Shown one piece after another: positions 1 through 64,000 of a DNA stretch of 64,000 nt (positions are counted from its first letter, which is position 1; each line of letters begins with the position of its first letter). The stretch is from Labedella populi (lineage in GTDB: Bacteria; Actinomycetota; Actinomycetes; Actinomycetales; Microbacteriaceae), in assembly GCF_004078655.1 (NCBI RefSeq), contig NZ_RZNC01000001.1, forward strand, positions 124,001-188,000. Direction: 5' to 3'. The notes beneath the pieces were generated by a model that saw only the letters and a list, made by a program, of their open reading frames with translations, was not told the DNA's origin and searched no databases. A program made the translations under genes and the position numbers.

Positions 1-1
1 C

Positions 2-1009
2 TCCCGCTTCGTCCAGCGCTGCGTGCTCGAAGACCTCTCCGAGACGGAACCCGCGTCACGCATCCGCGACGACTTCCAGCCGCTGCTCGATCAGTTCGGC
101 ACGTGCCCCGGTCGAACGACGGCTCTCCCCTACTCCGTCATGGCCGCCTCGGTCATCTACAACAAGACGATCTTCGAGGAGAACGACCTCGAAGTCCCCA
201 AGACGTGGAGCGAGCTCATCGAGGTCGCTGACACGCTCAAGGCCAACGACATCAACCCGTTCTACGGGACGTTCGCCGACGCGTGGACCGTCAACCAAGG
301 CTGGTTCGACTACTCCGTCGGCGGCGCGATCGACGTCCAGGCCTTCTACGACCAGATGGCGGAGCAGGGCACCGAGGTCGGACCGAACTCCGAGGTGTCC
401 TTCCAGAAGGACTTCCTCGAGCCGATCGAGAAGATGCAGCTGCTCGCGAGCGAGTACACGCAGCCCAACGCGGGAAGCCGCGCCTACGACGTCGGCAACG
501 TCGCCTTCGCCAACGGCGAGGCCACGATGTACATGCAGGGCCCGTGGGCGCTCAGCCAGATCGAGCTGACGAACCCCGACCTCGAGATCGGCACCTTCCC
601 CCTGCCGATGACCGAGGACCCCGCCGACCTCAAGGTCCGCGTCAACATGGACCTCGTCACGATGATCCCCGAGGAGGCGTCGAACAAGGAAGGCGCCTTC
701 GACTTCCTCGACTACCTGTTCACGCCGGAGATCATCCAGGAGTACAACAACTCGCAACTCGGCTTCGTACCGACGGACGACGGCTCGGCCCCGGACGACC
801 CCCGCGTCGAAGGGATGATCCCCTACTACGACGCCGGCGCGGTCTATCAGGGCCCCGGCATCCTCAACCCCCGAGCCATCCCCACCGAGAACTACGCGCA
901 GGCACTCGCTCTCGGCACCGACGCCGAGTCGATGCTGCGCACTATGGACGCCGACTGGGCGCGGATCGCGTTCCGCCAACCGGCCGTCTCGAGCGAGGAA
1001 GGCAACTGA
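2..1009 (+). CDS. ABC transporter sugar-binding protein (5' end outside window)
   Basis: C-terminal 335 residues of a family-1 extracellular solute-binding lipoprotein, which would capture a sugar outside the cell and deliver it to the two permeases that follow. The frame is already open at base 2, so the signal peptide and first domain lie upstream of the window. The visible part has the usual features of the fold: a YNKTIFEEN strand-helix, a TWSEL helix, and the late segment YMQGPWALSQI followed by the hinge region. The stop TGA shares its last base with the ATG of the first permease, so the genes are one operon. The alpha-glucosidase at the end of the operon suggests an alpha-glucoside (maltose, isomaltose or trehalose type) as substrate; that is inference. 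Confidence 0.93.
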   Translation, partial: SRFVQRCVLEDLSETEPASRIRDDFQPLLDQFGTCPGRTTALPYSVMAASVIYNKTIFEENDLEVPKTWSELIEVADTLKANDINPFYGTFADAWTVNQGWFDYSVGGAIDVQAFYDQMAEQGTEVGPNSEVSFQKDFLEPIEKMQLLASEYTQPNAGSRAYDVGNVAFANGEATMYMQGPWALSQIELTNPDLEIGTFPLPMTEDPADLKVRVNMDLVTMIPEEASNKEGAFDFLDYLFTPEIIQEYNNSQLGFVPTDDGSAPDDPRVEGMIPYYDAGAVYQGPGILNPRAIPTENYAQALALGTDAESMLRTMDADWARIAFRQPAVSSEEGN

Positions 1010-1920
1010 TGACCGCCACACGGAGCATCGTCACCGGAGGTAGCGCCCAGAAGTCGCGCAGCAACAAGCGCGTCGAACCCATCTACTACCTCTTCCTCTT
1101 CCCCGCCGTGGTGCTGTTCACGCTGGCGATCACGGTCCCCGGCATCATCGGCATCTTCTTCAGCTTCACCGACTCCATCGGTATCGGGCAGTGGGAGTTC
1201 ACCGGGTTCACGAACTACATCGCCGCATTCAGCGACCCGGCGATCCTCACGAGCTTCCTCTTCACGTTCGGCTTCGCGCTCGTGACGGTGATCCTCGTGA
1301 ACGTGATCGCGTTCCTCCTCGCGGTGGGCCTGACGGCGAAGATCCGCTTCAAGATGGGCCTCCGGGCGATCTTCGTCATCCCCATGGTCGTCTCGGGCAT
1401 CATCATCGCCTACGTCTTCGCGTTCCTCTTCCAGAACTCGTTGCCGGCCGCCGGTTCGGCGCTCGGCATCCCGTTCCTCGAGACGAGCATCCTCGCGAAC
1501 CCGGACCTCGCGTGGGTCGGCATCGTGATCGTGACGGCCTGGCAGTCGATCCCCGGAACGCTCCTCATCTACATCGCGGGAATCCTGTCCATTCCCGGCG
1601 ACGTCTACGAGGCGGCCTCCATCGACGGCGCGAACAAGCGCCAACAGCTCGTGCGGATCACGCTCCCGCTCGTCGCGGGCTACGTCGTCATCAACGTGAT
1701 CCTGGGCTTCAAGAACTACCTGAACGCCTACGACATCATCATCGGCCTCACGAACGGCGGTCCCGGCACCTCCACACGGAGCATCGCGATGACGATCATC
1801 CGGGGCTTCCAGACGGGCGACTACGCCTACCAGATGGCGACGGCGACGCTGTTCTTCATCATCACGATCATCATCGCCGTCCTGCAGCTCTCGGTGACGC
1901 GCGGAAGGAGCAACATCTGA
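1009..1920 (+). CDS. ABC transporter permease, MalF-like
   Basis: Integral membrane protein of 303 residues, one of two permeases forming the sugar channel. It has about six hydrophobic helices and the cytoplasmic EAA loop EAASIDGANKRQQLVRITLP, which docks the ATPase and is diagnostic of sugar ABC permeases. The ATG start overlaps the stop of the binding protein by one base (TGATG), and the same arrangement links it to the next permease, so translation is coupled. No ATPase gene is present; sugar transporters of this class in Actinobacteria commonly share an MsiK-type ATPase encoded elsewhere. Substrate is inferred from the neighbouring glucosidase. Confidence 0.94.
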   Translation: MTATRSIVTGGSAQKSRSNKRVEPIYYLFLFPAVVLFTLAITVPGIIGIFFSFTDSIGIGQWEFTGFTNYIAAFSDPAILTSFLFTFGFALVTVILVNVIAFLLAVGLTAKIRFKMGLRAIFVIPMVVSGIIIAYVFAFLFQNSLPAAGSALGIPFLETSILANPDLAWVGIVIVTAWQSIPGTLLIYIAGILSIPGDVYEAASIDGANKRQQLVRITLPLVAGYVVINVILGFKNYLNAYDIIIGLTNGGPGTSTRSIAMTIIRGFQTGDYAYQMATATLFFIITIIIAVLQLSVTRGRSNI

Positions 1921-2855
1921 TGTCCACGATCCCCCTCCCCACAAAGAAGACCCCCTCCGCACCGTCCGCCGCCGGAGACCCCACCTCGACCCGCTCCATC
2001 ACCACCGGTGGAACGATGCCGACGGCGAAGGGCAGGAAGAGCGGCAGCTGGTCGACGACGATCATCCTGTTCCTCTGCGCCGTGACCGTGCTCCTTCCGC
2101 TCTACGTGACCATCTCGATGGCGTTCAAGACCGGCCCGCAGTCGGTCGACGGCAACGCCTTCTCGCTCCCCGCCCCGTTCAGCATCGACGGTTTCGTCGA
2201 GGCGTGGCAGCTCACCCGGTTCCCCGTGGGCTTCGCGATGTCGTTCATCGTCACGGCGGGAACGGTGGTCGCGACGATCATCCTCGCGTCGTTCGCGTCC
2301 TACGCGATCATCCGCAACTGGGATCACCGGTTGTTCCGCTACTCCTTCTTCTACCTGCTCGGCGCGATGTTCATCCCGTTCCCCGTCGTCGCCCTGCCGC
2401 AGATCCAGCTCACCGGACGGTTCGGGCTCGACAACCCACTCGGCGTCATCATCCTCGCGACGATGTTCCAGTTGAGCTTCAGCGTGCTGCTGTTCACGGC
2501 GTTCCTCCGCTCCATCCCCATGGAACTCGAGGAGAGCGCACGGATCGACGGTGCGAGCACGTGGCAGACGTTCTGGCGGCTCATCTTCCCGCTGCTCGCC
2601 CCGATGAGCGCGACGGTCGGCATCTTCGCGTTCCTCTACGCATGGAACGACTTCATGATGCCGTCGCTCATCATCTCCGACGCGGACATGCAGACGCTGC
2701 CGGTGCGGCAGAACCTGTTCCAGTCGCAGTTCAGCAGCAACTACAACGTCGCGTTCGCCTCGTACCTGATGGCGATGGCGCCGGCGATCATCGCCTACCT
2801 GTTCGCGCAGCGCTGGGTGATGGAGGGCGTCACCCAGGGCGCGCTCAAGGGCTGA
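1920..2855 (+). CDS. ABC transporter permease, MalG-like
   Basis: Second permease of the sugar transporter, 311 residues. A polar Ser/Thr/Pro-rich N-terminus of about 45 residues precedes six predicted membrane helices. The EAA loop is EESARIDGASTWQTFWRLIF, about 100 residues before the end, and the C-terminus ends in ...MEGVTQGALKG, typical of MalG-type proteins. The start overlaps the stop of the previous permease by one base. It pairs with that protein and the upstream binding protein to import a sugar, probably an alpha-glucoside hydrolysed by the next gene. Confidence 0.94.
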   Translation: MSTIPLPTKKTPSAPSAAGDPTSTRSITTGGTMPTAKGRKSGSWSTTIILFLCAVTVLLPLYVTISMAFKTGPQSVDGNAFSLPAPFSIDGFVEAWQLTRFPVGFAMSFIVTAGTVVATIILASFASYAIIRNWDHRLFRYSFFYLLGAMFIPFPVVALPQIQLTGRFGLDNPLGVIILATMFQLSFSVLLFTAFLRSIPMELEESARIDGASTWQTFWRLIFPLLAPMSATVGIFAFLYAWNDFMMPSLIISDADMQTLPVRQNLFQSQFSSNYNVAFASYLMAMAPAIIAYLFAQRWVMEGVTQGALKG

Positions 2856-2939
2856 TCGGCACCACGATTCGGCGGCCGTCGCGGTTTCCGCGGCGGCCGT
2901 CACCACGACCTCACCGAACCAGAGAAAGGGTTCCTCTCC

Positions 2940-4613
2940 ATGACCGATGTGCTTCTCAGTGAGTCACGCCGCACCGACCCCGCCACGTGGTGGCGTCAGG
3001 CCGCGGTCTACCAGATCTACCCGCGGAGCTTCGCGGACGCGAACGGAGACGGCCTCGGCGACATCCCGGGCGTCGTCTCGCGCGCCGACTACCTCGCGGA
3101 ACTCGGCATCGACGCGGTGTGGCTGAGCCCGTTCTACCCCTCCGCGCTGGCCGACGGCGGATACGACGTGGCGGACTACCGGAACGTCGACCCGCGGCTC
3201 GGAACGCTCGAGGACTTCGACCGGATGATCGCAGCCCTGCACGAGCGGGGCATCCGCGTGATCGTCGACATCGTCCCCAACCACAGCTCGAACCTGCACC
3301 CCTGGTTCCAGGAGGCCCTCGCCGCCGGCCGCGGCTCGGCGGAGCGCGAGCGGTACATCTTCCGCGAGGGCACGGGCGAGAACGGCGAGCAGCCACCCAG
3401 CGATTGGGGCGCGGCGTTCGGCGGCTCCGCGTGGGAACGCGTCGAGGACGGCCAGTGGTACCTCCACAGCTTCGCGACGGAACAGCCCGACTTCAACTGG
3501 GACCACCCCGACGTGCGCGCCGACTTCCTCAGGACCCTGCGGTTCTGGTCGGACCGGGGCGTCGACGGCTTCCGCATCGACGTCGCCCACATGCTCACGA
3601 AGGACCTCACGGAGCCGCTCCCGAGCCGCGCGGAGCTCGAGGGTCTGCCGCACGACGGCAACCACCCGCTGAGCGACCGCGACGACGTGCACGAGATCTA
3701 CGCCGAGTGGCGTCGCGTCTTCAACGAGTACGACCCGCCCCGCACCGGGGTCGCCGAAGCGTGGGTGAGCACGCCCGAGCGGCGCGCCCGGTACGCCTCG
3801 GCCGAGGGCCTCGGGCAGGCGTTCAACTTCGACCTGCTCGTCGCCGATTTCGACGCCGCGCAGTTCCGCACGATCATCGCCGACAACCTCGCGCAGTCGG
3901 CGGCGTCGGGATCGTCGACCACGTGGGTGCTGTCGAACCACGACGTCACCCGCCATGCGACCCGCTACGGACTGCCGGCTCTCGAGGGGCGACCGGTCAA
4001 GCAGGGCGTCGAGTGGATCAAGGCGGGCGGACCGGAGGACTGGATCGACCGCGAGCAAGGCCTCCGCCGGGCCCGCGCGGCGACCCTGCTGCTCCTCGGC
4101 CTGCCCGGAAGCGCCTATCTCTATCAGGGCGAGGAGCTCGGGCTGCAGGAGGTCGCGGACATCCCCGCCGACCGCAGGCAGGACCCGGCGTTCTTCCGCG
4201 GCGGCGAATTCGACGGCTTCGGTCGCGACGGTTGCCGCGTGCCGCTGCCGTGGACGGCCGCGGGCCCGTCGTTCGGTTTCGGTGAAGCCGAGGCGCACTT
4301 GCCGCAGCCGGCGTCGTTCGCGAAGTACGCCGTCGACGTCGAGGCCGCCGATCCCGATTCGACGCTGTCGCTCTACCGCGAGGCGCTCCGGCTCCGCCGC
4401 GTGCTTCAGACGGACGAGCAGCTCGAGTGGACCGAGACGGGCCGCGCCGACGTCCTGAGCTTCGTCCGTCCGAACGGCTGGCGCGTCGTGACGAACTTCG
4501 GCACGGCCCCGTTTGACCTCGGCGCGGACGCCTCCCGCATCGTCCTCGGCCCGGTCGACGCGGGCTCTCTCCCCGCCGAGTCCACCGTCTGGATCGCCCC
4601 CGCCGGTCGCTGA
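2940..4613 (+). CDS. Alpha-glucosidase, glycoside hydrolase family 13
   Basis: Cytoplasmic enzyme of 557 residues expected to release glucose from the imported alpha-glucoside. All four GH13 regions are present: DIVPNHSS (110-117), GFRIDVAH with nucleophile Asp214, EAWV with acid/base Glu273, and LSNHD with transition-state Asp335. The N-terminal WWRQAAVYQIYPRSF segment is typical of the oligo-1,6-glucosidase / alpha-glucosidase subfamily. It lies 84 bases after the permeases in the same direction, with a GAGAAAGGG ribosome site before the ATG. Oligo-1,6-glucosidase or trehalose-cleaving activity are alternatives that motifs alone do not separate. Confidence 0.95.
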   Translation: MTDVLLSESRRTDPATWWRQAAVYQIYPRSFADANGDGLGDIPGVVSRADYLAELGIDAVWLSPFYPSALADGGYDVADYRNVDPRLGTLEDFDRMIAALHERGIRVIVDIVPNHSSNLHPWFQEALAAGRGSAERERYIFREGTGENGEQPPSDWGAAFGGSAWERVEDGQWYLHSFATEQPDFNWDHPDVRADFLRTLRFWSDRGVDGFRIDVAHMLTKDLTEPLPSRAELEGLPHDGNHPLSDRDDVHEIYAEWRRVFNEYDPPRTGVAEAWVSTPERRARYASAEGLGQAFNFDLLVADFDAAQFRTIIADNLAQSAASGSSTTWVLSNHDVTRHATRYGLPALEGRPVKQGVEWIKAGGPEDWIDREQGLRRARAATLLLLGLPGSAYLYQGEELGLQEVADIPADRRQDPAFFRGGEFDGFGRDGCRVPLPWTAAGPSFGFGEAEAHLPQPASFAKYAVDVEAADPDSTLSLYREALRLRRVLQTDEQLEWTETGRADVLSFVRPNGWRVVTNFGTAPFDLGADASRIVLGPVDAGSLPAESTVWIAPAGR

Positions 4614-4616
4614 ACG

Positions 4617-4845
4617 AGTGGTTCGTCGTGGGCTTCTCGCCGCGCAAGACGGCCCTCACGATCTACGGATCCACGACGGCTACGGCCCCGAGAATCCGCT
4701 CCTCGCCGACCTCGGCCCGCACACCACGGGCGTCGGCTGCGTCTACGTCAAACGCCTCGCCGCGCTCGATCTCGCCGTTCTCGAAAGCCTCGTCCGCAAC
4801 GCGTGGGCCTCCGCGCCGCCCGCCACCGATCCCCACCAGTTATAG
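4617..4845 (+). pseudogene. Remnant of a DUF1801 (YdhG-like) protein, frameshifted
   Basis: Directly after the glucosidase stop, one frame reads EWFVVGFSPRKTALTIYG and, from about base 4662, a second frame reads IHDGYGPENPLLADLGPH followed by VGCVYVKRLAALDLAVLE. Together they match the C-terminal half of DUF1801 proteins (PRK..LT.Y ... L..LG.H.TG..C.Y.KRL). The N-terminal half is absent and a shift of one frame separates the two parts, so this is a decayed gene, not an expressed one. Assignment is from memory of the family pattern. Confidence 0.72.
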
Positions 4846-4894
4846 CGTTTGCGCGGATATGAGGCGGTAGACCGCCGCGCATCGGCGCAAACGC
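4845..4894. repeat. Nested inverted repeat (hairpin)
   Basis: Outer arms GCGTTTGCGC (4845-4854) and GCGCAAACGC (4885-4894) are perfectly complementary, and an inner stem GGCGGT-ag-ACCGCC occupies 4863-4876. There is no T tract. Bases 4844-4871 match 12485-12512 at 21 of 28 positions, so it may be a dispersed element. It could also serve as a transcript end for the upstream operon. Confidence 0.6.
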
Positions 4895-4947
4895 ACTACT
4901 TCACGGGGGTCCGGGGCCGGGCGGGCGGGCCGCGGGACGGCGGCCCG

Positions 4948-5417
4948 CTACGTGCGGGGGAGGATCGTCGCCGCGATCACGGCGTTCCCGATGATCGCCG
5001 CCATCGTGCGTGTCACCGCGTCGGCCGCCGCGGCCGCGACCCAGTCGCCGCGTTCAAGCGCCTTGCTGCGCATGTAGAGGTCGCCGCTCCACGGGATCGC
5101 AGCGAGCACCGCCTGCACCCCGCGTGGCTTCTCCGAGATGTAAACCCACGCCGGGCGAGGAGTTCATCCGCGACGGCCTCGTCGTCGAGGGCGTGGACGC
5201 GGCGCGAGAGCACACCGTCCTGCCGTACCTCCACGCGTTCCGCGAGCGCGAGATCGCCGAGCACCGCGCCGCCGAGCACGAAGAACAGGACGCTCTCGCC
5301 CGCGATGCTCCCCGAGTCCGGCTGGAAGAGCAGGAGCAGCACATCTTCGACGATCAGGCGCTCGCCGAGCGACGAGTCCGAATCGGTCGTGGAACGGGGG
5401 TGGGGGTGGGGCGTCAT
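4948..5417 (-). pseudogene. GPP34 (GOLPH3-like) family protein, internally deleted
   Basis: Starting at the ATG that overlaps the regulator stop by 4 bases (ATGA), the frame reads LIVEDVLLLLFQPDSGSIAG and then FFVLGGAVLGDLALAERVEV, the conserved start of GPP34 phosphoinositide-binding-like proteins. After about residue 90 this frame runs into nonsense. Another frame then reads YISEKPRGVQAVLAAIPW and KALERGDWVAAAAADAVTRT, the family's C-terminal part, up to a stop at 4948. About 60-70 central residues are missing compared with the usual length of about 220, and a frameshift lies near 5150. The gene was evidently co-transcribed with the MerR-type regulator. Confidence 0.7.
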
Positions 5418-6214
5418 CTGCTCTCTCCCCCGTCAGAGTCGAGCCGATCGTCGGGGTCGATCAGATCGTCGGGGTCCGAGGCGGCCCTCGCCGTCTCGAC
5501 CTGCTCACGTGCCAGGACACTCGCCCGGGCGATCACGTCGAGTTGAGCCTCGTTGTACAGCTCCCTGAAGGTCTCGACGAAGGTGTCGGACGTGACACGA
5601 GGCCCCTTCAAGAGGTGCGCATCCGGTTCGGTCAACCAAGGATGATCGATCACCTGCCGAGCGATTGCCGGAGCGAACATCGCGGCGATCCGCTGCCGGG
5701 TCTCATCGTCGGCATCCACGGTGAGCGCCTCGAACTCGGCACTGCCGTCATCGGAATCCGTCTCGACCATCGTCCGGAGATCCTTCATGGCCTCCCGGTC
5801 GTACAGTTGCTCGTAGACGAGCATGAGCGATCGTTCGGGCGTCGACAGCCGCTTGGCGACGTCTTCGAAGCCGGGTGGGAGATCGGTCGCCGTGGAGCCT
5901 TCGAGGATCGCTCGGATCTCCGCTCGCGCTCGCTGTAACCTCTCGATACTCGCCTCGAGATCCGAGTCGATCGCGAGCAGAGCACCCGCCGGCGAATCAC
6001 CGCCGGAACCCACGCTCTCGATCTGAGACAGGGGGACGCCGAGGTCACGGAGCCGCCTGATCTGCAGCAGGCGCACAAGGTGCCGGGCACCGTACTGCTT
6101 GTAGCCGTTCGACATGCGGTCGGGTTCCTCGAGCAACCCCGATCGGTGATAATGACGCACCGTGTTCACGGTCGTCCCCGCGAGTTCGGCGAGCTCGCTC
6201 GTGCTCCAGGGCAT
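5414..6214 (-). CDS. MerR family transcriptional regulator
   Basis: DNA-binding regulator of 266 residues. Residues 1-70 form a MerR winged helix-turn-helix: STSELAELAGTTVNTVRHYH, then the wing with NGYKQYGARHLVRLLQI and RRLRDLGVPLSQIE. A helical segment (about 85-110) would be the dimerisation coiled coil, followed by an acidic helical C-terminal domain of unknown ligand. Its own promoter (6268-6298) has a 19-bp spacer carrying a dyad, the hallmark of MerR control, and three near copies precede the esterase, the ABC exporter and the small multidrug export gene, so it probably governs itself and those genes. The downstream GPP34 gene, overlapping by 4 bases, is broken. Confidence 0.9.
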   Translation of the reverse strand: MPWSTSELAELAGTTVNTVRHYHRSGLLEEPDRMSNGYKQYGARHLVRLLQIRRLRDLGVPLSQIESVGSGGDSPAGALLAIDSDLEASIERLQRARAEIRAILEGSTATDLPPGFEDVAKRLSTPERSLMLVYEQLYDREAMKDLRTMVETDSDDGSAEFEALTVDADDETRQRIAAMFAPAIARQVIDHPWLTEPDAHLLKGPRVTSDTFVETFRELYNEAQLDVIARASVLAREQVETARAASDPDDLIDPDDRLDSDGGESR

Positions 6215-6267
6215 CGGTCATCCTCTCCGTCTCACCACGTCCAGGTCTCGGCCGCTGTGCTCAAGCA

Positions 6268-6298
6268 ATTCAAGACCGTATTCCCAGAACAGGGTCAA
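6268..6298 (-). promoter_or_regulatory. MerR-type promoter/operator of the regulator gene
   Basis: Read on the minus strand: -35 TTGACC (6298-6293), a 19-bp spacer, and -10 TTGAAT (6273-6268), about 55 bases before the ATG at 6214. The dyad ACCCTGTTC-TGG-GAATACGGT sits between the boxes (7 of 9 paired positions), as expected for MerR proteins that untwist an overlong spacer. It resembles the promoters at 6399, 11126 and 11630. Confidence 0.7.
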
Positions 6299-6398
6299 GG
6301 ATGAGCCTGCAGCGGAAGGGATCTGCAGAGTTCATCCGAATCCTGACCACCATTCTCCCTACCGACGAGCCGGCATCCCACTCGTTTTCGGTGTGCGC

Positions 6399-6429
6399 TT
6401 GACCGCGTTCCGAGAACACGGCCTTGACT
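6399..6429 (+). promoter_or_regulatory. MerR-type promoter/operator of the esterase gene
   Basis: -35 TTGACC (6399-6404), 19-bp spacer containing GCGTTCCGAGAACACGGC, and a poor -10 TTGACT (6424-6429), followed 70 bases later by the esterase ATG. The spacer dyad matches those at 6268, 11126 and 11630. A second TTGACT-GTGTTCCGAGCAC block directly follows and may be a second site. Confidence 0.65.
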
Positions 6430-6499
6430 GTGTTCCGAGCACTCGCGCGGACACTACCGATCGGCCGTCCGTGCACCGACACCGGAGGAGCGACAATCG

Positions 6500-7561
6500 A
6501 TGGACAACCCCCATGAGCGGCCGAGGGCCGTTATCGAGGAGCGCCGTCGGCGCTGGCCGACCGTCGTGGCCGGGATGATCGCGCTGGTGCTGCTGACGAT
6601 CGCCGCTGGGACCGCGCTGTTCCAACTCGGGCTACCGAACACGAGCGGCGACGGCGACACCACCCACGTGTACCACGACGCGGACGGCGATTGGCTGCCG
6701 TACCAGGTCCATCTCCCTCCGCAGCACGACGACTCCACGGCGCTGCCGGTGATGCTGGCGCTGCACGGCTGCGGCATGACCGGTTTCGGCTGGAACTCGA
6801 TGGAGCGCACGACGCAGTTCGACGCCCTCGCCGACCGCGAGGGCGTCATCGTCGTGTATCCGAGCCAACGCCCCTTCGCGAACCCCCTCAACTGCTGGAA
6901 CTCGGCCGACCCTCGCCATCAGCAGCGCGGAAGCGGCGAACCGGCACTCCTCGCGGGAATCGCCCGTGAGGTCGTCGAGACGTATGGAGCCGACGCATCC
7001 CGCGTCCACGTCTCCGGGGCGTCGTCGGGTGCCGGCACCGCTGTCATCCTGGGCGTCACTTACCCGGACGTCTTCGCGACCGTGACGTCGGTCGCGGGTG
7101 GAGAGTACGGATTGAACCGTGTCGACCCAGACGATCCCGGCGCGACGCCAGCCGTCGAGACCGCGCGGCAGGCGTGGGCGCAGATGGCCGATCGACAGCG
7201 GACCGTTCCTCTTCTCGTGATTCAAGGAGGGAATGACGAGGTCGTACCCGAGATCGTCGGCGATCGTCTCGTCGAGCACTGGAGCGCCGTCTACGACCTC
7301 GTCGACGACGGGTCGCTCAACGACAGCTTCGCTCTCACGATCGAGACGTCGGCGACGCCGGCCCAGGACGGCCGCCGGGCGTTCGAGCTCACCCGCTTCA
7401 CCACTGCCGACGACCGGACCCTCATCGAGTACTACGTCGTTCCGACGATGGATCATGCGTGGCCCGGCCCCACGGGCGAGGGCCAGTACACGGACCGTGC
7501 CGGACCGGACGCCTCAGCGCTCGCATGGCACCTCGCCGCGCAGCACTCACTGGCGGACTGA
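6500..7561 (+). CDS. PHB depolymerase-like esterase, membrane anchored
   Basis: Alpha/beta hydrolase of 353 residues related to the extracellular short-chain PHB depolymerase / LpqC-type esterases. Residues 1-20 are charged, 21-45 form one membrane helix, so the catalytic domain is probably outside the cell. The oxyanion region is LALHGCG (87-92), the lipase box is GASSG (173-177) with nucleophile Ser175, and the C-terminal catalytic His is in PTMDHAWPGP. The ATG has a strong GGAGGAG ribosome site. The promoter at 6399 places it under the neighbouring MerR-type regulator. The true substrate is unknown; PHB degradation, feruloyl-ester cleavage or another ester activity are all possible. Confidence 0.88.
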   Translation: MDNPHERPRAVIEERRRRWPTVVAGMIALVLLTIAAGTALFQLGLPNTSGDGDTTHVYHDADGDWLPYQVHLPPQHDDSTALPVMLALHGCGMTGFGWNSMERTTQFDALADREGVIVVYPSQRPFANPLNCWNSADPRHQQRGSGEPALLAGIAREVVETYGADASRVHVSGASSGAGTAVILGVTYPDVFATVTSVAGGEYGLNRVDPDDPGATPAVETARQAWAQMADRQRTVPLLVIQGGNDEVVPEIVGDRLVEHWSAVYDLVDDGSLNDSFALTIETSATPAQDGRRAFELTRFTTADDRTLIEYYVVPTMDHAWPGPTGEGQYTDRAGPDASALAWHLAAQHSLAD

Positions 7562-7658
7562 GCCGGGACCCCGCGGCTCGCGGCTCCCGCTCGACCCGGT
7601 TCCAGGGACACGGGAATCAATGTGCGGAGGAGTTCAACCACCGAGAGGAAGGCACGCG

Positions 7659-7946
7659 ATGCGCAACGTGATCCGGGACCCGATGACGCACGACCACGAA
7701 GACGAACTCGTCCTCTTCCGCGTGGGTCTCAGCGCGGATGGCTGGACGCGCCCAGACCTCTGGCTCCCGCCTCACCGCGCCGAGAGCCTCTCCATTGCGA
7801 CACCCGCGATGGGTCCGGCTCGTGCGACGGCGGTTGTCCAGGAGCCTCACGGCGGGGGCGGGGGTCGCGAGCGTATGGCCGCCGTCGAGACGAGCGCTCA
7901 CACCTCGGCTCCGTCATCTCGGCGCAAAGCGGGTGAGGTCCTCTGA
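7659..7946 (+). CDS. Hypothetical protein, coupled to a small membrane protein
   Basis: Frame of 95 residues with a good ribosome site (GAGAGGAA, 9 bases before the ATG) whose TGA shares one base with the ATG of the next gene. Its N-terminal half is mixed and plausible (RDPMTHDHEDELVLFRVGLS), while the second half is Ser/Gly/Arg-rich with no recognisable domain. I do not recognise the family. The coupling and spacing argue that it is translated; composition of the second half argues for caution. Confidence 0.5.
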   Translation: MRNVIRDPMTHDHEDELVLFRVGLSADGWTRPDLWLPPHRAESLSIATPAMGPARATAVVQEPHGGGGGRERMAAVETSAHTSAPSSRRKAGEVL

Positions 7947-8152
7947 TGCGTACCCTCCGCACCGTCGGTACAGTCCTCCTCGCGATCGGTTTCGCCCTGC
8001 TCGCCATGGCCATCCTCATCCGCGATCCCACGGCGCTCGACGCCAACATCGGCGCAGGCGCACTGTCCCTCGTCGGTATCCCGCTCGGTACGGCCGGCCT
8101 CGTCCTCGTCGTCGTGAGCGCCATCGTCCGCCGGTCACGCCGCTCGGACTGA
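7946..8152 (+). CDS. Small two-helix membrane protein
   Basis: Protein of 68 residues with two hydrophobic segments (about 6-25 and 38-60) joined by a short loop and ending in a basic tail RRSRRSD, which predicts both ends inside the cell. The ATG overlaps the stop of the preceding 95-residue frame. No family or function recognised. Confidence 0.72.
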   Translation: MRTLRTVGTVLLAIGFALLAMAILIRDPTALDANIGAGALSLVGIPLGTAGLVLVVVSAIVRRSRRSD

Positions 8153-8383
8153 GGACGGATCGGGGGCCGGCCATGTGTCCAGGCGGTCCTCGCCGTCGTC
8201 ATCAGCCGACGGACGGCCGCTGCGTCTCCACCCGATTCTGTGTCGGGAGACGGCGATCTCGTGCAAAGCGTGCAGGGGTCAGGGAGATCACCCTCCCGGA
8301 CGGCACCGGTCATCCCGGTTCCGGATGACCACACCGCTTTGCGTCGATGCGATGGGCTCATGACGCGGGTGAGCGACGACGCC

Positions 8384-9106
8384 TCACGCCGCCCCCGTCA
8401 CCTGCAGGATGATGACAAGGATCGGCAGCGCCAGGTTGTTCACGGAGTGGACGAGGACCGCCGGCCAGATCGATCCGCTCCGACGCATCACCTCCGCGGC
8501 GATGAGGCCGACCACGAACGCGGCCGGCAGGGTCAGGTTGAAGCCGTGGACGAGGGCGAAGATGATCGAGCCACCCACGACGCCGACCCACGGTCCAAGC
8601 CGCAGGAGGGCGTTCGTGATGACCCCGCGGAAGAGGAACTCCTCCCCGATGGGTGTGAGGACGGCAAGGAAGAGGAACGTCAGGATGAGGGGCAAGAGCC
8701 CGCCACCCGCCGCGTCGTAGTAGGAGCCCTGCGGGTCCTCGAGGGGGCCCATCACGGCGAGGACGGCCGTGTTGACGAGACCCTTGAGAACGAAGGCGAC
8801 CACTCCGAAAAGGAGTCCGAGGAGAATCCAGCGTCCCGACGCCTTCCGGATGGCGAACGCATGCAGGGGCAGACGTCGGACGAGGAAGGCGGCACCGAAA
8901 CCAACGAGCCCGGCCACTCCCGACGTCGCCGCCAGGATGAGCCCCCACACGGTCGGATCGGTCGAAAGCGCGTCCTGAACCATGATCAGGAGGAGTGGGA
9001 CGCTTGCGCCCACAACGACGCCCACCAGCAGTTCCGGCCATCCGGGTCGGACCGGCGAAGGGGCCGATCCGGGGGTTTCGAGCGAGTCGTGCATTCGGTC
9101 AGTCAT
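8384..9106 (-). CDS. CPBP family intramembrane metalloprotease
   Basis: Membrane protein of 240 residues with about seven hydrophobic segments. The CPBP (CAAX protease / bacteriocin-processing) signature is complete: EEFLFRG with Glu155-Glu156 and Arg160, FALVHG with His187, and a later VHSVNNLALP segment. Such proteins cleave within the membrane and in bacteria often confer peptide or bacteriocin self-protection; the target here is unknown. It follows the ABC exporter genes in the same direction after 111 bases and may share their MerR-controlled promoter. The ATG has a GAGAGGA ribosome site. Confidence 0.9.
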   Translation of the reverse strand: MTDRMHDSLETPGSAPSPVRPGWPELLVGVVVGASVPLLLIMVQDALSTDPTVWGLILAATSGVAGLVGFGAAFLVRRLPLHAFAIRKASGRWILLGLLFGVVAFVLKGLVNTAVLAVMGPLEDPQGSYYDAAGGGLLPLILTFLFLAVLTPIGEEFLFRGVITNALLRLGPWVGVVGGSIIFALVHGFNLTLPAAFVVGLIAAEVMRRSGSIWPAVLVHSVNNLALPILVIILQVTGAA

Positions 9107-9217
9107 GGGGTCCTCTCAGCGGTGGGTCGTTCGTGGCCGTCGGAAGGGGGGTGCTCGGCTCTCCTCGACGCAGTCGGGGTCACCTGGACAGCGCGGGACG
9201 GCCTATCGGGTACACGT

Positions 9218-10120
9218 TCACGCGTCGCGACGCTTCAGGAGCACGACCGCCGCGGCGAATAACACCACCACCCAGACGACGAGTCCGAGCGCCCCTTGCC
9301 ACGGTTCGAGCACCAACAGCCCCTCCAGGCGTACCGGGGGTTCACCCGGCGCGGCGAAGTCGGGGTAACCCGGGTGAGCGGTGAGGGCGCGACCCAGATT
9401 GATCGGGAACAGCAGAGAGACGTTCCGCAGGACGAGCTGTGGCCCGACACCGGACACGAGGCCGAGGGCGATCGGCGCGACGAGTACGAGACCGAGTGCC
9501 AATGCGATGCCACCGGCGATGTTGCGGAGAATGGCGCCGATACCGAATGCGATGAGACCGACCAGCACGACGTAGACGAGGCTGCCGATCACGGCGCGCC
9601 AGTAGTGCGGGTCGTCGAGGCGGACGTCGATCCCGTTGCCGGCGAGTATGCCGATCGACATCGGGACGGTGATCGCGAGCGACAGGATGCCGACCAGGAA
9701 TGTGACGACGGCGAACACCATGGCCTTGGCAAGGAGAACCGGCACGCGCCGAGGCACGGCTGTGAAGGTGGAGCGGATCATCCCGGTGTTGTATTCGCCG
9801 GCGATCACGAGCACACCCAGCACGCCCACGACGAGCACGTTGATGTCAGCGCCGAGGATCATGGCGTTCACGGCGGCGGCCTGCATCCCCATCTGCGTGG
9901 GCTGCTCATCCCCGAGCCACGCGAAGCTCGTCGAGGACGACATCTGAGTCCCGATGCCGACGGTCATCACGAGCAGGGCAGCGTACATCCACCAGGTCGA
10001 CCCGATGCTTCGGAGTTTGATCCATTCGGAGCGGATCATCCCCCGCAGGCTGAGGCCGTGACGGATCGCAGCGTCCCCTGCCGGGACCACGGTGGACGGT
10101 GTCGGCGTCCCGGCGATCAT
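9218..10120 (-). CDS. ABC-2 type transporter permease
   Basis: Membrane subunit of 300 residues of an ABC-2 exporter. After a polar N-terminus come six hydrophobic stretches in the ABC-2 pattern: IRSEWIKLRSIGSTWWMYAA at the start, a central EYNTGMIRSTFTAVPRR motif typical of ABC-2/NatB-like permeases, and a last helix before LLKRRDA. The ATG overlaps the ATPase stop by 4 bases. Together they would export a lipid, drug or peptide; the substrate cannot be read from the sequence. Confidence 0.92.
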   Translation of the reverse strand: MIAGTPTPSTVVPAGDAAIRHGLSLRGMIRSEWIKLRSIGSTWWMYAALLVMTVGIGTQMSSSTSFAWLGDEQPTQMGMQAAAVNAMILGADINVLVVGVLGVLVIAGEYNTGMIRSTFTAVPRRVPVLLAKAMVFAVVTFLVGILSLAITVPMSIGILAGNGIDVRLDDPHYWRAVIGSLVYVVLVGLIAFGIGAILRNIAGGIALALGLVLVAPIALGLVSGVGPQLVLRNVSLLFPINLGRALTAHPGYPDFAAPGEPPVRLEGLLVLEPWQGALGLVVWVVVLFAAAVVLLKRRDA

Positions 10121-11043
10121 CGAGTCGCCTCCCGTGGTGTTCCGGCCGAGTGGTATTCGACGTCGTCGCGGGTCAGAGCCATGTACGCCTCCTCGAGGGA
10201 CGCGGCGTACGGTGTCAGTTCATAGATCACGGCACCGTTCTGCGCGGCGATCTCCGCGATCCGCCGTGAGTCGAGGCCGTTGACGGAGAGAAGGTCGGGC
10301 TCGGGGAAGGAGATTCCAGCGCCGTGAGCCTCGAGAGCGGTGGCGAGGAGACCGCCGTCGGGTGTGCGCACCGCGACGGTGGTGCCGCCCGCGTCGGCGA
10401 GGATATCGGTGACGGCAGCGTCGGCGATGATGCGGCCGCGGCCGAGTATGACGAGATGATCCGCCGTCTGGGCCATCTCGCTCATGAGGTGCGAGGACAG
10501 GAGGACGGTCCGCCCCTCCGCCGCGAGACCGCGAACGAACTGACGCACCCACACGACGCCGTCGGGATCGAGACCGTTCACCGGCTCATCGAGGATGAGG
10601 GTCGCCGGGTCGCCGAGAAGTGCCGTCGCGAGACCGAGTCGCTGGCCCATGCCGAGCGAGAACCCTCGAACACGTTTGCGCGCGACGGACTCGAGCCCCG
10701 TGAGCCGGATGACCTCGTCGACACGGCGAGCGCCGATGCGGTGAGTCGCGGCCACAGCGAGGAGATGGTTCCGAGCACTGCGACCACCGCTCACGGCGGT
10801 GGCGTCGAGGAGCGCACCGACCTCGTGGATCGGCGCCGTGTGCTCCGCGTACGGGCGTCCGTTCACGGTGATGGACCCGGAGGACGGCCGATCGAGACCC
10901 ACGATCATGCGCATCGTCGTCGACTTGCCGGCGCCGTTCGGACCGAGAAAACCGGTCACCCTGCCGGGCCGTGCCGAGAAAGTGATGCCATCGACGGCGG
11001 TTGTGGTGCTGAAGCGTTTGGTGAGTGACTGGGCTTCGATCAT
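10117..11043 (-). CDS. ABC transporter ATP-binding protein
   Basis: Cytoplasmic ATPase of about 308 residues partnering the overlapping permease. It has Walker A GPNGAGKSTT, signature FSLGMGQRLGLA, Walker B LILDEPVNGLDPDG and switch SSHLMSEM, matching the NatA/CcmA-like drug and bacitracin exporter group, plus a C-terminal domain of about 90 residues. The ATG at 11043 is preferred to the one at 11058 because GGAG lies nine bases before it. The 19-bp-spaced promoter at 11126-11156 drives it, so the exporter is probably switched on by the MerR-type regulator at 5414-6214. Confidence 0.92.
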   Translation of the reverse strand: MIEAQSLTKRFSTTTAVDGITFSARPGRVTGFLGPNGAGKSTTMRMIVGLDRPSSGSITVNGRPYAEHTAPIHEVGALLDATAVSGGRSARNHLLAVAATHRIGARRVDEVIRLTGLESVARKRVRGFSLGMGQRLGLATALLGDPATLILDEPVNGLDPDGVVWVRQFVRGLAAEGRTVLLSSHLMSEMAQTADHLVILGRGRIIADAAVTDILADAGGTTVAVRTPDGGLLATALEAHGAGISFPEPDLLSVNGLDSRRIAEIAAQNGAVIYELTPYAASLEEAYMALTRDDVEYHSAGTPREATR

Positions 11044-11125
11044 CGAAGAGGACTCCATCTCGTCGGCGGTGGCCGCGCCGAGTGAGGACGTTCACCGGCC
11101 GCGATCATTCAGTGTTCGTACGAGC

Positions 11126-11156
11126 AGTCCACACGGTGTTCCCGCAACAGGGTCAA
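11126..11156 (-). promoter_or_regulatory. MerR-type promoter/operator of the ABC exporter
   Basis: Minus strand: -35 TTGACC (11156-11151), 19-bp spacer CTGTTGCGGGAACACCGTG, -10 TGGACT (11131-11126). The ATPase start lies about 70-85 bases downstream. The spacer dyad is near-identical to the sites at 6268, 6399 and 11630. Confidence 0.68.
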
Positions 11157-11185
11157 GTCGGGCCGGTCGGATCCTCGTTCTGGCC

Positions 11186-11527
11186 CTACTCGCCGTCCCC
11201 CGTCGCATCCTCAGCCCCGCGCGGCCGGGACGATCCCGTCGCCACGCGGACAGGGATCCGCCCCGCTCCAGGGATGAACCGCGGATGCCCGCCGGCTCGG
11301 TCGATCGGCGACCCGTGGAGGGGGTGCGCCGCCTGTACCGTGCCGAGCGCCGACATCACCTCGTCCGGCGTCGGCCGCCCGCCGAGTTCCACCGTCAGCG
11401 AGAAGTGCACCGGATTGCGTTCGATGTGGAGATCGCTGATCCTCTCGAAGGTTCCGAGGGGTCGGCCGATACCGCGTACGTGGGCGTCGTGAAGGCGGGG
11501 AGTGTCGTGAGGCCGGGTGTCTGTCAT
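11186..11527 (-). pseudogene. Truncated condensation-domain-like acyltransferase fragment
   Basis: Frame of 113 residues whose first part, RPLGTFERISDLHIERNPVH then FSLTVELGGRPTPDEVMSAL and AAHPLHGSPID, resembles the N-terminal start of condensation-domain / polyketide-associated acyltransferases (normally over 400 residues). The catalytic HHxxxD region is absent and the frame ends in charged nonsense (GSSRPRGAEDATGDGE). It lies between the two MerR-type promoters at 11126 and 11630. I read it as a remnant, though a short expressed protein cannot be excluded. Confidence 0.5.
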
Positions 11528-11629
11528 CGGGGTCTCGCGTGTTCGCGGGCGGGAGCGTGCGCCTCCGTCGAGGCGACGTGCGCCAGTCGATGCAAGACCA
11601 TGCCGTCACGTCACGCTCAAGCCCCACCC

Positions 11630-11660
11630 TTGACCCTGTCGCGAGAACACGGTCTGTACT
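11630..11660 (+). promoter_or_regulatory. MerR-type promoter/operator of the multidrug export gene
   Basis: -35 TTGACC (11630-11635), 19-bp spacer CTGTCGCGAGAACACGGTC, -10 TGTACT (11655-11660), 83 bases before the GTG start at 11743. The downstream leader shares CTCGCGCGGAC with the leader of the esterase promoter at 6399. Confidence 0.7.
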
Positions 11661-11742
11661 TCTTCTCAGACGCTCGCGCGGACCCTTGACGGGTCCTGCC
11701 GCACGTCGAGGATGGGCGTCGGATCCGAAGGAGAGACAGACC

Positions 11743-12453
11743 GTGGACAACCCGTACCAATTGCTGCAGAGCACGATCCACCAGGTGCCCGAGCTCCTGC
11801 AGCCGGCCATCGTCGCCCTCGCCGGAATGGTGCCCTACATCGAGGGCGAGGGCGCGGCAGCCTTCGGTATCCTCGTGGGCATCCACCCGGTCGTCGCCGC
11901 GATGGCGGGGGCCACCGGCAACATCCTCTGCGTCGTCGCCGTGGTCCTCCTCGGTTCGCGGATCCGAGGGGCGTTCGTCTCCCGTCGGGCCGCGCGGGCG
12001 GGAGCCACTGCGCCGCGACCGGCGAGCACGCACACTCCGCTGGTGGAAGATCGTCCCGTCGTCGCCGCACCGCTCGACGAGTCCGCGGCCGCCCCGACCT
12101 CGACCCTCACATCGACCACCGCGATGACGACCACCACCGACCCCAGGAGCCGTCTCGAGAAGACGGTCGGCCCCGGTCGGACCACCGATAAGCCCGCCGA
12201 GAAACAGCGCGAGAAGGCGAGCCGCGGGGCGAAGGGTCGCGCGAAGCTCCGCCGGTGGATGGTGAGGTTCGGCGTTCCGGGCGCCAGCCTCCTCGCGCCG
12301 CTCGCACTGCCGACCATGCTCACGGCCGCTTTCTTCGTGAGCTCCGGTGTGCGCAAGGGGTGGGTCATCCTCTGGCAGGTCGTCGCGATCGTCCTGTGGA
12401 CAACTCTCATCGCCGTCGCCGCCACCGGCGCACTCGCCGCCCTCGGCTGGTGA
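11743..12453 (+). CDS. Small multidrug export family membrane protein
   Basis: Membrane protein of 236 residues of the COG2426-like small multidrug export group. The first helices contain VPYIEGEGAAAFGILVGI and a GATGNILCVVAVVLLGSRI segment; a polar, Thr/Pro-rich loop follows (about 90-150), then a basic amphipathic stretch and two further helices (PGASLLAPLALPTMLTAAFF and a final helix to the end). Start is GTG with a GAAGGAG ribosome site. Like the esterase gene it begins with Met-Asp-Asn-Pro, and it has the same promoter type, so co-regulation by the MerR-like protein is likely. Transport activity is inferred from the family name only. Confidence 0.8.
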   Translation: MDNPYQLLQSTIHQVPELLQPAIVALAGMVPYIEGEGAAAFGILVGIHPVVAAMAGATGNILCVVAVVLLGSRIRGAFVSRRAARAGATAPRPASTHTPLVEDRPVVAAPLDESAAAPTSTLTSTTAMTTTTDPRSRLEKTVGPGRTTDKPAEKQREKASRGAKGRAKLRRWMVRFGVPGASLLAPLALPTMLTAAFFVSSGVRKGWVILWQVVAIVLWTTLIAVAATGALAALGW

Positions 12454-12524
12454 CGACCGCTCCCCTTTCACCCCCGTCAGGTAGAGCATTTGCGCCGTTT
12501 CAAGGCGTTAGATGTACTGACCCG

Positions 12525-12644
12525 GTGCGCAATCGTGTCTTCGGCTTCCTGTTCGGGTACGAAGGCACGTTCACATGCGAATTCCCGGCGGCCACGGACG
12601 CGCCCACGCGCCTCAAACCGCGCCGGCACGAGCGCCACACCTGA
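12525..12644 (+). pseudogene. Duplicated C-terminal fragment of the DUF4166 gene
   Basis: Encodes VRNRVFGFLFGYEGTFTCEF followed by a tail ending LKPRRHERHT and a stop, almost the same as the last 40 residues of the complete DUF4166 gene at 12863-13537 (VRNRVFGFLFGYEGTFTCEF...LKPRRHELRT). No start or upstream homology is present. The 12454-12862 interval contains this remnant and the element at 12485-12512 but no intact gene. Confidence 0.78.
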
Positions 12645-12862
12645 CACGCGGCCGACCCCTGCGACTGGATGACGGCGTGGAGCTTCGACCGGTTGCGCAT
12701 CTGGGCGGAGACGGGTGTGCAGCCGGAGCGCTGACCCGTGTCGTCGGTGCTCGCGTTCTGGCGACCCCGTCGTCCGCGAGCCGCGCGCTGCCGACGCATC
12801 CACCCTGCGCGAGCCGACGCCATGCGCGACAGTCCCGACTCCCTCACTCGCTTGGAGGCGCC

Positions 12863-13537
12863 ATGACGACATCGATGTTCACCGAGGCGATGGGAGCCGA
12901 CTTCGAGCGGCTCCATCCGATGCTGCAGAAGCGCTTCGGCGTCGGGCTCGAGTCGGGGTACGCATGCGTCGGCCGCGGCACGATGACCCGAATCCGGCGC
13001 GGCCCGTGGTGGACGGTACCGTTCCTCCAGATCGGCCGGCTGCGGAACATCCTCGTCGCCGACACCGGGACGGATGTCCCGTTCACGGTCGAGAACTTCC
13101 CCTATCGCGACCCGTACGGCCGCGAGACGATCACGTTCGTCCGGGAGTACCGCGTCCGTCCGAGCCGGGCCGCTCGGTTCGACGCGACGATGGTGCTCGA
13201 TGACGGGCACGTCGTCGACTACCTCGGGACGCACCAGCATCTCGTCGTCGACCTCGATCTCCGGGCCGGATCCGACGGATCGCTCCGCCTCACGTCGGGA
13301 CCACAGCGCTTCTACGAGGGACCGGTCGGGTTCCGCTTCCCGATGTTCGCAAGCGGATACGCGACGCTCGTCGAATCGTACGACGATGAGGCCGAGTGCT
13401 TCCGTGTGCGCCTCGAGGTGCGGAATCGGGTGTTCGGTTTCCTCTTCGGGTACGAAGGCACCTTCACGTGCGAATTCCCGGAGGCGTCGGACGCTCCCGC
13501 GCGCCTCAAGCCGCGCCGCCACGAACTCCGCACCTGA
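12863..13537 (+). CDS. DUF4166 domain-containing protein
   Basis: Soluble protein of 224 residues filling the whole DUF4166 domain. It has the motifs I associate with that domain, such as MLQKRFGVG near the N-terminus, YPFR-like NFPYRDPYGRETITFVREY, and the C-terminal FGYEGTFTCEF. The family often accompanies DoxX or SDR-type proteins; its biochemical role is unknown. The ATG at 12863 has TTGGAGGCG as ribosome site. A fragment of its 3' end is repeated 220 bases upstream, evidence of a local duplication and deletion. Confidence 0.85.
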   Translation: MTTSMFTEAMGADFERLHPMLQKRFGVGLESGYACVGRGTMTRIRRGPWWTVPFLQIGRLRNILVADTGTDVPFTVENFPYRDPYGRETITFVREYRVRPSRAARFDATMVLDDGHVVDYLGTHQHLVVDLDLRAGSDGSLRLTSGPQRFYEGPVGFRFPMFASGYATLVESYDDEAECFRVRLEVRNRVFGFLFGYEGTFTCEFPEASDAPARLKPRRHELRT

Positions 13538-13546
13538 GCGTTCGGT

Positions 13547-13606
13547 CGCTGATCCTGTCGAAGCGGGCCGAGCCTTCGAGCGCAACGCCCTTCGACGAGC
13601 TCAGGG
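13547..13606. repeat. Imperfect palindrome between convergent genes
   Basis: Left arm CGCTGATCCTGTCGAAGC (13547-13564) and right arm GCCCTTCGACGAGCTCAGGG (13587-13606) are imperfectly complementary. The CTTCGACGAGCTCAGGG string resembles a dispersed intergenic palindrome common in Microbacteriaceae-like genomes. It sits between converging genes and may end transcription from both sides. Confidence 0.55.
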
Positions 13607-13611
13607 GCGGG

Positions 13612-14094
13612 CTAGAGATCGACCTTCTCGTTGTCGGCGTCGAGCGACTCACCCGTCACCTTCGACTTCACGAAGCTCATGAGCGACGCGACCTTGCCAC
13701 CGGGGCTGTCCCAGTACTCCGCACTGTCGGCGGAGAACTTGAGCAGCGTCACGTTCGGGTCGGAGGGCCCCTCGGGGAACCACGCCTCGATGGCGCCGTT
13801 CCATAGCTCCTCGAGCTTCGCGTGGTCGTCGACGAGCTCGGCGGTTCCGGACAGCGAGACCCATGAGTCGTTCGAGCTCAGCGAGACGCCGACGCTCGGA
13901 TTGAGGGCGATATGCGTGACGGCCGACGCGTTGCGGCCGATGACGAACCACAGGTCGCCGTCGAACTCGCGCTCCTGAACGGTGAGCGGGTGGGCGACGA
14001 GCTTGCCCATCTCGTCGACCGTCGTGAGCATGGCGAACCGGAAGTCCTTCAGGAGTTCGGCGACCTTCGCGGTGCCGTCGGTGGTGTCGGTCAC
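13612..14094 (-). CDS. Pyridoxamine 5'-phosphate oxidase-like, general stress protein 26 family
   Basis: Flavin/split-barrel protein of 160 residues. Features: KVAELLKDFRFAMLTTVDE at the N-terminus, AHPLTVQEREFDGDLWFVIG, then NPSVGVSLSSNDSWVSLSGT, and an EELWNGAIEAWFPEGPSDPN segment, all typical of the general stress protein 26 group that binds FMN or FAD. The GTG start at 14094 is chosen because GAAAGGATC precedes it; a longer upstream frame is compositionally poor. Single gene; partner and substrate unknown. Confidence 0.87.
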   Translation of the reverse strand: MTDTTDGTAKVAELLKDFRFAMLTTVDEMGKLVAHPLTVQEREFDGDLWFVIGRNASAVTHIALNPSVGVSLSSNDSWVSLSGTAELVDDHAKLEELWNGAIEAWFPEGPSDPNVTLLKFSADSAEYWDSPGGKVASLMSFVKSKVTGESLDADNEKVDL

Positions 14095-14241
14095 GGTGAT
14101 CCTTTCGATGGTGATGCGCGGTGACGGCAGCCTAAGCGCGTCCCCTCCGCCCGGGCCCGGATCGCGGGGGGCATTGATTCCGCGGCCCGAGTCTGCTCTC
14201 GCACGACACAACCACGGCCGCCTCCGCGGGGTCGCCGAGGG

Positions 14242-15120
14242 TCAGCGTTGGAGCAGCTCACGCAGCGCTCGGACGACGACCTCCGGCGATTCCTCGGCCA
14301 TGAAGTGGCCCGCGTCGAGGATGCGGTGGTCGAGGTCGGGGGCCCACGCTCCCCACAGGGCGGCGCCGTCGTATCCGAGCGCACTGCCCCAGTCCTGCTG
14401 GATCACGGTGACAGGCATCCCGAGGGTCCGTCCCGCAGCGCGGTCCTCGGAGTCGTGCCGCACGTCGGTGCCTGCTGAGGCCCGGTAGTCCGCGACGATC
14501 GACCACACCGCAGAGCGGGACGCCCGGAGGTACTCGGATCGGTACTCCGCGGGGATCGCGTCCGGGTTGGACACCCAGCCGTCTATGAAGGACGCGAAGA
14601 ACGTGTCGGCCGTCGCTTCGATCATCGGCTCGGCTACGCCGACGGGCTGCGCCATGAGGTAGAGGTGCCACGCGACCTTCGCGTCCACGCCGTGCAGGAT
14701 ATTCCACATGTCGAGCGTCGGCAGCACGTCGAGCGACAGCAGATGGGTGACGACGCCCGGGTGATCGAGGCCGGCGCGGATCGCGACGAGGGCGCCGCGG
14801 TCGTGCCCGGCCAGGGCGAAGCGGTCGTGCCCGAGCACGTGCGCCACCGCGACGACGTCCGCTGCCATCGTGCGCTTCGAGTACGTGTTCTCGTCGGCCT
14901 CAGCGGGCTTGTCGCTCGCGCCGTAGCCGCGGAGGTCCGGCACGATCACGGTGTGGTCGGCGACGAGGTCGGCGGCGACCTGGCGCCACATGAGGTGGGT
15001 CTGCGGGAAGCCGTGCAGGAGGACGACGGCGGGGCCGGACCCGGCGACCGCGACGGCGAGTTCGACGCCGTCGTCGACCGTGATCCGGCGGGAGTCGAAA
15101 CCGGGGAGGGAGAGGGTCAT
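14242..15120 (-). CDS. Alpha/beta hydrolase (haloacetate dehalogenase / epoxide hydrolase-like)
   Basis: Enzyme of 292 residues. VLLHGFPQTHLMWRQVA gives the HGxP oxyanion motif, DLRGYGASDKP is the usual second signature, and AGHDRGALVAIR carries the nucleophile Asp, which makes this a dehalogenase or epoxide-hydrolase-like member instead of a Ser hydrolase. The C-terminal catalytic His is in ILDAGHFMAEE. The ATG at 15120 has a GAAAGGAA ribosome site. It is divergent from the AfsR/SARP-like regulator at 15210, 89 bases away, which may control it. Substrate unknown. Confidence 0.9.
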   Translation of the reverse strand: MTLSLPGFDSRRITVDDGVELAVAVAGSGPAVVLLHGFPQTHLMWRQVAADLVADHTVIVPDLRGYGASDKPAEADENTYSKRTMAADVVAVAHVLGHDRFALAGHDRGALVAIRAGLDHPGVVTHLLSLDVLPTLDMWNILHGVDAKVAWHLYLMAQPVGVAEPMIEATADTFFASFIDGWVSNPDAIPAEYRSEYLRASRSAVWSIVADYRASAGTDVRHDSEDRAAGRTLGMPVTVIQQDWGSALGYDGAALWGAWAPDLDHRILDAGHFMAEESPEVVVRALRELLQR

Positions 15121-15209
15121 GGGGTTCCTTTCGCTGTGGACGGGACCAGCATCCACCGACCCGATCAGCGCTCGATCAGCGGGTCGGACGTCGCCGCTAC
15201 GGTGAGGAC

Positions 15210-17138
15210 ATGAGCGACATCCGGATCCGAGTGCTCGGCCCCATCACGGCTGAGCGGAACGGTCGCGAGCTGCCGCTGACGAAGCCGCGCACGCGTGAGG
15301 TGCTCGGAATCCTCGTCGCCGCGCGCGGATATGTAGTGCCGACGTCGACTCTCATCGGCGACCTCTGGGAGGACGATCCGCCCCACGGAGCCGCGGGTGC
15401 CGTGCAGACCTTCATCGGCGAGCTCCGTCGCGCCCTCGACCCCGATCGGCCCCGAAACGCGCCATCCGCGGGGGTCGTAACCCTCGGCGGCGGTTACCGA
15501 TTGCGCGTCTCGGAGCCGTTCGTCGACGCGTGGAGCGTGCGCCGGGCCGAGCGCGCAGCCGCTGCGCAGCCGCCCGAACGTGCGGACGTCATCCTCACCG
15601 AGGCGCTCGCGGAGTGGCGGGGCACCGCGTTCGACGAGTTCGCGGAGCGACCGTGGGCGGCAGCCGAACGGACTCAGCTCGCGACACTCCGATCCCGGCT
15701 CGTCCTCCGGCTCGGCGAGGCGCACATCGCCGCCGGGCGTCCGGGCGGCGCCGTCGAACTGCTCGATCCGTTCGTCGTCGAGCAGCCGTGGAACGAGGAG
15801 GCATGGCGGCTGCTCGCCCTCGCTCTGTATCGCGACGGTCGGCGGCACCACGCCGGTGCCGTTCTCGCGCAAGCCCAGCGGCGCCTGACCCTCGGTTTCG
15901 AGGGCGCGGCGAGCGCCGATACGGTGATCCTCGCGGAACGGATGCGCCTGGAGGATCCGGCCCTCGACGCCCCTCCGGGTCTTCGACTCACCGCCGAGGC
16001 CCTCGGTCGGGCGAACTCACGCGCGCAGCTCGAAGCCTCGGCCGCGATGCTCACGAGTCTCGCTCTGTCAGGTGACATCACGGTCGCGCGGGTGCAACGG
16101 CTGGCCGCGATCCGGGCGGCCGAGGAGTTCGGAGATGCGCAGCTCACCGCGCAGGTGATCGGAGGCTTCGAGGCACCGGGGATCTGGACGCGATCGGACG
16201 ACGAGGAGCACGCTGCGGCGATCGTCGCCGCCGCGGCGCGGGCCCTCGCCCGCCTCCCCGCCGAGAGATCACACCGCTTGCGGGCGCGACTACTCGCGAC
16301 GATCGCCATGGAATCGCGCGGAACGGCCGACCGCGTCGCGGAGGTACTGGAGGCGGAGGAACTCGTCGGGATCGGTGCCGACGACGAATTCCTCGACTGC
16401 CTCGTCGCGTGTTCCCGATTCATGCAGATGTTCGTGCGGACCGGCCTCGCCAAGGAGCGGGGGCGGATCGGCTCCAGGATCGAGGGGATCTCGGAGCGCA
16501 CGGAGTGGTCGACGTTCGAGATCACGGGGCTCCTCATCCGGATGCAGGCGCTGTGCGCGCGTGACGACATCGACCGGGCCCGGCGTGACGCCGACCGCAT
16601 CGACGACCTGGCGAGGTCACGGAGTCGAGCCCTCGCGACGGTCTTCACGCGGTGGTTCCGCTGGACGTTCCTCGGCGAGGGGACGCGACCGGAGGCCACG
16701 GGTCAGATGCCCGGCTTCGAGGAGGGGATCGCGGCCCTCGACGACGTGACGCGGGCCCTGCGCTTCGGCGAGCCGCTCCCCGAGGACGGAGACCTCGGCC
16801 CTCACGAGCCGTGGGTGCGCCCACTGCTCCTCGCTCGAGCCGACGCGCACGACGACGCACACGAGGCGCTGCGCACGGCGCCCGACCCACCCAAGGGGCT
16901 GCTCCTCGAGGTCTACTGGTGCCTGCTCGCGGAGGCGGCGATCGAACTCGAGGACACCGCGGCGGTCGAGCGCTGCATCGACGCCCTCCGTCCCGCCCGC
17001 TTCGAGCGTGCCGCCGGCAGCGGCGTCATCGACCTCGGGCCCGTCTCGTCCTACCTCGCGCGGCTCCGCGCGGTTCTCCCACCCGACGCTGCCGTGGAAG
17101 AGGACGAACCGGAATGGCCCGATTCCGAGCCATGGTAG
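15210..17138 (+). CDS. AfsR/SARP-type regulator with BTAD domain
   Basis: Protein of 642 residues. Residues 1-95 form an OmpR-type winged helix (IRVLGPITAERNGRELPL, then LWEDDPPHGAAGAVQTFIGEL), and about 105-250 form the bacterial transcriptional activator domain, with LLDPFVVEQPWNEEAWRLLA. The remaining 390 residues are helical, TPR-like, and rich in Arg and Glu, without a visible NB-ARC P-loop. It probably activates transcription of a nearby target, perhaps the divergent hydrolase. The ligand is unknown. Confidence 0.88.
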   Translation: MSDIRIRVLGPITAERNGRELPLTKPRTREVLGILVAARGYVVPTSTLIGDLWEDDPPHGAAGAVQTFIGELRRALDPDRPRNAPSAGVVTLGGGYRLRVSEPFVDAWSVRRAERAAAAQPPERADVILTEALAEWRGTAFDEFAERPWAAAERTQLATLRSRLVLRLGEAHIAAGRPGGAVELLDPFVVEQPWNEEAWRLLALALYRDGRRHHAGAVLAQAQRRLTLGFEGAASADTVILAERMRLEDPALDAPPGLRLTAEALGRANSRAQLEASAAMLTSLALSGDITVARVQRLAAIRAAEEFGDAQLTAQVIGGFEAPGIWTRSDDEEHAAAIVAAAARALARLPAERSHRLRARLLATIAMESRGTADRVAEVLEAEELVGIGADDEFLDCLVACSRFMQMFVRTGLAKERGRIGSRIEGISERTEWSTFEITGLLIRMQALCARDDIDRARRDADRIDDLARSRSRALATVFTRWFRWTFLGEGTRPEATGQMPGFEEGIAALDDVTRALRFGEPLPEDGDLGPHEPWVRPLLLARADAHDDAHEALRTAPDPPKGLLLEVYWCLLAEAAIELEDTAAVERCIDALRPARFERAAGSGVIDLGPVSSYLARLRAVLPPDAAVEEDEPEWPDSEPW

Positions 17139-17212
17139 GGGTGATCGAGCCTGTCGACGCGCAGCCAGCCCCGGCACCACGACCCGTCAAGGATTTTCCG
17201 GACCGGGGATGG

Positions 17213-18073
17213 TCAGATCCAGTGGGCCGGGCGGTGCAGCATCGGCGGCAACCGGGTGAGGGCGTCGCCACGCGCCGACTCGAGTTGCGGCTGCGTCACG
17301 AAGAGGGCCGTCGACAGGTCGGCTCCTCTCAGATCGGTGTCGCGGAGGTCCGCACCGATGAGATCGGCGAACCCGAGATCGGCGCGCTGCAGATCGGCGG
17401 CGATGAGATAGCTGCCGCGCAAGTTGACGGCCCTCAGATCGGCGCCCGCGAGGCGAGCGCCCATGAGGTCGCTGCGCGGTCCGACCTTCTTGTGCCGTTT
17501 GCCGGCCGGCTTCGGCGCGGCGGCACGCAGGGCCTCGCTCACCCGTCCGAGCAGCTCGACGACGACATCGCGATGCGTGGCGACGTCCGTGCCGAGGACC
17601 TCGGCCGGAGCACCATCGGCGATCCGCTCGGTCGCCGCGAGAACGCGCAGCACCTCGTCGCCGAGGCCACCCTCGAGCCGCGGCGAGAGCGCGACGGCCT
17701 CATTCAGGTACCAGAGCAGCTCGTACACCTCGCGCATGATCGGGAAGACCGCGAACATCGACCGCCGGAGTCCGGCGTCACCGCGCCAACTCGCCCCACC
17801 GAACGTCGACTGTGCGACGTGCTGCCCCGCGCCGAAGCAGTCGAAGACCGTGCAGCCGCGGAACCCGCTCGGCCGCAAACGGTCGTGGATGCGGCACGCA
17901 TCGTCGTCCGCGAGATTCACGCACGGGTCACCAGCGGGCTTGTCGATGGCGAAGTCGGCGGAACGCGCGAACGCGAGAGCGACGCAGCAGAGCCCGACGC
18001 ATGAGGCGCAATCCGCCTTCAGCAGGTCACGCCGATCACCCCGGTGAGGGACCGGCGGCGCCACGTCGACCAC
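17213..18073 (-). CDS. Pentapeptide-repeat protein with N-terminal Cys-cluster domain
   Basis: Protein of about 286 residues. The N-terminal part carries DCASCVGLCC, then CVNLADDDACRIHDRL and GFRGCTVFDCFGAG, a Cys/His cluster like the zinc/iron-chelating YkgJ group. The middle is helical. The last 80 residues are pentapeptide repeats of the A(D/N)LXX type: GARLAGADLRAVNLRGSYL, then ADLQRADLGFADLIGADL. The GTG at 18073 is preferred because GGAG lies seven bases upstream, and it avoids overlap with the preceding gene. The function of this fusion is not known to me; the same architecture occurs in other Actinobacteria. Confidence 0.82.
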   Translation of the reverse strand: MVDVAPPVPHRGDRRDLLKADCASCVGLCCVALAFARSADFAIDKPAGDPCVNLADDDACRIHDRLRPSGFRGCTVFDCFGAGQHVAQSTFGGASWRGDAGLRRSMFAVFPIMREVYELLWYLNEAVALSPRLEGGLGDEVLRVLAATERIADGAPAEVLGTDVATHRDVVVELLGRVSEALRAAAPKPAGKRHKKVGPRSDLMGARLAGADLRAVNLRGSYLIAADLQRADLGFADLIGADLRDTDLRGADLSTALFVTQPQLESARGDALTRLPPMLHRPAHWI

Positions 18074-18095
18074 GGGAGTGCTCCGTCGCGCGCGG

Positions 18096-18644
18096 TCAGC
18101 GCGCGGCGGCCTCCGCGGCGTAGACGCGCTCGAGCTCCTCCGAGCCGAGGGAAGCGCCCGTGCCGTCACACAGCGATCCGCCGACCATGTGGCGCGTCAT
18201 CCGCCCGCCCGACTCGTTGATCTGGGCGTCGTGCGTCTCCCCGCAACCGGGGCACGTGGCCGCGACGGTCCGGCGACCCACCTGACGACCGCTCCCGATG
18301 CAGGGCATGGAGCGCACCGTGTGAGAGGCCAGCAGAGTGGCGCCCCCGACGGACGTCGTGCCGACGAGTTCCCGGCAGACCGGGCAACGCATGGTCGACG
18401 CATCCGCGAGGTTCAGGGGAGCGGCGACCGGCTTGCGAACGCGGGGAGCGGCGGGCTCGCGCGGGGTCGTCTGCGACGAAGAGGCACGCTTGCCGGGAGA
18501 CCGCTTCGCCGCCGGCGCAACGCGCGGAGCGAGTCCCGACCCGCGGCACATCGTGCCCTGCCGACGGTGATCGACGACGCGGCCGTCGGCGACGTCGACC
18601 GTCTGACGACAGATGGGGCAGACGCCGGTGCTGGAACTGGGCAT
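18096..18644 (-). CDS. Protein with three tandem CxxC-H-C zinc-binding repeats
   Basis: Protein of 182 residues built of three copies of C-X2-C-X(13 or 17)-H-X6-C-X-G-(S/T)-G: CPIC...HRRQGTMCRGSG, CPVC...HTVRSMPCIGSG and CPGC...HMVGGSLCDGTG. Each would bind one zinc. A basic, Ala/Pro-rich linker separates repeat 1 from repeat 2, and the C-terminus is a short acidic helix. The ATG at 18644 has AAGGA at proper distance. It lies 23 bases upstream of the pentapeptide gene and probably is in its operon. No family name recognised; nucleic-acid or protein binding is a guess. Confidence 0.78.
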   Translation of the reverse strand: MPSSSTGVCPICRQTVDVADGRVVDHRRQGTMCRGSGLAPRVAPAAKRSPGKRASSSQTTPREPAAPRVRKPVAAPLNLADASTMRCPVCRELVGTTSVGGATLLASHTVRSMPCIGSGRQVGRRTVAATCPGCGETHDAQINESGGRMTRHMVGGSLCDGTGASLGSEELERVYAAEAAAR

Positions 18645-18793
18645 GATCATCCTTCGGCCGGAAGTGGAGGTGGGGGTCGCGCGGGCCGCATCGACGCGCT
18701 CCCGTGGGGCGTCGAGCGTGCTCGGGGCACGTCCCTCCAGGGTACGCGATCCACGGCGACCGCGGCCGCCGCCTTCGTCGCGGTCCGGGCTGC

Positions 18794-19537
18794 TCAGCGT
18801 CGCAGGGCGGCCTCGCGAGAATCGACGACGCTCGTCTCGTCGACACCGGTGCCCCGCGACTCCGCCGCCGCCTCGAGCACGCGGAACACGACGGACAACT
18901 GGTCGCGGCCCAGCTGACGGGCGATCTCGGGCACGGCGTGCCCGGCGTCCACCGCCGAGTGCAGGGTTCGCAGTTCTGCGTCCGTCCAGGACTGTCCGAA
19001 GCGGCGGGCGAGCGGGTCCGCGACCGGCTCCGTTGCGCCGAAGACACGGCGGGCGAGCTCTTCCACGATCGAGCAGGGACCGATGTCGAGTTCCTCGGCG
19101 AGTTCGTCGAGGAGGAATCCGACGCGGTACAGCTCGACCAGCCCGTCGCTCTCCGGCTCGATCCATTCGTGTGACACGGCGCGGCCCTGCGTCGCGAACG
19201 GACCCGGATCACGAGCGGGCGCGGGCCGCCAGGGCTGCACGGAACTCGTGACGAAAGCGCCGGCCATGATGAACAGCGGTCCGCACGGCCGCGAGGCCGT
19301 GTCCTCGTCCGTAATCGCCGCCTCCCCCTCGGAGAGGGTAGCGGGGGTGAATCCGCTCGCGACCGGGCCGACGGCGGGCTCCCCGTCGACGCCGCCGGCC
19401 ACGGCATCCCCGTCCTGCCGACGTTCGAGGTGTTGTCCGACGAGGATCGCGGCCACGACCACGGCGGCGGCGCCCCCGAGGATCACGAGGGCGGTCAGGA
19501 CGTCGAGGGTGTCGACGGTGAGAACCACGATCCTCAC
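18794..19537 (-). CDS. Membrane-anchored protein with C-terminal SANT/HTH-like segment
   Basis: Protein of 247 residues. Residues 8-35 form one membrane helix (LDVLTALVILGGAAAVVVAA), residues 36-110 are polar and disordered, and the C-terminal half contains an IEPESDGLVELYRVGFLLDE segment and SWTDAELRTLHSAVDAGH followed by IARQLGRDQLSVVFRVLE, which looks like a SANT/Myb-like or helix-turn-helix pattern used in Microbacteriaceae proteins. The GTG start overlaps the stop of a 24-residue frame by 4 bases (GTGA). I do not recognise a defined family. Confidence 0.75.
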   Translation of the reverse strand: MRIVVLTVDTLDVLTALVILGGAAAVVVAAILVGQHLERRQDGDAVAGGVDGEPAVGPVASGFTPATLSEGEAAITDEDTASRPCGPLFIMAGAFVTSSVQPWRPAPARDPGPFATQGRAVSHEWIEPESDGLVELYRVGFLLDELAEELDIGPCSIVEELARRVFGATEPVADPLARRFGQSWTDAELRTLHSAVDAGHAVPEIARQLGRDQLSVVFRVLEAAAESRGTGVDETSVVDSREAALRR

Positions 19538-19608
19538 CGTCCGATCAGCGGGCGCGACGCATCGGCTCCGGGTACGACGGAGAGCGGAGCGGACGCGGGT
19601 GAGTCCAT
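19534..19608 (-). CDS. Possible 24-residue leader peptide
   Basis: The ATG at 19608 has GAGAGAGGTAACACCC before it, and the short frame (MDSPASAPLSVV..., 24 residues, ending PLIGR) stops with a TGA that overlaps the GTG of the next gene. The coupling fits a translated leader that feeds ribosomes to the gene at 18794-19537. No conserved motif is visible. Confidence 0.4.
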   Translation of the reverse strand: MDSPASAPLSVVPGADASRPLIGR

Positions 19609-19813
19609 GGGTGTTACCTCTCTCGGGTGAAAGGATGACCCCTCCACGCTACGGCGACCACTCGATCTCCGCGCCTCCCCGTTCAGGTCAGCCCCGAACG
19701 GGGGACGTGACACCACGCCCGGCGCCGACAACGGCCCGCCGGAGGAGCCCCTGTTCGCCAGCCGCCGGGACGGCTTCGTGGACGGTCACGAATCGCGGAT
19801 AAAGTGATGCTCG

Positions 19814-21295
19814 ATGACCCCCCTCGTCTTGCGCTCCGTCCGCCTGCCCGGCGAATCGGATGCCGTCGACGTCCACGTGCGCGACGGCCGTGTCCACAGC
19901 ATCCAGCCCGCCGGTTCGGTGCTCTCCCTCGACGTCGATGTCGAGGAGGTTGCCGCCCAAGGCCGCTACCTCATCCCTGGTCTCTGGGACGAGCACGTCC
20001 ACGCCACGACCTGGGCGCTCGCGTCGAAAAGGGTCGACGTCTCCCGCGCCGGGTCGGCCCGCGAGGTGACGGAGATCGTACGAGGCTTCGTCACGGACAC
20101 GGCCGGACCGGACGACACTCTCGTCGGTGTCGGCTTCCGTGACGCCGTCTGGGCGGACGAGCCCTCGCTCGAAGCCCTCGACTCCGCCGGCGGCGGACGC
20201 CCCGTCGTCCTCGTGAGCCATGATCTGCACTGCGTGTGGCTCAACTCCGCCGCCGCGTCCCACTTCGACGTGGCGGTGGGTGCCGACGGTCTGCTGCGCG
20301 AGGAGCAGGCGTTCGACCTCACCCAGGCCCTCGCGGCCCTCCCGGACACGCTCGTCTCCGCCTGGATGCTCGACGCAGCGGACCTCGCGGCCGCGCGCGG
20401 CGTCGTCGGGATCGTCGACTTCGAGATGAGGTGGAACCGGGAGGACTGGCTCCGTCGGTTCTCCACCGGGTTCCGATCGCTCCGCGTCGAGGTGGGCGTG
20501 TACGGCGAGGACCTCGATGCCGCGATCACGGAGCACATGTATACGGGAGCGCCGCTCTCCGAGGCGTCCGCCGACCTGCTCAGCGTCGGGCCGCTCAAAG
20601 TCATCATCGACGGGTCGCTCAACACTCGGACCGCCTACTGCGTCGACCCCTACCCCCACGGGGGCCGCGGGGTTCTCACCGTTCCCGAATCGGAACTCGT
20701 CGAGCTGCTGACGCGTGCGAAGGCTGCGGGATTCACGCCGGCCGTGCACGCGATCGGTGATGCGGCGAACCGGGTCGCACTCGACGCCTTCGAACAGGTG
20801 GGCATCACCGGCCGGATCGAACACGCTCAATTCCTCCGACCCGAGGAACTGGCTCGCTTCGCCGCCCTCGGGGTCACGGCGAGCGTGCAACCCGAACACG
20901 CCCTCGACGACCGGGACACTGCTGAAGCCAACTGGCCCGGCTCGACCGATCGGGCCTTCCCGCTCCGCTCCTTGCTCGACGCGGGTGCCCGTCTCGCGTT
21001 CGGCTCCGATGCCCCGGTCGCGCCCCTCGACCCATGGGTCACGATGTCTGCGGCGACCTCTCGTGCGCGAGACGACGGGCGCGAGCCGTGGCACCCGGAA
21101 CAAGCGATCTCACGACTCGAAGCCCTCACCGCGTCCACGCGCGGACGGAGCCGCGTCGAGGTCGGAGACGTCGCGGACCTCGTGCTCGTCGACGCCGATC
21201 CCCTGACCGCACCGGACAACGTATTCCGTCGCATGCCTGTCGCAGCCACGCTGCTCGGCGGCGGGTTCACTTTCCGTTCCGCGGCGCTTTCGTGA
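19814..21295 (+). CDS. Amidohydrolase, YtcJ-like
   Basis: Metal-dependent hydrolase of 493 residues. YLIPGLWDEHVHATTWAL gives the first HxH metal-ligand motif, AVHAIGDAANRVALDAFEQV and GRIEHAQFLRPEELARF supply the later histidines, and RLAFGSDAPVAPLDPWVTM carries the catalytic Asp; all are typical for the YtcJ group of the amidohydrolase superfamily. About 60 N-terminal and 50 C-terminal residues form the composite beta-sandwich (ending in DVADLVLVDADPLT). Substrate unknown; exoenzyme regulators, formamides and N-acyl compounds are known in the group. Confidence 0.9.
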   Translation: MTPLVLRSVRLPGESDAVDVHVRDGRVHSIQPAGSVLSLDVDVEEVAAQGRYLIPGLWDEHVHATTWALASKRVDVSRAGSAREVTEIVRGFVTDTAGPDDTLVGVGFRDAVWADEPSLEALDSAGGGRPVVLVSHDLHCVWLNSAAASHFDVAVGADGLLREEQAFDLTQALAALPDTLVSAWMLDAADLAAARGVVGIVDFEMRWNREDWLRRFSTGFRSLRVEVGVYGEDLDAAITEHMYTGAPLSEASADLLSVGPLKVIIDGSLNTRTAYCVDPYPHGGRGVLTVPESELVELLTRAKAAGFTPAVHAIGDAANRVALDAFEQVGITGRIEHAQFLRPEELARFAALGVTASVQPEHALDDRDTAEANWPGSTDRAFPLRSLLDAGARLAFGSDAPVAPLDPWVTMSAATSRARDDGREPWHPEQAISRLEALTASTRGRSRVEVGDVADLVLVDADPLTAPDNVFRRMPVAATLLGGGFTFRSAALS

Positions 21296-21300
21296 ATCGA

Positions 21301-21323
21301 TCGGCGGACAGTCTTGCCGCCGA
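21301..21323. terminator. Hairpin between convergent genes
   Basis: TCGGCGG (21301-21307) and CCGCCGA (21317-21323) form a 7-bp stem with a 9-base loop right after the amidohydrolase stop and before the end of the converging YdeI-like gene. There is no T tract, so terminator function is only suggested by position. Confidence 0.4.
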
Positions 21324-21345
21324 CCGCCGGATCTCTCGACCGGCC

Positions 21346-21918
21346 TCAGCGGTAGTGCAGTTCTCCTCGAGCGGCCTTCTCGACGACATCGGCGATACGC
21401 GCCGCTCGGACGGCAGGCGTCTTGATGGACGCGAGACGGAAGTAGATGCGGAACCGCTCGACAGCGGTCAGCCCGGCGATGAACGCCGCCGCCTCGGGGT
21501 TCGCGTCGAGTGCCGCCTGCAGCTCCGGTGACGCGACGGCGTCCTTCTGCCGGTAGGCAGCGTCCCAGCGTCCATCGGCCTTCGCCCGCTCGACCTCGGC
21601 GAGGCCCGCGTCGCGCATCCGCCCCTCCGCGATGAGGCGAGCGACGTGTTCCCTGTTGATCTGCGACCAGGGACTGTTCCTCCGCCGGGGAGTGAACGCC
21701 TGGAGCGTGTAGTCGTCGTCGAGCCGTGCGGTCTGACCGTCGATCCAGCCGTAGCAGAGCGCCACGTCGAGGGCCTCGGACCAGGTGATCCCCGGCGCGC
21801 TCGAGCTCTTCTTGCGAAGTTTGAGCCGAACGCCGCCGTCGGCCGGCGAGCCTCCCAGATACTGCTCCCACTCCTCGATCGTGAGGTCGAGGATCGGCTT
21901 GTCCGCGAAACTCACCAT
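21346..21918 (-). CDS. YdeI/OmpD-associated family protein
   Basis: Protein of 190 residues with EEWEQYLGGSPADGGVRLKL, then ALCYGWIDGQTARLDDDYTL and FTPRRRNSPWSQINREHVARL, the conserved core of the YdeI/OmdA (bacteriocin-protection-like) family, and a C-terminal LTAVERFRIYFRLASIKTPA segment from the same family. The ATG at 21918 starts the homologous region; the longer upstream frame is compositionally nonsense and overlaps the next gene. Role in the cell is not established. Confidence 0.87.
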   Translation of the reverse strand: MVSFADKPILDLTIEEWEQYLGGSPADGGVRLKLRKKSSSAPGITWSEALDVALCYGWIDGQTARLDDDYTLQAFTPRRRNSPWSQINREHVARLIAEGRMRDAGLAEVERAKADGRWDAAYRQKDAVASPELQAALDANPEAAAFIAGLTAVERFRIYFRLASIKTPAVRAARIADVVEKAARGELHYR

Positions 21919-21967
21919 GGCGACCAGTGTAGGAGCGACCTCGGACACCGCCCCGAGACGGGCGGCC

Positions 21968-22570
21968 TCAGTCGTCGAATCGCACCGCGCTCGGGCCCCC
22001 GTCGGCCTCCCGAGGGGTGAGCGTCTCACCGGTCTCGCGCTCGATCGCCACGCCGGGCAGGGGGGCGGCGGAGTCGACGGAGACATCGGCGGTGGCGGAC
22101 TCCGACTCCGCGATCTCGTCGTGCGGGAGAGCCGCGGCGGGGACATCCTCGGGGACATAGACGCCGATGGGGTCCACTCGCGCCGACGCCGAACCGTCGG
22201 TGGGCGCCGTGACACCATCCGGAACGATCGCCTCGGCGGCCACCGGCGTCACGGCCGGCGTGTAGGCGCCTTCCGGTTCATAGGCCCCGATGGCGTCGAC
22301 GCCGGTCGGTCCCTCGTACGCGTCGGCGACGCCGAGCGCGGGGGCCGCCTCGTAGGTGCTCGCGCCATCGTACGGATGCGGAGCCTCGAAGGCGTCGTCG
22401 CCCGAGTACACGTCGACGCCGTCGTAGGCGGGCGTTCCGATATCGGCGATGGGACGACGAGGACTCTCCGCCCCCACTGACGTCTCCACTGACGTCTCCA
22501 CGCCGTCCGGTTCCGCTGGGGAGGACGCGTCCGTCGGTTCACCGTGCATGTTCTCGTTCGACGCCGCCAT
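21968..22570 (-). CDS. Acidic low-complexity hypothetical protein
   Basis: Frame of 200 residues, strongly acidic and rich in Ala, Pro, Val and Tyr, with loosely repeated segments such as PYDGASTYEAAP, DAYEGPTGVDAI and GAYEPEGAYTP. It has no membrane segment, cysteine or recognised domain and is probably disordered. GC skew by codon position agrees with a coding frame. Function unknown. Confidence 0.58.
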   Translation of the reverse strand: MAASNENMHGEPTDASSPAEPDGVETSVETSVGAESPRRPIADIGTPAYDGVDVYSGDDAFEAPHPYDGASTYEAAPALGVADAYEGPTGVDAIGAYEPEGAYTPAVTPVAAEAIVPDGVTAPTDGSASARVDPIGVYVPEDVPAAALPHDEIAESESATADVSVDSAAPLPGVAIERETGETLTPREADGGPSAVRFDD

Positions 22571-22627
22571 GCAGCCAGCGTGTCACACGACGCTGCGACC
22601 ATCAAAGGGTCGCCGCGGGACGAACGG

Positions 22628-22672
22628 GATGACCGCCACGCGGCGCCGGGAATGCGACGCGTGGCGGTCATC
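22628..22672. repeat. Perfect 15-bp inverted repeat
   Basis: GATGACCGCCACGCG (22628-22642) and CGCGTGGCGGTCATC (22658-22672) are exact reverse complements with a 15-base loop. It lies between two minus-strand genes and is the strongest of three hairpins in the 215-base gap. Confidence 0.7.
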
Positions 22673-22718
22673 GGCCGCGAGCGTGGACTGCACGGTCGGA
22701 CGCTCGTCGGCGACGTCT

Positions 22719-22778
22719 CCAGCGGACGCACCCGCTGGAGAGTCGAGCGCCGGCCGACCCCCCAGCGGGCCGGCGCTC
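22719..22778. repeat. Two further hairpins after the small paralogue
   Basis: One stem pairs CTCCAGCGG with CCGCTGGAG around 22720-22742, and another pairs GAGCGCCGGCC (22745-22755) with GGCCGGCGCTC (22768-22778). The second begins 9 bases after the stop of the gene ending at 22787 on the minus strand, where a terminator would be expected, but lacks a T tract. Confidence 0.55.
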
Positions 22779-22786
22779 AGGAAGGG

Positions 22787-23026
22787 TCACGCGCCGCGCG
22801 CGATCTCCTCCCGGGCTGTGAGCTGGGCGATCTCGAAGCCGAGCATGATGGCTCCTGCACGCGCACCCTTGAGGCTGCGGCGGGCGATGGCCACGTCGTC
22901 TTCGGTGACGGCCCAGGGGAAGCCGTCGCCCAAGTGGGCGATCTGCTCCGCAGGAAGTCGGTTGAGCAAGCGGTCTGCCTTCTGGATCGTTTCCCAGATG
23001 GTGTCTTCGTCGAATCGGGTGATCAT
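22787..23026 (-). CDS. Small hypothetical protein, paralogue A
   Basis: Protein of 79 residues with the pattern KADRLLNRLPAEQIAHLGDG then FPWAVTEDDVAIARRSLKGA and IMLGFEIAQL. The same pattern recurs in the gene at 23541-23789, 515 bases upstream on the same strand, so the two are tandem paralogues of one family. Predicted all-alpha and cytoplasmic. I do not recognise the family and no catalytic residue is obvious. Confidence 0.68.
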   Translation of the reverse strand: MITRFDEDTIWETIQKADRLLNRLPAEQIAHLGDGFPWAVTEDDVAIARRSLKGARAGAIMLGFEIAQLTAREEIARGA

Positions 23027-23540
23027 GAGCTAGGGCTTTCTTTCGGGTTCACTACAGAAGAGCGCGCTCGACGCGGATCATGACGCGGGTACGCCAGAAA
23101 AATCGGAGCACGTTCGGGACGGCGGGGCTGGCGCCGTCGAACCCCTCAGTGATCGGGAAGATGACAGGCCGGGGGGCCTGACGGGGGGGTTCAGGAAGGG
23201 CAACTGCTAGCGGTGGGAACGAGTTTCGGGTTCGATCCTCCGCAGTGGATCTCGGACGGAGAGCACCCCGTGCAGCGGGCGCCATAGTGCGATGCCATTC
23301 GGGTAAAAGGCATGCCTCAACGCTCGTTCAGGAGCACTCCGACCAGGAGACGTCATCGATTCGGGTAATCAACTCCGTACTTTCTACTTCGGGTGAAACC
23401 CATCCAACGGTATAGAGAACACCGCGTGTACCCCCCGTTCGGGACAAGGCCCCTGATCGAGGGATGTGGTAATGGAAGTCCTCGGGGGAGTACCCGCGGA
23501 GCACGGATCGAGGCAATGCAGCACGCGGGCACCGCTCGTC
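23027..23540. other. Gene-free interval with five TTCGGGT repeats
   Basis: No convincing gene lies in these 514 bases. The heptamer TTCGGGT occurs at 23042, 23225, 23298, 23360 and 23388, always in the same direction; three of the copies extend to TTCGGGTRA. It probably contains the promoter of the gene at 22787-23026. A tRNA was looked for and not found. Confidence 0.5.
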
Positions 23541-23789
23541 TCAGAGTCGCCGCAGGCCAGCCCACAGAGTGTCGTCGTCGTCGAGGTCGGCAAGACGTCT
23601 GCCCAGTTCGATGGCGCGCAGTCGTGCTCCGATGAGGTGGGTGCGGGCGACGCCCACGTCGACGTCGGTCACGGCCCAGGGGAAGGTGTCGCCGAGGTGG
23701 GCGATCTGAGCCGTGGGAAGGAGCCCCAACAGGCGGTCAGCCTTCAGGGCGCAGAGCCATGTCGCCTCGTCGTCGATGAGCGCGATCAT
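23541..23789 (-). CDS. Small hypothetical protein, paralogue B
   Basis: Protein of 82 residues sharing with paralogue A the core KADRLLGLLPTAQIAHLGDT then FPWAVTDVDVGVARTHLIGA and AIELGRRLADL. The ATG at 23789 has the perfect ribosome site AAGGAGG. The last ten residues (DDDDTLWAGLRRL) are extra. Family and function unknown; the common motif QIAHLGDxFPWAVT is distinctive enough to search with. Confidence 0.72.
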   Translation of the reverse strand: MIALIDDEATWLCALKADRLLGLLPTAQIAHLGDTFPWAVTDVDVGVARTHLIGARLRAIELGRRLADLDDDDTLWAGLRRL

Positions 23790-23961
23790 GCGTCCTCCTT
23801 CGTCCGTGCGCAAGAGCCGTCGATACGGACGACACGGCCCGCCGGACGCACGGGGAACGTCGAACCGTAGGGTTCTATCTGTACCTCATTCGGGGGGCAT
23901 CCGTCTGCTCTGCGGCGAGGTCCTGTGAAGAGTTGACGGGGCCGTCGCGCCGACGACCGCT

Positions 23962-25449
23962 TCAGTCGGACTCGCGCGCGGCTTGCGCCGTGATCCGCCG
24001 TGCCATCCCGGAGAAGATCACGCCGTGGAACGGCAGGATCGCGATCCAGTAGAGACGACCTGCGAGCCCATGGGGGAAGAACACGGCGCGCTGTCGGTAC
24101 CGGCTGCCCGTCTCGGTCTGGTCGACCGTCATCTCGAGCCACGCGAGACCCGGCACCTTCATCTCGGCGCGTAGCCGCAGGAAGCGACCGCGCTCGATCT
24201 TCTCGACGCGCCACCAGTCGAGGGCCTCACCGGTGTTGAGCCTGGTCGGATGCCTCCGGCCACGCCGGAGGCCGACACCGCCCACGATCTTGTCCATCCA
24301 CCCGCGCGCCGACCACGCGAGCGGGAAGGAGTACCAGCCGTTCTCACCCCCGATGGACTCGACGACCGCCCACACCCGCTCCGGGGAGGCCGGCGTCTCG
24401 CGGGTGCGGTCGTCGGTGAAGACGGTGTGGCCCGCCCAGTCCGGGTCACTCGGGAGTGGATCGCTCGCGGCATCGGCGACGGACGCGTCCTGCCAGCTCG
24501 TCTCCACTTCGCCGTCCTTCATCTTCGCGAGCGCGAGGCGCACGGCCCTCCGATACCCCGCCAGGCCGCCGTCGGGTGCCGGGATGTACTCGTCGATGCC
24601 GTGCTCGCGGACGACGCAGTCGTACTGGAGCGACTCCACGAGCGGCATCGCCAGGCTGCGCGGTATGGGGGTCACGAGGTTGACCCAGTGGGACGCGAGC
24701 CGCGGCGTCAGAACGGGGAGTGGCGCGATGGGACGCTGGGGAAGCCCCGCCTCGACGGCGTACCCGTTCATCATCTGCCCGTACCGGAGGACGTCGGGCC
24801 CACCGATGTCGAAGGTCCGGTTCACCCCCGCGGGAAGCGCGGCGGCACCGATGAGGTAGTGGAGGACATCGCGAACGGCGATCGGTTGAATGACGTTGCG
24901 TACCCAGCGCGGTGCCGGCATGTACGGGAGCACCTCCGTGAGGTGTCGCACCATCTCGAAGGCAGCGGATCCGGAGCCGATGACGACGCCGGCCTGCAGC
25001 ACCGCCGTCGGCACGCCGGAGGCCATCAGGACGTCGCCGACCTCGGCACGTGAGCGCAAGTGGCGGGACAGCTCCACACCCTCGGGATGCAGGCCGCCGA
25101 GGTACACGATGCGACCCACGCCGGCCCGTTTCGCCGCGATCGCCACATTCTCCGCGGAGGAGCGCTCGGAGTCCTCGAACGACGCGCCGTACGAGCTGGT
25201 CATGGAATGCACGAGGTAGTAGGCGACCTCGACGTCGGTGAACGCGGCATCGAGGGTGTCCGCGTCGAGGAGGTCGCCCTGGATGATCTCCACGGCTCCC
25301 GCCCACGGCACGTCGCGCAGGCGATCGGGGTTCCGCACCAGGACGCGCACGCGGTAACCGGCGTCGAGGAGGCGCGGCGCGAGCCGTCCGCCGATGTAGC
25401 CGGTCGCGCCGGTGACGAGAACGAGTCCGCGGGAGTCGGGGGATTCCAT
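23962..25449 (-). CDS. SDR-type NAD(P)-binding protein with C-terminal DUF2867
   Basis: Protein of 495 residues. The N-terminal Rossmann fold starts GLVLVTGATGYIGGRLAPRL and continues with VEIIQGDLLDADTL and YYLVHSM, an atypical extended SDR related to complex I NDUFA9-like proteins. From about residue 340 a DUF2867 domain follows (ESIGGENGWYSFPLAWSARG, then LRLRAEMKVPGLAWLEMTV), ending with a hydrophobic stretch. The same two-domain arrangement is found widely in Actinobacteria as a putative sugar-epimerase or quinone-linked protein. Substrate unknown. Confidence 0.9.
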   Translation of the reverse strand: MESPDSRGLVLVTGATGYIGGRLAPRLLDAGYRVRVLVRNPDRLRDVPWAGAVEIIQGDLLDADTLDAAFTDVEVAYYLVHSMTSSYGASFEDSERSSAENVAIAAKRAGVGRIVYLGGLHPEGVELSRHLRSRAEVGDVLMASGVPTAVLQAGVVIGSGSAAFEMVRHLTEVLPYMPAPRWVRNVIQPIAVRDVLHYLIGAAALPAGVNRTFDIGGPDVLRYGQMMNGYAVEAGLPQRPIAPLPVLTPRLASHWVNLVTPIPRSLAMPLVESLQYDCVVREHGIDEYIPAPDGGLAGYRRAVRLALAKMKDGEVETSWQDASVADAASDPLPSDPDWAGHTVFTDDRTRETPASPERVWAVVESIGGENGWYSFPLAWSARGWMDKIVGGVGLRRGRRHPTRLNTGEALDWWRVEKIERGRFLRLRAEMKVPGLAWLEMTVDQTETGSRYRQRAVFFPHGLAGRLYWIAILPFHGVIFSGMARRITAQAARESD

Positions 25450-25519
25450 ATCCCGAAGCTACGGCTCCGCCGTGCGTGCGCGCCCCGTTGCACGGTGCGA
25501 CCGTGGGCGGTAGCCCGGT

Positions 25520-25759
25520 TCACCTCGCGCGACCGCCGGCGTCACGCACGAGATCCTCGACGCTCATGCCCAAGTGTTCGGCGACCAGGAGCAGTTCGGA
25601 GGTGTCGAACGGAACAACGCCGTTGACGCGGTCGTACGTGGCGGTTCGCCCGAGGCCGAGCACGCTCGCGAGGGTTCCCGCTCGAATCCGCCGACGTGCC
25701 AACTCGGCTCGAATCGTCGCTGCGACGGCTTCAGACCACGACTGCTCCAGATGCCCCAT
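25520..25759 (-). CDS. Small XRE-like HTH regulator, leaderless
   Basis: Protein of 79 residues consisting only of a helix-turn-helix fold: IRAELARRRIRAGTLASVLG, LGRTATYDRVNGVVPFDTSE and LLVAEHLGMSVEDLV. On the minus strand the -10-like TACTCT ends seven bases before the ATG, so the mRNA would be leaderless. The palindrome at 25767-25786 overlaps this promoter. It is divergent from another XRE gene and the peptidase gene at 26255, a layout like phage or ICE immunity switches. Confidence 0.8.
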   Translation of the reverse strand: MGHLEQSWSEAVAATIRAELARRRIRAGTLASVLGLGRTATYDRVNGVVPFDTSELLLVAEHLGMSVEDLVRDAGGRAR

Positions 25760-25766
25760 CCCCTCA

Positions 25767-25786
25767 GAGTACCCATATGGATACTC
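25767..25786. promoter_or_regulatory. 20-bp operator palindrome
   Basis: GAGTACCCATATGGATACTC is a palindrome with only one mismatched pair. It includes GGGTACTC-like half-sites that double as the -10 region of the minus-strand XRE gene. A single half-site GGGTACTC recurs at 25832-25839 in front of the plus-strand XRE gene. Confidence 0.72.
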
Positions 25787-25846
25787 CCTGTGATGCGCAC
25801 CGGGTCCGACCTGTGGATGCGCCTCGCGCACGGGTACTCTGGGGCG

Positions 25847-26218
25847 ATGGGGAGAGCTGAGATCGGCGTTGCTGCGGCTTTCGCGTACCAGGTCGTGCGC
25901 GAACTCGACACGGTGCGCACCAAGCGCGGCATGACCCACGCCGCCCTGCTCGAGCACCTCAGCATCTCGCGCAACTACTACTACAAGCGACTGCGCGGCG
26001 AGCTCCCCCTCAACCTGAACGACGTCGCCGAAATCGCGACGGCCCTCGGTACAACGCCGTCCGCAGTGCTCACTCGAGCCGAGCGCGCGGTCAGGGCGGC
26101 CGGCCACGGCCTCTCGGATGTCAGGGGTGTGGACGACACTGATGCCGACGGCCTCCCACTCGCCGCTCTTGATCGTCCGGGATTCGAGTCGCAGCAGGAG
26201 ACCGAGCAGCACGACTGA
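25847..26218 (+). CDS. XRE-family regulator, leaderless
   Basis: Protein of 123 residues. Residues 12-75 form the helix-turn-helix (VRTKRGMTHAALLEHLSISR, then LRGELPLNLNDVAEIATALG and TTPSAVLTRAE), and the last 45 residues are polar. The string GGGTACTCTGGGGCGATGGGG at the start parallels GGGTACTCTGAGGGGATGGGG in front of the divergent gene, so TACTCT is the likely -10 and the ATG is at or next to the transcription start. It precedes an ImmA/IrrE peptidase by 36 bases, a typical repressor-protease pair. Confidence 0.83.
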   Translation: MGRAEIGVAAAFAYQVVRELDTVRTKRGMTHAALLEHLSISRNYYYKRLRGELPLNLNDVAEIATALGTTPSAVLTRAERAVRAAGHGLSDVRGVDDTDADGLPLAALDRPGFESQQETEQHD

Positions 26219-26254
26219 ACCGGACGCGCGTCCGGGCGACCGGACGGGGGAGCA

Positions 26255-26728
26255 ATGGGGGGACGAGGCGGCACGACAGCGGTGCGGCACGGTGGATGGA
26301 GGGCCGCGAGCGCCGCGGGGGCCCCGTCGATCCACGACCTCATCGCGGAACTCGGTGTCCGTGTCGAGTACAGCCTTGATCTGCCGCCGGGGCGACTCGG
26401 CGCCTACCTGGACGACGAGCGCCGCATCGTCATCCGCGCCGGATTGAGCGCCCCACTCGAGCGAGAGACTCTGCACCACGAATACATCCACGCCCGATAC
26501 CGGGATCGCGCGTCGACTCCGGCGGCGGAACGCCGGGCGGAACGCGAGAGCGCCGTCATGCTCATCGACGAGGCATCCTACGCGGAGGCCGAACGATGCG
26601 GACTGTCGGCCCTCGACATCGCGCGCCATCTCGACGTGCCGCTCGCGGTCATCGAGGTTTACCAGCGCGAGATCCTCGCGGGCCGCATCGCCGACCCGCG
26701 TCTGCGAGCGCGCGGCGCGGCGTCATGA
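26255..26728 (+). CDS. ImmA/IrrE family metallo-endopeptidase
   Basis: Protein of 157 residues with the zinc motif in TLHHEYIHARYRDR (HEYIH = HExxH) and a following helix ERRAERESAVMLIDEASYAE which would supply the third ligand. A helix-turn-helix-like tail (LSALDIARHLDVPLAVIEVY) closes the protein. Members cleave repressors of the preceding XRE type to release transcription after damage or other signals. It has a GGGGAG ribosome site and is the second gene of the plus-strand pair; no phage or ICE genes adjoin it. Confidence 0.85.
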   Translation: MGGRGGTTAVRHGGWRAASAAGAPSIHDLIAELGVRVEYSLDLPPGRLGAYLDDERRIVIRAGLSAPLERETLHHEYIHARYRDRASTPAAERRAERESAVMLIDEASYAEAERCGLSALDIARHLDVPLAVIEVYQREILAGRIADPRLRARGAAS

Positions 26729-26740
26729 GGCGGGTCGCGT

Positions 26741-27670
26741 TCAGACCACGTGTCGAACGGCGCCCTGCAGACGGGTCCGCACATCGAAGAGCTCGTTACC
26801 CCCGATCGGGTCGACTCCCGACGGACCTGTCCGCAGCAGGTGGGGGAGGCGCGAACGGGTGACCACGAACGCCGCGGGCTTGCGCATCCGATCGAGCTCG
26901 GCCGCTCCGTCCTCGAACGCCTCATCGGGAACGACGACGACGACACCCGTCACCTTGACCCGTGCCGACCGCCCCAACTCGCGCGACGCGCGAACCAGCG
27001 AGCGCACCGGTTGTTCGACCGACGGTCCTCCCACGGGCACGACCTCCCCACGTGTGACGCGCACGGGTACCCCGAAGTCCTCCGAGCAGATGGCGTAGAG
27101 CCCGGTCGGTCCGAGGACGACGTGGTCGATCTTCCGCTCGCCGGGAACAGCCACGTCGTGCCACACCGTGAATGCCATCCCCAGAGCGGAGACCTGACGA
27201 GCCGTCGCCTCCTCGGCAAGGGCCTCGGCGAGCGCCCGGCGGATCTCTGCGGGAGCGCGACGGACGAGAGCCGGGTCGTACGGGTCCTCGGGTTCCGCCC
27301 CGCGGCCCGCCCACTCCCGGATCAGACGCAAGTAGGCCTCGCGCGCTGCGCCACCGGGATGCCCATAGGAGCGGGCGCGGGGGCGGGAGTTGTCGGCACG
27401 CGTCCGATGGCTCGGGGCGGACCACCCGGCACCCTCGGCCGTCGACTCGGTGTCGCTGCTCTCGCCTCGGTCGTAGGCCGCACGCGACGCCGCCTCACCC
27501 ACTCGCTCCCACGCGCGCTGAACGGCCGTGAACTCGACGGCGTCGCCGCCCGTGTCGGGGTGTGTCTCGCGGAGTCGGCGGCGGTACGCCTTACGCAACT
27601 CGTGGGCCGTGGCCGACGGGCTCACCCCGAGTACCTCGTAGGGAGACGCGGAGGCCGGCGAATCGGTCAT
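26741..27670 (-). CDS. DnaJ-domain protein with NERD-like C-terminus
   Basis: Protein of 309 residues. Residues 8-70 are a J domain (YEVLGVSPSATAHELRKAYR, then the essential HPD in RRLRETHPDTGG) and the C-terminal half from about 150 resembles a NERD (nuclease-related) domain, with KIDHVVLGPTGLYAICSEDF. A polar linker joins them. The ATG at 27670 has AGGAGG at good distance. The next gene in the same direction upstream (27768-28703) also carries a NERD-like domain, so the pair may act together. Whether the NERD part cuts DNA is unknown. Confidence 0.83.
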   Translation of the reverse strand: MTDSPASASPYEVLGVSPSATAHELRKAYRRRLRETHPDTGGDAVEFTAVQRAWERVGEAASRAAYDRGESSDTESTAEGAGWSAPSHRTRADNSRPRARSYGHPGGAAREAYLRLIREWAGRGAEPEDPYDPALVRRAPAEIRRALAEALAEEATARQVSALGMAFTVWHDVAVPGERKIDHVVLGPTGLYAICSEDFGVPVRVTRGEVVPVGGPSVEQPVRSLVRASRELGRSARVKVTGVVVVVPDEAFEDGAAELDRMRKPAAFVVTRSRLPHLLRTGPSGVDPIGGNELFDVRTRLQGAVRHVV

Positions 27671-27767
27671 CCGCAGCATCCTCCTCACTCAGCGCACCCC
27701 GTGGCGCGGTCACCTACAGACGATAGTCGAGAGCGGCTGACAGCCGTCCGAGTCCCCGCACGGAACC

Positions 27768-28703
27768 TCAGCCGACGTGCAGAGCAAGCCAGGACGGCAG
27801 ATGGGCGAACGCCACCCACACTCCGGCCGTGACCGCGCATGCGCCGACGACGCGCCACAGTGATCTGATCCGACGGGCGGCCGCGATCTCGCGCTCCAGT
27901 CGCCGGAAGCGGGTCTCACTCGCCGCCGCGGACGTGCTGTCCGATGCGAGATCAACCCGGCTCGACTCCTCGAACGCCGCGGCGACCCGGGCACCCACGC
28001 GCTCCACCGTGTACGCATCGAGGACCACGGGCTGACTCTCGAGCCAGGACCGGACGACGGCCGCATCACGGACGTCGACGGCCCGCGCCCGCACCCCGAC
28101 ACGCACCGCTCGTGCCCCGGCGATCGCGAGGACCGGCCGCGCGGAGACGCTCGGGGGAAGCGTTCGTCCCGCGAGCTGCGCGGTCCGGCGGGCAGCGGCG
28201 ATGGCCTCCCGGGCGAAAGGGGTCCGGAGTCCGCTCGTGAGGAGATAGTCGTCCGCCACGAAGACCCGCTCGCCGTCGACGTAACGCGTCGTGATCGCGA
28301 ACAGACCGGCCGGGCCCACGACCACGTGATCGAGATCGCCGCTTGCTCCGGGAGCAGGCAACGAATGCAGCACGATCCAGGAGGGCGACAGCTTGTCCAG
28401 TTCGGCTCCGACGAGTCGCTCGCCACGGGCCGCGTCGAACGCCTCCCTCTCGCCGTCGCTCAGGGGGCCGGCGCCGAACACCCGCCGCAGGAGCGACGGA
28501 CGCCTCTTGTCCCGCTCGAACCTCGATACGTGTTCGGTGCACATCTGCCCGGCACGTCGTCCTCCCACCCGGACGAGGGCGGCGAGATCGGCACGTCCCG
28601 TGGCCGAACCACCGACCACGGGGGTCGGCTCGCGGCGCGGCCGGGCGACCGGGCTGACCACCCGGGGCGCGACGCCGTGTCGCGCGAAGCTCGTCTCCGC
28701 CAT
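27768..28703 (-). CDS. NERD-domain protein with C-terminal membrane helix
   Basis: Protein of 311 residues. About 120-240 form a NERD-like domain (RGERLVGAELDKLSPSWIVL, then GDLDHVVVGPAGLFAITTRY), followed by a polar stretch and one hydrophobic helix (RVVGACAVTAGVWVAFAHLP) close to the end. The ATG at 28703 follows GGGAGGACGC. It shares the DHVV.GP.GL(Y/F)AI signature with the neighbouring DnaJ-NERD protein, indicating duplication. Role unknown. Confidence 0.8.
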   Translation of the reverse strand: MAETSFARHGVAPRVVSPVARPRREPTPVVGGSATGRADLAALVRVGGRRAGQMCTEHVSRFERDKRRPSLLRRVFGAGPLSDGEREAFDAARGERLVGAELDKLSPSWIVLHSLPAPGASGDLDHVVVGPAGLFAITTRYVDGERVFVADDYLLTSGLRTPFAREAIAAARRTAQLAGRTLPPSVSARPVLAIAGARAVRVGVRARAVDVRDAAVVRSWLESQPVVLDAYTVERVGARVAAAFEESSRVDLASDSTSAAASETRFRRLEREIAAARRIRSLWRVVGACAVTAGVWVAFAHLPSWLALHVG

Positions 28704-28911
28704 GCGTCCTCCCGGATCCCCGCTGTGAAGCTCCCCCGAGCCTACGGACGGCCTTGGCAACCCGGCAGTCCCGGGCTGCCCCCAGTACGGGAGGATCACC
28801 GTCCCCCGTTCTGGTGATCACGCCCCGCGATCGGTTCCGCTCTTGACACAACATCACGGGCACGGGAGGTTGGGGTGGACCCGCCGCCGCATACCGACCG
28901 GGAGAACCGCC

Positions 28912-29310
28912 ATGGCACCGAACATCTTCGTCAACATGGCCGTCGGTGACGTCGCGCGGTCCCGGTCGTTCTTCGAGGCCATCGGCTGGAGCGTCAACGA
29001 GCAGTTCACCGACGAGCAGTCCGTGTGTCTCGTGATCAGCGACACCGTCTACACGATGCTGCACTCGCGCGAGCGCTTCGGCGGCTATTCGGACAAGGTC
29101 CTCGCCGACGCGAGCACGACCATCGAGACCATCCTCGCCGTCACCGTGCCCTCACGCGAGGAGGTCGACAGGGTGACGGAGCGCGCGCTCGCGGCGGGTG
29201 GCTCGTCCGCCCGCCTCGCGGAGGACCACGGTTTCATGTACGCCCGGAGCTTCCACGACCTCGACGGGCACCTCTGGGAAGTGCTCTGGATGGCGCCCGA
29301 AACCGACTGA
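28912..29310 (+). CDS. Glyoxalase/bleomycin-resistance (VOC) family protein
   Basis: Protein of 132 residues comprising two betaalpha-beta-beta-beta modules: NIFVNMAVGDVARSRSFFEA at the start and FMYARSFHDLDGHLWEVLWM at the end, the usual VOC signature in the PhnB/YglJ-like subgroup. The ATG at 28912 has a GGGAGAACC ribosome site. Such proteins can be dioxygenases, lyases or antibiotic-binding proteins; substrate unknown. Confidence 0.9.
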   Translation: MAPNIFVNMAVGDVARSRSFFEAIGWSVNEQFTDEQSVCLVISDTVYTMLHSRERFGGYSDKVLADASTTIETILAVTVPSREEVDRVTERALAAGGSSARLAEDHGFMYARSFHDLDGHLWEVLWMAPETD

Positions 29311-29483
29311 CTACGTCGAAACCGCCTCTTGGGCGCATACTGACAATGGATGTCGTTCCACGTCCCCGCGGCGGCGCACTCGCCCGGGACGCCGGAGCCG
29401 TCGCACCGCTGCCGACCGGCCGGTGCCTCAGGGCGGAACGCGGCGTCCGGACACCAGCGCGAGACCCGACCGAAGGTACACAT

Positions 29484-31178
29484 ATGACGAGAGACACGAC
29501 GGACGAGAACGGCACCACGGCGACGAGCTTCCATGCCAGCCAGGGCGACGACGCCCCGGGACTGCAGATCGCCGAGACCCCCGAACTCGTCCTCGTGTCC
29601 ACGGGGAGTCGCCGACCGCGTTTCGAGCGCGACGGCATCGTGCGACGGAAGGGCGAGTACGCGCTCGTCGCGGGGCACCTCACGCCGCACGAGTCGATGG
29701 TCGAGGACCTCATCGCCGTGCGCGACGTCCTCGACCGTGCCGAGATCGACTTCCTCCTCGTCCGCGGCGACAACGACCGACCGGTCATCGCCGTCGACGT
29801 GAAGCGACGCAAGGCTCTCGAGCGCGCCCTCGCGGAGTCGTTCGCCGAGGAGCCCTTCTACTCCGCACCGTTCGTGCCGGCCGGCGACCCCGACGACGCG
29901 CTCGAGCCGGACGGCCGCCCGGTGCTCGTAGCCGACGGTTCCCTCGCGGGGTCCTCCCACGCGATCTTCCGCCTCTACCGGCCCCGCATCGAGCCGATCG
30001 GTCGCTTGCGCTACGGCCCGGAGACGGCCTTCCAGCTCGAGCTCTGGCGGTTCGGCGACGAGGTCATCACGGCGCCGACGGAAAACGCCCTCATGCGCCG
30101 CACCCTGCCGCGTGCGGAGGCCGTCGAGGAGGAGGTCGTCGTCTACGGGCGGTCGTGGCCGACTCTCGAGAGCATGTTCGCCGACCTCGCGAGTGACGTG
30201 ACCTTCGACATCGACCTCGTCTTCTCCTGGGTCGACGGCTCGTCGATCGAGTTCCAGCGCCAGCGGGCGAAGCGCATGAAGAGCTACGTCGTCGGCGACG
30301 GCGACGACTCCGAGGCGCGCTTCCGCCAGATCGACGAACTCAAATACGCGCTCCGCAGCGTCTACATGTTCGCGCCCTGGATCCGGAACATCTACATCGC
30401 GACCGATTCCCCGAAGCCCGAGTGGCTCGACGAGCACCCGCGCGTCACGATCATGCCGAGTGAGGCCTTCTTCGAGGACGCCGACGCCCTGCCGACGCAC
30501 AACTCGCACGCCGTCGAGAGCCAGCTCCACAAGATCCCGGGTCTCGCCGAGCACTTCCTCTACTCGAACGACGACATGTTCTTCGGTCGCCCCGTGCAGC
30601 CGAACCTGTTCTTCTCGCCCGGCGGGATCACGAAGTTCGTCGAGGCCAAGACCCGCATCGGACTCGGGGACTCGAATCCCGCGCGCAGCGGCTTCGAGAA
30701 TGCGGCCCGCGTCAACCGCCGGCTGCTCCGCGAGCGGTTCGGCAAGGTGACGACGCGCCACCTCGAGCACTGCGCGGCACCGTTGCGCCGCAGCGTGATG
30801 CAGGAGCTGGAAGCGGAGTTCCCCGAGGACTTCCACCGCACCTCGCACAGCCAGTTCCGCTCGGCCACGGACATCTCGGTGACGAACTCGCTGTACCACT
30901 ACTACGGTCTCCTGCGCGGGCACGCCGTCGTGCAGACGAACGCGAAGGTCCTCTACGTCGAGACGACGCTCAAGAGCGCACTCCGGCAGATGAAGAAGCT
31001 CCTGAAGCGCCGCAATCAGGACATGTTCTGCCTCAACGACGGCAGCAAGCCCGAGATCTCGGTCGAGAAGCGCACGAAGGCCGTCACCGAGTTCCTCGAG
31101 CGCTACTTCCCGGTCGTCGCGCCGTGGGAGAAAGAGTACGCGGCGACGCTCTCCGACTCCGCGTCGAGCTCCGCCTAG
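29484..31178 (+). CDS. Stealth family sugar-phosphate transferase
   Basis: Protein of 564 residues with the four Stealth conserved regions: IDLVFSWVDGSS (CR1), RFRQIDELKYALRSVYMFAP and IRNIYIATDSPKPEWL (CR2), HAVESQLHKIPGLAEHFLYS followed by NDDMFFG (CR3), and a C-terminal part with FCLNDG (CR4). These transfer hexose- or GlcNAc-1-phosphate to a growing capsular or cell-wall glycan. About 240 N-terminal residues are an accessory domain typical of actinobacterial members. The ATG at 29484 follows CGAAGGTAC. Its stop overlaps the converging DUF805 gene by 4 bases. No other capsule genes are nearby. Confidence 0.9.
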   Translation: MTRDTTDENGTTATSFHASQGDDAPGLQIAETPELVLVSTGSRRPRFERDGIVRRKGEYALVAGHLTPHESMVEDLIAVRDVLDRAEIDFLLVRGDNDRPVIAVDVKRRKALERALAESFAEEPFYSAPFVPAGDPDDALEPDGRPVLVADGSLAGSSHAIFRLYRPRIEPIGRLRYGPETAFQLELWRFGDEVITAPTENALMRRTLPRAEAVEEEVVVYGRSWPTLESMFADLASDVTFDIDLVFSWVDGSSIEFQRQRAKRMKSYVVGDGDDSEARFRQIDELKYALRSVYMFAPWIRNIYIATDSPKPEWLDEHPRVTIMPSEAFFEDADALPTHNSHAVESQLHKIPGLAEHFLYSNDDMFFGRPVQPNLFFSPGGITKFVEAKTRIGLGDSNPARSGFENAARVNRRLLRERFGKVTTRHLEHCAAPLRRSVMQELEAEFPEDFHRTSHSQFRSATDISVTNSLYHYYGLLRGHAVVQTNAKVLYVETTLKSALRQMKKLLKRRNQDMFCLNDGSKPEISVEKRTKAVTEFLERYFPVVAPWEKEYAATLSDSASSSA

Positions 31179-31615
31179 CCCGCGTTCAGGTAGCGAGGGG
31201 CGTCGTAGCGACGTCCCTCGGGCACGGGTGCCTGCAGCGTGAAGACGAGTAGCACGATCCACCCGAGGATCGGGATGAAGCCGAAGAGCCACCAGGCGCC
31301 GGTGCGGTTCGTGTCGTGCAGTCGGCGCCAGGTGACCGCGAGCGTCGGGATGAAGGTCGCGAGCGAGAAGAGCCCGATGATCGTCGACGGCAGGGCCGAC
31401 GGCGGGTACTCCCAATCGCCCGTCGCGGCGCCGTAGGCGAGCCGCACGACCACGGGGAACGCCGTGGCGACGAGGTACCACCACCAGAATTCCGCCCGGC
31501 CGGCCCGGCCGGAGAACGTCGCGTACTTCCGGAAGATCCTGCCGATCGCAGGGAGGAACGGCGCCCGGTAGTAGGGCTGGTCGAGGGGTGGCGTGTAGGC
31601 GGTCACCCTTCGCAT
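31175..31615 (-). CDS. DUF805 membrane protein
   Basis: Membrane protein of about 146 residues. FSGRAGRAEFWWWYLVATAF is the diagnostic DUF805 beginning, followed by a second pair of helices and WRRLHDTNRTGAWWLFGFIP. Four membrane helices and a PEGRRYDAPRYLN tail. The ATG at 31615 is used; a GTG 18 bases upstream is possible. Function unknown for the family. Confidence 0.9.
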   Translation of the reverse strand: MRRVTAYTPPLDQPYYRAPFLPAIGRIFRKYATFSGRAGRAEFWWWYLVATAFPVVVRLAYGAATGDWEYPPSALPSTIIGLFSLATFIPTLAVTWRRLHDTNRTGAWWLFGFIPILGWIVLLVFTLQAPVPEGRRYDAPRYLNAG

Positions 31616-31732
31616 CGTACGGGGCACCGCCAAGCCGCCAACGCCCCCCCCGTTGTCACGAATCAGCGGTCCGACGGCTCGAACACCGACGATTCGTGAC
31701 GACTCAGGGAGAAATGTCCTCCGTGTCCCGGT

Positions 31733-32692
31733 TCAGCCGACCGAGAGGGCGAGGCCGTCGAGGATGTCGTGCTCGCTTGTGACGACCGTCGAGATGCCAC
31801 CGTCGAGCCGTGCACCCTCGGTCCGCACGCGTCGGAGCACCTCAGCCCAGACCATCGCGCCCGCCGGGATGACGTCGACGCGGCCCGGGTGGATGTACGC
31901 TCGCGACGCCCGCTCCTCGCGGGGCATGATCGAGAGCTCGTCGCACGCCGTGAGCACGGACTCGAGCGAGAGCTCGGCGCCGTCGATCGCCGCCGAGTCG
32001 TAGCGCTCGAGGCCGAGGGCGTGAGCGGTCACCGTCGTGATGGTGCCCGCGACCCCCACGACGGTCGCGGCCTGCGACACGTCGACGGTGCCGAGCGCCT
32101 CATCGAGGGCCGAACGGACGTCGGTCCGGACGGCCTCGATCTCGTCGAACGTCGGGGGATCCGTGCGGACATGCCGCTCCGTCATGCGGACGGACCCGAT
32201 GTCCATCGAGAAGGCCGCGACCGGCTCGTCGGCTCCGAGGACGAGTTCCGTCGAACCTCCGCCGAGGTCGACGACGAGGGTGAGGCCGTCCCGCGTCGGA
32301 GCCGTGCTCACCGCGCCGCGGAAGGACAGCGCCGCCTCCTCGTCGCCCGAGATCACCTCGGGCGCGACTCCCACGATCTCGGTGATGCGGCTGATGAACT
32401 CCTCGCGGTTGGATGCGTCACGTGTGGCGGAGGTCGCGGCGAACCGCACGCGCTCGGCGCCGTGCTCGCAGGCCAGGGCGGCGAAGCGCTCCGCTGAGGC
32501 GAAGGTCCGCTCGAGCGCGTCGTCGGCGAACCGGCCCGTCTCGTCGACACCCTGCCCGAGCCGCACGACGTCGAGCTCGCGCACCACGTCGGTGAGCCGG
32601 CCGTCGGCGACGTCCGCGATGAGCAGTCGGAGGGAGTTGGTGCCGCAGTCGTAGGCGGCGACGCGGACGGGGGCGGCGGACGATGCGGTCAT
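31733..32692 (-). CDS. ppx: Exopolyphosphatase / guanosine pentaphosphatase (Ppx/GppA)
   Basis: Enzyme of 319 residues of the ASKHA fold that hydrolyses polyphosphate or pppGpp. Phosphate-1 loop AYDCGTNSLRLLIADV, phosphate-2 loop LVVDLGGGSTELVLG, and VVGVAGTITTVTAHALGL are all intact, and the length matches the short actinobacterial Ppx form of about 320 residues. Polyphosphate and alarmone metabolism is the likely role. The gene follows aldose epimerase in the same direction after 166 bases carrying a long hairpin. Confidence 0.93.
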   Translation of the reverse strand: MTASSAAPVRVAAYDCGTNSLRLLIADVADGRLTDVVRELDVVRLGQGVDETGRFADDALERTFASAERFAALACEHGAERVRFAATSATRDASNREEFISRITEIVGVAPEVISGDEEAALSFRGAVSTAPTRDGLTLVVDLGGGSTELVLGADEPVAAFSMDIGSVRMTERHVRTDPPTFDEIEAVRTDVRSALDEALGTVDVSQAATVVGVAGTITTVTAHALGLERYDSAAIDGAELSLESVLTACDELSIMPREERASRAYIHPGRVDVIPAGAMVWAEVLRRVRTEGARLDGGISTVVTSEHDILDGLALSVG

Positions 32693-32777
32693 GCTCCGAC
32701 GCTACCCACCGCGCCGCCCCGCCACCACTTCGTCCGGCTCACCCGGCGCCCGGATACCCCCCGCCCCGACTGACACT

Positions 32778-32835
32778 GCGTACGCAACGGACATCTGCGG
32801 GTGCGATTACACCAGCGGTTGTCCGCTGCGTACGC
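32778..32835. repeat. Long hairpin with TGCGTACGCA ends
   Basis: GCGTACGCAACGGACA (32778-32793) and TGTCCGCTGCGTACGC (32820-32835) pair at 15 of 16 positions, and GGGTG/CACC in the loop can extend the stem. Each arm contains the self-complementary TGCGTACGCA. It lies between two minus-strand genes; no T tract. Confidence 0.68.
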
Positions 32836-32858
32836 AATCGCGCGTCATCCGCGCGACC

Positions 32859-33803
32859 TCAACTCGCGGGGATCCCGAAGATCGCCCAGGACGCGGAGAG
32901 GGAGGCGCCCGGTTCGAGGACGTCGAGGTCGACGCCCGAGTTGAACGCATCCGGCGGGCACGTCATCGGCTCGACCGCGAGACCGATGCGGTGGACGGGG
33001 AGGCCGGGCTTGTCGGCGGTGTGCACTTGCACCCACGGGCATTCCTCGCCCCAGCTGATGCCGACGCCGGAGCCGTCCGCGACCGTGACCGTGACCGTGA
33101 CCTCACCGTCGACGCGGGAGAGCCCCGTGAAAGCGTGGTCGATCTCCGTCTCCTCGATCGTGCGGCGCGACCGGAAGTCGAACGACTCCTCGGAGACGCC
33201 GACGACCGGCCCCGGAATCATCCGCTCACCGTGCACGGTGAGCACCCGATCGGCGGGCAGCTCGAGGTCCCACTCGTCCACGAGGCCGGGGCCCGCCACG
33301 AGGTAGGGGTGCGGGCCGACGCCGACGGGCGCGCGCCGCGGACCGACGTTGGTGGCGGTCACGTGCGTGCTGAGGCCCGTCTCGTCGACGGCGAAGGTCA
33401 CGTCGACGCGGATCCGGAACGGATAACCGGACTGCGCCTCGATGGTCGCGGTGAGCGTGACGCTGGACACGTCCGAGGAGACGACGTCGAAGTCAAGCCA
33501 GCTCGCGAGGCCGTGCAACGCGTGTCCGCGCTCCGGTTCCGTCAGCGAGAGCACGAAGTCCTCGCCGTCGAACGAGTACTCGCCGTCGGTCACGCGGTTG
33601 GGCCACGGCGCGAGCGTCGCGCCGCGGTACGCCGGCCGAACCTCCTCGGCGTCGAACGGGACGACGAGGTCACGGCCGTGGAGGGTGAGGGAGCGCAGCG
33701 TCGCCCCGACGCTCGCGATCTCAGCGACGTAGCCCGCCGCCGAGATCGTGTACGGGGCACCGGACACCGGTCGCTTCGTCGTCAGGGTCTCACGGTCGCT
33801 CAT
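32859..33803 (-). CDS. Aldose 1-epimerase (mutarotase) family protein
   Basis: Enzyme of 314 residues interconverting alpha and beta anomers of hexoses. ATLAPWPNRVTDGEYSFDGE and ERGHALHGLASWLDF carry the Arg and first His, GVGPHPYL supplies the second His, and SWGEECPWVQVHTADKPGLP leads to the C-terminal catalytic Glu region EPMTCPPDAFNSG. The ATG at 33803 has AAAGGTGAC before it; the frame continues upstream only as antisense noise of the divergent oxidoreductase gene. Confidence 0.92.
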   Translation of the reverse strand: MSDRETLTTKRPVSGAPYTISAAGYVAEIASVGATLRSLTLHGRDLVVPFDAEEVRPAYRGATLAPWPNRVTDGEYSFDGEDFVLSLTEPERGHALHGLASWLDFDVVSSDVSSVTLTATIEAQSGYPFRIRVDVTFAVDETGLSTHVTATNVGPRRAPVGVGPHPYLVAGPGLVDEWDLELPADRVLTVHGERMIPGPVVGVSEESFDFRSRRTIEETEIDHAFTGLSRVDGEVTVTVTVADGSGVGISWGEECPWVQVHTADKPGLPVHRIGLAVEPMTCPPDAFNSGVDLDVLEPGASLSASWAIFGIPAS

Positions 33804-33944
33804 CACGTCACCTTTGCTCGTGTGCGTCGGCTCCGAGTGAGCGCGACGGACTCGCATCGACGTTAGCGTGAGCGGGCGGTGCGGGATAGCGCTCGGATCG
33901 GCAGTCACGGGAACACGAACGGTCGACCCGCCGTTACCTCTGTC

Positions 33945-34952
33945 ATGACCGTTCCCCTCTCGATCCTCGACCTCGCTCCCATCGCCCCCGGAGAGACGGT
34001 GAGCGACAGCTTCGCCGCTTCCGTCGCCCTGGCACAGCAGGCCGAGCGCAGCGGCTACCGCCGGGTCTGGTACGCGGAGCACCACAACATGCCGACGATC
34101 GCGTCGAGTGCGACGGCCGTGCTCATCGCCCACATCGCGAGCCAGACCTCCTCGATCCGGCTCGGAGCCGGCGGGGTCATGCTCCCCAACCACTCGCCGC
34201 TCGCGATCGCCGAGCAGTTCGGCACACTCGCGTCCCTCCACCCCGATCGCATCGACCTGGGACTCGGGCGCGCCCCGGGCGGTGATCGCACCACCTTCGC
34301 TGCGCTCCGCCGCGACCCCGCGGCCTCCGAGGACTTCCCGCAGGACGTCGTCGAGCTTCAGGGGTACCTCGCGGGCCAGTCCCGCGTCCCGGGCGTCAGC
34401 GCGACCCCCGGAGCCGGGTCGAACGTCCCCCTCTACATCCTCGGTTCCTCGCTCTTCGGCGCACGGCTCGCCGCGGCGCTCGGACTGCCGTACGCGTTCG
34501 CGTCGCACTTCGCCCCTGATGCGCTGCACGACGCGGTCGCCGTGTACCGGCGCGACTTCCAGCCGTCGGCGCAGCTCGAGCAGCCCTACGTCATCGCGGG
34601 TGTGAACGCCATCGCGGCCGACGATGCCGACGACGCGCAGCGGCAGTTCGCCGAGATGAAGCGCGCGCGTCTCCTCATGATGCTGCGTCAGAGCGGCCGG
34701 ATCCCGATCGAGCGTGAGTTCAGCGACGAGGAGCTCGACTACCTGCTCACCGCTCCCGCGGGAACGCAGGTGGCGAGCATGGCGACGTACACCGGCGTCG
34801 GCACCGGCGAGGACGTCTCCCGCTACATCGACGACTTCGCTCGGACGGCCGACGCGGACGAGGTCATCGTCGCGCACGGGTCACTCCGCACCGATGGCCG
34901 CGTCCGCTCGGTCGAGCTCCTCGCCAACGCCCACGCCCGCGTCGCCGCCTGA
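33945..34952 (+). CDS. LLM-class flavin-dependent oxidoreductase, MsnO8-like
   Basis: Protein of 335 residues, luciferase-like TIM barrel using FMNH2 or F420. It begins [20 protein letters not shown], then [20 protein letters not shown], and later [17 protein letters not shown], a set matching the MsnO8 subgroup. C-terminal region ends [19 protein letters not shown]. Substrate and cofactor are not determined. Divergent from the aldose epimerase gene with a 141-base gap. Confidence 0.92.
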
Positions 34953-35007
34953 CCGGGCCGCGGGCCAGCAGGGGACGCGTCGGCGGTCGGGGTACGGACG
35001 AGCCTGA

Positions 35008-35964
35008 TCAGGCGGCGCCGGCGGATGCCGCGACGGGCTCGGGGAGACGCAGCGGCTCCTCGGAGCGCGCCACGAGGCGACGCGCGGCCTCGCGGATCTC
35101 GATGTTCGACGCGGCGAGGCGGCGAGCGCTCTCCTCCGCCGAGACGTCGTCGAGGGCGACGAACGAGCCGAGCGGCACGACCGAGTGCAGCACCGTGTTC
35201 TCGTACACGTGCACGAGGTTGAAGGCGCGTGCGCCGTCCTGCGGACGCGTTCCGCCCACGGGCACGTTGAGATTCTGCGTGTAGCAGGTGGCCGACGCGA
35301 CCGAGACGGGGATGCCCGCGAACGTCGCGGTCGACGAGTAGTGCAGGTGGCCGGCGATGATCGAGCGGACGTCTGACCCCTCGAGCACCTCGGCGAGCGC
35401 CGGCTGATCGCGCAGCTCGACGCTCACGGCCAGATCGAGCACGCTCGGAACGGGCGGGTGGTGCATCGCGAGGATCGTGCCGTGCGGTGCCTCCTCGGAC
35501 AGCTCCTCGGCGAGCCAGTCGAGCTGCTCCGGCGAGACCTCGCCATGGTGGAAGCCGGGGACGCTCGAGTCGAGCGTGATGATTCGGAGGCCGTTGACGT
35601 CGTAGACGCGGTCGACGGGGCGCATCGTCGGGACTTCCCCGAAGAGGCGCGAGCGGAACGCCGCCCGGTCGTCGTGGTTGCCCATCACCCAGATGACCTC
35701 GCATCCGAGTCGCTCGGCGACCGGTTCCACGATCGCCCGTAGCGCCTCGTAGGCCTCGGGCTCACCCTTGTCGGCCAGGTCGCCCGTGAAGACGATCGCC
35801 TCGGGTCGTCCACCCGACGCCTCGAACTCCTCGAAGAGGGTCCGCAGGTGCTTCGCGCTGTCGACGGCGTCGTAGAGACCGCGCGACCCGGCGAGCAGGT
35901 GCGTATCGCTGATGTGAAGGATGAAGTGATCCGGCCGAGGGTATTCGGCCACGCGGGAATTCAC
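35008..35964 (-). CDS. Metallophosphoesterase, CpdA-like cyclic-nucleotide phosphodiesterase
   Basis: Enzyme of about 318 residues. All class III cNMP phosphodiesterase motifs are visible: [40 protein letters not shown] and [11 protein letters not shown]-terminal helical extension of about 70 residues. The GTG at 35964 begins just before the domain; a second GTG lies 12 bases downstream. A palindrome at 36000-36021 precedes it and may be an operator. Known homologues hydrolyse cAMP or other phosphoesters. Confidence 0.9.
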
Positions 35965-35999
35965 GAGAAATCCGTTTCGTCGAGGGCTCCGTTGAGGAG

Positions 36000-36021
36000 T
36001 TACGTTACCCCTGCAACGTAA
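36000..36021. promoter_or_regulatory. Palindrome upstream of the phosphodiesterase gene
   Basis: TTACGTT-ACCCCTGC-AACGTAA, exact 7-bp arms, 36 bases before the GTG start on the minus strand. A second stem (CAGGCGG/CCGCCTG, 36023-36043) follows and abuts the truncated RHS gene. Operator function is suggested only by symmetry and position. Confidence 0.45.
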
Positions 36022-36053
36022 GCAGGCGGGGGAACTCCGCCTGAACATCTTGA

Positions 36054-37057
36054 CAACTCGGAGGTTCGGACGGCAACAACAACATCACCAGCTACAGCTA
36101 CGACGCCGACGGGAACCTCACCCTCGTCAACGCCCCCGCACCCCAAGGCGACACCTCCTACACGCACGACTCCCTCGGCCGCGTCCTCACCGTCACCGAC
36201 GGCAACGGCGACACCACCACCTACGCGTACAACGTCCGCGACGACATCGTCCTCACCACCTTCGACAATGGCGTGACCCTCACCACCGAGTGGTTCGTGA
36301 ACGGCCTCAAGTCGAAAGACACCGATAGCACGGGACCGGCGACGTTCTTCTACTGGAACGAGCTCGGCCAGCAGTACCGCCAGCAAAACGCCATGTACTC
36401 CGGCGGCGTGATCGTCAGCGGCTCCACCATCACGATCGACTTCACCTACGACGACGCCGGCAATATTCTCTCCTACCGGGACTCGAGCTACGGCACCGTC
36501 ACCTACGTCTACGACGACGCCACCCAGCGCACCCAGATCATCGAACCCACCGGCACCGGCACCACCGGCACCGGCACCGGCACCGGCACCGGCACCGGCA
36601 CCGGCACCGACGGATACTCCTACTCGCCCTATGGAGAAGCACGAGCGACCGGCTCTAACGCGGCCGTCAGCACCAACAACAATCTCCGCTACATCGCTGG
36701 CTACCTCGATTCAGCGAGCGGGCTCTACAAACTCGGATCCCGCTTCTACGACCCCAGCCTCGGGTGCTTCACACAGTTCGATCCGACGGGCCAAGAAAGT
36801 AACCCCTACACCTACGCAGGCTGTAATCCCATCAACGCAACGGACCCTCAGGTAATGCTGCCAGCGCCGGCTGCATCACGCTGGGTAGTATCGCCGCAGG
36901 GGCAGGCGCCGTGACAGCGTACTCAGGGGCTGTGACGGTCGGATTGCTGCCGACGATCGCCGGATGGGTCCCGTCGGCCGGACTGACGGCCGGAGCGGGG
37001 GTCCTTACCGCGGTCGCAACAATAGGTGCCCTCCTAACCTGCGACGTGTTCGGATAG
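36054..37057 (+). pseudogene. RHS-repeat protein, C-terminal fragment with frameshift
   Basis: The open frame from 36054 has no start codon but immediately encodes RHS/YD repeats (SYSYDADGNLTLVN, DSLGRVLTVTDGNGDTTTYA), then the RHS core end LGSRFYDPSLGCFTQFDPTG and NPINATDP. At about 36848 one base appears to be missing: the current frame reads QVMLPAPAAS and ends at 36914, while the next frame continues SGNAASAGCITLGSIAAGAG to a stop at 37057. The 68-residue tip is hydrophobic and Gly-rich. Both the missing N-terminus (over 1000 residues in full RHS proteins) and the frameshift make it a pseudogene. Confidence 0.85.
36549..36609 (+). repeat. GGCACC hexanucleotide repeat
   Basis: About ten near-perfect copies of GGCACC within the RHS fragment, encoding alternating Thr-Gly. 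Because the unit is six bases, copy changes keep the frame. Confidence 0.85.
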
Positions 37058-37068
37058 AGAATAGGACC

Positions 37069-37248
37069 ATGACACAGAGGACGTTGACGATTGGATTGCT
37101 CCTCGGGGTGGGAGGACTGCTACTGGCTGTCGGCGTCGTCCTTGGGGCCTCGGATGTGGGAGTTCTTGCGAATTTCATGCTGTTCGCGGGTGCTGCCTGT
37201 CTCATCGTCGGAATAGCTGCGGCGATTTGGGGAAGACGGAACAGCTAG
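37069..37248 (+). CDS. Small two-helix membrane protein after the RHS gene
   Basis: Protein of 59 residues with two hydrophobic helices (about 6-27 and 33-52) and a basic C-terminus GRRNS. The ATG is 12 bases after the frame-restored stop of the RHS tip, with AGGACC as weak ribosome site. Position and membrane nature are what would be expected of an immunity protein for a membrane-active RHS tip, but no homology is recognised. Confidence 0.62.
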   Translation: MTQRTLTIGLLLGVGGLLLAVGVVLGASDVGVLANFMLFAGAACLIVGIAAAIWGRRNS

Positions 37249-37385
37249 CGCATCGGCTTCTGTAGGGAAGCAGGCAACCGCACCCAGCAGGTCCGTTCCG
37301 GATCCACCGGCACCACCCGCGGGCAATCGACTACGTCTACATCTCCGCCAACCGTCGGCGGCGGCCGTGCCCCTTGTTATGTCGG

Positions 37386-38234
37386 TCAGTCGTTATCCTG
37401 CCGGGTTGCGGGAGGCTCTAGGCGCCGCCCCTCGCGACGAAAAGCCCGGTAGACGACCCGCTCGAATGGTTGAGCTGCTGCGAAAAGGGCTCCGCTCCCG
37501 CTGGATGACGTGTCCATCAGTTCAATCACTCGCCGCCCGCCGGCGTTGCCACGCACTCGCTCCACGATCGTGCCGCCTTGCAGCACCTGATGTCTCCCGT
37601 CGGCGCCCACATCCCCCGGGTAGGAATACGACAACGTCGCGATGGTGCGCTCCTCGCCGGGCCGGCCTTGCTCTCTGGCTTCGGCGATCGCTATCCACTC
37701 TGAGAGTGGCTGAGTTCGATACGCCCATTCCACAGAGTGTTCTCCCGGCGCCAGAACTACCCTTCTCGAGCCGTCCTCCACGTTCAGGGTCATCGCAGCC
37801 CGTCGAGGGCCATCATTCGTGATAGTCAGCGCAAAACCGACTCGGAGAGGGACTGCGTCGTCCCGGGGCACCGTGAACTCCGACCCAACTGAGACCGTCT
37901 CTGCAATCTCACGATCCCTGGCCCTCGAAGGAGTCGTTCGGTCGGGTCTCCAGATGGTGTCGCTCTGCACCGTCACCTCGACGGTAATCCGCGGCATCTC
38001 AGCATCAATCGCCGCTCGGTGCGAATCGTGGCGAAGATGTTGTCCGTGCGTGAACTCGTCACGCGCGATCTTCAACGCCGTCGAAGTGCTCTCCACGCTC
38101 TTGCGCGTGTAGGCGATCTGCACGGCGATGAAGATGACGGAGATGGCTGTAGCGAGAGCCGCAGCGAGCGTGCTCCACGCCGTTAGTACTTCGACAAACG
38201 TCGGCCCGTCGGCGACGGCAGAAGCGATCAGCAT
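37386..38234 (-). CDS. Membrane-anchored hypothetical protein
   Basis: Protein of 282 residues with a membrane helix near the N-terminus (VLTAWSTLAAALATAISVIF), then a short coiled coil (KSVESTSTALKIARDEFTHG) and a beta-rich soluble domain containing RVGFALTITNDGPRRAAMTL. The ATG at 38234 follows AGGATGTACCC. No family name recognised. Codon usage is less GC-biased than core genes nearby, fitting an acquired region. Confidence 0.7.
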   Translation of the reverse strand: MLIASAVADGPTFVEVLTAWSTLAAALATAISVIFIAVQIAYTRKSVESTSTALKIARDEFTHGQHLRHDSHRAAIDAEMPRITVEVTVQSDTIWRPDRTTPSRARDREIAETVSVGSEFTVPRDDAVPLRVGFALTITNDGPRRAAMTLNVEDGSRRVVLAPGEHSVEWAYRTQPLSEWIAIAEAREQGRPGEERTIATLSYSYPGDVGADGRHQVLQGGTIVERVRGNAGGRRVIELMDTSSSGSGALFAAAQPFERVVYRAFRREGRRLEPPATRQDND

Positions 38235-38392
38235 GGGTACATCCTGGCAGCGCTTCACGGGCCTCGAGAGACCCCACGACAACCGACTTCAGATATGTGC
38301 AAGCGATCCCATGTGTCAGTATTCCTCCCCCGATGCGGCAACGACCAAACACTAGGGACCCATCAAGAGCGGCATCTTGGGGAGACGAGACG

Positions 38393-39862
38393 TCAGCAAG
38401 TTACATGACGGCCGTGCGCTCGCAGCATTGGGTCTAGTGGGAGCCGACATATGGAGCAGGCAGGGATCGAACGATCGACGGCGGGCAGGGGCACCTCCTC
38501 GCACGGCGGCGGAAGCACCGCGGACTTAGCTGGCCGAGGAAGCAGACTGAGCCTCGGCGGGTTCGGGTGACGACGGTAGAACACGACCCCCCTTCTGAAC
38601 GTATTGGTCTCGGTCAGCACGCCTGCGACGGCGAGGCCACGACAGAATCTCAGCACGGCCCGGGCGCCCACCTTGTCCTCGAAGGCACCCGGGAAGTGCT
38701 CGAGGAGGCCGTCGCGGATGGTCGCCGGGAAGATGAAGACCCCGAACCGGGCGGGCCGCACGTAACGGGAGTAGATGAACCACTGCCAGACCGTCGCGGG
38801 AAGCGGCAGGTCGAGATCCACGTCTTTATCGAGCCACGGGGGGATCCCGTCGGGGAACTGCGCGATCGCCTCCTGCCCGTCGGCGGATCGAGCCCACACC
38901 GCGGCGACCGCCTCTCGTCGAGCACGGTTGATCACCGCGAGTTCCTCGCGCTGCCGGGCCTCTGCGGCTTCGCGTTCAAGCCTGGCCTTCTCAGCAGCGG
39001 CCGCCCGCACCGCCTCTCGTCGATGCCGATCGATGTCGGCTTCGACTCGTCGAGCATGAACCTTTTCCCAAATGGCTGTCTGGGAGTCGAGTTCCCGGGT
39101 GTGCCGGCTACGAAGACCACCGGCCTCGAGCCGGAATTTGCGGAGGCTCTCAACCTGGAGGTGCCCGTGGTCGCGGCGTGCGTGGACCGTCCAAGAGGTC
39201 GGAGGCGGGACTGTGGTCACCGGGTATCCGATCTCGCGGAGCGAGGGGTTGATCCAGTAAATCGCGGCGCCGGTGTCGGCGAGTGTCTCGTGAAGCGGCG
39301 AGAGGTGCACTCTCGGCTCGCCCCATTCTGTGGTCATGTGGATGCCGCTACTGATGAATATCCGCATGTCGTGAATGCTCTGCTTGGCGTAGGACTCTCT
39401 TCTCTCGAGGAGCTTGTCTGGGCTGAGAGACGAGTATTGGACTTCGATGGCGTACCGGGTGTCGTCAGGGAACGTCACCATGACGTCGGCGACTCGCTCT
39501 CGGGAGGCGTTCGAGGGCTTCTCAACGTCCACGACCGCATCAGGGTGCGCCCAACGAGCCCAGCGAGCCATCAGCGCTTTCGCTTCGACGTGGAACCACG
39601 TCTCCGGCGAGTGATCGACGGACGGATCGCTCCGGAGGTGCCGGAAATGATCTCGACGAGTGAGAGATCCGACGGTGGTGATGGACGGGTCGGGGCATTT
39701 CAGCACCGGGCACATCAGTTCGGTTCGGGTGGTCTGTCTCATGGCCGCGGCTTGGCCGTCAGCGAGCTCCACGAGATCTCCGGTACCGTCGCGGCGCGCG
39801 GCGTAAATGCGGCGTGTCTCACCACGCAGGAAGGGGTGATCGATTCCCCCGCCCCGGTCCAC
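38393..39862 (-). CDS. CoiA-like (competence protein) nuclease-family protein
   Basis: Protein of about 489 residues. DHFRHLRSDPSVDHSPETWF and AIEVQYSSLSPDKLLERRES with KQSIHDMRIFI correspond to the CoiA restriction-endonuclease-like fold, in which the E-x-Q motif is part of the active site. An Arg/Glu/Ala-rich helix (about 265-315) follows and the C-terminus has CSICRLPLDP...HVTC, a possible zinc site. An initiation site at MRQTTRTELMCP is also possible. In Firmicutes CoiA aids DNA uptake; here no competence genes adjoin, so a mobile-element or defence role is equally plausible. Confidence 0.72.
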   Translation of the reverse strand: MDRGGGIDHPFLRGETRRIYAARRDGTGDLVELADGQAAAMRQTTRTELMCPVLKCPDPSITTVGSLTRRDHFRHLRSDPSVDHSPETWFHVEAKALMARWARWAHPDAVVDVEKPSNASRERVADVMVTFPDDTRYAIEVQYSSLSPDKLLERRESYAKQSIHDMRIFISSGIHMTTEWGEPRVHLSPLHETLADTGAAIYWINPSLREIGYPVTTVPPPTSWTVHARRDHGHLQVESLRKFRLEAGGLRSRHTRELDSQTAIWEKVHARRVEADIDRHRREAVRAAAAEKARLEREAAEARQREELAVINRARREAVAAVWARSADGQEAIAQFPDGIPPWLDKDVDLDLPLPATVWQWFIYSRYVRPARFGVFIFPATIRDGLLEHFPGAFEDKVGARAVLRFCRGLAVAGVLTETNTFRRGVVFYRRHPNPPRLSLLPRPAKSAVLPPPCEEVPLPAVDRSIPACSICRLPLDPMLRAHGRHVTC

Positions 39863-40253
39863 ACCGGCAGACTACCCGGCGGGTTTCGGCGGCGTCGCCC
39901 CCGCTATCGGGGGTCGATCGGTGCAATGAGTGTGGGGTCGATCGGTGCGATGAGTCTGGGATCGCTGTAGTCGACCGATCTGGCGTTGTTGACCTTCCGG
40001 TCGACCTCGTAGGTCCGAACGGTCGACGCGATCGAGCTCGAGCTGCGTCGAGTGCGTCGAGCAGCTGCAGGGGTTCAGAGAGTGTGGCCGCGGGGATCAG
40101 TCGGCGTGCGAGCTCAGCGCGCACGGACCCGGCGATTTTCTTCTTCTCTGACACCCTGACCATGCACTCACCGTACGGCTGCAGCCGCACTCGCTCGAGG
40201 GCGTTTCCACAGGCTGCAGCGCGCTCAGAACGCCAGGTAAGCAGATCGGACAC
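39819..40253 (-). CDS. Hypothetical protein with Ser/Arg-rich repeat
   Basis: Frame of 144 residues with GTG start and AAAGGGGA ribosome site. The first half is mixed (GNALERVRLQPYGECMVRVS, ELARRLIPAATLSEPLQLLD); the second half has 8-residue repeats (HRSTPHSL, HRSTPDSG) made by a 24-base tandem duplication at 39911-39958. Its end overlaps the CoiA-like gene by 44 bases, which weakens the call. Family unknown. Confidence 0.4.
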   Translation of the reverse strand: MSDLLTWRSERAAACGNALERVRLQPYGECMVRVSEKKKIAGSVRAELARRLIPAATLSEPLQLLDALDAARARSRRPFGPTRSTGRSTTPDRSTTAIPDSSHRSTPHSLHRSTPDSGGDAAETRRVVCRCGPGRGNRSPLPAW

Positions 40254-40384
40254 GCCGTGTCCCCTTTCAGGCGAGTTCGCGGTAAGTGAGACGAATCGGC
40301 CGCGGAATCACCCGGGAGGCGCCGCAGCGGCCTGCGGCGATCTGCTTCACGAACATGTCAGCAACGTCCGGTGCTTAGGCCGGC

Positions 40385-41092
40385 TCAGCTGAACGAAAAT
40401 GTCCTGTAGCTGCTCCGGACGTTGAAGCGTCGTCCTTCCTTGCGTCGCTGCAGGAGGGCGGCGATCGTGTCGATGTCGTCAGGTCGCATATTCAACACGC
40501 GACACTTCACGCGCACCTGTTCGACCGTGATCTGCACCCAGCGCTCAGGCCGGTTCATCATGTCCGCCTTGAGCTTGTCCTCTTCGTTCCACTTGAGGCC
40601 GGTCGAGTATCCAGCCGCCATCCCCGCGACGTACTCGAGGATGCCGTCGACGCCATTCGGCAGCGTTTCGCACACGACCTCACCAGGACTCGCGGCCGGC
40701 TCCACGGTCCGATCGTCAAACAGCTGAATGGGATTCGCATCGTCGATCCACTCAGCCGCCTCGTCCTCGTTCCATTCGATCACCGCAAGAGCGTCGAGGT
40801 CCTGGTCCCAGAGCTTCTGGAAGTGCTCGCGATTCGGCCATGCGTGAAGGACGCGCCCCGACAGCATGCCGATCGAGAACCCCCGCCAGACCACATGCCG
40901 CACGTTCGAATGCGCGATCAGCTGTTTGACGATCGGACTGTCAACCTCGCGCCGGGGAGTCACTACTACCACCTGGCCGCCCGATTGCTTTTGGAGCCAC
41001 CGGACTGCACGGGCGTTCTGGGGCTCACGAGATCGTTCACCGTCGGTGAGACGTGAGATCGCGACCGGGTAGTTGTACGACTCTGACGACAT
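40385..41092 (-). CDS. Hypothetical protein downstream of the Ubl operon
   Basis: Protein of 235 residues with ATG at 41092 after a perfect GAAGGAG ribosome site. It has an Asp/Glu-rich central part (VIEWNEDEAAEWIDDANPIQ) and one VVVVTPRREVDSPIVKQLI segment suggesting an alpha/beta fold. No membrane helix or metal motif. It lies 89 bases after DUF6527 in the same direction and could be the last gene of that operon. I do not recognise the family. Confidence 0.72.
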   Translation of the reverse strand: MSSESYNYPVAISRLTDGERSREPQNARAVRWLQKQSGGQVVVVTPRREVDSPIVKQLIAHSNVRHVVWRGFSIGMLSGRVLHAWPNREHFQKLWDQDLDALAVIEWNEDEAAEWIDDANPIQLFDDRTVEPAASPGEVVCETLPNGVDGILEYVAGMAAGYSTGLKWNEEDKLKADMMNRPERWVQITVEQVRVKCRVLNMRPDDIDTIAALLQRRKEGRRFNVRSSYRTFSFS

Positions 41093-41181
41093 GGCATCTC
41101 CTTCGCTCGGGATCCTGAATGTGATGCCCGCCACGGACACTTCTCCTCCGCTTGGTGCGCTTGCTGCCAACCGCCCGCCCA

Positions 41182-41577
41182 TCAGCGCACCCAGTTGAAA
41201 ATCACCTTGAGCGCTCGCGCGAGCCACGGCTCTTGCGTGGCGTTCAGTTCCTGGGCTGCCGCATGGTCTCGCGCGTGGGCTCGCGCGTGCTGTGATTCGG
41301 TCATATCCGAAAGCCATCGGATTCGAGACTCGCGGATGATGTAATGCGAGCTGCAGGCCAGTGCCCCGTTGCCGATAGATGGCGAGAGGGTCACCTGGCC
41401 GTCGTAGTGGAGTGTCCACCCTGCCTTCCCGAGCGGGGTAACGATCTCCTCGTTACATCCGCAGCAGCAGAGGTGAGCAGCGATGTTGTGCGTCCCGCTG
41501 ATGTACACCAATCCGGGCTTCAGTGCGGCCGGGAGCTCCTCCACGAACCGGTGGTCGACCTCGAGGCGGCGGCTCAT
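41182..41577 (-). CDS. DUF6527 family protein
   Basis: Protein of 131 residues. The conserved core is GLVYISGTHNIAAHLCCCGC then EEIVTPL and VTLSPSIGNGALACSSHYII. Cys37, 38, 39 and 41 together with Cys75 and His78 look like a zinc site or a reactive Cys cluster, and it ends in a helical, basic tail. The ATG overlaps the E1-like gene by 4 bases (ATGA), so the two are co-translated. DUF6527 commonly occurs beside multiubiquitin and ThiF genes; its activity is unknown, and an E2/E3-like or ligand-binding role in that pathway is inference. Confidence 0.85.
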   Translation of the reverse strand: MSRRLEVDHRFVEELPAALKPGLVYISGTHNIAAHLCCCGCNEEIVTPLGKAGWTLHYDGQVTLSPSIGNGALACSSHYIIRESRIRWLSDMTESQHARAHARDHAAAQELNATQEPWLARALKVIFNWVR

Positions 41578-42713
41578 GGGGAGAGTACGGTGATCATGTT
41601 GTCGCTGACGGGATACGCGAACACGGCCGCGTCAGAGGCCATATCGGCGTAAAACCCGAGGAGTCGCTTCCACTGGACAACTGCCAAGGCCGCGTTGAGC
41701 GCGTTGAGGTCGGAGATCTGAATGTTGCGCCGGTACTCATCTGGCGCCGTACCGCCGGAGGGAATCCGGACGCGCCGCTGGGCGGTGCTGACAGACACTC
41801 GTAGCAGTCCCGTCAGCCCGCTGCCGGTATCCGTGACCCCCATGCCCACGTCGATAAACGAGACCCCAGCCCCTTCCAGGGCGTCGACGATACCTTCCCT
41901 GTCGGAACCGTCGTCGAGGGCGAGGAACACGAAGTCGAAGTCCGCGACCTCGGCGACAGTGTCACGCTCGAAAAGCACAGGGTGCGGAAAGATGCCCTGC
42001 TTGAGCCGGGAGTATTGCGCGGACCAATACTCAGCCTTATTCGGCTGGCCCCGCAGATCAGAAACGTCCGCCGCGCCCGGTGCGCGGAAGGCGTTGTGAT
42101 TGAGGAAGACGTCGCCGTCGTACAGGTGAATCTCTGCGACGGGCGTCTTCGCTACGAGGTCCAGAATGTGCGATCCCGTGCCACCGAGGCCGACGATCGC
42201 GATCTTCAACCCTGCGAAAACCGTGTTCAGACCGGTGATACCGGCCCTGCTCGAAGCAGAGTCGCGGTATACGAACGGGGAGGCATCGGCGTTGACTTCG
42301 CGGACGGGGTAGGTGCGCGCGGTGGAGCGCGGATCGATGATGAGCGCCCAGCGTGTGAGCAACTCGACGTAGGTAGTGACCTTGTCGTAGTAGTTCGCGT
42401 AGTTGCCGGCGGGTGGCTTCGCCGAGAAGTAGAAATCGGTGCTCCGTCCCGGCAGGAACTCGTTGTGCTGGGCGCTATTGATGACCTTGGAGAGCGGCCT
42501 CCCGTCGGCGTCGCAGGGTTCGGCTCCGCCGAAATGGGTTGTGTGGTCCGGCGGCGTGGTCAGCTCGTCGCCCGCGAGCGCGGCCGGCATGACGAGCCGG
42601 CCGCGCTGCACGATCTTTTGTGCGGTGACGTAAGGCACGTCGTCGATGACCAGGTACCCGTCGATTAGCTGCACGTCGTACCCCTCGTCGAGGAGGCGAG
42701 TGAAGTCGTCCAT
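41574..42713 (-). CDS. E1-like adenylyltransferase, DUF6791-ThiF fusion
   Basis: Protein of 379 residues. Residues 1-165 match the DUF6791 pattern (GYDVQLIDGYLVIDDVPYVT, then GGAEPCDADG); residues 168-379 are a ThiF/E1 domain with nucleotide loop IAIVGLGGTGSHI (172-183), DGD (199-201), NHNAFR (206-211) and a Lys at 226. It should adenylate the C-terminus of the Ubl encoded just upstream. The only cysteine of the protein is Cys67 in the DUF6791 part; the ThiF part has none, so no usual E1 thioester Cys. The gene starts 2 bases after the Ubl gene and overlaps DUF6527. Confidence 0.9.
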   Translation of the reverse strand: MDDFTRLLDEGYDVQLIDGYLVIDDVPYVTAQKIVQRGRLVMPAALAGDELTTPPDHTTHFGGAEPCDADGRPLSKVINSAQHNEFLPGRSTDFYFSAKPPAGNYANYYDKVTTYVELLTRWALIIDPRSTARTYPVREVNADASPFVYRDSASSRAGITGLNTVFAGLKIAIVGLGGTGSHILDLVAKTPVAEIHLYDGDVFLNHNAFRAPGAADVSDLRGQPNKAEYWSAQYSRLKQGIFPHPVLFERDTVAEVADFDFVFLALDDGSDREGIVDALEGAGVSFIDVGMGVTDTGSGLTGLLRVSVSTAQRRVRIPSGGTAPDEYRRNIQISDLNALNAALAVVQWKRLLGFYADMASDAAVFAYPVSDNMITVLSP

Positions 42714-42715
42714 GT

Positions 42716-43018
42716 TTAGGACCGCGTAGTGATCTGGACGGCGAAGCTCGTGCCCTTCTTGACCCGAATTCGTCCGGTCGGCGTTAGCGAGCCCGACTCG
42801 TTGCCGTGCTGTGCGCGAGTGTAGGTCACGATGTACTCCGTGTCCGCCCCAGGAGCCTGGCCCGGGAAGGCGAACTCGACGACCTGCTCGTAGGAGACCT
42901 CCTTGTCGTCGACGAGGTGAGGGCGCGCGTTGACGAAGATCTGGATCACGTTGCCGTTCGGGCGCCCGCGATCAGTGGTCTGGAACTCGTCGTTAGTGGT
43001 GGTTTGCTGGTCAGCCAT
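42716..43018 (-). CDS. Multiubiquitin-domain protein (Ubl)
   Basis: Protein of 100 residues: a polar N-terminus of about 22, then one beta-grasp unit (NVIQIFVNARPHLVDDKEVS, EQVVEFAFPGQAPGADTEYI, GRIRVKKGTSFAVQI). This matches the multiubiquitin family, which often has several tandem units; here there is only one. The C-terminus is Thr-Thr-Arg-Ser, without Gly-Gly, and a T/D-x-x-S end is usual in this family as I recall it. It lies 2 bases before the E1-like gene. Start ATG has GGGAG before it. Confidence 0.87.
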   Translation of the reverse strand: MADQQTTTNDEFQTTDRGRPNGNVIQIFVNARPHLVDDKEVSYEQVVEFAFPGQAPGADTEYIVTYTRAQHGNESGSLTPTGRIRVKKGTSFAVQITTRS

Positions 43019-43099
43019 GAGGACTCCCGTCCGTTAGAGGGGCCGATTACCCCCGTCAGTTGTGAATGACGGGACAGCCCTTGAATCGTCCAACGTGTC

Positions 43100-44050
43100 T
43101 CAGGCGGCGCACTCCTTGCAGACGTCGGCGCCGATGTCGAACTGGGCGGGGTGCTTCACAAGCCAGCAGCCTTCACACGTCCGCGTCTTGGGTTCGGGGT
43201 GCTCCTCGACTTGCATCTTGCCGAACATCGCGGTGCCGTCGCGGGGCGGCGAATAGGAGAGCCACGGCGCGGCCTCTTCCACCATCATCATGATCATCCG
43301 ATCGCCCGCCCACGCTGCCTGCCCGTACAGCGTGTTCGACGTTCCCCCGGTGCTGTAGCGGATGTGAGCGTCATTGCGCGTGACGATCCCCCCTTCGCCG
43401 CGGCGCTCCAGCATGGTTCGAACCAGCGGGTTCGCCGTCTGGTCGCTCGTCCGGCGTGGTGGGAAGAGACCCCCGCGGGACGCCGCGAACGTGACCGACC
43501 CGGTCTCGTCGAGAACGGCGACAACACCAGCAGACGTGAGCAGACCGGCCAACCTCACGCTGATCGCCGCACGCGACGCGTTCGAAAGCGTGAACAGCTC
43601 CACGGCACTTCGGGCGCTGGGGCCCTCCGCGCCGAGAACACTCGCGACCATGTCGGCTGGAAGCAGAACGCGGGCCGCGAACGCATCACACGCCGCCTCC
43701 TCGAACAAGTCCGGCTCAGGATGCATGAGCACTGCTTCCCCAAGCGTCAGATCCGTGCGCTGCAGGTGATGGCCGAGTTCATGAAGCAGCGTAAAGTGTT
43801 GCCGTCGTACCGACATCGACTGAGTGACGACCAGGGTCGGCGGGGTATCGCGATATCCGCCCGCGACGGAGCAATCCAGCTGTGCTTCGGCGGGCACGAA
43901 CTCCGGAACCCTGATTACCGAGACGTCCTCGCGTTGATCGAGCGCATCGAACGCATCCAGCGTCAGAGCCTCGACGTCACCGTCGCGGCGGCACCAGACG
44001 GCGATCATCGCCGCGACCTGCGCAGCCACCCCGTCTACGACCCTCGCCAT
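43100..44050 (-). CDS. ImmA/IrrE metallopeptidase with C-terminal zinc ribbon
   Basis: Protein of 316 residues. HFTLLHELGHHLQ gives HELGH (90-94), and DLFEEAACDAFAARVLLP provides the third ligand Glu and the FAaxLL helix. The end is a CEGC...CKEC ribbon (about 292-315) not usual for small repressor-cleaving ImmA. It is between the HTH gene (2-base gap) and the Ubl gene (81 bases). It could cleave the adjacent regulator, or process or remove the Ubl in place of a JAB peptidase; both are inference. Confidence 0.85.
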   Translation of the reverse strand: MARVVDGVAAQVAAMIAVWCRRDGDVEALTLDAFDALDQREDVSVIRVPEFVPAEAQLDCSVAGGYRDTPPTLVVTQSMSVRRQHFTLLHELGHHLQRTDLTLGEAVLMHPEPDLFEEAACDAFAARVLLPADMVASVLGAEGPSARSAVELFTLSNASRAAISVRLAGLLTSAGVVAVLDETGSVTFAASRGGLFPPRRTSDQTANPLVRTMLERRGEGGIVTRNDAHIRYSTGGTSNTLYGQAAWAGDRMIMMMVEEAAPWLSYSPPRDGTAMFGKMQVEEHPEPKTRTCEGCWLVKHPAQFDIGADVCKECAA

Positions 44051-44052
44051 AG

Positions 44053-44961
44053 TCAGGCGTCCTCTGCCGCGAGCATTGCTTGAATTCGTTGACGCCAGAG
44101 TTCGCGTCCGCTGCCCTTGCCGCGCGCTGCGAGTGCAAATGCACTTCGCCCCAATTCCTCACGGGCCCCGGCCTCGCCGCGCGTACCGGCTCGGGCGCGA
44201 ATCACAGCGCGCCACCGTGGTTCCATGAGTTCGCGCTCCAGGTCGTCCGGAAGTGGGCGTGCTGCAGCGAGCACATCAGCGACCGGGACTCCCGCAACGT
44301 TCGCGACAGCCTCAGCCTGATCAAGGGTGAGCTCGCGCTGGCCCTTGATAACCGACATGGCTACCGCTTGCGTGATCCCCAGCGTCTCCATGAGCGCTGA
44401 CAGGCTCAGCGGAAACTTTATTGTCTGGTGTGTCTTAGGCGTCTGCGAGCGCTGCGGACGTACCAACGCGAGTTCATCGATGCTGTCGAGCAACCTGTTG
44501 AAGGCAATTGCCGCGCCCGAAGCGGGCAAGGGCATAGCACCGAATCGTGGGCTGTCACCATGCCCGAAACCCGCGGCGCGTGTCTTATGCGCTCCGCTGA
44601 GCACACGGTGCGTCACGTCCTCTCGGAGTTCGGCGACGACATCGTGAAGCACGATGAATGACATCGTCGCGTGGACGTTCGGCCAGATCGCCACACGACC
44701 GCGCAGCGGGCTGTCCTCGCCCTCAAGCACCAGCGCGTTTACATCTGCAACACCCGGTTCGAGGCTCACCGGGTTAACAGTGACCTCAGCTGCGTCGTCG
44801 TCCACGCCGACAACGAGAACGGTTGCCTCGCAGCGGCCCCAGATTGCCTCGCGAACCTGACCAGGACGCACGTCATCACCGCTATCGGCCGGTCGACCCG
44901 GTGCGCTCGGCGGGAACTGCGCTGTCAACGCCGCCCAACGACCCTCAATGTCCTTCGTCAT
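44053..44961 (-). CDS. HTH protein of the Ubl operon
   Basis: Protein of about 302 residues. The C-terminal 120 residues begin with an XRE-like HTH (LSLSALMETLGITQAVAMSV, KGQRELTLDQAEAVANVAGV) and continue in basic helices; the N-terminal 170 residues form an uncharacterised domain with VREAIWGRCEATVLVVGVDD. The ATG shares the TGA of the sigma-like gene (a GTG three bases upstream is also possible) and ends 2 bases before the peptidase gene. An XRE-ImmA/IrrE pair inside a Ubl operon suggests that the peptidase controls this protein. Confidence 0.78.
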   Translation of the reverse strand: MTKDIEGRWAALTAQFPPSAPGRPADSGDDVRPGQVREAIWGRCEATVLVVGVDDDAAEVTVNPVSLEPGVADVNALVLEGEDSPLRGRVAIWPNVHATMSFIVLHDVVAELREDVTHRVLSGAHKTRAAGFGHGDSPRFGAMPLPASGAAIAFNRLLDSIDELALVRPQRSQTPKTHQTIKFPLSLSALMETLGITQAVAMSVIKGQRELTLDQAEAVANVAGVPVADVLAAARPLPDDLERELMEPRWRAVIRARAGTRGEAGAREELGRSAFALAARGKGSGRELWRQRIQAMLAAEDA

Positions 44962-45911
44962 CACGCTCCCTCAACTTGGATAGACGGGACGGCGACGTCA
45001 TCGTCCAGGATCAGCCTTAGGACATCCCCCATCACTTGCCTGGCACGAGTCCGATCGCCAGCGAGTTCGACGAGCCTGGCCTTCGCGCTCTGGATGCGAC
45101 TGTAGGCCGTGCTGCGCCCTACGCCTAGGCGAGAAGCGACCTCTCGCCGATCATCGCCAAAGCGCAGGGCAAGCCTTTCAGCCTCGGTCAGCAGGGCGAA
45201 GATGTCCTGCGCGCTGCGAGAGTCAGTCGTCTGCTCGACTGCTTGGACGAACGCGTCGTTCGAATGCGTGTCTTCTGCGTCTTCGATCTCTGCGGTGCTG
45301 TGTCGCGCCGTCAGCCAGTCTCCATCCTCGAGGACGGAGGGGAATCGCTGCGCGCACAGGTAGGTGAGGTCGGCGATGTGCAGGCGTCCGCTCAGCTTCA
45401 GGACCGCCAGAAGCATCTCCTCAAGTTGCCCCGTCTTTCCAAGCACGACGCGCCCGCCAGCGTCGACAAAGACATCGACACGGATGTCTGTGGCTGCTGT
45501 ATGAATCTCGTCGAAACTCGCGACGCGGTCCATGTCCTCCTCGCCTTCGCGGAACCAGTGGTTCGCGACCGCCGATGCGCGGAACAGCGGGGACCGCTGC
45601 AGCCGCTTCTCAAGCCGATGGCGCAAGGCGCCGTATGGCGTGGTCCTGACGCGATCGATCAGCCAGTGGCGGGCCCACTGTCGCGTCCGACGGGTAGCCG
45701 CCTCGTCATCAGGTGTTGCGAGGACGGCGTCAACGTAGCTGGTGGCGCGGTCGGCGAAGAATTCGAGCGCTAGGTCCTCAGCCGTATCGATTTCCGCCAG
45801 GCCGGGAAAACGTCGCAATTCGCTGTTGAACACTCGCAGAAGCATCGACAGTGCCGCTGGGCCCAGTACACCTCGCGCGGCTGCCTCATCTCGGATGAGA
45901 GTTGTACTCAC
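44961..45911 (-). CDS. Sigma-factor-like HTH protein, first gene of the Ubl operon
   Basis: Protein of 316 residues. C-terminal LLTEAERLALRFGDDRREVA with SRLGVGRSTAYSRIQSAKAR resembles sigma-70 region 4 (HTH with recognition helix), and a helical middle part contains LKLSGRLHIADLTYLCAQRF. No clear region 2 was seen. The GTG at 45911 is chosen because AGGAG stands seven bases upstream; a TTG at 45950 is a weaker start. It may be a dedicated promoter-recognition factor or an HTH adaptor; the activity is unknown. Confidence 0.72.
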   Translation of the reverse strand: MSTTLIRDEAAARGVLGPAALSMLLRVFNSELRRFPGLAEIDTAEDLALEFFADRATSYVDAVLATPDDEAATRRTRQWARHWLIDRVRTTPYGALRHRLEKRLQRSPLFRASAVANHWFREGEEDMDRVASFDEIHTAATDIRVDVFVDAGGRVVLGKTGQLEEMLLAVLKLSGRLHIADLTYLCAQRFPSVLEDGDWLTARHSTAEIEDAEDTHSNDAFVQAVEQTTDSRSAQDIFALLTEAERLALRFGDDRREVASRLGVGRSTAYSRIQSAKARLVELAGDRTRARQVMGDVLRLILDDDVAVPSIQVEGA

Positions 45912-46165
45912 TCCCAGACTCCTCACCCTGACATGCCACTCACCTCGCAAGGTAGGTATCCGCGGGCTGCATCGGGAGGCGACACGCCGAGGTTCTGACA
46001 GATTCAGGAGATCATTTGTGGTCAGCCGAGTCTCGTTATCCGCTTCTCAGCAGGAGTAAGCTCGCCCGTGGAGCTTGCGGGGTCGGAGCGAGCGAACCCC
46101 CGCCATACATCTACATTGCCGTCGGCTTACAGGTCGATGCGAGGGGATCGAAGGGGATGCGCGAC

Positions 46166-46981
46166 CTAGGCGCCAGGGGCCAATCCTTCGACCATCATCT
46201 GGACCCCATGGACGTTCTCGTCGTGCAGCCAGAGCGTCTGCTGTGGTGATCGGAGGATGCCGGAGCTCGGGCCGACCTCGGCGTCCGGGTCGAGGTTGAT
46301 GTCGTAGAAGAACTCGAGCGCTCCGACCCCGACCCCGCTCTTGAACGAGGTGAGGATCCGCCGGGTGCGATCGTAGTTGGCCGCCGATGCGCGCAGCGAG
46401 AGCATCAACGAATCCCCCTCGAACTGATCGATGATGTCCACCAGCCCAATCCGCACGCCGAGCTGCGAGAAGACGCCGACGGGTTGGTCGACCTCTCCGC
46501 TGAGGTAGGCGATGAGCGAGTCGGGGACTCGGCCGGCGTTCTCAGCCACACGACATCCGATGTGCTTCGCGTAGTAGCGGCCGAGCAACGGAAGCATCTC
46601 GTCGATGTCCGTGCCGAAGACCTCACCGAAGTCGATCGCGACGTCGGCCAGGGGTAGCTCGAGGATCTCGTCGTGGTTCTCGATGAGGTAGTCCGACCAG
46701 ATCGAGTAGGCGTCATCGAAGGGCTGGCTCCGTGCGCCATTGCAGGTGTGGCACAGGGACTTTGAGAACATGAAGCCGGCGGCCTTCGGGCCTCGCAGCG
46801 ATTCGACCGTGTCATCGTGAAGCCAGGCGACGTCGTCGCCGTAGTGACCGCGGCCGAAGATCTTCGTGACCTCCGTGCGCTTCCACTTGTGCTCCCGCGA
46901 CGTCGCCTCCGCTCCGCACCACCAGCAGACGCCCTTGTAGTCGTAGAGGCAATCCGCGGGAACGGGACTCAGCTCAGTCAT
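46166..46981 (-). CDS. HNH-like nuclease-fold protein
   Basis: Protein of 271 residues. The N-terminal part holds CWWCGAEATSREHKWKRTEV and SLCHTCNGARSQPFDDAYSI, two CxxC knuckles flanking an EHK motif, which is the pattern of an HNH / treble-clef nuclease with a divergent second His. The remainder is alpha/beta of unknown type. It precedes the Ubl operon in the same direction, 254 bases upstream. Nuclease activity is inferred from the motif only. Confidence 0.72.
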   Translation of the reverse strand: MTELSPVPADCLYDYKGVCWWCGAEATSREHKWKRTEVTKIFGRGHYGDDVAWLHDDTVESLRGPKAAGFMFSKSLCHTCNGARSQPFDDAYSIWSDYLIENHDEILELPLADVAIDFGEVFGTDIDEMLPLLGRYYAKHIGCRVAENAGRVPDSLIAYLSGEVDQPVGVFSQLGVRIGLVDIIDQFEGDSLMLSLRASAANYDRTRRILTSFKSGVGVGALEFFYDINLDPDAEVGPSSGILRSPQQTLWLHDENVHGVQMMVEGLAPGA

Positions 46982-47006
46982 GGGAGACCTCAGTTCTGCT
47001 CGTCGT

Positions 47007-47216
47007 TCAGAGCTCGCGCGGATTCTTCGCGCTGCCGCTGCCAGAGGCCGGCGACTCCGCTGGCCTGACGTTGGATGCCGGCACGGTCTCGTCCTTGTGC
47101 CTAGCGCCCCACCACGCTCCCTTGAGACGTTCGTGCGTTTCGTTGCGGATGTAATACCCGTGCGTTCGGTATCCGTTGACGGCGACTTGGCCCCGCGGTT
47201 GTTCGTCTTCGCTCAC
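47007..47216 (-). CDS. Small partition-like or RHH-like protein
   Basis: Frame of 69 residues with GYYIRNETHERLKGAWWGAR, reminiscent of small plasmid partition accessory proteins of Actinobacteria (R.ETxxRxKAAWW), then a polar, disordered tail. The start GTG is reasonable though no strong ribosome site is seen. No parA gene is nearby, so it may be a relic of a plasmid or integrative element. Confidence 0.5.
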   Translation of the reverse strand: MSEDEQPRGQVAVNGYRTHGYYIRNETHERLKGAWWGARHKDETVPASNVRPAESPASGSGSAKNPREL

Positions 47217-47351
47217 GGCTTCGGGCTTCCGTCGGTCTGGAAATCGAGGTGCGGACGACGGGTTTCGTCTTTTTCCTTTCTCTAGATTTTACGGCTTCTG
47301 CCCCGGAAATTCGGCCGCTTCCTCGCGTACCGGCCGGGATACTGTGGCGGG

Positions 47352-48249
47352 ATGCGCGACGGGATGCACGACCGGGTAGAAGCCGAAGAGGCGATACATC
47401 AGGGCTTGCAGTTCCTTCACGCGAACTTCGCCGTCTTCGACGAGCTCGACCGCCGCACGCGTGGGCTCACGATCGAGCCGCGGAGGTCGCTGGCGGGCGA
47501 TCGCGATGCCGCGAACTACAGCTCGATACCGGATCAGGTGCGAGCCAGCGTCGGGACTGCGCTCGATCATCTGCTCACCTTGCGCCTCGTCATCGAGCGG
47601 GGGCACGCGTTGACGGCGATGGCGCCGTACACGCTCGTCAGGAGCGCGTATGAGGCCTGTGGGACGGCGATGTGGCTGCTGCACCCCAAGACCCGGGACG
47701 AGCGGTCCTGCGCGCCTGCAGCTGACCTACGACGCACGCCGGCAGGTTCGAAGCGTCTACACCGACACGGGGATCCCCGATCACGGTTTCGACCGGGCGA
47801 AGTCGACCGTCGAGCGGCTGAGGGATACTCGTCCCCGTCTCCGGGGGGAGGACCTCCGTCCCGCCACGATCACAAACCGGTTGCCGGAAGTGGACCAGCT
47901 GTTCCCGGGCACCTCCATGCGGCCGATCGTGCTGTGGCGCACCGCGAGCGGAATGGCGCACGGGAATCCCGCGACGATGCTGCAGGTGCTCGACCGGGCG
48001 CAGATGACGCCTGCAGCGCACGGCGGCGCCGATTTCAGCGTCACCTCGAGCGCGGCTCACCTCGCGGTGTTCTACGACGACGCCCTGCAGATGCTCGCGG
48101 CGGTGCGGGATCTTTACGATCACCGCAATCGCGCTCGAGCGGCGCCTGAGCCCTACACGTGGGAGCAGTTATCGGCGGGGCAGATCTCGATGCCGAACAG
48201 CGGGAAGACCTCGATCGGGTTCACACATCCCCCGCCGGCGGCGTCGTAG
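47352..48249 (+). pseudogene. Hypothetical protein interrupted by a frameshift
   Basis: The first frame (from 47352) encodes HQGLQFLHANFAVFDELDRR and TLVRSAYEACGTAMWLLHP; near 47705 sense passes to the next frame, which encodes LQLTYDARRQVRSVYTDTGI and MRPIVLWRTASGMAHGNPAT to a stop at 48249. The two parts together give about 290 residues. The last 100 bases overlap the antisense M23 fragment, so the original end has probably been lost. I do not recognise the family. Confidence 0.65.
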
Positions 48250-48602
48250 ACGCGGAGCTTCGCGACCTCGGGGTTGGTGTTTCCGGCGACGTTGACCCGG
48301 ATGTCGAGGTGGCAGCCGGAGGACGGAGCGACGTTACCCATGGCTCCGATCTGTTGGCTGGCTGCGATCTGGTCGCCGACATCGACGATCCGGTCGGACT
48401 TGTACATATGCAGGTAGCTGACGGTGAATCCTTCGGGGGTCTTGATCGACAGGAACAGGGCGCTGCTGAGAGTGACCTCGCCCGGCACCATCGCGTACAC
48501 CGGGCGCCCGCAGGGGTTGAGCCAGTTCGGGAGATCCACGGCCGGGTGCCAGGTGCCCGCGCCGGCAGCCGGGGACTCGCGCGTCCCAAAGCGGCTCGTC
48601 AT
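48153..48602 (-). CDS. M23 metallopeptidase domain, N-terminally truncated
   Basis: Frame of 149 residues that starts at the domain itself (MTSRFGTRESPAAG). It has HPAVD (Hxxx D) and YLHMYKSDR, then GCHLDIRV, the M23 active-site set; the end GGGCVNPIEVFPLFGIEICP is like M23 proteins of actinobacterial conjugative elements. Usual homologues have a membrane anchor and 150 more residues upstream, absent here. It overlaps the frameshifted plus-strand gene. Likely a remnant. Confidence 0.62.
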   Translation of the reverse strand: MTSRFGTRESPAAGAGTWHPAVDLPNWLNPCGRPVYAMVPGEVTLSSALFLSIKTPEGFTVSYLHMYKSDRIVDVGDQIAASQQIGAMGNVAPSSGCHLDIRVNVAGNTNPEVAKLRVYDAAGGGCVNPIEVFPLFGIEICPADNCSHV

Positions 48603-48623
48603 GTTGAACGGTTGCTCGAGGGG

Positions 48624-49103
48624 TTACATCGCCTCGCCTGAGGATCCCGGGGCCGCGCAGGCTCCTCCCCCGCCGCCGGCGGCTGATCCGCTCAACTTTT
48701 CGACGAGCGTCTTACCTGCCGGCACCCACTTGTCGTAGGCGTCCGGGAAGGCACCCACCTGGACGGTCTGAGCCGCTTTCCCGGGTGTCATGAGTTCCCA
48801 CGCCGGCACGTCGAGGAGCCCGTCGATCAATTGCTGCTCCGTGAAATAGATGCCGTCGACGGGTCGAGACCGCTTCGTTTCCGCGTGAACCTGCGCCGCG
48901 ATCGTGAGTTCTGCGGACGTGAGCCGGCGGTCGACGACCATAACGAGGTCGACGTCACTTCGGCCGGGTTTCCAGTCCCCGAGCGCAGCCGATCCCACGA
49001 TGATCACCCCGCGGAGCAGGTCGGGAAGCCGCTGCCGATGCTCGAGCGCGAAGCGGCCGGCGATCTGCTCCGGCGCGACCGCGTCCCCTCACTCATTCGA
49101 CAT
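48624..49103 (-). pseudogene. Nucleotidyltransferase-domain protein with in-frame stop
   Basis: From the ATG at 49103 the frame has a TGA four codons later (49091-49089), after which it reads APEQIAGRFALEHRQRLPDL and the nucleotidyltransferase motif VGSAALGDWKPGRSDVDLVM (GSxxxG...DxD). A GTG at 49007 could restart translation just before this motif, giving 127 residues. The C-terminus is a Gly/Ala-rich string of low complexity. Resembles aminoglycoside-nucleotidyltransferase-like proteins; probably broken. Confidence 0.55.
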
Positions 49104-49167
49104 CGGAGCCATCCTGGCAAACCGTCGAATCCGGTGTAGCTTTCGGGCAGGACAGGTTGGAGGGCCG

Positions 49168-49398
49168 ATGCGTGATGTGACGACGCCATCGCCTCGGAAG
49201 AGGCGAATCGTCGACGGCGTCAGCTGGGTCGTCTTCGTGGCCTGGTTGATCCTCTGCATCGGAATGACCGTCTGGACCGTCGTCGAGGGGCGCGACCCGG
49301 GAATACTCATCATCCTCTGGCCCCTCCTGCTCTTCATGGCGATCGGACCGATCCGTTCGATGCACGGCAAGCATGCGGATTCATCCGCGGACGACTGA
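49168..49398 (+). CDS. Small two-helix membrane protein
   Basis: Protein of 76 residues. A basic N-terminus (TPSPRKRRI) is followed by two hydrophobic helices (VSWVVFVAWLILCIGMTVWT; ILIILWPLLLFMAIGPI) and a polar tail. The ATG has TTGGAGGGCCG before it. No recognised family. It marks the return to ordinary chromosomal composition. Confidence 0.72.
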   Translation: MRDVTTPSPRKRRIVDGVSWVVFVAWLILCIGMTVWTVVEGRDPGILIILWPLLLFMAIGPIRSMHGKHADSSADD

Positions 49399-49405
49399 TC
49401 CCTGA

Positions 49406-50965
49406 TCAGGCGCGGAGGAGGAAGCCGTCCGCGAGGAGGCGGCGCACGTCGGGGAGCGTCTCTGCGATCAGAGCGGACTCGTCGACCTCGAGGAGCTGCG
49501 CGATCGCGGAAAGGATCGCGCCGACCGTGAGCGTTCCGTCGCTCGCGCCGACGAGTGCCGCGAGCCCCGTGCCGGCGGAGATCGCCCGACGGAAGCCACC
49601 GCCCTGGCGGAGGAGGATCGCCGTCGGGTCATCGTGGCCGGGCTCGAAGTGGTGCTCGATCGTCACATCGCCCGCCACGACGAGAGCCTCGTCGGCGAGC
49701 GCGGCGTCATCGAGCCCCGCCGCCCGCTCGACGGCCTCGACGCAACGACCGATGTGCTCGCCGAGTCCTTGCGTCTCGAGCGAACCGGTTACCCGCTCGA
49801 GGCGGACCACGGGCGGTCGGTCGTCGTTCGGGCGGTGCAGGGTGACGAACCCGAAGCCGACCCCGCGCACACCACGCTCCTCGAAGTCGTCGAGCCACGC
49901 CTCCGAGAGCCGGGCGAACTCCGCCGTCCCCTCACGCGTGCCGCCGTCGCGGATCCACGTCTCGGCGTAGAAGGCCGGGTCGAGGTGCTCCCGCTCCACG
50001 ACCCATGCGTCGAGTCCGAGGTCCGCGAGCCACCGCTCCACGCGCGAGAGTCCATCCGACGCCGTCGTGTACTCCCAGTTGCCGAGCATCTGCGCGGTTC
50101 CGCCGGCATCCAGGTGCTCGGCGCAGCCACGAATAACGGTCTCGACGAGGGCGTCGCCGACAAGGCCGCCGTCGCGGTAGTCGTAGAGCGGGACGCCGTC
50201 GACCCGGGGCGTGATGACGAATGGCGGGTTCGTGACGATGCGGTCGAACCGTTCTCCGGTCACGGGCTCGAAGAGGCTGCCGAGGCGCACCTCGATGTTG
50301 TCGATGCCGTTCAGCAGGGCGTTCGCACGAGCGATCTCCACGGCACGCGCCGAGATGTCCGTGGCGACGACCCGAGTCGCCGCACGGGAGGCGTGCATCG
50401 CCTGGATGCCGCAACCAGTGCCGAGGTCGAGCACCGACTCGACGGGCGTCGGGATCGTGATGCCCGCAAGCGTGAGCGAGGCACCGCCGACACCGAGGAC
50501 GTGGTCTTCGGGAAGCGCGCCGCCGACAGCCCGCTCGCCGAGGTCGGAGAGGATCCACCAGTGCCCCTCGCCGCGCTCGTCCGTGTAGGCGTAGGGGTGC
50601 ACGTCGAGCGCGGCGGTCCAGTCCGTGCCGGAGCCGGGCTCGATGATCCGGAGCAGCCCCAACTCCGCCGCTCCGTCCGGGCCGAGCGTCGGGAAGGCTC
50701 GATCCACGTCGTCTCCCTCGACGGAGCGTGCGAGGAGGAACAGATCGAGCAGCACGTCGAGCGCATCCCGTTCACCCGCGCGGCGGCGGGCATCGACCAC
50801 TCGACATCCGGGAACGACGTGCTCGCGGCCGAGCGCCGCTTCCGCCTCAGGACCGAGCCGGGCTGCGACGGCATCGGTCGTGTACGCGGCCGCCGCGAGG
50901 TCGGATCGGAGACGGAGGAGGAGGTCGGGATTCACCCTCTCATTCAATCGCACGGATGAAGACAC
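49406..50965 (-). CDS. Class I SAM-dependent methyltransferase (HemK/PrmC-like core)
   Basis: Protein of 519 residues. A helical N-terminal region of about 150 residues precedes the Rossmann core SVLDLGTGCGIQAMHASRAA and the catalytic NPPF in RIVTNPPFVITPRVDGV, a motif of N-methylating enzymes for Gln, Asn or adenine. The C-terminal 150 residues form an actinobacteria-specific extension. The target (rRNA, protein or small molecule) is not deducible. Same architecture is common in Microbacteriaceae. Confidence 0.88.
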   Translation of the reverse strand: MSSSVRLNERVNPDLLLRLRSDLAAAAYTTDAVAARLGPEAEAALGREHVVPGCRVVDARRRAGERDALDVLLDLFLLARSVEGDDVDRAFPTLGPDGAAELGLLRIIEPGSGTDWTAALDVHPYAYTDERGEGHWWILSDLGERAVGGALPEDHVLGVGGASLTLAGITIPTPVESVLDLGTGCGIQAMHASRAATRVVATDISARAVEIARANALLNGIDNIEVRLGSLFEPVTGERFDRIVTNPPFVITPRVDGVPLYDYRDGGLVGDALVETVIRGCAEHLDAGGTAQMLGNWEYTTASDGLSRVERWLADLGLDAWVVEREHLDPAFYAETWIRDGGTREGTAEFARLSEAWLDDFEERGVRGVGFGFVTLHRPNDDRPPVVRLERVTGSLETQGLGEHIGRCVEAVERAAGLDDAALADEALVVAGDVTIEHHFEPGHDDPTAILLRQGGGFRRAISAGTGLAALVGASDGTLTVGAILSAIAQLLEVDESALIAETLPDVRRLLADGFLLRA

Positions 50966-50983
50966 GACTCAGGCACCGCCTGC

Positions 50984-51565
50984 ATGATGGACGACCGGAC
51001 CTCGGAAAGGCACGTCTTGATCTCGACACTCATTGCAGCGAACCCCGCGCTCGTCCGTTCCCTGCTCGTGCTCACCACGGTGGCCGCAATCGTCCTCGCG
51101 GCGTCCCTCGCGGCTCGCGGGCGCCGCGGCCGGCTCGGCGCGGCGTTCCTCTCCCTGGCCGGTGTCGTCGTCGTCCTCGCACTGACATTGAGTCCCGTCG
51201 GGTGGACGAGCCCGCAACAACGCTCCTGCAACGTCGAGCCGTACAACTTCTTCAGCGACACGGCGAACGTCGCGCTGTTCCTCCTGCCGGCGATCTTCCT
51301 CGTCGTCGCGACGCGGAGTACCGCACTCGTCGCTGTGCTCGGCCCGCTTGGGTCGGCGACGATCGAGGGCGTGCAGTACGCGTTCCCGGATCTCGGCCGC
51401 CGTTGCGACGTCGACGACCTGCTCGCCAATTCGGCCGGTGCGATCGCCGGTGCCATCATCGGGGGAATCATCCTCCTGTCCGTACGGCTCGTCGAGCGTT
51501 ATTCGGCTCGCGGCGAACGCTCCCACACCCCCGGACCAGACGTTCGTGTCCCGGAGTATCGTTGA
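50984..51565 (+). CDS. VanZ family membrane protein
   Basis: Protein of about 193 residues with four hydrophobic segments. CNVEPYNFFSDTANVALFLL and SATIEGVQYAFPDLGRRCDV with DDLLANSAGAIAGAI are the VanZ signature. A TTG at 51017 with GGAAAGG before it is an alternative start and would begin at the first helix. VanZ gives low-level teicoplanin resistance in enterococci; here the role is unknown. Confidence 0.88.
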   Translation: MMDDRTSERHVLISTLIAANPALVRSLLVLTTVAAIVLAASLAARGRRGRLGAAFLSLAGVVVVLALTLSPVGWTSPQQRSCNVEPYNFFSDTANVALFLLPAIFLVVATRSTALVAVLGPLGSATIEGVQYAFPDLGRRCDVDDLLANSAGAIAGAIIGGIILLSVRLVERYSARGERSHTPGPDVRVPEYR

Positions 51566-51611
51566 TGACTCGAACGGCGGATCGGGCCGTTCCGGACAGC
51601 GGAGGGGTGCC

Positions 51612-51992
51612 ATGGTCGACGTCGACATCGCTCGGCTGCGCGAGTTCGCTCGCGACGAGCTCGACGTCCTGATCGAGCACCGCAGCCGTCAGGGCGAGGA
51701 CCCGTGGGAGTTCCTCCCCGACATGCCGACGGTCGACGAACTCGTCGTCCTCTCGCTGCGCGACGACGCCCTCGACGAGCGGAATCAGACGGCCGAGTAC
51801 CTCATGGCGCGGCTCGCCGCCCGTTCCACGCGCGCCGACGCCGACGATCACCGCCGTGCCCTCGAGCGCATCGACGCGGAGATCATCCGCGCGATCGGGA
51901 TCGAGCACCCCGCCCTCACGCGCACGGCCTGGATGATGCTCGGCCGGATGCAGCACGTGCGCGATGACGCGGCGGACGCCGGCGGCGTCTGA
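51612..51992 (+). CDS. Hypothetical soluble helical protein
   Basis: Protein of 126 residues, highly charged, predicted all-alpha: RLREFARDELDVLIEHRSRQ, LDERNQTAEYLMARLAARST, and a C-terminal LTRTAWMMLGRMQHVRDDA. The ATG has GGAGGGGTGCC before it. No known domain is recognised. It follows VanZ in the same direction. Confidence 0.7.
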   Translation: MVDVDIARLREFARDELDVLIEHRSRQGEDPWEFLPDMPTVDELVVLSLRDDALDERNQTAEYLMARLAARSTRADADDHRRALERIDAEIIRAIGIEHPALTRTAWMMLGRMQHVRDDAADAGGV

Positions 51993-51997
51993 GCACG

Positions 51998-52656
51998 TCA
52001 CTCCAACGGACGCTCCGTCACCGCCCGCTCGATCGCGTCGGTGATCGGTTCATCACCGGCGACCATCTCCCATGTGAACCCCGAACTCCCCGCGTTCTCG
52101 AGGACCCCCGTGATCGCCCAGGCCACATCGTCGCGACTGATCGCGCCGATGGGAAGGCTCCCGGTCGCGGCGAGCGCGACCCGTCCCGATCCGGGCGATG
52201 AGAGCAGTTCGCCCGGTTGCAGGATCGTCCACGCGAGGGTCGAGGCGCGCAAGCGACGCTCCGATGCCTCCTTCGCACCGAAGTAGGCGTCCCAGAAGCC
52301 GCCGTAGAGGGCCGCCGGCCGCGTTCGGCCGACGCCCATGCCGGTCAGGAGGACGAACCTCGACACCCCAGCGAGCTCGGCCGCCTCGATGACACGGATC
52401 GCGCCGTCCCGATCCACGCGTTCCGGGTCGCCCGCGGCCGCGAAGACGACAGCGTCGACGCCCTCCAGGAGCCGAGTGAGCTGCGACACGTCCGCGTGCT
52501 CGAGGTCCACCGTCACCCCTCGCACCCGGGTGTCGCCGGTCCCGTGACCGTCGACCGACCTGGCGAGCGCGAGCACGCGATCACCGCCCGCGACGAGCCG
52601 ATCGACGACGCGACGTCCTGTCTGGCCTGTGGCCCCGAAGACCGCGACGAGCGACG

Positions 52657-52660
<4 letters not shown>
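51998..52660 (-). CDS. NAD(P)H-binding atypical SDR
   Basis: Protein of 220 residues. The nucleotide loop is VAVFGATGQTGRRVVDRLVA, followed by VTVDLEHADVSQL and a FVLLTGMGVGR segment; no Tyr-x3-Lys catalytic pair, so it is an NmrA/HSCARG-like or atypical SDR. Overlaps the aldo/keto reductase gene by 4 bases and is transcribed with it. Substrate unknown. Confidence 0.88.
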
Positions 52661-53658
<998 letters not shown>

Positions 53659-53702
53659 CAGTCGTTCCTCCCGGATCTATCAGCGAGGAGCCCTGCCTCA
53701 AT

Positions 53703-53727
53703 GGTGAGGTGATTCACTCGCCTCACC
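53703..53727. promoter_or_regulatory. Inverted repeat between reductase and TetR genes
   Basis: GGTGAGG (53703-53709) and CCTCACC (53721-53727) flank an 11-base centre. The string TCACTCGCCT in its right half recurs at 53759-53768, next to the TetR -10. Likely operator for the TetR protein. Confidence 0.5.
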
Positions 53728-53772
53728 ACCGTAGAACCGGAGCGTATCCCGAGTCAAGTCACTCGCCTTTGC

Positions 53773-53778
53773 TATAAT
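53773..53778 (+). promoter_or_regulatory. Perfect -10 box of the TetR gene (leaderless)
   Basis: TATAAT ends six bases before the ATG at 53785, so transcription should start at or near the ATG and no ribosome site is needed. A matching -35 is not evident. Confidence 0.6.
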
Positions 53779-53784
53779 GGGGGA

Positions 53785-54411
53785 ATGGAGACGCCCTCAG
53801 CCACGTATCACCAGAGAGTCGCGCTCGAGAAGCGTGCGCTCATCCTGCAAGCGGCGACGGACCTTTTCTCGGAGTTCGGTTACGACAAGGCCTCGTTGGC
53901 ACGGGTGGCCGACCGGGCGGGCGTGTCGACGGCGACGATGTTCAACCATTTCCGGACCAAGGCGGAGCTGTTCGAGGCGATCGTGCTGCAGTTCTGGCAG
54001 GCGGCCCCCGACGAGGACGCCGCTCCGCCCTCTCCCGGCGACCCGCGAGTGGGATTGTCCACACTCGGAGCCCGCTACGCACGGCTTCTCGGAAGGCCCG
54101 GTATGGCCGGGCTGCACCGGATGGTCATCGCGGAGGCACCGCGGTTCCCGGATCTCGCACGCGTACAGTTCGATCTCGGCAAGCAACCGTTCTTCGAACT
54201 CGTGCGCGATTACATCGACTCCGAAGCGCGAGAGGGGTCTCTCCGCGTCCCCGACGTGGTGCGAGCGACGACCGAGTTCCTCGGCATGATCGCGAACTTC
54301 GTGCTCTGGCCGCAGCTCCTGCTTGGGGACTGGTCGCCGACCGAGACGGCGGTCGACGAGACGATAGCGAGCGCCGTGGAGACGTTCCTCGCCCGCTACG
54401 CCGCCTCGTGA
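53785..54411 (+). CDS. TetR family transcriptional regulator
   Basis: Protein of 208 residues. RALILQAATDLFSEFGYDKA, SLARVADRAGVSTATMFNHF and RTKAELFEAI form the TetR N-terminal HTH (about 14-62). C-terminal ligand domain is of the TetR_C type with AGLHRMVIAEAPRFPDLARV, resembling regulators with C-terminal AefR-like fold. It probably represses the divergent reductase genes; ligand unknown. Confidence 0.92.
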   Translation: METPSATYHQRVALEKRALILQAATDLFSEFGYDKASLARVADRAGVSTATMFNHFRTKAELFEAIVLQFWQAAPDEDAAPPSPGDPRVGLSTLGARYARLLGRPGMAGLHRMVIAEAPRFPDLARVQFDLGKQPFFELVRDYIDSEAREGSLRVPDVVRATTEFLGMIANFVLWPQLLLGDWSPTETAVDETIASAVETFLARYAAS

Positions 54412-54525
54412 CCCGGGCGACGCCGGTCTGCCGTTCCCCCCGCACCGCGTTCCTCCCGGGTGCTTCCGAGCCGAACCCGTAGAATCGCACGAGTCAGGCC
54501 GCAGAAAACGGCGCTGCAGCCCCCT

Positions 54526-56742
54526 ATGAACAGACGCCTTCACAAGAGCCTCCTGCGCTCGCTGCCCGCGACGGCTCTCGCGATGGTGTTCTCGTTCGTC
54601 TCCGTTCCCGCGCTCGCACTCACTCAGCCCTCGAGCATCGGCACAGGTCCGGAGCGCGCTGTCCTCGCTCCCTCCGCCGTCGACGAATCGACCGAACCGA
54701 CCGTCTCCCTCGACATCGACAACGAGTCGGCGTCGGTCGACGGCGACGACCCGCTCCGTCTCACGGTCACGATCGACAACACCACGCTCACCGAGCTCCC
54801 CGCCGGTGTCGTCGTCCTGTCGGCGGGGATCGCGACCATCGGGTCGCGCGCGAGCCTGCACGCACACGTCGACGGCACGGACCCGCTCCCCACTCCGGCG
54901 GGGCTCATCGAGGTGCCCATCCCCTCGGTCCCTGCCGGTTCGAGCTTCACGTCGGAGCCGATCGTCGTCGCCCACGACCAACTCCGGATGCCCACGGACT
55001 ACGGCGCCGTCCCGCTGTCCGCAGCCTTCTCCGCCGGCCCGGTCACCGTCGAGGCGCACAGCACCTATGTCGCGGCCGAGGCGAGCCCCACGGGCAGTAT
55101 CGGACTCTCGATCGTGATGCCCGTGACGACGCCGACCGAACAGGACGGTCTCATCGGAGCCGAGTCCCTCTCGACCTACACGGCACCGGGAGGCGTGCTG
55201 ACCCGGCAACTCGACGGCGTCGTCGGGCGCGACGTGACCCTGGCCGTCGACCCGATGATCATCGCGTCGATCCGTGCGCTCGGGCAAGCCGCGCCCGCGA
55301 GCGCCACGGAGTGGCTCGACCGCCTCGCGACCATCCCGAACGACATGTTCCCACTCCAGTACGCAGACGCGGACGGCGCTCTGCAGGCGGCCGCAGGACT
55401 CGAGACGCTATTGCAGCCGACGTCGCTCGAATTCGGCGTCCCGACCGACTACTCGGCGATCGCCCCGACACCGACCGCGACCGCCGAGGCTCCCGAGACT
55501 CCCCCGGCCGATGGCGAGCCGGCCGAGGACCCGCAGGGCGCCCGGCCCACACTCGACGAATTGCTGACGTGGGAGTGGACGACCGACGATCTGCTGTGGC
55601 CCACAGAGGGCACGGTCTCGGCGGATGCTTTCGAGACGTTCGCACGGAGCGGCGTGACCGAGACGATCGTGACGACCGACAATCTCGAGGACACGGCCGT
55701 GGGAGCAGCCGCCCTCGTCGGTGACAAGCGGGTGCTCGTCTCCGACGACGCCATCTCCACGGCGCTCCGCGCGGCGACCACCGCCGCGACGACGACCGAC
55801 TCCACCGACGCGATCGCGGAGCTCACCGCCGAACTCGCCGTGACCGCACGTGAGTCCGGAGCGACCGGCCGCACCGTACTCGCGACCCTCGACCGCGGCT
55901 GGCCGCCCACCTCCGCCGGCCTCGGCGAGGCCCTCGACGCGGCCTTCGCGCTGCCCATGGTCGAACCCGTTTCGCTCGCTCAGGTCCGCGGAGAGGAACG
56001 AACAGAAACCACCATCGCCGGTTTCGAGTCCGACGGTGCGCGGACCAGCGCCGCGAAGCTCCTCGTGGACCGAGAGAAGCAGCTCGAGACGTTCTCGTCG
56101 GTGCTCACCGATCCCGAGCTCCTGACCGGGCGCGAGCGCGCACAGATCCTCGCCCTCCTCGCCGTCGACTGGCACGACACCCCCGACGAGTGGACGGAAG
56201 CCCTCGTCGCCCACAATCAGCAGACGACCGACCTCCTCGGTTCCGTCTCGATCCTCAATCCGAGCGACGTCCTGCTCGTCGGCAACGAGAGCGCGATCCC
56301 GTTCGGCGTGCGCAACGACTCCCCCTACGACATCGCCGTCGAGGTCACAGCGGTGCCCTCGAACATCCGACTCGACGTCGGAGCACCTCAGACGATCGAG
56401 GTCTCGGCACAGTCGCGACAGACCGTCCGGGTGCCGGTGAAGGCGCAGCTCGGCAACGGCGACGTGAGCCTCACCGTCACGCTCGCGTCCCTGTCCGGCG
56501 AGCGCATCGGCCCCCCGGTCACGGCGACCGTCGCCGTCCGAGCCGATTGGGAGGGCATCGGCGCCGTCATCGCGGTGCTCCTCGTCGTCGCCATGCTCGT
56601 CGCCGGGATCATCCGCACGGTCCTGCGCCGCCGTGAGCGCCGCTCGGAGAAGGCAGCAAAGACAGTGGCCGCCGACGACGACGCAACGCTCCGAACGACC
56701 GCGGACAGCATCCCGGGCAGCCGGACGAAGGAGAACGAGTGA
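54526..56742 (+). CDS. DUF6049 family secreted, membrane-anchored protein
   Basis: Protein of 738 residues. Residues 1-35 form a signal peptide (KSLLRSLPATALAMVFSFVS ending at ALA), a large extracellular part follows with low-complexity Ala/Glu/Pro region at about 310-340, and one C-terminal transmembrane helix (GIGAVIAVLLVVAMLVAGII) before a basic/acidic cytoplasmic tail. This is the DUF6049 layout always found directly upstream of murJ near the origin of Actinobacteria; role in wall biogenesis is presumed only from context. Overlaps murJ by 4 bases. Confidence 0.9.
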   Translation: MNRRLHKSLLRSLPATALAMVFSFVSVPALALTQPSSIGTGPERAVLAPSAVDESTEPTVSLDIDNESASVDGDDPLRLTVTIDNTTLTELPAGVVVLSAGIATIGSRASLHAHVDGTDPLPTPAGLIEVPIPSVPAGSSFTSEPIVVAHDQLRMPTDYGAVPLSAAFSAGPVTVEAHSTYVAAEASPTGSIGLSIVMPVTTPTEQDGLIGAESLSTYTAPGGVLTRQLDGVVGRDVTLAVDPMIIASIRALGQAAPASATEWLDRLATIPNDMFPLQYADADGALQAAAGLETLLQPTSLEFGVPTDYSAIAPTPTATAEAPETPPADGEPAEDPQGARPTLDELLTWEWTTDDLLWPTEGTVSADAFETFARSGVTETIVTTDNLEDTAVGAAALVGDKRVLVSDDAISTALRAATTAATTTDSTDAIAELTAELAVTARESGATGRTVLATLDRGWPPTSAGLGEALDAAFALPMVEPVSLAQVRGEERTETTIAGFESDGARTSAAKLLVDREKQLETFSSVLTDPELLTGRERAQILALLAVDWHDTPDEWTEALVAHNQQTTDLLGSVSILNPSDVLLVGNESAIPFGVRNDSPYDIAVEVTAVPSNIRLDVGAPQTIEVSAQSRQTVRVPVKAQLGNGDVSLTVTLASLSGERIGPPVTATVAVRADWEGIGAVIAVLLVVAMLVAGIIRTVLRRRERRSEKAAKTVAADDDATLRTTADSIPGSRTKENE

Positions 56743-58367
56743 CCCCGGGAGACGGACCGTCGATCGGACGCGCGAGCGCCTTCCTGGCCTCGGGGACCAT
56801 GGTGTCGCGCATCCTCGGATTCGTCATGGCGATCCTGCTCGCGCAGACGGTCGGCGCGGTCGGTCGCAGCGCCGACGCCTTCGCCCTCGCGAATCGCCTG
56901 CCGAACAATCTGTACGCGCTCATCGCCGGCGGCGTCGTGAGCGCCGTTCTCGTGCCCTCGATCGTGAAGGCGATCGTCGGTGAGGACCGCGGGCGTGCCT
57001 ACGTCAACAAACTGCTCACCCTCGGCATGGCGATCCTGTTCGGGGCGACGATCGCCGCCGTCCTCCTCGCTCCCGTCCTCGTGCGCCTGTATGGGGGAAC
57101 GATGCCGGAGGAGCAGTTCCACCTCGCGGTGACGTTCGCGTACTGGTGTCTCCCGCAGGTGTTCTTCTACGGCCTCTACGCCCTGCTCGGCGAGGTCCTC
57201 AACGCCCACAAACTCTTCGGACCGTTCACATGGGCGCCCGTCTTCAACAACGTCGTCGCGATCTCGGGTCTCCTCGTCTTCGGCGCGATGTTCGGTGCCG
57301 ATCCCACCGGCGAACGCGGTGTCACGACATGGAGCATTCCGATGGTCGCGGTCCTCGCGGGCTCGGCGAGCCTCGGCATCGCCGTGCAGGCCCTCGTGCT
57401 CTTCCTCTTCTGGAAGCGTGCCGGTCTCCGCTTCCGCCCCGACTTCGGGTGGCGCGGCATCGGGCTCGTCGAGACCGGCAAGATGGCCGGCTGGACGCTC
57501 GCCATGATCGGGGCGACGCTCGTCGCCGGCATCGTGCAGACGAACGTGACCATGATCGCGTCGGGCGAGGACGCGGCGACCGCCGCCCTGCAGTATGCGT
57601 GGCTCATCTTCATGCTGCCGCACTCGGTGATCGCGGTGTCCGTCGCGACCGTGTACTTCACCCGAATGGCGGAGCACGCCCACGCCGAGCGGACGACGGA
57701 GTTGAAGGCCGATGTCGCCACGGCGATTCGGCAGATCAGTCTTCTGATCGTTCTCGCCGCGGCCGTGATCGCGGCGTGCGCGATGCCGTTCGCGAGCCTC
57801 TTCACGGGTACCTTCACGGATGCGGGTGCGCTGGCCGGTCCGCTCGTCGCCTACATCGTCGGGCTCGTGCCGTTCACCATCCTCTTCGTGCTGCAGCGCA
57901 CGTTCTACGCGCTCGGGGACACCCGCACACCCTTCTTCTTCACGGCTGCTCAGGTCGTCCTGTTCTCGGCACTCGCGATCGGGTGCGGTCTGCTCCTCCC
58001 CGAAGCGCTCATCGGCATCGGCGTCGCCGCGTCGATCACGATCGCCGGGACGGTGCAGATGCTGCTCGCCTTCGTGTTGCTGCGCCGGAAGCTCGGCGGA
58101 CTCGACACGGCGCCCGTCGTGCGGGCCCTCGTCGTCTACCTCGTCGCGGCGATCCCCACCCTCGCCGTGGGCCTCGTCGCCGCGTGGCTCCTCGGAGCCT
58201 TCGTCGACGGCGGCTTCGCGACCACGAGCGTCGTCGGCGCACTGCTCTCCATGATCGTCATCGGTCTCGTCATGTCGGCGGTGTACTTCGCGCTCCTGAT
58301 CGTGATGCGCTCGCCCGACCTCCGTTCGGCCCTCGCGCCGATCCTCCGCCGCTTCCGACGCCGCTGA
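56739..58367 (+). CDS. murJ: Lipid II flippase MurJ
   Basis: Polytopic membrane protein of 542 residues flipping lipid II for peptidoglycan. It starts IGRASAFLASGTMVSRILGF (MurJ motif), then ALANRLPNNLYALIAGGVVS, about 14 helices, and a later LQRTFYALGDTRTPFFFT motif that is diagnostic. Start is GTG overlapping the stop of the preceding gene (GTGA). The shorter form lacks the C-terminal kinase-like and carbohydrate-binding parts found in mycobacterial MurJ, as is common for Microbacteriaceae. Confidence 0.94.
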   Translation: MTPGDGPSIGRASAFLASGTMVSRILGFVMAILLAQTVGAVGRSADAFALANRLPNNLYALIAGGVVSAVLVPSIVKAIVGEDRGRAYVNKLLTLGMAILFGATIAAVLLAPVLVRLYGGTMPEEQFHLAVTFAYWCLPQVFFYGLYALLGEVLNAHKLFGPFTWAPVFNNVVAISGLLVFGAMFGADPTGERGVTTWSIPMVAVLAGSASLGIAVQALVLFLFWKRAGLRFRPDFGWRGIGLVETGKMAGWTLAMIGATLVAGIVQTNVTMIASGEDAATAALQYAWLIFMLPHSVIAVSVATVYFTRMAEHAHAERTTELKADVATAIRQISLLIVLAAAVIAACAMPFASLFTGTFTDAGALAGPLVAYIVGLVPFTILFVLQRTFYALGDTRTPFFFTAAQVVLFSALAIGCGLLLPEALIGIGVAASITIAGTVQMLLAFVLLRRKLGGLDTAPVVRALVVYLVAAIPTLAVGLVAAWLLGAFVDGGFATTSVVGALLSMIVIGLVMSAVYFALLIVMRSPDLRSALAPILRRFRRR

Positions 58368-58395
58368 CCCGGCTCCGTCGACCCGGCTCCGTCGA
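58368..58395. repeat. Tandem 14-bp repeat
   Basis: CCCGGCTCCGTCGA occurs twice in direct succession between murJ and the DapA-like gene. Confidence 0.6.
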
Positions 58396-58430
58396 CGCCG
58401 GCCGGCCGTCACCTTCTCTGAGAGGAACCC

Positions 58431-59324
58431 GTGTTCACCGGACTCAGCGCCTTCCCCCACTCCCCGCTACGCAACGACGTCTTCGACGAGGAGTCGTACG
58501 CGTCCCTCGTCATGCGACTCGTCACGGCCGGCGTCGACTCGATCACGGCACTCGGTTCCACGGGGTCGTACATGTACCTCGATCGTGCGGAGCGACGCCG
58601 AGTCGCGGAGACGGCGGTTCGGCATGCGGGAGAGATCCCCGTCCTGGTCGGGATCGGCGCCCTCCGCACCTCTTTCGTGCGGCATCTCGCGGACGACGCG
58701 CAGCAGGCGGGCGCGAGCGCCGTGCTGCTCGCGCCCGTGACCTACCAAGCCCTCGGCGACGACGAGATCTTCGGTCTCTTCGAGGACGTGACGAGCGGTC
58801 TGTCCGTCCCTCTCGTCGTCTACGACAACCCCGGCACGACCCACGTGAGCTTCTCCGACGAGCTCTACGCCCGGATCACGGCCCTGCCGAACGTGGCTTC
58901 CCTCAAGATCCCGGGTGTCCCCGCCGAACCCCGGGAGGCACGGGCGCGGGTGGACTCGATCCGCGCGCACGTTCCGTCGGGGGTCAGCATCGGGGTCTCC
59001 GGGGATGCATCAGCGGCGACCGGACTCAACGCCGGCTGCGACGTCTGGTACTCGGTGATCGGCGGAACCCTGCCCGAGACGGCGCTCCGTCTCACCCGCG
59101 CGTCGCGTGCCGGCGATCACGTCGCGGCGACGGCGGAGTCCACGCGACTCGAACCGCTCTGGGCGCTCTTCCGCGACTTCGGCAGCTACCGTGTGACCGC
59201 TGCGATCGCGGAATACCTCGGCCTCGTCGCCGCGGATTCGCTCCCGCGCCCCGTCCGCGGACTCGAGGGAGATGCGCGCCGACGCGTCGCTCGTGTCGTC
59301 GAGGAGCTCGAACTCCGGGCCTGA
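58431..59324 (+). CDS. DapA/NanA-family aldolase (dihydrodipicolinate synthase-like)
   Basis: Class I aldolase of 297 residues. GSTGSYMYL corresponds to the usual GTTGE motif with an altered Glu, VVYDNPGTTHVSF carries the catalytic Tyr, and VASLKIPG the Schiff-base Lys. It differs enough from true DapA that a pyruvate-dependent aldolase of another acid is as likely. It lies 63 bases after murJ and 125 bases before trxB, an unusual place for such a gene. Confidence 0.88.
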   Translation: MFTGLSAFPHSPLRNDVFDEESYASLVMRLVTAGVDSITALGSTGSYMYLDRAERRRVAETAVRHAGEIPVLVGIGALRTSFVRHLADDAQQAGASAVLLAPVTYQALGDDEIFGLFEDVTSGLSVPLVVYDNPGTTHVSFSDELYARITALPNVASLKIPGVPAEPREARARVDSIRAHVPSGVSIGVSGDASAATGLNAGCDVWYSVIGGTLPETALRLTRASRAGDHVAATAESTRLEPLWALFRDFGSYRVTAAIAEYLGLVAADSLPRPVRGLEGDARRRVARVVEELELRA

Positions 59325-59449
59325 CGCACTGACGAGGCCGCCGGGTCGTTGGTCCGCACACCCGAGCGTCCCGTCACGCTCCCGTGCCGGGGAATAGCAC
59401 GCACCTACAATGGGTTCCATCAGGCGACACGTCAAACGAGGAGTTTCGA

Positions 59450-60436
59450 GTGCGCAACGTCATCATCATCGGATCCGGCCCCGCCGGTTACACGGCCGCC
59501 ATCTACGCGGCCCGCGCCGGGCTCGAGCCCGTGCTCCTGGCCAGCTCCGTCGAGGCCGGTGGCGAGCTCATGAACACCACGGAGATCGAGAACTTCCCCG
59601 GCTTCCCGGACGGGATCATGGGGCCCGACCTCATGGCCAAGTTCCAGGAGCAGGCCGAGCGGTTCGGCACCGAGGTCATCCTCGACGACGTCACCGAACT
59701 CGACCTGCGCGGCGAGACGAAAACCGTCAAGACCGGTTACTCGGGTGATTTCGAGGGCCGTACGGTCATCTTCGCGACCGGATCGGCGTATCGGAAGCTC
59801 GGCCTCGGGGACGAGGACCGTCTCTCCGGTCGCGGTGTCTCATGGTGCGCGACGTGCGACGGCTTCTTCTTCAAGGGCAAGGAGATCGCGGTCGTCGGCG
59901 GCGGCGACTCGGCGATGGAGGAGGCGACCTTCCTCACGCGCTTCGCATCGAAGGTCTACGTGATCCACCGCCGCGACTCGCTCAAGGCGTCGAAGATCAT
60001 GCAGGACCGCGCCTTCGCCAACGAGAAGATCGAATTCGTGTGGAACTCCGAGGTCGTCGGCATCACGGGTGAGGGCGCCGTCGACGGCCTCACCCTCCGC
60101 GACACCATCGACGGGTCCGAGCGCCATCTCGCCATCGGCGGACTCTTCGTCGCGATCGGCAACGACCCCCGCACGCACCTCGTCCACGGTCAGCTCGACC
60201 TCACCGACGAGGGCACCATCGCCGTCGAGGGTCGGTCCTCGCGCACCAACCTCCCGGGTGTCTTCGCCGCCGGTGACGTCATCGACCCGCACTATCGTCA
60301 GGCCATCACGGCTGCCGGTTCCGGAACCGTCGCCGCTCTCGACGCCGAGCACTACCTCTCGGCCCTCGACGACGCGGAGAAGCTCGACGAGGAGGGTGAA
60401 ACGGCCGAGGCCGAAGCCCTCATCGCCTCCGCCTGA
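59450..60436 (+). CDS. trxB: Thioredoxin-disulfide reductase
   Basis: Flavoprotein of 328 residues, NADPH-dependent. FAD loop VIIIGSGPAGYTAAIYAARA, redox pair CATC (133-136), NADPH loop AVVGGGDSAMEEATFLTRFA, and FAD-binding GVFAAGDVIDPHYRQAITA are all complete. GTG start at 59450 with GAGGAG before it is preferred to the in-frame ATG 66 bases upstream. Forms the electron source for the following thioredoxin. A usual pair near the origin in this family. Confidence 0.95.
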   Translation: MRNVIIIGSGPAGYTAAIYAARAGLEPVLLASSVEAGGELMNTTEIENFPGFPDGIMGPDLMAKFQEQAERFGTEVILDDVTELDLRGETKTVKTGYSGDFEGRTVIFATGSAYRKLGLGDEDRLSGRGVSWCATCDGFFFKGKEIAVVGGGDSAMEEATFLTRFASKVYVIHRRDSLKASKIMQDRAFANEKIEFVWNSEVVGITGEGAVDGLTLRDTIDGSERHLAIGGLFVAIGNDPRTHLVHGQLDLTDEGTIAVEGRSSRTNLPGVFAAGDVIDPHYRQAITAAGSGTVAALDAEHYLSALDDAEKLDEEGETAEAEALIASA

Positions 60437-60485
60437 CCCGACGGTCCATTCACCAACTCAACCCCGCGGCAATAAGGAGTACAAC

Positions 60486-60809
60486 ATGACTGCACGTGCA
60501 GTAGACCAGGCCTCGTTCCAGACCGAGGTCCTCAACAGCGAGAAGCCCGTTCTCGTCGACTTCTGGGCCGAGTGGTGCGGCCCGTGTCGCATGGTCTCCC
60601 CGATCCTCGACCAGATCGCGGCGGAGAACCCCGACAAGCTCGACATCGTCAAGGTGAACGTCGACGAGAACCCTCAGCTCGCGATGGAGTACCAGATCGT
60701 CTCCATCCCCGCGATGAAGGTGTTCCAGAACGGTGAGGTCGTCCAGACGGTCATCGGCGCCAAGCCGAAGGCCGCCCTCGAGGCCGACCTGGCCGCCGTC
60801 CTGGCGTAA
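60486..60809 (+). CDS. trxA: Thioredoxin
   Basis: Protein of 107 residues with active site WCGPC (30-34), VDFWAEW before it, and cis-Pro in VSIPAMKVFQ. Complete single-domain thioredoxin with AATAAGGAG ribosome site, 49 bases after trxB, ending at a strong terminator. Confidence 0.96.
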   Translation: MTARAVDQASFQTEVLNSEKPVLVDFWAEWCGPCRMVSPILDQIAAENPDKLDIVKVNVDENPQLAMEYQIVSIPAMKVFQNGEVVQTVIGAKPKAALEADLAAVLA

Positions 60810-60823
60810 CCCGACACCTCGAG

Positions 60824-60855
60824 AGGCCCGTCCGGTTACGCCGGACGGGCCTTTT
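60824..60855 (+). terminator. Rho-independent terminator after trxA
   Basis: AGGCCCGTCCGG (60824-60835), loop TTACG, CCGGACGGGCCT (60841-60852), followed by TTT. The 12-bp perfect stem ends the trxB-trxA transcript. Confidence 0.92.
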
Positions 60856-60926
60856 CCGTACCCGCGTTCCCGAACCCTCTCGGCTCGCCCCGATAGCATT
60901 CGTACAGACGAGAACGGAAACGCAAC

Positions 60927-62249
60927 GTGTCAGACCAGAGCATCCCCCGCTCACCGGGCAACAACCTCGACCCCTGGTATGCGAACTACGCCGAACGCAC
61001 GTCGGGCCTCGCGGCCAGCGAGGTCCGGGCCCTGTTCGCCGTCGCCAGCCGCCCCGAAGTCGTGTCGCTCGCGGGCGGCATGCCCTTCGTGTCGGCGCTC
61101 CCCGCGGAATTCATCACGGGATCGCTCGAAAAGGTCATGCGTGAGCAAGGCGGGGCCGCCCTGCAGTACGGCTCCGGTGCGGGTCAGCCGGCCCTCCGCG
61201 AGCAGATCCTCGAGGTCATGGCCCTCGAGGGCATCCGGGGCACCGTCGACAACGTCGTGACGACGACGGGCTCCCAGCAGGCGCTCGACCTCGTCACGAA
61301 GCTCTTCATCGATCCGGGGGACGTCATCCTCGCCGAGGCGCCGAGCTACGTGGGGGCGATCGGCGTCTTCCGTTCCTACCAGGCGAGCGTCGTGCACATC
61401 GCGATGGACGACGACGGGCTCAACCCGGACGCGTTGCGCGAAACGATCGCGCATCTCCGGGGCCAGGGTCGGCGTATCAAGTTCCTCTACACGATCCCGA
61501 ACTTCCACAATCCGGCGGGAGTGACCCTGTCGGCCGCTCGGCGCCCGGAGATCCTCGAGATCTGCCGGCAGAACGAGATCCTCGTGCTCGAGGACAACCC
61601 CTACGGACTCCTGCACTTCGACGAGAAGGCGCCTGACGCGCTTCGGTCGATCGACGAGAACGGTGTAATCTACCTCGGTTCGTTCTCGAAGACCCTCGCT
61701 CCCGGGTTCCGGGTCGGCTGGGCGCTCGCCCCCCACGCGATCCGCGAGAAGCTCATCCTCGCGGCCGAGTCCGCCGTGCTCTCGCCGAGCGCGTTCAGTC
61801 AGCTCACCGTGTCGGAGTACCTCGCCTCGACCGACTGGAAAGCCCAGATCGACACGTTCCGCGGCGTCTACAAGGCGCGCAAAGAGGCCATGGTCGCCGC
61901 GCTCGAGGAATACCTGCCCGACCTGTCCTGGACCGACCCCGACGGCGGCTTCTACGTCTGGCTCGCTCTCCCGGACCGCCTCGACTCGAAGCAGATGCTG
62001 CCGCGGGCGGTGAAGGAGCTCGTCGCCTACACGCCCGGTACCGCCTTCTTCGCCGACGGGCGTGGTCGTCATGCGATGCGGTTGTCGTTCTGCTACCCCA
62101 CGCCGGAGAACATCCGCGTCGGCATCCGCCGGCTCGCGACAGTCGTCAACGGCGAGCTCGACCTGCTCGACACCTTTGCAGGCACCGGACCGCTGCAGAT
62201 CGCCTCCCGTGATCTGCACGTCTCGGCCCCGCCGCCCGACCTCGACTGA
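60927..62249 (+). CDS. PLP-dependent aminotransferase, class I/II
   Basis: Fold-type I enzyme of 440 residues related to alpha-aminoadipate/2-aminobutyrate-type (LysN/ARO8-like) aminotransferases. LQYGSGAGQPALREQI, TTTGSQQALDLVTKLFI, FLYTIPNFHNPAGVTLSA and the catalytic Lys in YLGSFSKTLAPGFRVGWA are all in place. GTG start at 60927. Constantly adjacent to trxA/parB in Microbacteriaceae; substrate unknown. Confidence 0.92.
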   Translation: MSDQSIPRSPGNNLDPWYANYAERTSGLAASEVRALFAVASRPEVVSLAGGMPFVSALPAEFITGSLEKVMREQGGAALQYGSGAGQPALREQILEVMALEGIRGTVDNVVTTTGSQQALDLVTKLFIDPGDVILAEAPSYVGAIGVFRSYQASVVHIAMDDDGLNPDALRETIAHLRGQGRRIKFLYTIPNFHNPAGVTLSAARRPEILEICRQNEILVLEDNPYGLLHFDEKAPDALRSIDENGVIYLGSFSKTLAPGFRVGWALAPHAIREKLILAAESAVLSPSAFSQLTVSEYLASTDWKAQIDTFRGVYKARKEAMVAALEEYLPDLSWTDPDGGFYVWLALPDRLDSKQMLPRAVKELVAYTPGTAFFADGRGRHAMRLSFCYPTPENIRVGIRRLATVVNGELDLLDTFAGTGPLQIASRDLHVSAPPPDLD

Positions 62250-62303
62250 CGCCGCCACGCGCCCGCCCCTCGCGACCGTCACCACCCGGAGAGAGAACGA
62301 TCC

Positions 62304-63266
62304 ATGACCGACAACCGGAACCTCACCATCGTGGTCCTCGCGGGCGGAATCTCGCATGAGCGGGACGTGTCCCTTCGATCGGGCCGTCGCGTGGCGGACG
62401 AACTGACCGATGCCGGCCACCGCGCCATCCTCCGCGATCCCGGAGCCGGGATTCTCGACTGGATCGCCGAGACGGCCCCCGACGTCGTCTGGCCGGCTCT
62501 CCACGGCGCGAGCGGCGAAGACGGCGCGCTCCAGGCGCTGCTGCGCGGGCGCGGTATCTCGTACGTCGGATCGCACCCCGAAGCTGCGGGTCTCGCGTGG
62601 TCGAAGCCGACGGCCAAAGCGCTCGTCGCTCGCGCCGGTGTCGCGACACCGGCGTGGCTCGCGCTGCCACGCGAGACCTTCACCGAACTGGGCGCCGGCG
62701 CCGTCCTCGGCGAGGTCGCCCGGACGATCGGTACTCCGGCCGTCGTCAAGCCGTCCCAGGGCGGATCAGCGCAGGGCGTGACGATCGTGGACGATGCCGC
62801 GCAGTTACCGCGGGCCATGGTGGACGCCTACACCTACTCGGACGTCGCTCTCATCGAACGGAAGGTCGAGGGCACGGAGCTCGCCGTCACCGTCATCGAC
62901 ACGGCTGATGGTCCCCGGGCCCTTCCCGCCGTGGAGATCGAGCCGCTCTCGGGTGTCTACAGCTTCGAGGCTCGCTACAACGCGGGCGAGACCATCTTCT
63001 ACGCCCCGGCTCGAGTGAGCGATGCCGTCGCCGAGGCTGCAGCGGAGACGGCGATCGCGGTGCACGAGTTGCTCGGGCTCCGCCACATCTCCCGCGTGGA
63101 CCTCATCGTCGCCGCCGACGGCACTCCGTGGTTCCTCGAGGCGAACATGCTGCCCGGGCTCACCGAGACGTCCCTCGCCCCGCAGGCGATCGAAGCAGCA
63201 GGCCTCGAGCTCTCGAGTGTCTACTCGGAGCTCGCTCGCGCGGCTGCCATCGATTCGACGTCGTAG
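62304..63266 (+). CDS. D-alanine-D-alanine ligase-like ATP-grasp protein
   Basis: Protein of 320 residues. VVLAGGISHERDVSLRSGRR is the Ddl-type N-terminus, then WPALHGASGEDGALQALLRG, an ATP-grasp core with PAVVKPSQGGSAQGVTIV and a metal site in PWFLEANMLPGLTETSL. It is shorter by about 30-40 residues than Ddl proper and probably a paralogue near the origin; true D-Ala-D-Ala synthesis is not proved. ATG at 62304 with GGAGAGAGA ribosome site. Confidence 0.88.
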   Translation: MTDNRNLTIVVLAGGISHERDVSLRSGRRVADELTDAGHRAILRDPGAGILDWIAETAPDVVWPALHGASGEDGALQALLRGRGISYVGSHPEAAGLAWSKPTAKALVARAGVATPAWLALPRETFTELGAGAVLGEVARTIGTPAVVKPSQGGSAQGVTIVDDAAQLPRAMVDAYTYSDVALIERKVEGTELAVTVIDTADGPRALPAVEIEPLSGVYSFEARYNAGETIFYAPARVSDAVAEAAAETAIAVHELLGLRHISRVDLIVAADGTPWFLEANMLPGLTETSLAPQAIEAAGLELSSVYSELARAAAIDSTS

Positions 63267-63289
63267 CCGTTCCGATCAGGGCGACGTTC

Positions 63290-64000
63290 TCAGCCGCCGT
63301 AGCCCGGTTCGCCGATCTCCGCGAGGATCCGGTTCAGGTCCGCAATCGTGGCGAATTCAATGCTGATCTGGCCCTTCTTCGCTCCGAGGTTGATACGTAC
63401 CCGGGTGTTGAGCCGGTCACCCAAGTGTTCACCGACCTCATCGAGGTGTCCGCGACGACTTCCGGGTAGCGGCTTGGCCCGCTTCGGAGGAGCCGAGAAC
63501 TGGGCGGCCGCGGCTTCCGCAGCCCGGACCGACAGGTCCTCGTTGACGATCTTGTCGGCCAGCCGCTGCATCGATTCCGGGTCGCCGGTCGACAGGATGG
63601 CGCGTGCATGGCCGGCCGAGAGCACGCCGGCGGCGACGCGGATCTGCACCGCAGCAGGCAACTTGAGCAGCCGCAGGGTATTGGAGATCTGCGGGCGCGA
63701 TCGACCGATGCGCGTCGCGAGTTCCTCTTGAGTGATCCCGAAGTCGGCGAGCAACTGCTGGTACGCGGACGCCTCTTCGAGCGGGTTCAGCTGTGCGCGG
63801 TGCAGGTTCTCGAGCAGCGCGTCGCGCAGCATGTCCTCGTCGGCCGTCTCACGCACGATCGCCGGGATCGTCTCGAGGCCGGCCTCCTTGGAGGCGCGCA
63901 AGCGGCGCTCACCCATGATGAGCTCGTATGTGTCCGTGTCGGCGATGGCGCGGACGACGATGGGCTGAAGGACACCGAACTCACGAACCGAGTGGACGAG
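63290..64000 (-). CDS. parB: Chromosome partitioning protein ParB (5' end outside window)
   Basis: C-terminal 236 residues visible. The clamp-forming N-domain has [27 protein letters not shown] (ParB/RepB box) and [20 protein letters not shown]; the HTH is [20 protein letters not shown]; the C-terminal dimer domain is [20 protein letters not shown]. It binds parS near the origin and loads CTP-dependently. It is convergent with the ligase-like gene; parA should lie beyond the right edge. Confidence 0.95.

What the first reader, a model, noticed from the sequence alone, without database searches (positions are those of the whole stretch)
41182..45911. Compact ubiquitin-like operon with its own regulators and peptidase
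Six minus-strand genes are packed with -4 to +2 base junctions except one 81-base gap: sigma-like HTH, HTH, ImmA/IrrE peptidase, multiubiquitin-type Ubl, DUF6791-ThiF E1-like protein, DUF6527. The Ubl, E1-like and DUF6527 genes form a known kind of neighbourhood. I know no described function for this version, which has no E2, JAB or RING gene and adds a repressor/peptidase pair and a sigma-like factor. It sits in an accessory island with an HNH and a CoiA-like gene. Defence or stress-induced protein modification are hypotheses.
Basis: partly seen in the sequence, partly recalled or inferred. Interest (0 to 1): 0.9.

Follow-up and report, generated by a model that had tools for sequence, protein, structure and literature searches.

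The report
Ubiquitin-like operon with sigma-protease switch
An actinobacterium carries a small protein-tagging operon, related to ubiquitin, behind a three-gene genetic switch that relatives also place in front of known virus-defence genes, which suggests a new way of turning bacterial immunity on.

Summary
The six minus-strand genes are real and packed as reported. The last three are a portable core: a ubiquitin-like protein (Ubl), a DUF6791-ThiF protein and DUF6527; 509 relatives of the second were found in GTDB species genomes. The enzyme looks like an E2-E1 fusion with its only cysteine at the E2-type position. The Ubl ends T-x-R-S, not Gly-Gly. The first three genes (sigma-like, HTH, CapP-like peptidase) look like a separate controller; relatives place it before this core, a Bub operon, or CBASS cyclases. 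A 24-base element of ECF-promoter layout lies before both the HTH gene and the effector genes in four controllers (a fifth has one exact and one degenerate copy); four others share a second paired element. Three relatives' HTH proteins carry an anti-sigma zinc domain. Best reading: a damage-triggered peptidase cuts an anti-sigma-like protein and frees a sigma factor that switches on an immune-type Ubl operon. The sigma identity is weak by sequence; chemistry and phage defence are untested.

The parts
44961..45911 (-). SIG: sigma-factor-like protein, 316 aa from GTG at 45911 (a longer start at 45950 is possible); region-4-type HTH at the C-terminal end, weak region-2-like helix
   Evidence: SIG proteins of 11 of the 14 controller loci were aligned
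44983..45006 (-). Site A1: GGACGAT-N13-CGTC, ECF-promoter-like element inside the 3' end of SIG, upstream of the HTH-peptidase pair
44053..44964 (-). HTH: 303 aa, N-terminal small domain plus XRE/HigA-type HTH and conserved C-terminal 'LAAR' block; proposed anti-sigma-like or repressor partner and peptidase substrate
   Evidence: relatives L109, L033, L049 add an N-terminal anti-sigma-type zinc domain
43100..44050 (-). M78 (CapP-like) metallopeptidase, 316 aa, HELGHH at residue 90, C-terminal CxxC...CxxC tail
   Evidence: (PADLOC capP 1.5e-13)
43068..43091 (-). Site A2: GGACGAT-N13-CGTC, ECF-promoter-like element in the 81-base gap upstream of the Ubl gene
42716..43018 (-). Ubl: one multiubiquitin (beta-grasp) domain, 100 aa, C-terminus TTRS (no Gly-Gly)
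   Evidence: family profile matches solved Ubl 9cd2, E 2e-22
41574..42713 (-). E2-E1 fusion: DUF6791 (E2/UBC-like, about residues 1-126) plus ThiF/E1 adenylation domain (about 154-379); single cysteine C67
41182..41577 (-). DUF6527: small protein with conserved H35, C37, C39, C41, C75, S77, H78 (probable zinc site), role unknown
36070..49403 (.). Accessory island carrying the locus (missing at the matching place in three other genomes of the genus)

Best explanation
Two modules. (1) Effector: a minimal Ubl-conjugation system. The E1 half of the DUF6791-ThiF protein adenylates the Ubl C-terminus (shown: fold and motifs; inferred: activity). The Ubl is then passed to the fused E2-like half, most likely to C67, the protein's only cysteine, and on to target proteins (inferred). 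DUF6527 is a zinc-type accessory, perhaps E3-like or a deconjugase (guess). (2) Controller: SIG is a dedicated ECF-type sigma factor held by the HTH protein, which acts as an anti-sigma-like inhibitor. A stress signal (single-stranded DNA, by analogy with CapP and PprI) activates the M78 peptidase. It cuts the HTH protein, SIG is freed, and it fires two promoters (sites A1 and A2): more HTH-peptidase for feedback, and the Ubl operon. The likely purpose is phage- or DNA-damage-induced immunity carried on a mobile island.
For: Core is one unit: of 87 loci with the E1-like gene, Ubl was found in 86 and DUF6527 in 84. E1 fold: model pLDDT 92.1, BubCD E1 domain Z 23.7 over 214 residues; G175, G177, G178, G180, D201, R210, K226 invariant in 80 of 80. 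E2 fold: DUF6791 alone, pLDDT 92.6, best match chain C of the BubCD-BubB complex, Z 8.6, rmsd 3.5, 113 residues; the other 49 rows by title contain E2, UEV, Atg3 or UFC1 proteins. Controller is modular: eight full controllers found with controller-protein queries outside the window were all followed by Ubl-conjugation (4) or CBASS cyclase (4) genes. Sites: GGACGAT-N13-CGTC has 10 distinct hits in 3.1 million strand-bases of loci; 5 are in the effector gaps (which defined it) and 4 upstream of HTH genes (which did not); 1 of 76 core loci without the controller carries even the looser GGAC-N16-CGTC upstream of Ubl. Anti-sigma-type zinc domain on the HTH protein of L109, L033, L049: hhalign Prob 96, score 42.7 against at most 14.0 in 40 shuffles. 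CapP and PprI cleavage of their repressors is activated by single-stranded DNA (PMC13373217, PMC10904395: passages read).
Against: No experiment. The sigma identity is weak by sequence: region 4 scores higher against nine LuxR-type HTHs (Prob 75) than against 22 ECF sigma factors (Prob 57), region 2 gives only Prob 4, and no solved sigma factor is hit by the SIG profile. L051 and L083 have a degenerate region 4 by eye. The window's own HTH protein lacks the zinc domain (one Cys in all), and Pfam's own zf-HC2 model is not significant on the relatives (E 0.24 for L049; none for L033 or a trimmed L109). Sites A could be operators of the HTH protein: GACG/CGTC is also an inverted repeat. The strict motif was not found in two later controllers, L244 and L245 (4 mismatches), nor in the gaps of L109, L033, L049. 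L095/L096, L033/L049 and L051/L083 are close pairs, not independent. C67 is Cys in only 73 of 80 relatives. Foldseek alone gives no E2 below E 0.1 for DUF6791, and Z 8.6 is just above the level the tool calls common. Anti-phage activity of the related Bub operons has not been shown (PMC13373217, discussion passage).
Confidence: 0.5

Rival explanations
1. Conventional repressor model: the HTH protein is a CapH-type repressor that binds sites A1 and A2 as operators; the peptidase cuts it and derepresses the operon. SIG is not a sigma factor but an accessory DNA-binding or sensing subunit.
For: XRE/HigA-type HTH in the middle protein; CapP-like peptidase; CapH plus CapP is a known controller of CBASS and Bub operons (PMC13373217, section 7 read); sites contain GACG/CGTC inverted repeats; SIG-less HTH-peptidase pairs exist (L110, L246, L247, L248); SIG's HTH resembles LuxR-type HTHs as well.
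Against: Site A keeps the two boxes of an ECF promoter (layout recalled) at 16-base spacing in five controllers rather than a clean palindrome. Of 13 loci found by controller queries, the 8 that precede Ubl or CBASS genes all have SIG and the 5 others lack it (two-sided Fisher 0.0008). Anti-sigma-type zinc domain on three homologues of the HTH protein.
Confidence: 0.33
2. The core is a stress or housekeeping protein-modification system, not an immune system; it is mobile because plasmids profit from it.
For: Spread over many bacterial phyla and one archaeal MAG (80 loci); 114 plasmid records carry the E1-like gene; the authors of PMC13373217 leave open global stress responses for Bub.
Against: The same controller stands before CBASS genes; STAS/GHKL genes of CapK/CapS look in seven loci (by eye); WYL regulators on two plasmids.
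Confidence: 0.25
3. No conjugation: the ThiF protein modifies the Ubl-like protein itself or uses it as a sulfur or nucleotide carrier, as MccB, ThiF and MoeB do.
For: No Gly-Gly; the Ubl ends T-x-[KR]-S in 76 of 80 loci; the E1 domain is also close to ThiF, MoeB and MccB (Z 21-22).
Against: The fused UBC-like domain would have no evident purpose; the nearest solved E1 is BubCD.
Confidence: 0.12

Closest known systems
Bub (bacterial ubiquitination-like) pathway, Citrobacter BubA/BubB/BubCD (PDB 9ea4, 9ea5, 9ea8, 9eae, 9eav)
   Same: E1 domain is the best structural match (Z 23.7); DUF6791 is closest to the BubB chain (Z 8.6); both kinds of operon occur with CapW/WYL, CapH+CapP-like or CapK+CapS-like regulators.
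   Different: Here E2 and E1 are one 379-aa chain; only residues 170-428 of BubCD aligned; DUF6527 is added; the position proposed for the acceptor is Cys. (That Bub works through Ser oxyesters is recalled; the paper is not held.)
Multiubiquitin protein ZDHYS365 (PDB 9cd2)
   Same: Ubl of the same operon type: profile E 2e-22, also ends TDKS; 9 of its 10 listed plasmid relatives lie at a ThiF-family gene, three of them loci L005-L007 of this core, the tenth record has no annotation.
   Different: 222 residues, of which only about the last 87 align; the window Ubl has 100 residues.
CapH + CapP controller of CBASS, Bub and other operons
   Same: CapP-like M78 peptidase (PADLOC 1.5e-13) next to an XRE-type HTH gene, beside immune-type operons.
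   Different: Co-directional with the operon (the L005 pair is divergent), longer HTH protein (303 aa against 151 in L005), Cys-rich tail on the peptidase, and a sigma-like gene plus paired promoter-like sites.
Type II CBASS Cap2 (E1-E2)
   Same: E2 domain before E1 domain in one chain (order in Cap2 recalled).
   Different: No cyclase among the six genes; PADLOC E1-E2 profiles match only about 40-80 residues around the P-loop; a dedicated Ubl is present.
ECF sigma / zinc anti-sigma (ZAS) pairs
   Same: Two-box promoter-like sites at ECF spacing (consensus recalled); ZAS-type domain in three relatives.
   Different: Release would be by an M78 peptidase; zinc domain missing in the window's own protein; sigma regions only weakly supported.

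Membership tests
Bub pathway | Ubl-activating E1 domain of BubCD type | tested here: met
   Best Foldseek hit E 3e-13, VIA Z 23.7, 214 residues
Bub pathway | E2 (BubB) component | tested here: inconclusive
   Fused DUF6791 domain matches the BubB chain, Z 8.6; Foldseek alone not significant
Bub pathway | BubB as a separate chain and a BubCD-type protein with its own N-terminal part | tested here: not met
   One 379-aa chain holds both; only residues 170-428 of BubCD align. So it is filed as Bub-like, not as Bub
Bub pathway | Oxyester chemistry and operon-specific serine protease (recalled) | not testable with these tools
   Papers not held
CapH+CapP controller | CapP-type M78 metallopeptidase | tested here: met
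   PADLOC capP E 1.5e-13, HELGHH
CapH+CapP controller | CapH-type repressor next to CapP | tested here: inconclusive
   XRE-type HTH present, but the protein is 303 aa with an additional N-terminal domain and had no capH match in PADLOC (whether the library holds a capH model was not checked)
CapH+CapP controller | Single-stranded-DNA-triggered cleavage of the HTH protein | not testable with these tools
   Needs protein
ECF sigma factor (SIG) | Region 4 | tested here: inconclusive
   TIGR02937 E 6e-4 below cut-off; hhalign Prob 57 against 22 ECF sigma factors, but Prob 75 against nine LuxR-type HTHs
ECF sigma factor (SIG) | Region 2 | tested here: inconclusive
   In-order hit to the region 2.3/2.4 helix, score 22.7, 40 shuffles reach at most 17.5, Prob only 4
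Zinc anti-sigma factor (HTH protein) | N-terminal H-x3-C-x2-C zinc domain | tested here: not met
   The window protein has a single Cys; the domain is present in homologues L109, L033, L049
CBASS | Cyclic-oligonucleotide cyclase in the operon | tested here: not met
   No cyclase match among the six genes; cyclases follow the same controller in L097, L098, L244, L245
Anti-phage system | Reduces phage infection | not testable with these tools
   Needs plating assays

The most novel reading that the evidence does not exclude
A previously undescribed class of bacterial immune controller: a dedicated sigma factor, an anti-sigma-like HTH protein and a CapP-like metallopeptidase, with paired ECF-type promoters, that is plugged in front of Ubl-conjugation, Bub and CBASS operons in Actinomycetota. 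It would switch immunity on by releasing a sigma factor (activation) rather than by lifting a repressor. In the window it drives a very compact Ubl enzyme, a one-chain E2-E1 with a single cysteine and a Ubl that ends in Ser.
Probability: 0.42. Interest if true: 0.85.

Novelty: new variant of a known kind. Interest (0 to 1): 0.72.

Why it matters
How bacteria keep dangerous immune operons silent and switch them on is an open question. The three controllers described in PMC13373217 (CapW/BrxR, CapH+CapP, CapK+CapS; passages read) lift a repressor; a WYL-type activator is reported in mycobacteria (PMC10693628, abstract seen in the listing). A sigma-releasing controller with a 24-base cis-element would be a different logic, is directly testable by in vitro transcription, and gives a DNA motif for finding further operons in actinobacteria. 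Assigning DUF6791 as an E2-type domain would turn an unnamed domain with 509 relatives found here into a one-chain E2-E1 enzyme, a small setting in which to study Ubl transfer.

Tried and rejected
Rejected: 'no E2 gene'. Rejected: six genes as a single co-inherited unit; the core mostly has other regulators. Rejected: a phage origin of the core; the E1-like protein has no match in 50,697 phage records and only 2 relatives in viral contigs, which were not examined further. Not resolved: SIG against LuxR-type HTH. Sigma-70 consensus promoters and terminators in the locus are not above shuffles. The 7-base inverted repeat CCCGTCA/TGACGGG next to site A2 is matched or beaten in 13 of 200 shuffles, so not used. 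An iterated WYL search found no WYL gene upstream in the 80 loci; a first-pass HMM found one downstream in L020; otherwise WYL genes were seen on the plasmids L006 and L007. Viral scans with the window SIG and the L097 HTH protein found no relative. BFVD search of the full model: six hits below E 0.001, ThiF- or E1-type where named.

A generic test for likeness of the two control regions of each controller, without a motif, is mixed. Shuffles reaching the longest shared word: 0 of 60 for L095, L096, L098, L033; 1 for L003; 3 for L109; 8 for L049; 10 for the window; 11 for L097; 22 to 25 for L099, L244, L245; 55 and 56 for L083 and L051. Shuffles reaching the best 24-base match: 0 to 2 of 30 for the window, L095, L096, L097, L098, L051, L083, L109, L033, L049; 4 for L003 and L245; 10 for L244; 18 for L099.

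Rows dropped before counts: three S. longwoodensis plasmid records with the same scores were counted as one; G333 is the M. crocinum plasmid already counted as L095; L088, L089, L090, L091, L092, L100, L101, L104, L105, L106 and L136 are short or repeat copies of loci counted elsewhere; L102 and L103 (two further DUF6791 genomes of the order) were only scanned with profiles. DUF6527 was not found in L040, L043 and L082; the L082 contig ends there. L003 has no Ubl detected by profile (a DUF3892 gene stands there).
Full report
WHAT IS THERE. The six genes exist as reported, on the minus strand, with junctions of -4, +2, +81, +2 and -4 bases. Pfam confirms DUF6527, DUF6791 plus ThiF, Multi_ubiq and Peptidase_M78 above cut-off. 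The window is bases 124001-188000 of contig 1 of a 3.42 Mb genome. GC is 0.63-0.65 between 36 and 48 kb, against 0.71 before and 0.68 after. Flanking DNA up to 36059/36069 and from 49404/49416 onward is conserved in three other genomes of the genus; 63 bases lie between the flanks in one, 171 in the second, about 2 kb of other DNA in the third. The locus is therefore on a roughly 13.3 kb island.

THE CORE. A profile of seven E1-like proteins found 509 relatives in the collection of 84,980 species genomes; the best 80 loci were kept. Together with the window's own copy and six plasmid loci, Ubl was detected in 86 of 87 and DUF6527 in 84 of 87. Hosts of the 80 are bacteria of many phyla and one archaeal MAG. 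Plasmids: 114 of 72,556 records have a match; phages: none of 50,697.

E1 DOMAIN. The full protein modelled at mean pLDDT 92.1. Its closest solved structure is Citrobacter BubCD (Foldseek E 3e-13; VIA Z 23.7, rmsd 2.5, 214 residues, model 154-379), followed by ThiF, UBA5, SUMO E1, MccB, Atg7 and MoeB. G175, G177, G178, G180, D199, D201, N207, R210 and K226 are invariant in 80 of 80 sequences.

DUF6791 IS PROBABLY AN E2. In the full-model search this half was not tested, so it was modelled alone (pLDDT 92.6). VIA-align, given the chains Foldseek ranks highest (998 aligned, 28 with Z of 5 or more), puts chain C of the BubCD-BubB complex first (Z 8.6, rmsd 3.5, 113 residues; that chain C is BubB is inferred from the title). 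The other 49 rows, Z 5.9-4.6, are by title structures of or containing UEV, UBC, CdnG-E2, Atg3 or UFC1 proteins. Foldseek alone is weak (best Atg10, E 0.15, probability 0.35), so this is a fold assignment of moderate strength. H57, G63, P66 and G71 are invariant in 80 of 80, C67 is Cys in 73, S97 is Ser in 79. The distance H57 to C67 is ten residues, as from the HPN histidine to the catalytic cysteine of UBC enzymes (recalled). C67 is the only cysteine of the window protein, so a thioester, if there is one, must be there.

UBL. One beta-grasp domain. In 80 loci the last four residues are T-x-[K/R/Q/L]-[S/A]: Thr at -4 in 80, Ser last in 79, T-x-[KR]-S in 76. In many loci the Ubl gene overlaps the E1 gene by 26 bases (starts as chosen), so part of this conservation is shared coding; but the window, where the genes do not overlap, still ends TTRS. 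The solved Ubl 9cd2 matches the profile at 2e-22 and also ends TDKS, and nine of its ten listed plasmid relatives lie at a ThiF-family gene, so this operon type has a solved Ubl. There is no Gly-Gly.

DUF6527. H35, C37, C41, C75, S77, H78 and Y79 are invariant in 78 of 78, C39 in 77: a probable zinc site. No solved relative was found.

REGULATORS OF THE CORE ELSEWHERE. An M78 gene lies within 4.5 kb upstream in 54 of 80 loci, 55 with L051, which the filter missed. Seven loci (L009, L010, L011, L018, L020, L022, L031) show STAS and/or GHKL genes that look like CapK/CapS by eye. Two plasmids have WYL regulators, one a divergent HTH plus ImmA pair. This agrees with the report that 219 of 544 Bub operons have CapW or CapH+CapP and 59 have CapK+CapS (PMC13373217, section 7 read).

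THE CONTROLLER. Searches with the HTH and SIG proteins, independent of the core, gave on plasmids M. crocinum, M. chubuense, S. longwoodensis (three records) and Sinomonas, and in genome samples: order, 2 of 297 (own and G051); phylum, 5 of 396; class, 8 of 394. Outside the window these are 13 distinct loci. Eight have all three genes. L099 and L109 precede the DUF6791 core. L095 and L096 precede multiubiquitin, Prok-E2_E-like (E 3e-4 in L095, below cut-off) and ThiF genes; the L095 ThiF protein matches BubCD over its residues 13-422 at 3e-23, so this is a Bub operon; in L096 SIG and M78 are broken into pieces. L097, L098, L244 and L245 precede CBASS cyclases (PADLOC E 9e-167 to 3e-175), three of them with an E2 gene. 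Five loci lack a detected SIG (L110, L111, L246, L247, L248); none has a Ubl, E1 or DUF6527 match (L111). Even so, L247 is followed by a TIR/ThsB-like defence protein, and L110 has a type IIG restriction enzyme about 1.4 kb further on, so the HTH-peptidase pair may serve defence genes without SIG too. Six further controllers were seen through the core: window, L003, L051, L083, and the variants L033 and L049, where a RecN/SMC-like ATPase stands in place of the peptidase. In the order sample 6 of 297 genomes have DUF6791; both genomes with the HTH protein are among them.

CIS-ELEMENT. Reading the gaps between peptidase and effector gene by eye showed GGACGAT-N13-CGTC in window, L099, L095, L096 and L097, although the genes behind differ (core, Bub, CBASS). 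GGAC-N16-CGTC occurs in 8 to 34 of 5,000 shuffles of these gaps. Scanning the window and all loci over 4 kb (3.1 million bases counting both strands) with the longer form gave 12 hits, two of them a duplicate of the window; of the ten, five are these gaps, four are directly upstream of the HTH gene in window, L095, L096 and L099, and one (L060) is elsewhere. The four second copies were not used to define the motif. L097 has a degenerate second copy with GGAC-N16-CGTC intact. A second element, GAnTTACnTCGTCnGTnCC, is in the gaps of L003, L051, L083 and L098 and, with 1 to 3 mismatches, upstream of their HTH genes. SIG proteins that share an element are on the whole more alike (32-41%, and 85% for L051/L083, in the second group; 24-49% in the first) than across the groups (18-27%). 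In the 200 bases upstream of SIG in nine loci no copy of either element has fewer than 3 mismatches. In the own genome the first motif has 10 exact matches (0 for the pattern read backwards), two of them in this locus; only these two end in GTCCCGTC. Of 76 core loci without the controller, 1 has GGAC-N16-CGTC within 250 bases upstream of Ubl. Against: L244 and L245, fetched later, have only 4-mismatch matches to the first element, L109, L033 and L049 have neither in their gaps, and a motif-free test is mixed (listed under Tried and rejected).

SIGMA AND ANTI-SIGMA. SIG matches the ECF model below cut-off and a phage sigma family at 1e-4. Against 22 ECF sigma factors, hhalign finds region 4 (Prob 57) and, with the N-terminal half alone, the region 2.3/2.4 helix in the right order (score 22.7; 40 column shuffles reach at most 17.5; Prob 4). 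Nine LuxR-type HTHs match region 4 better (Prob 75). The HTH proteins of L109, L033 and L049 carry an N-terminal H-x3-C-x2-C domain that aligns to 30 zinc anti-sigma domains centred on that motif (Prob 96, score 42.7; shuffles at most 14.0), although Pfam's zf-HC2 model alone is not significant on them. Together with the two-box sites this makes a sigma/anti-sigma pair the better reading, but the window's own HTH protein lacks the zinc domain and may act as a repressor.

HOW IT PROBABLY WORKS. Shown by sequence or model: gene order, E1 fold and motifs, probable E2 fold, conserved residues, paired sites, modular association. Inferred: adenylation, transfer to C67, conjugation, sigma release by cleavage, DNA-damage trigger (from CapP and PprI, PMC13373217 and PMC10904395, passages read), and an immune purpose.

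NOVELTY. Searches of the held library for DUF6527/DUF6791, for family accessions, and for sigma factors with CapH/CapP, ImmA, IrrE or CBASS (listings of the best hits seen) showed no description of this controller or of DUF6791 as an E2; the library lacks most subscription papers and the two closest Bub papers.

Noticed in passing
L033:3489-9571 and L049:3485-9580: Acidimicrobial MAGs carry SIG and a zinc anti-sigma-type/HTH protein followed by a RecN/SMC-like ATPase (587 aa) in place of the peptidase, then the Ubl core: a possible different DNA-damage sensor in the same slot.
   Followed up: partly
L247:5021-7897 (minus): SIG-less HTH-peptidase pair directly followed by a TIR/ThsB-like protein (PADLOC PDC-S66 4.6e-64): the pair may control further defence genes.
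   Followed up: partly
L056:427-1017 and L064:267-878 (minus): Divergent ORFs that look sigma-factor-like by eye stand upstream of the Ubl core and are not hit by the SIG profile; sigma-type control may have arisen more than once.
   Followed up: no
many of L009-L087: Ubl and E1 genes overlap by 26 bases, so one DNA stretch encodes both the conserved Ubl C-terminus TDKS and the E1 N-terminus QLISRS; in the window and L008 the genes do not overlap.
   Followed up: partly
window 48153-48602 and 48624-49007: Peptidase M23-like and small nucleotidyltransferase-like ORFs at the right end of the island.
   Followed up: no
window 36273-36914: Fragment with an RHS repeat (E 4e-4, just below cut-off) at the left end of the island, next to the junction.
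   Followed up: no
window 32775-32845: A repeat of about 60 bases recurs at many places in the same genome and in relatives.
   Followed up: no
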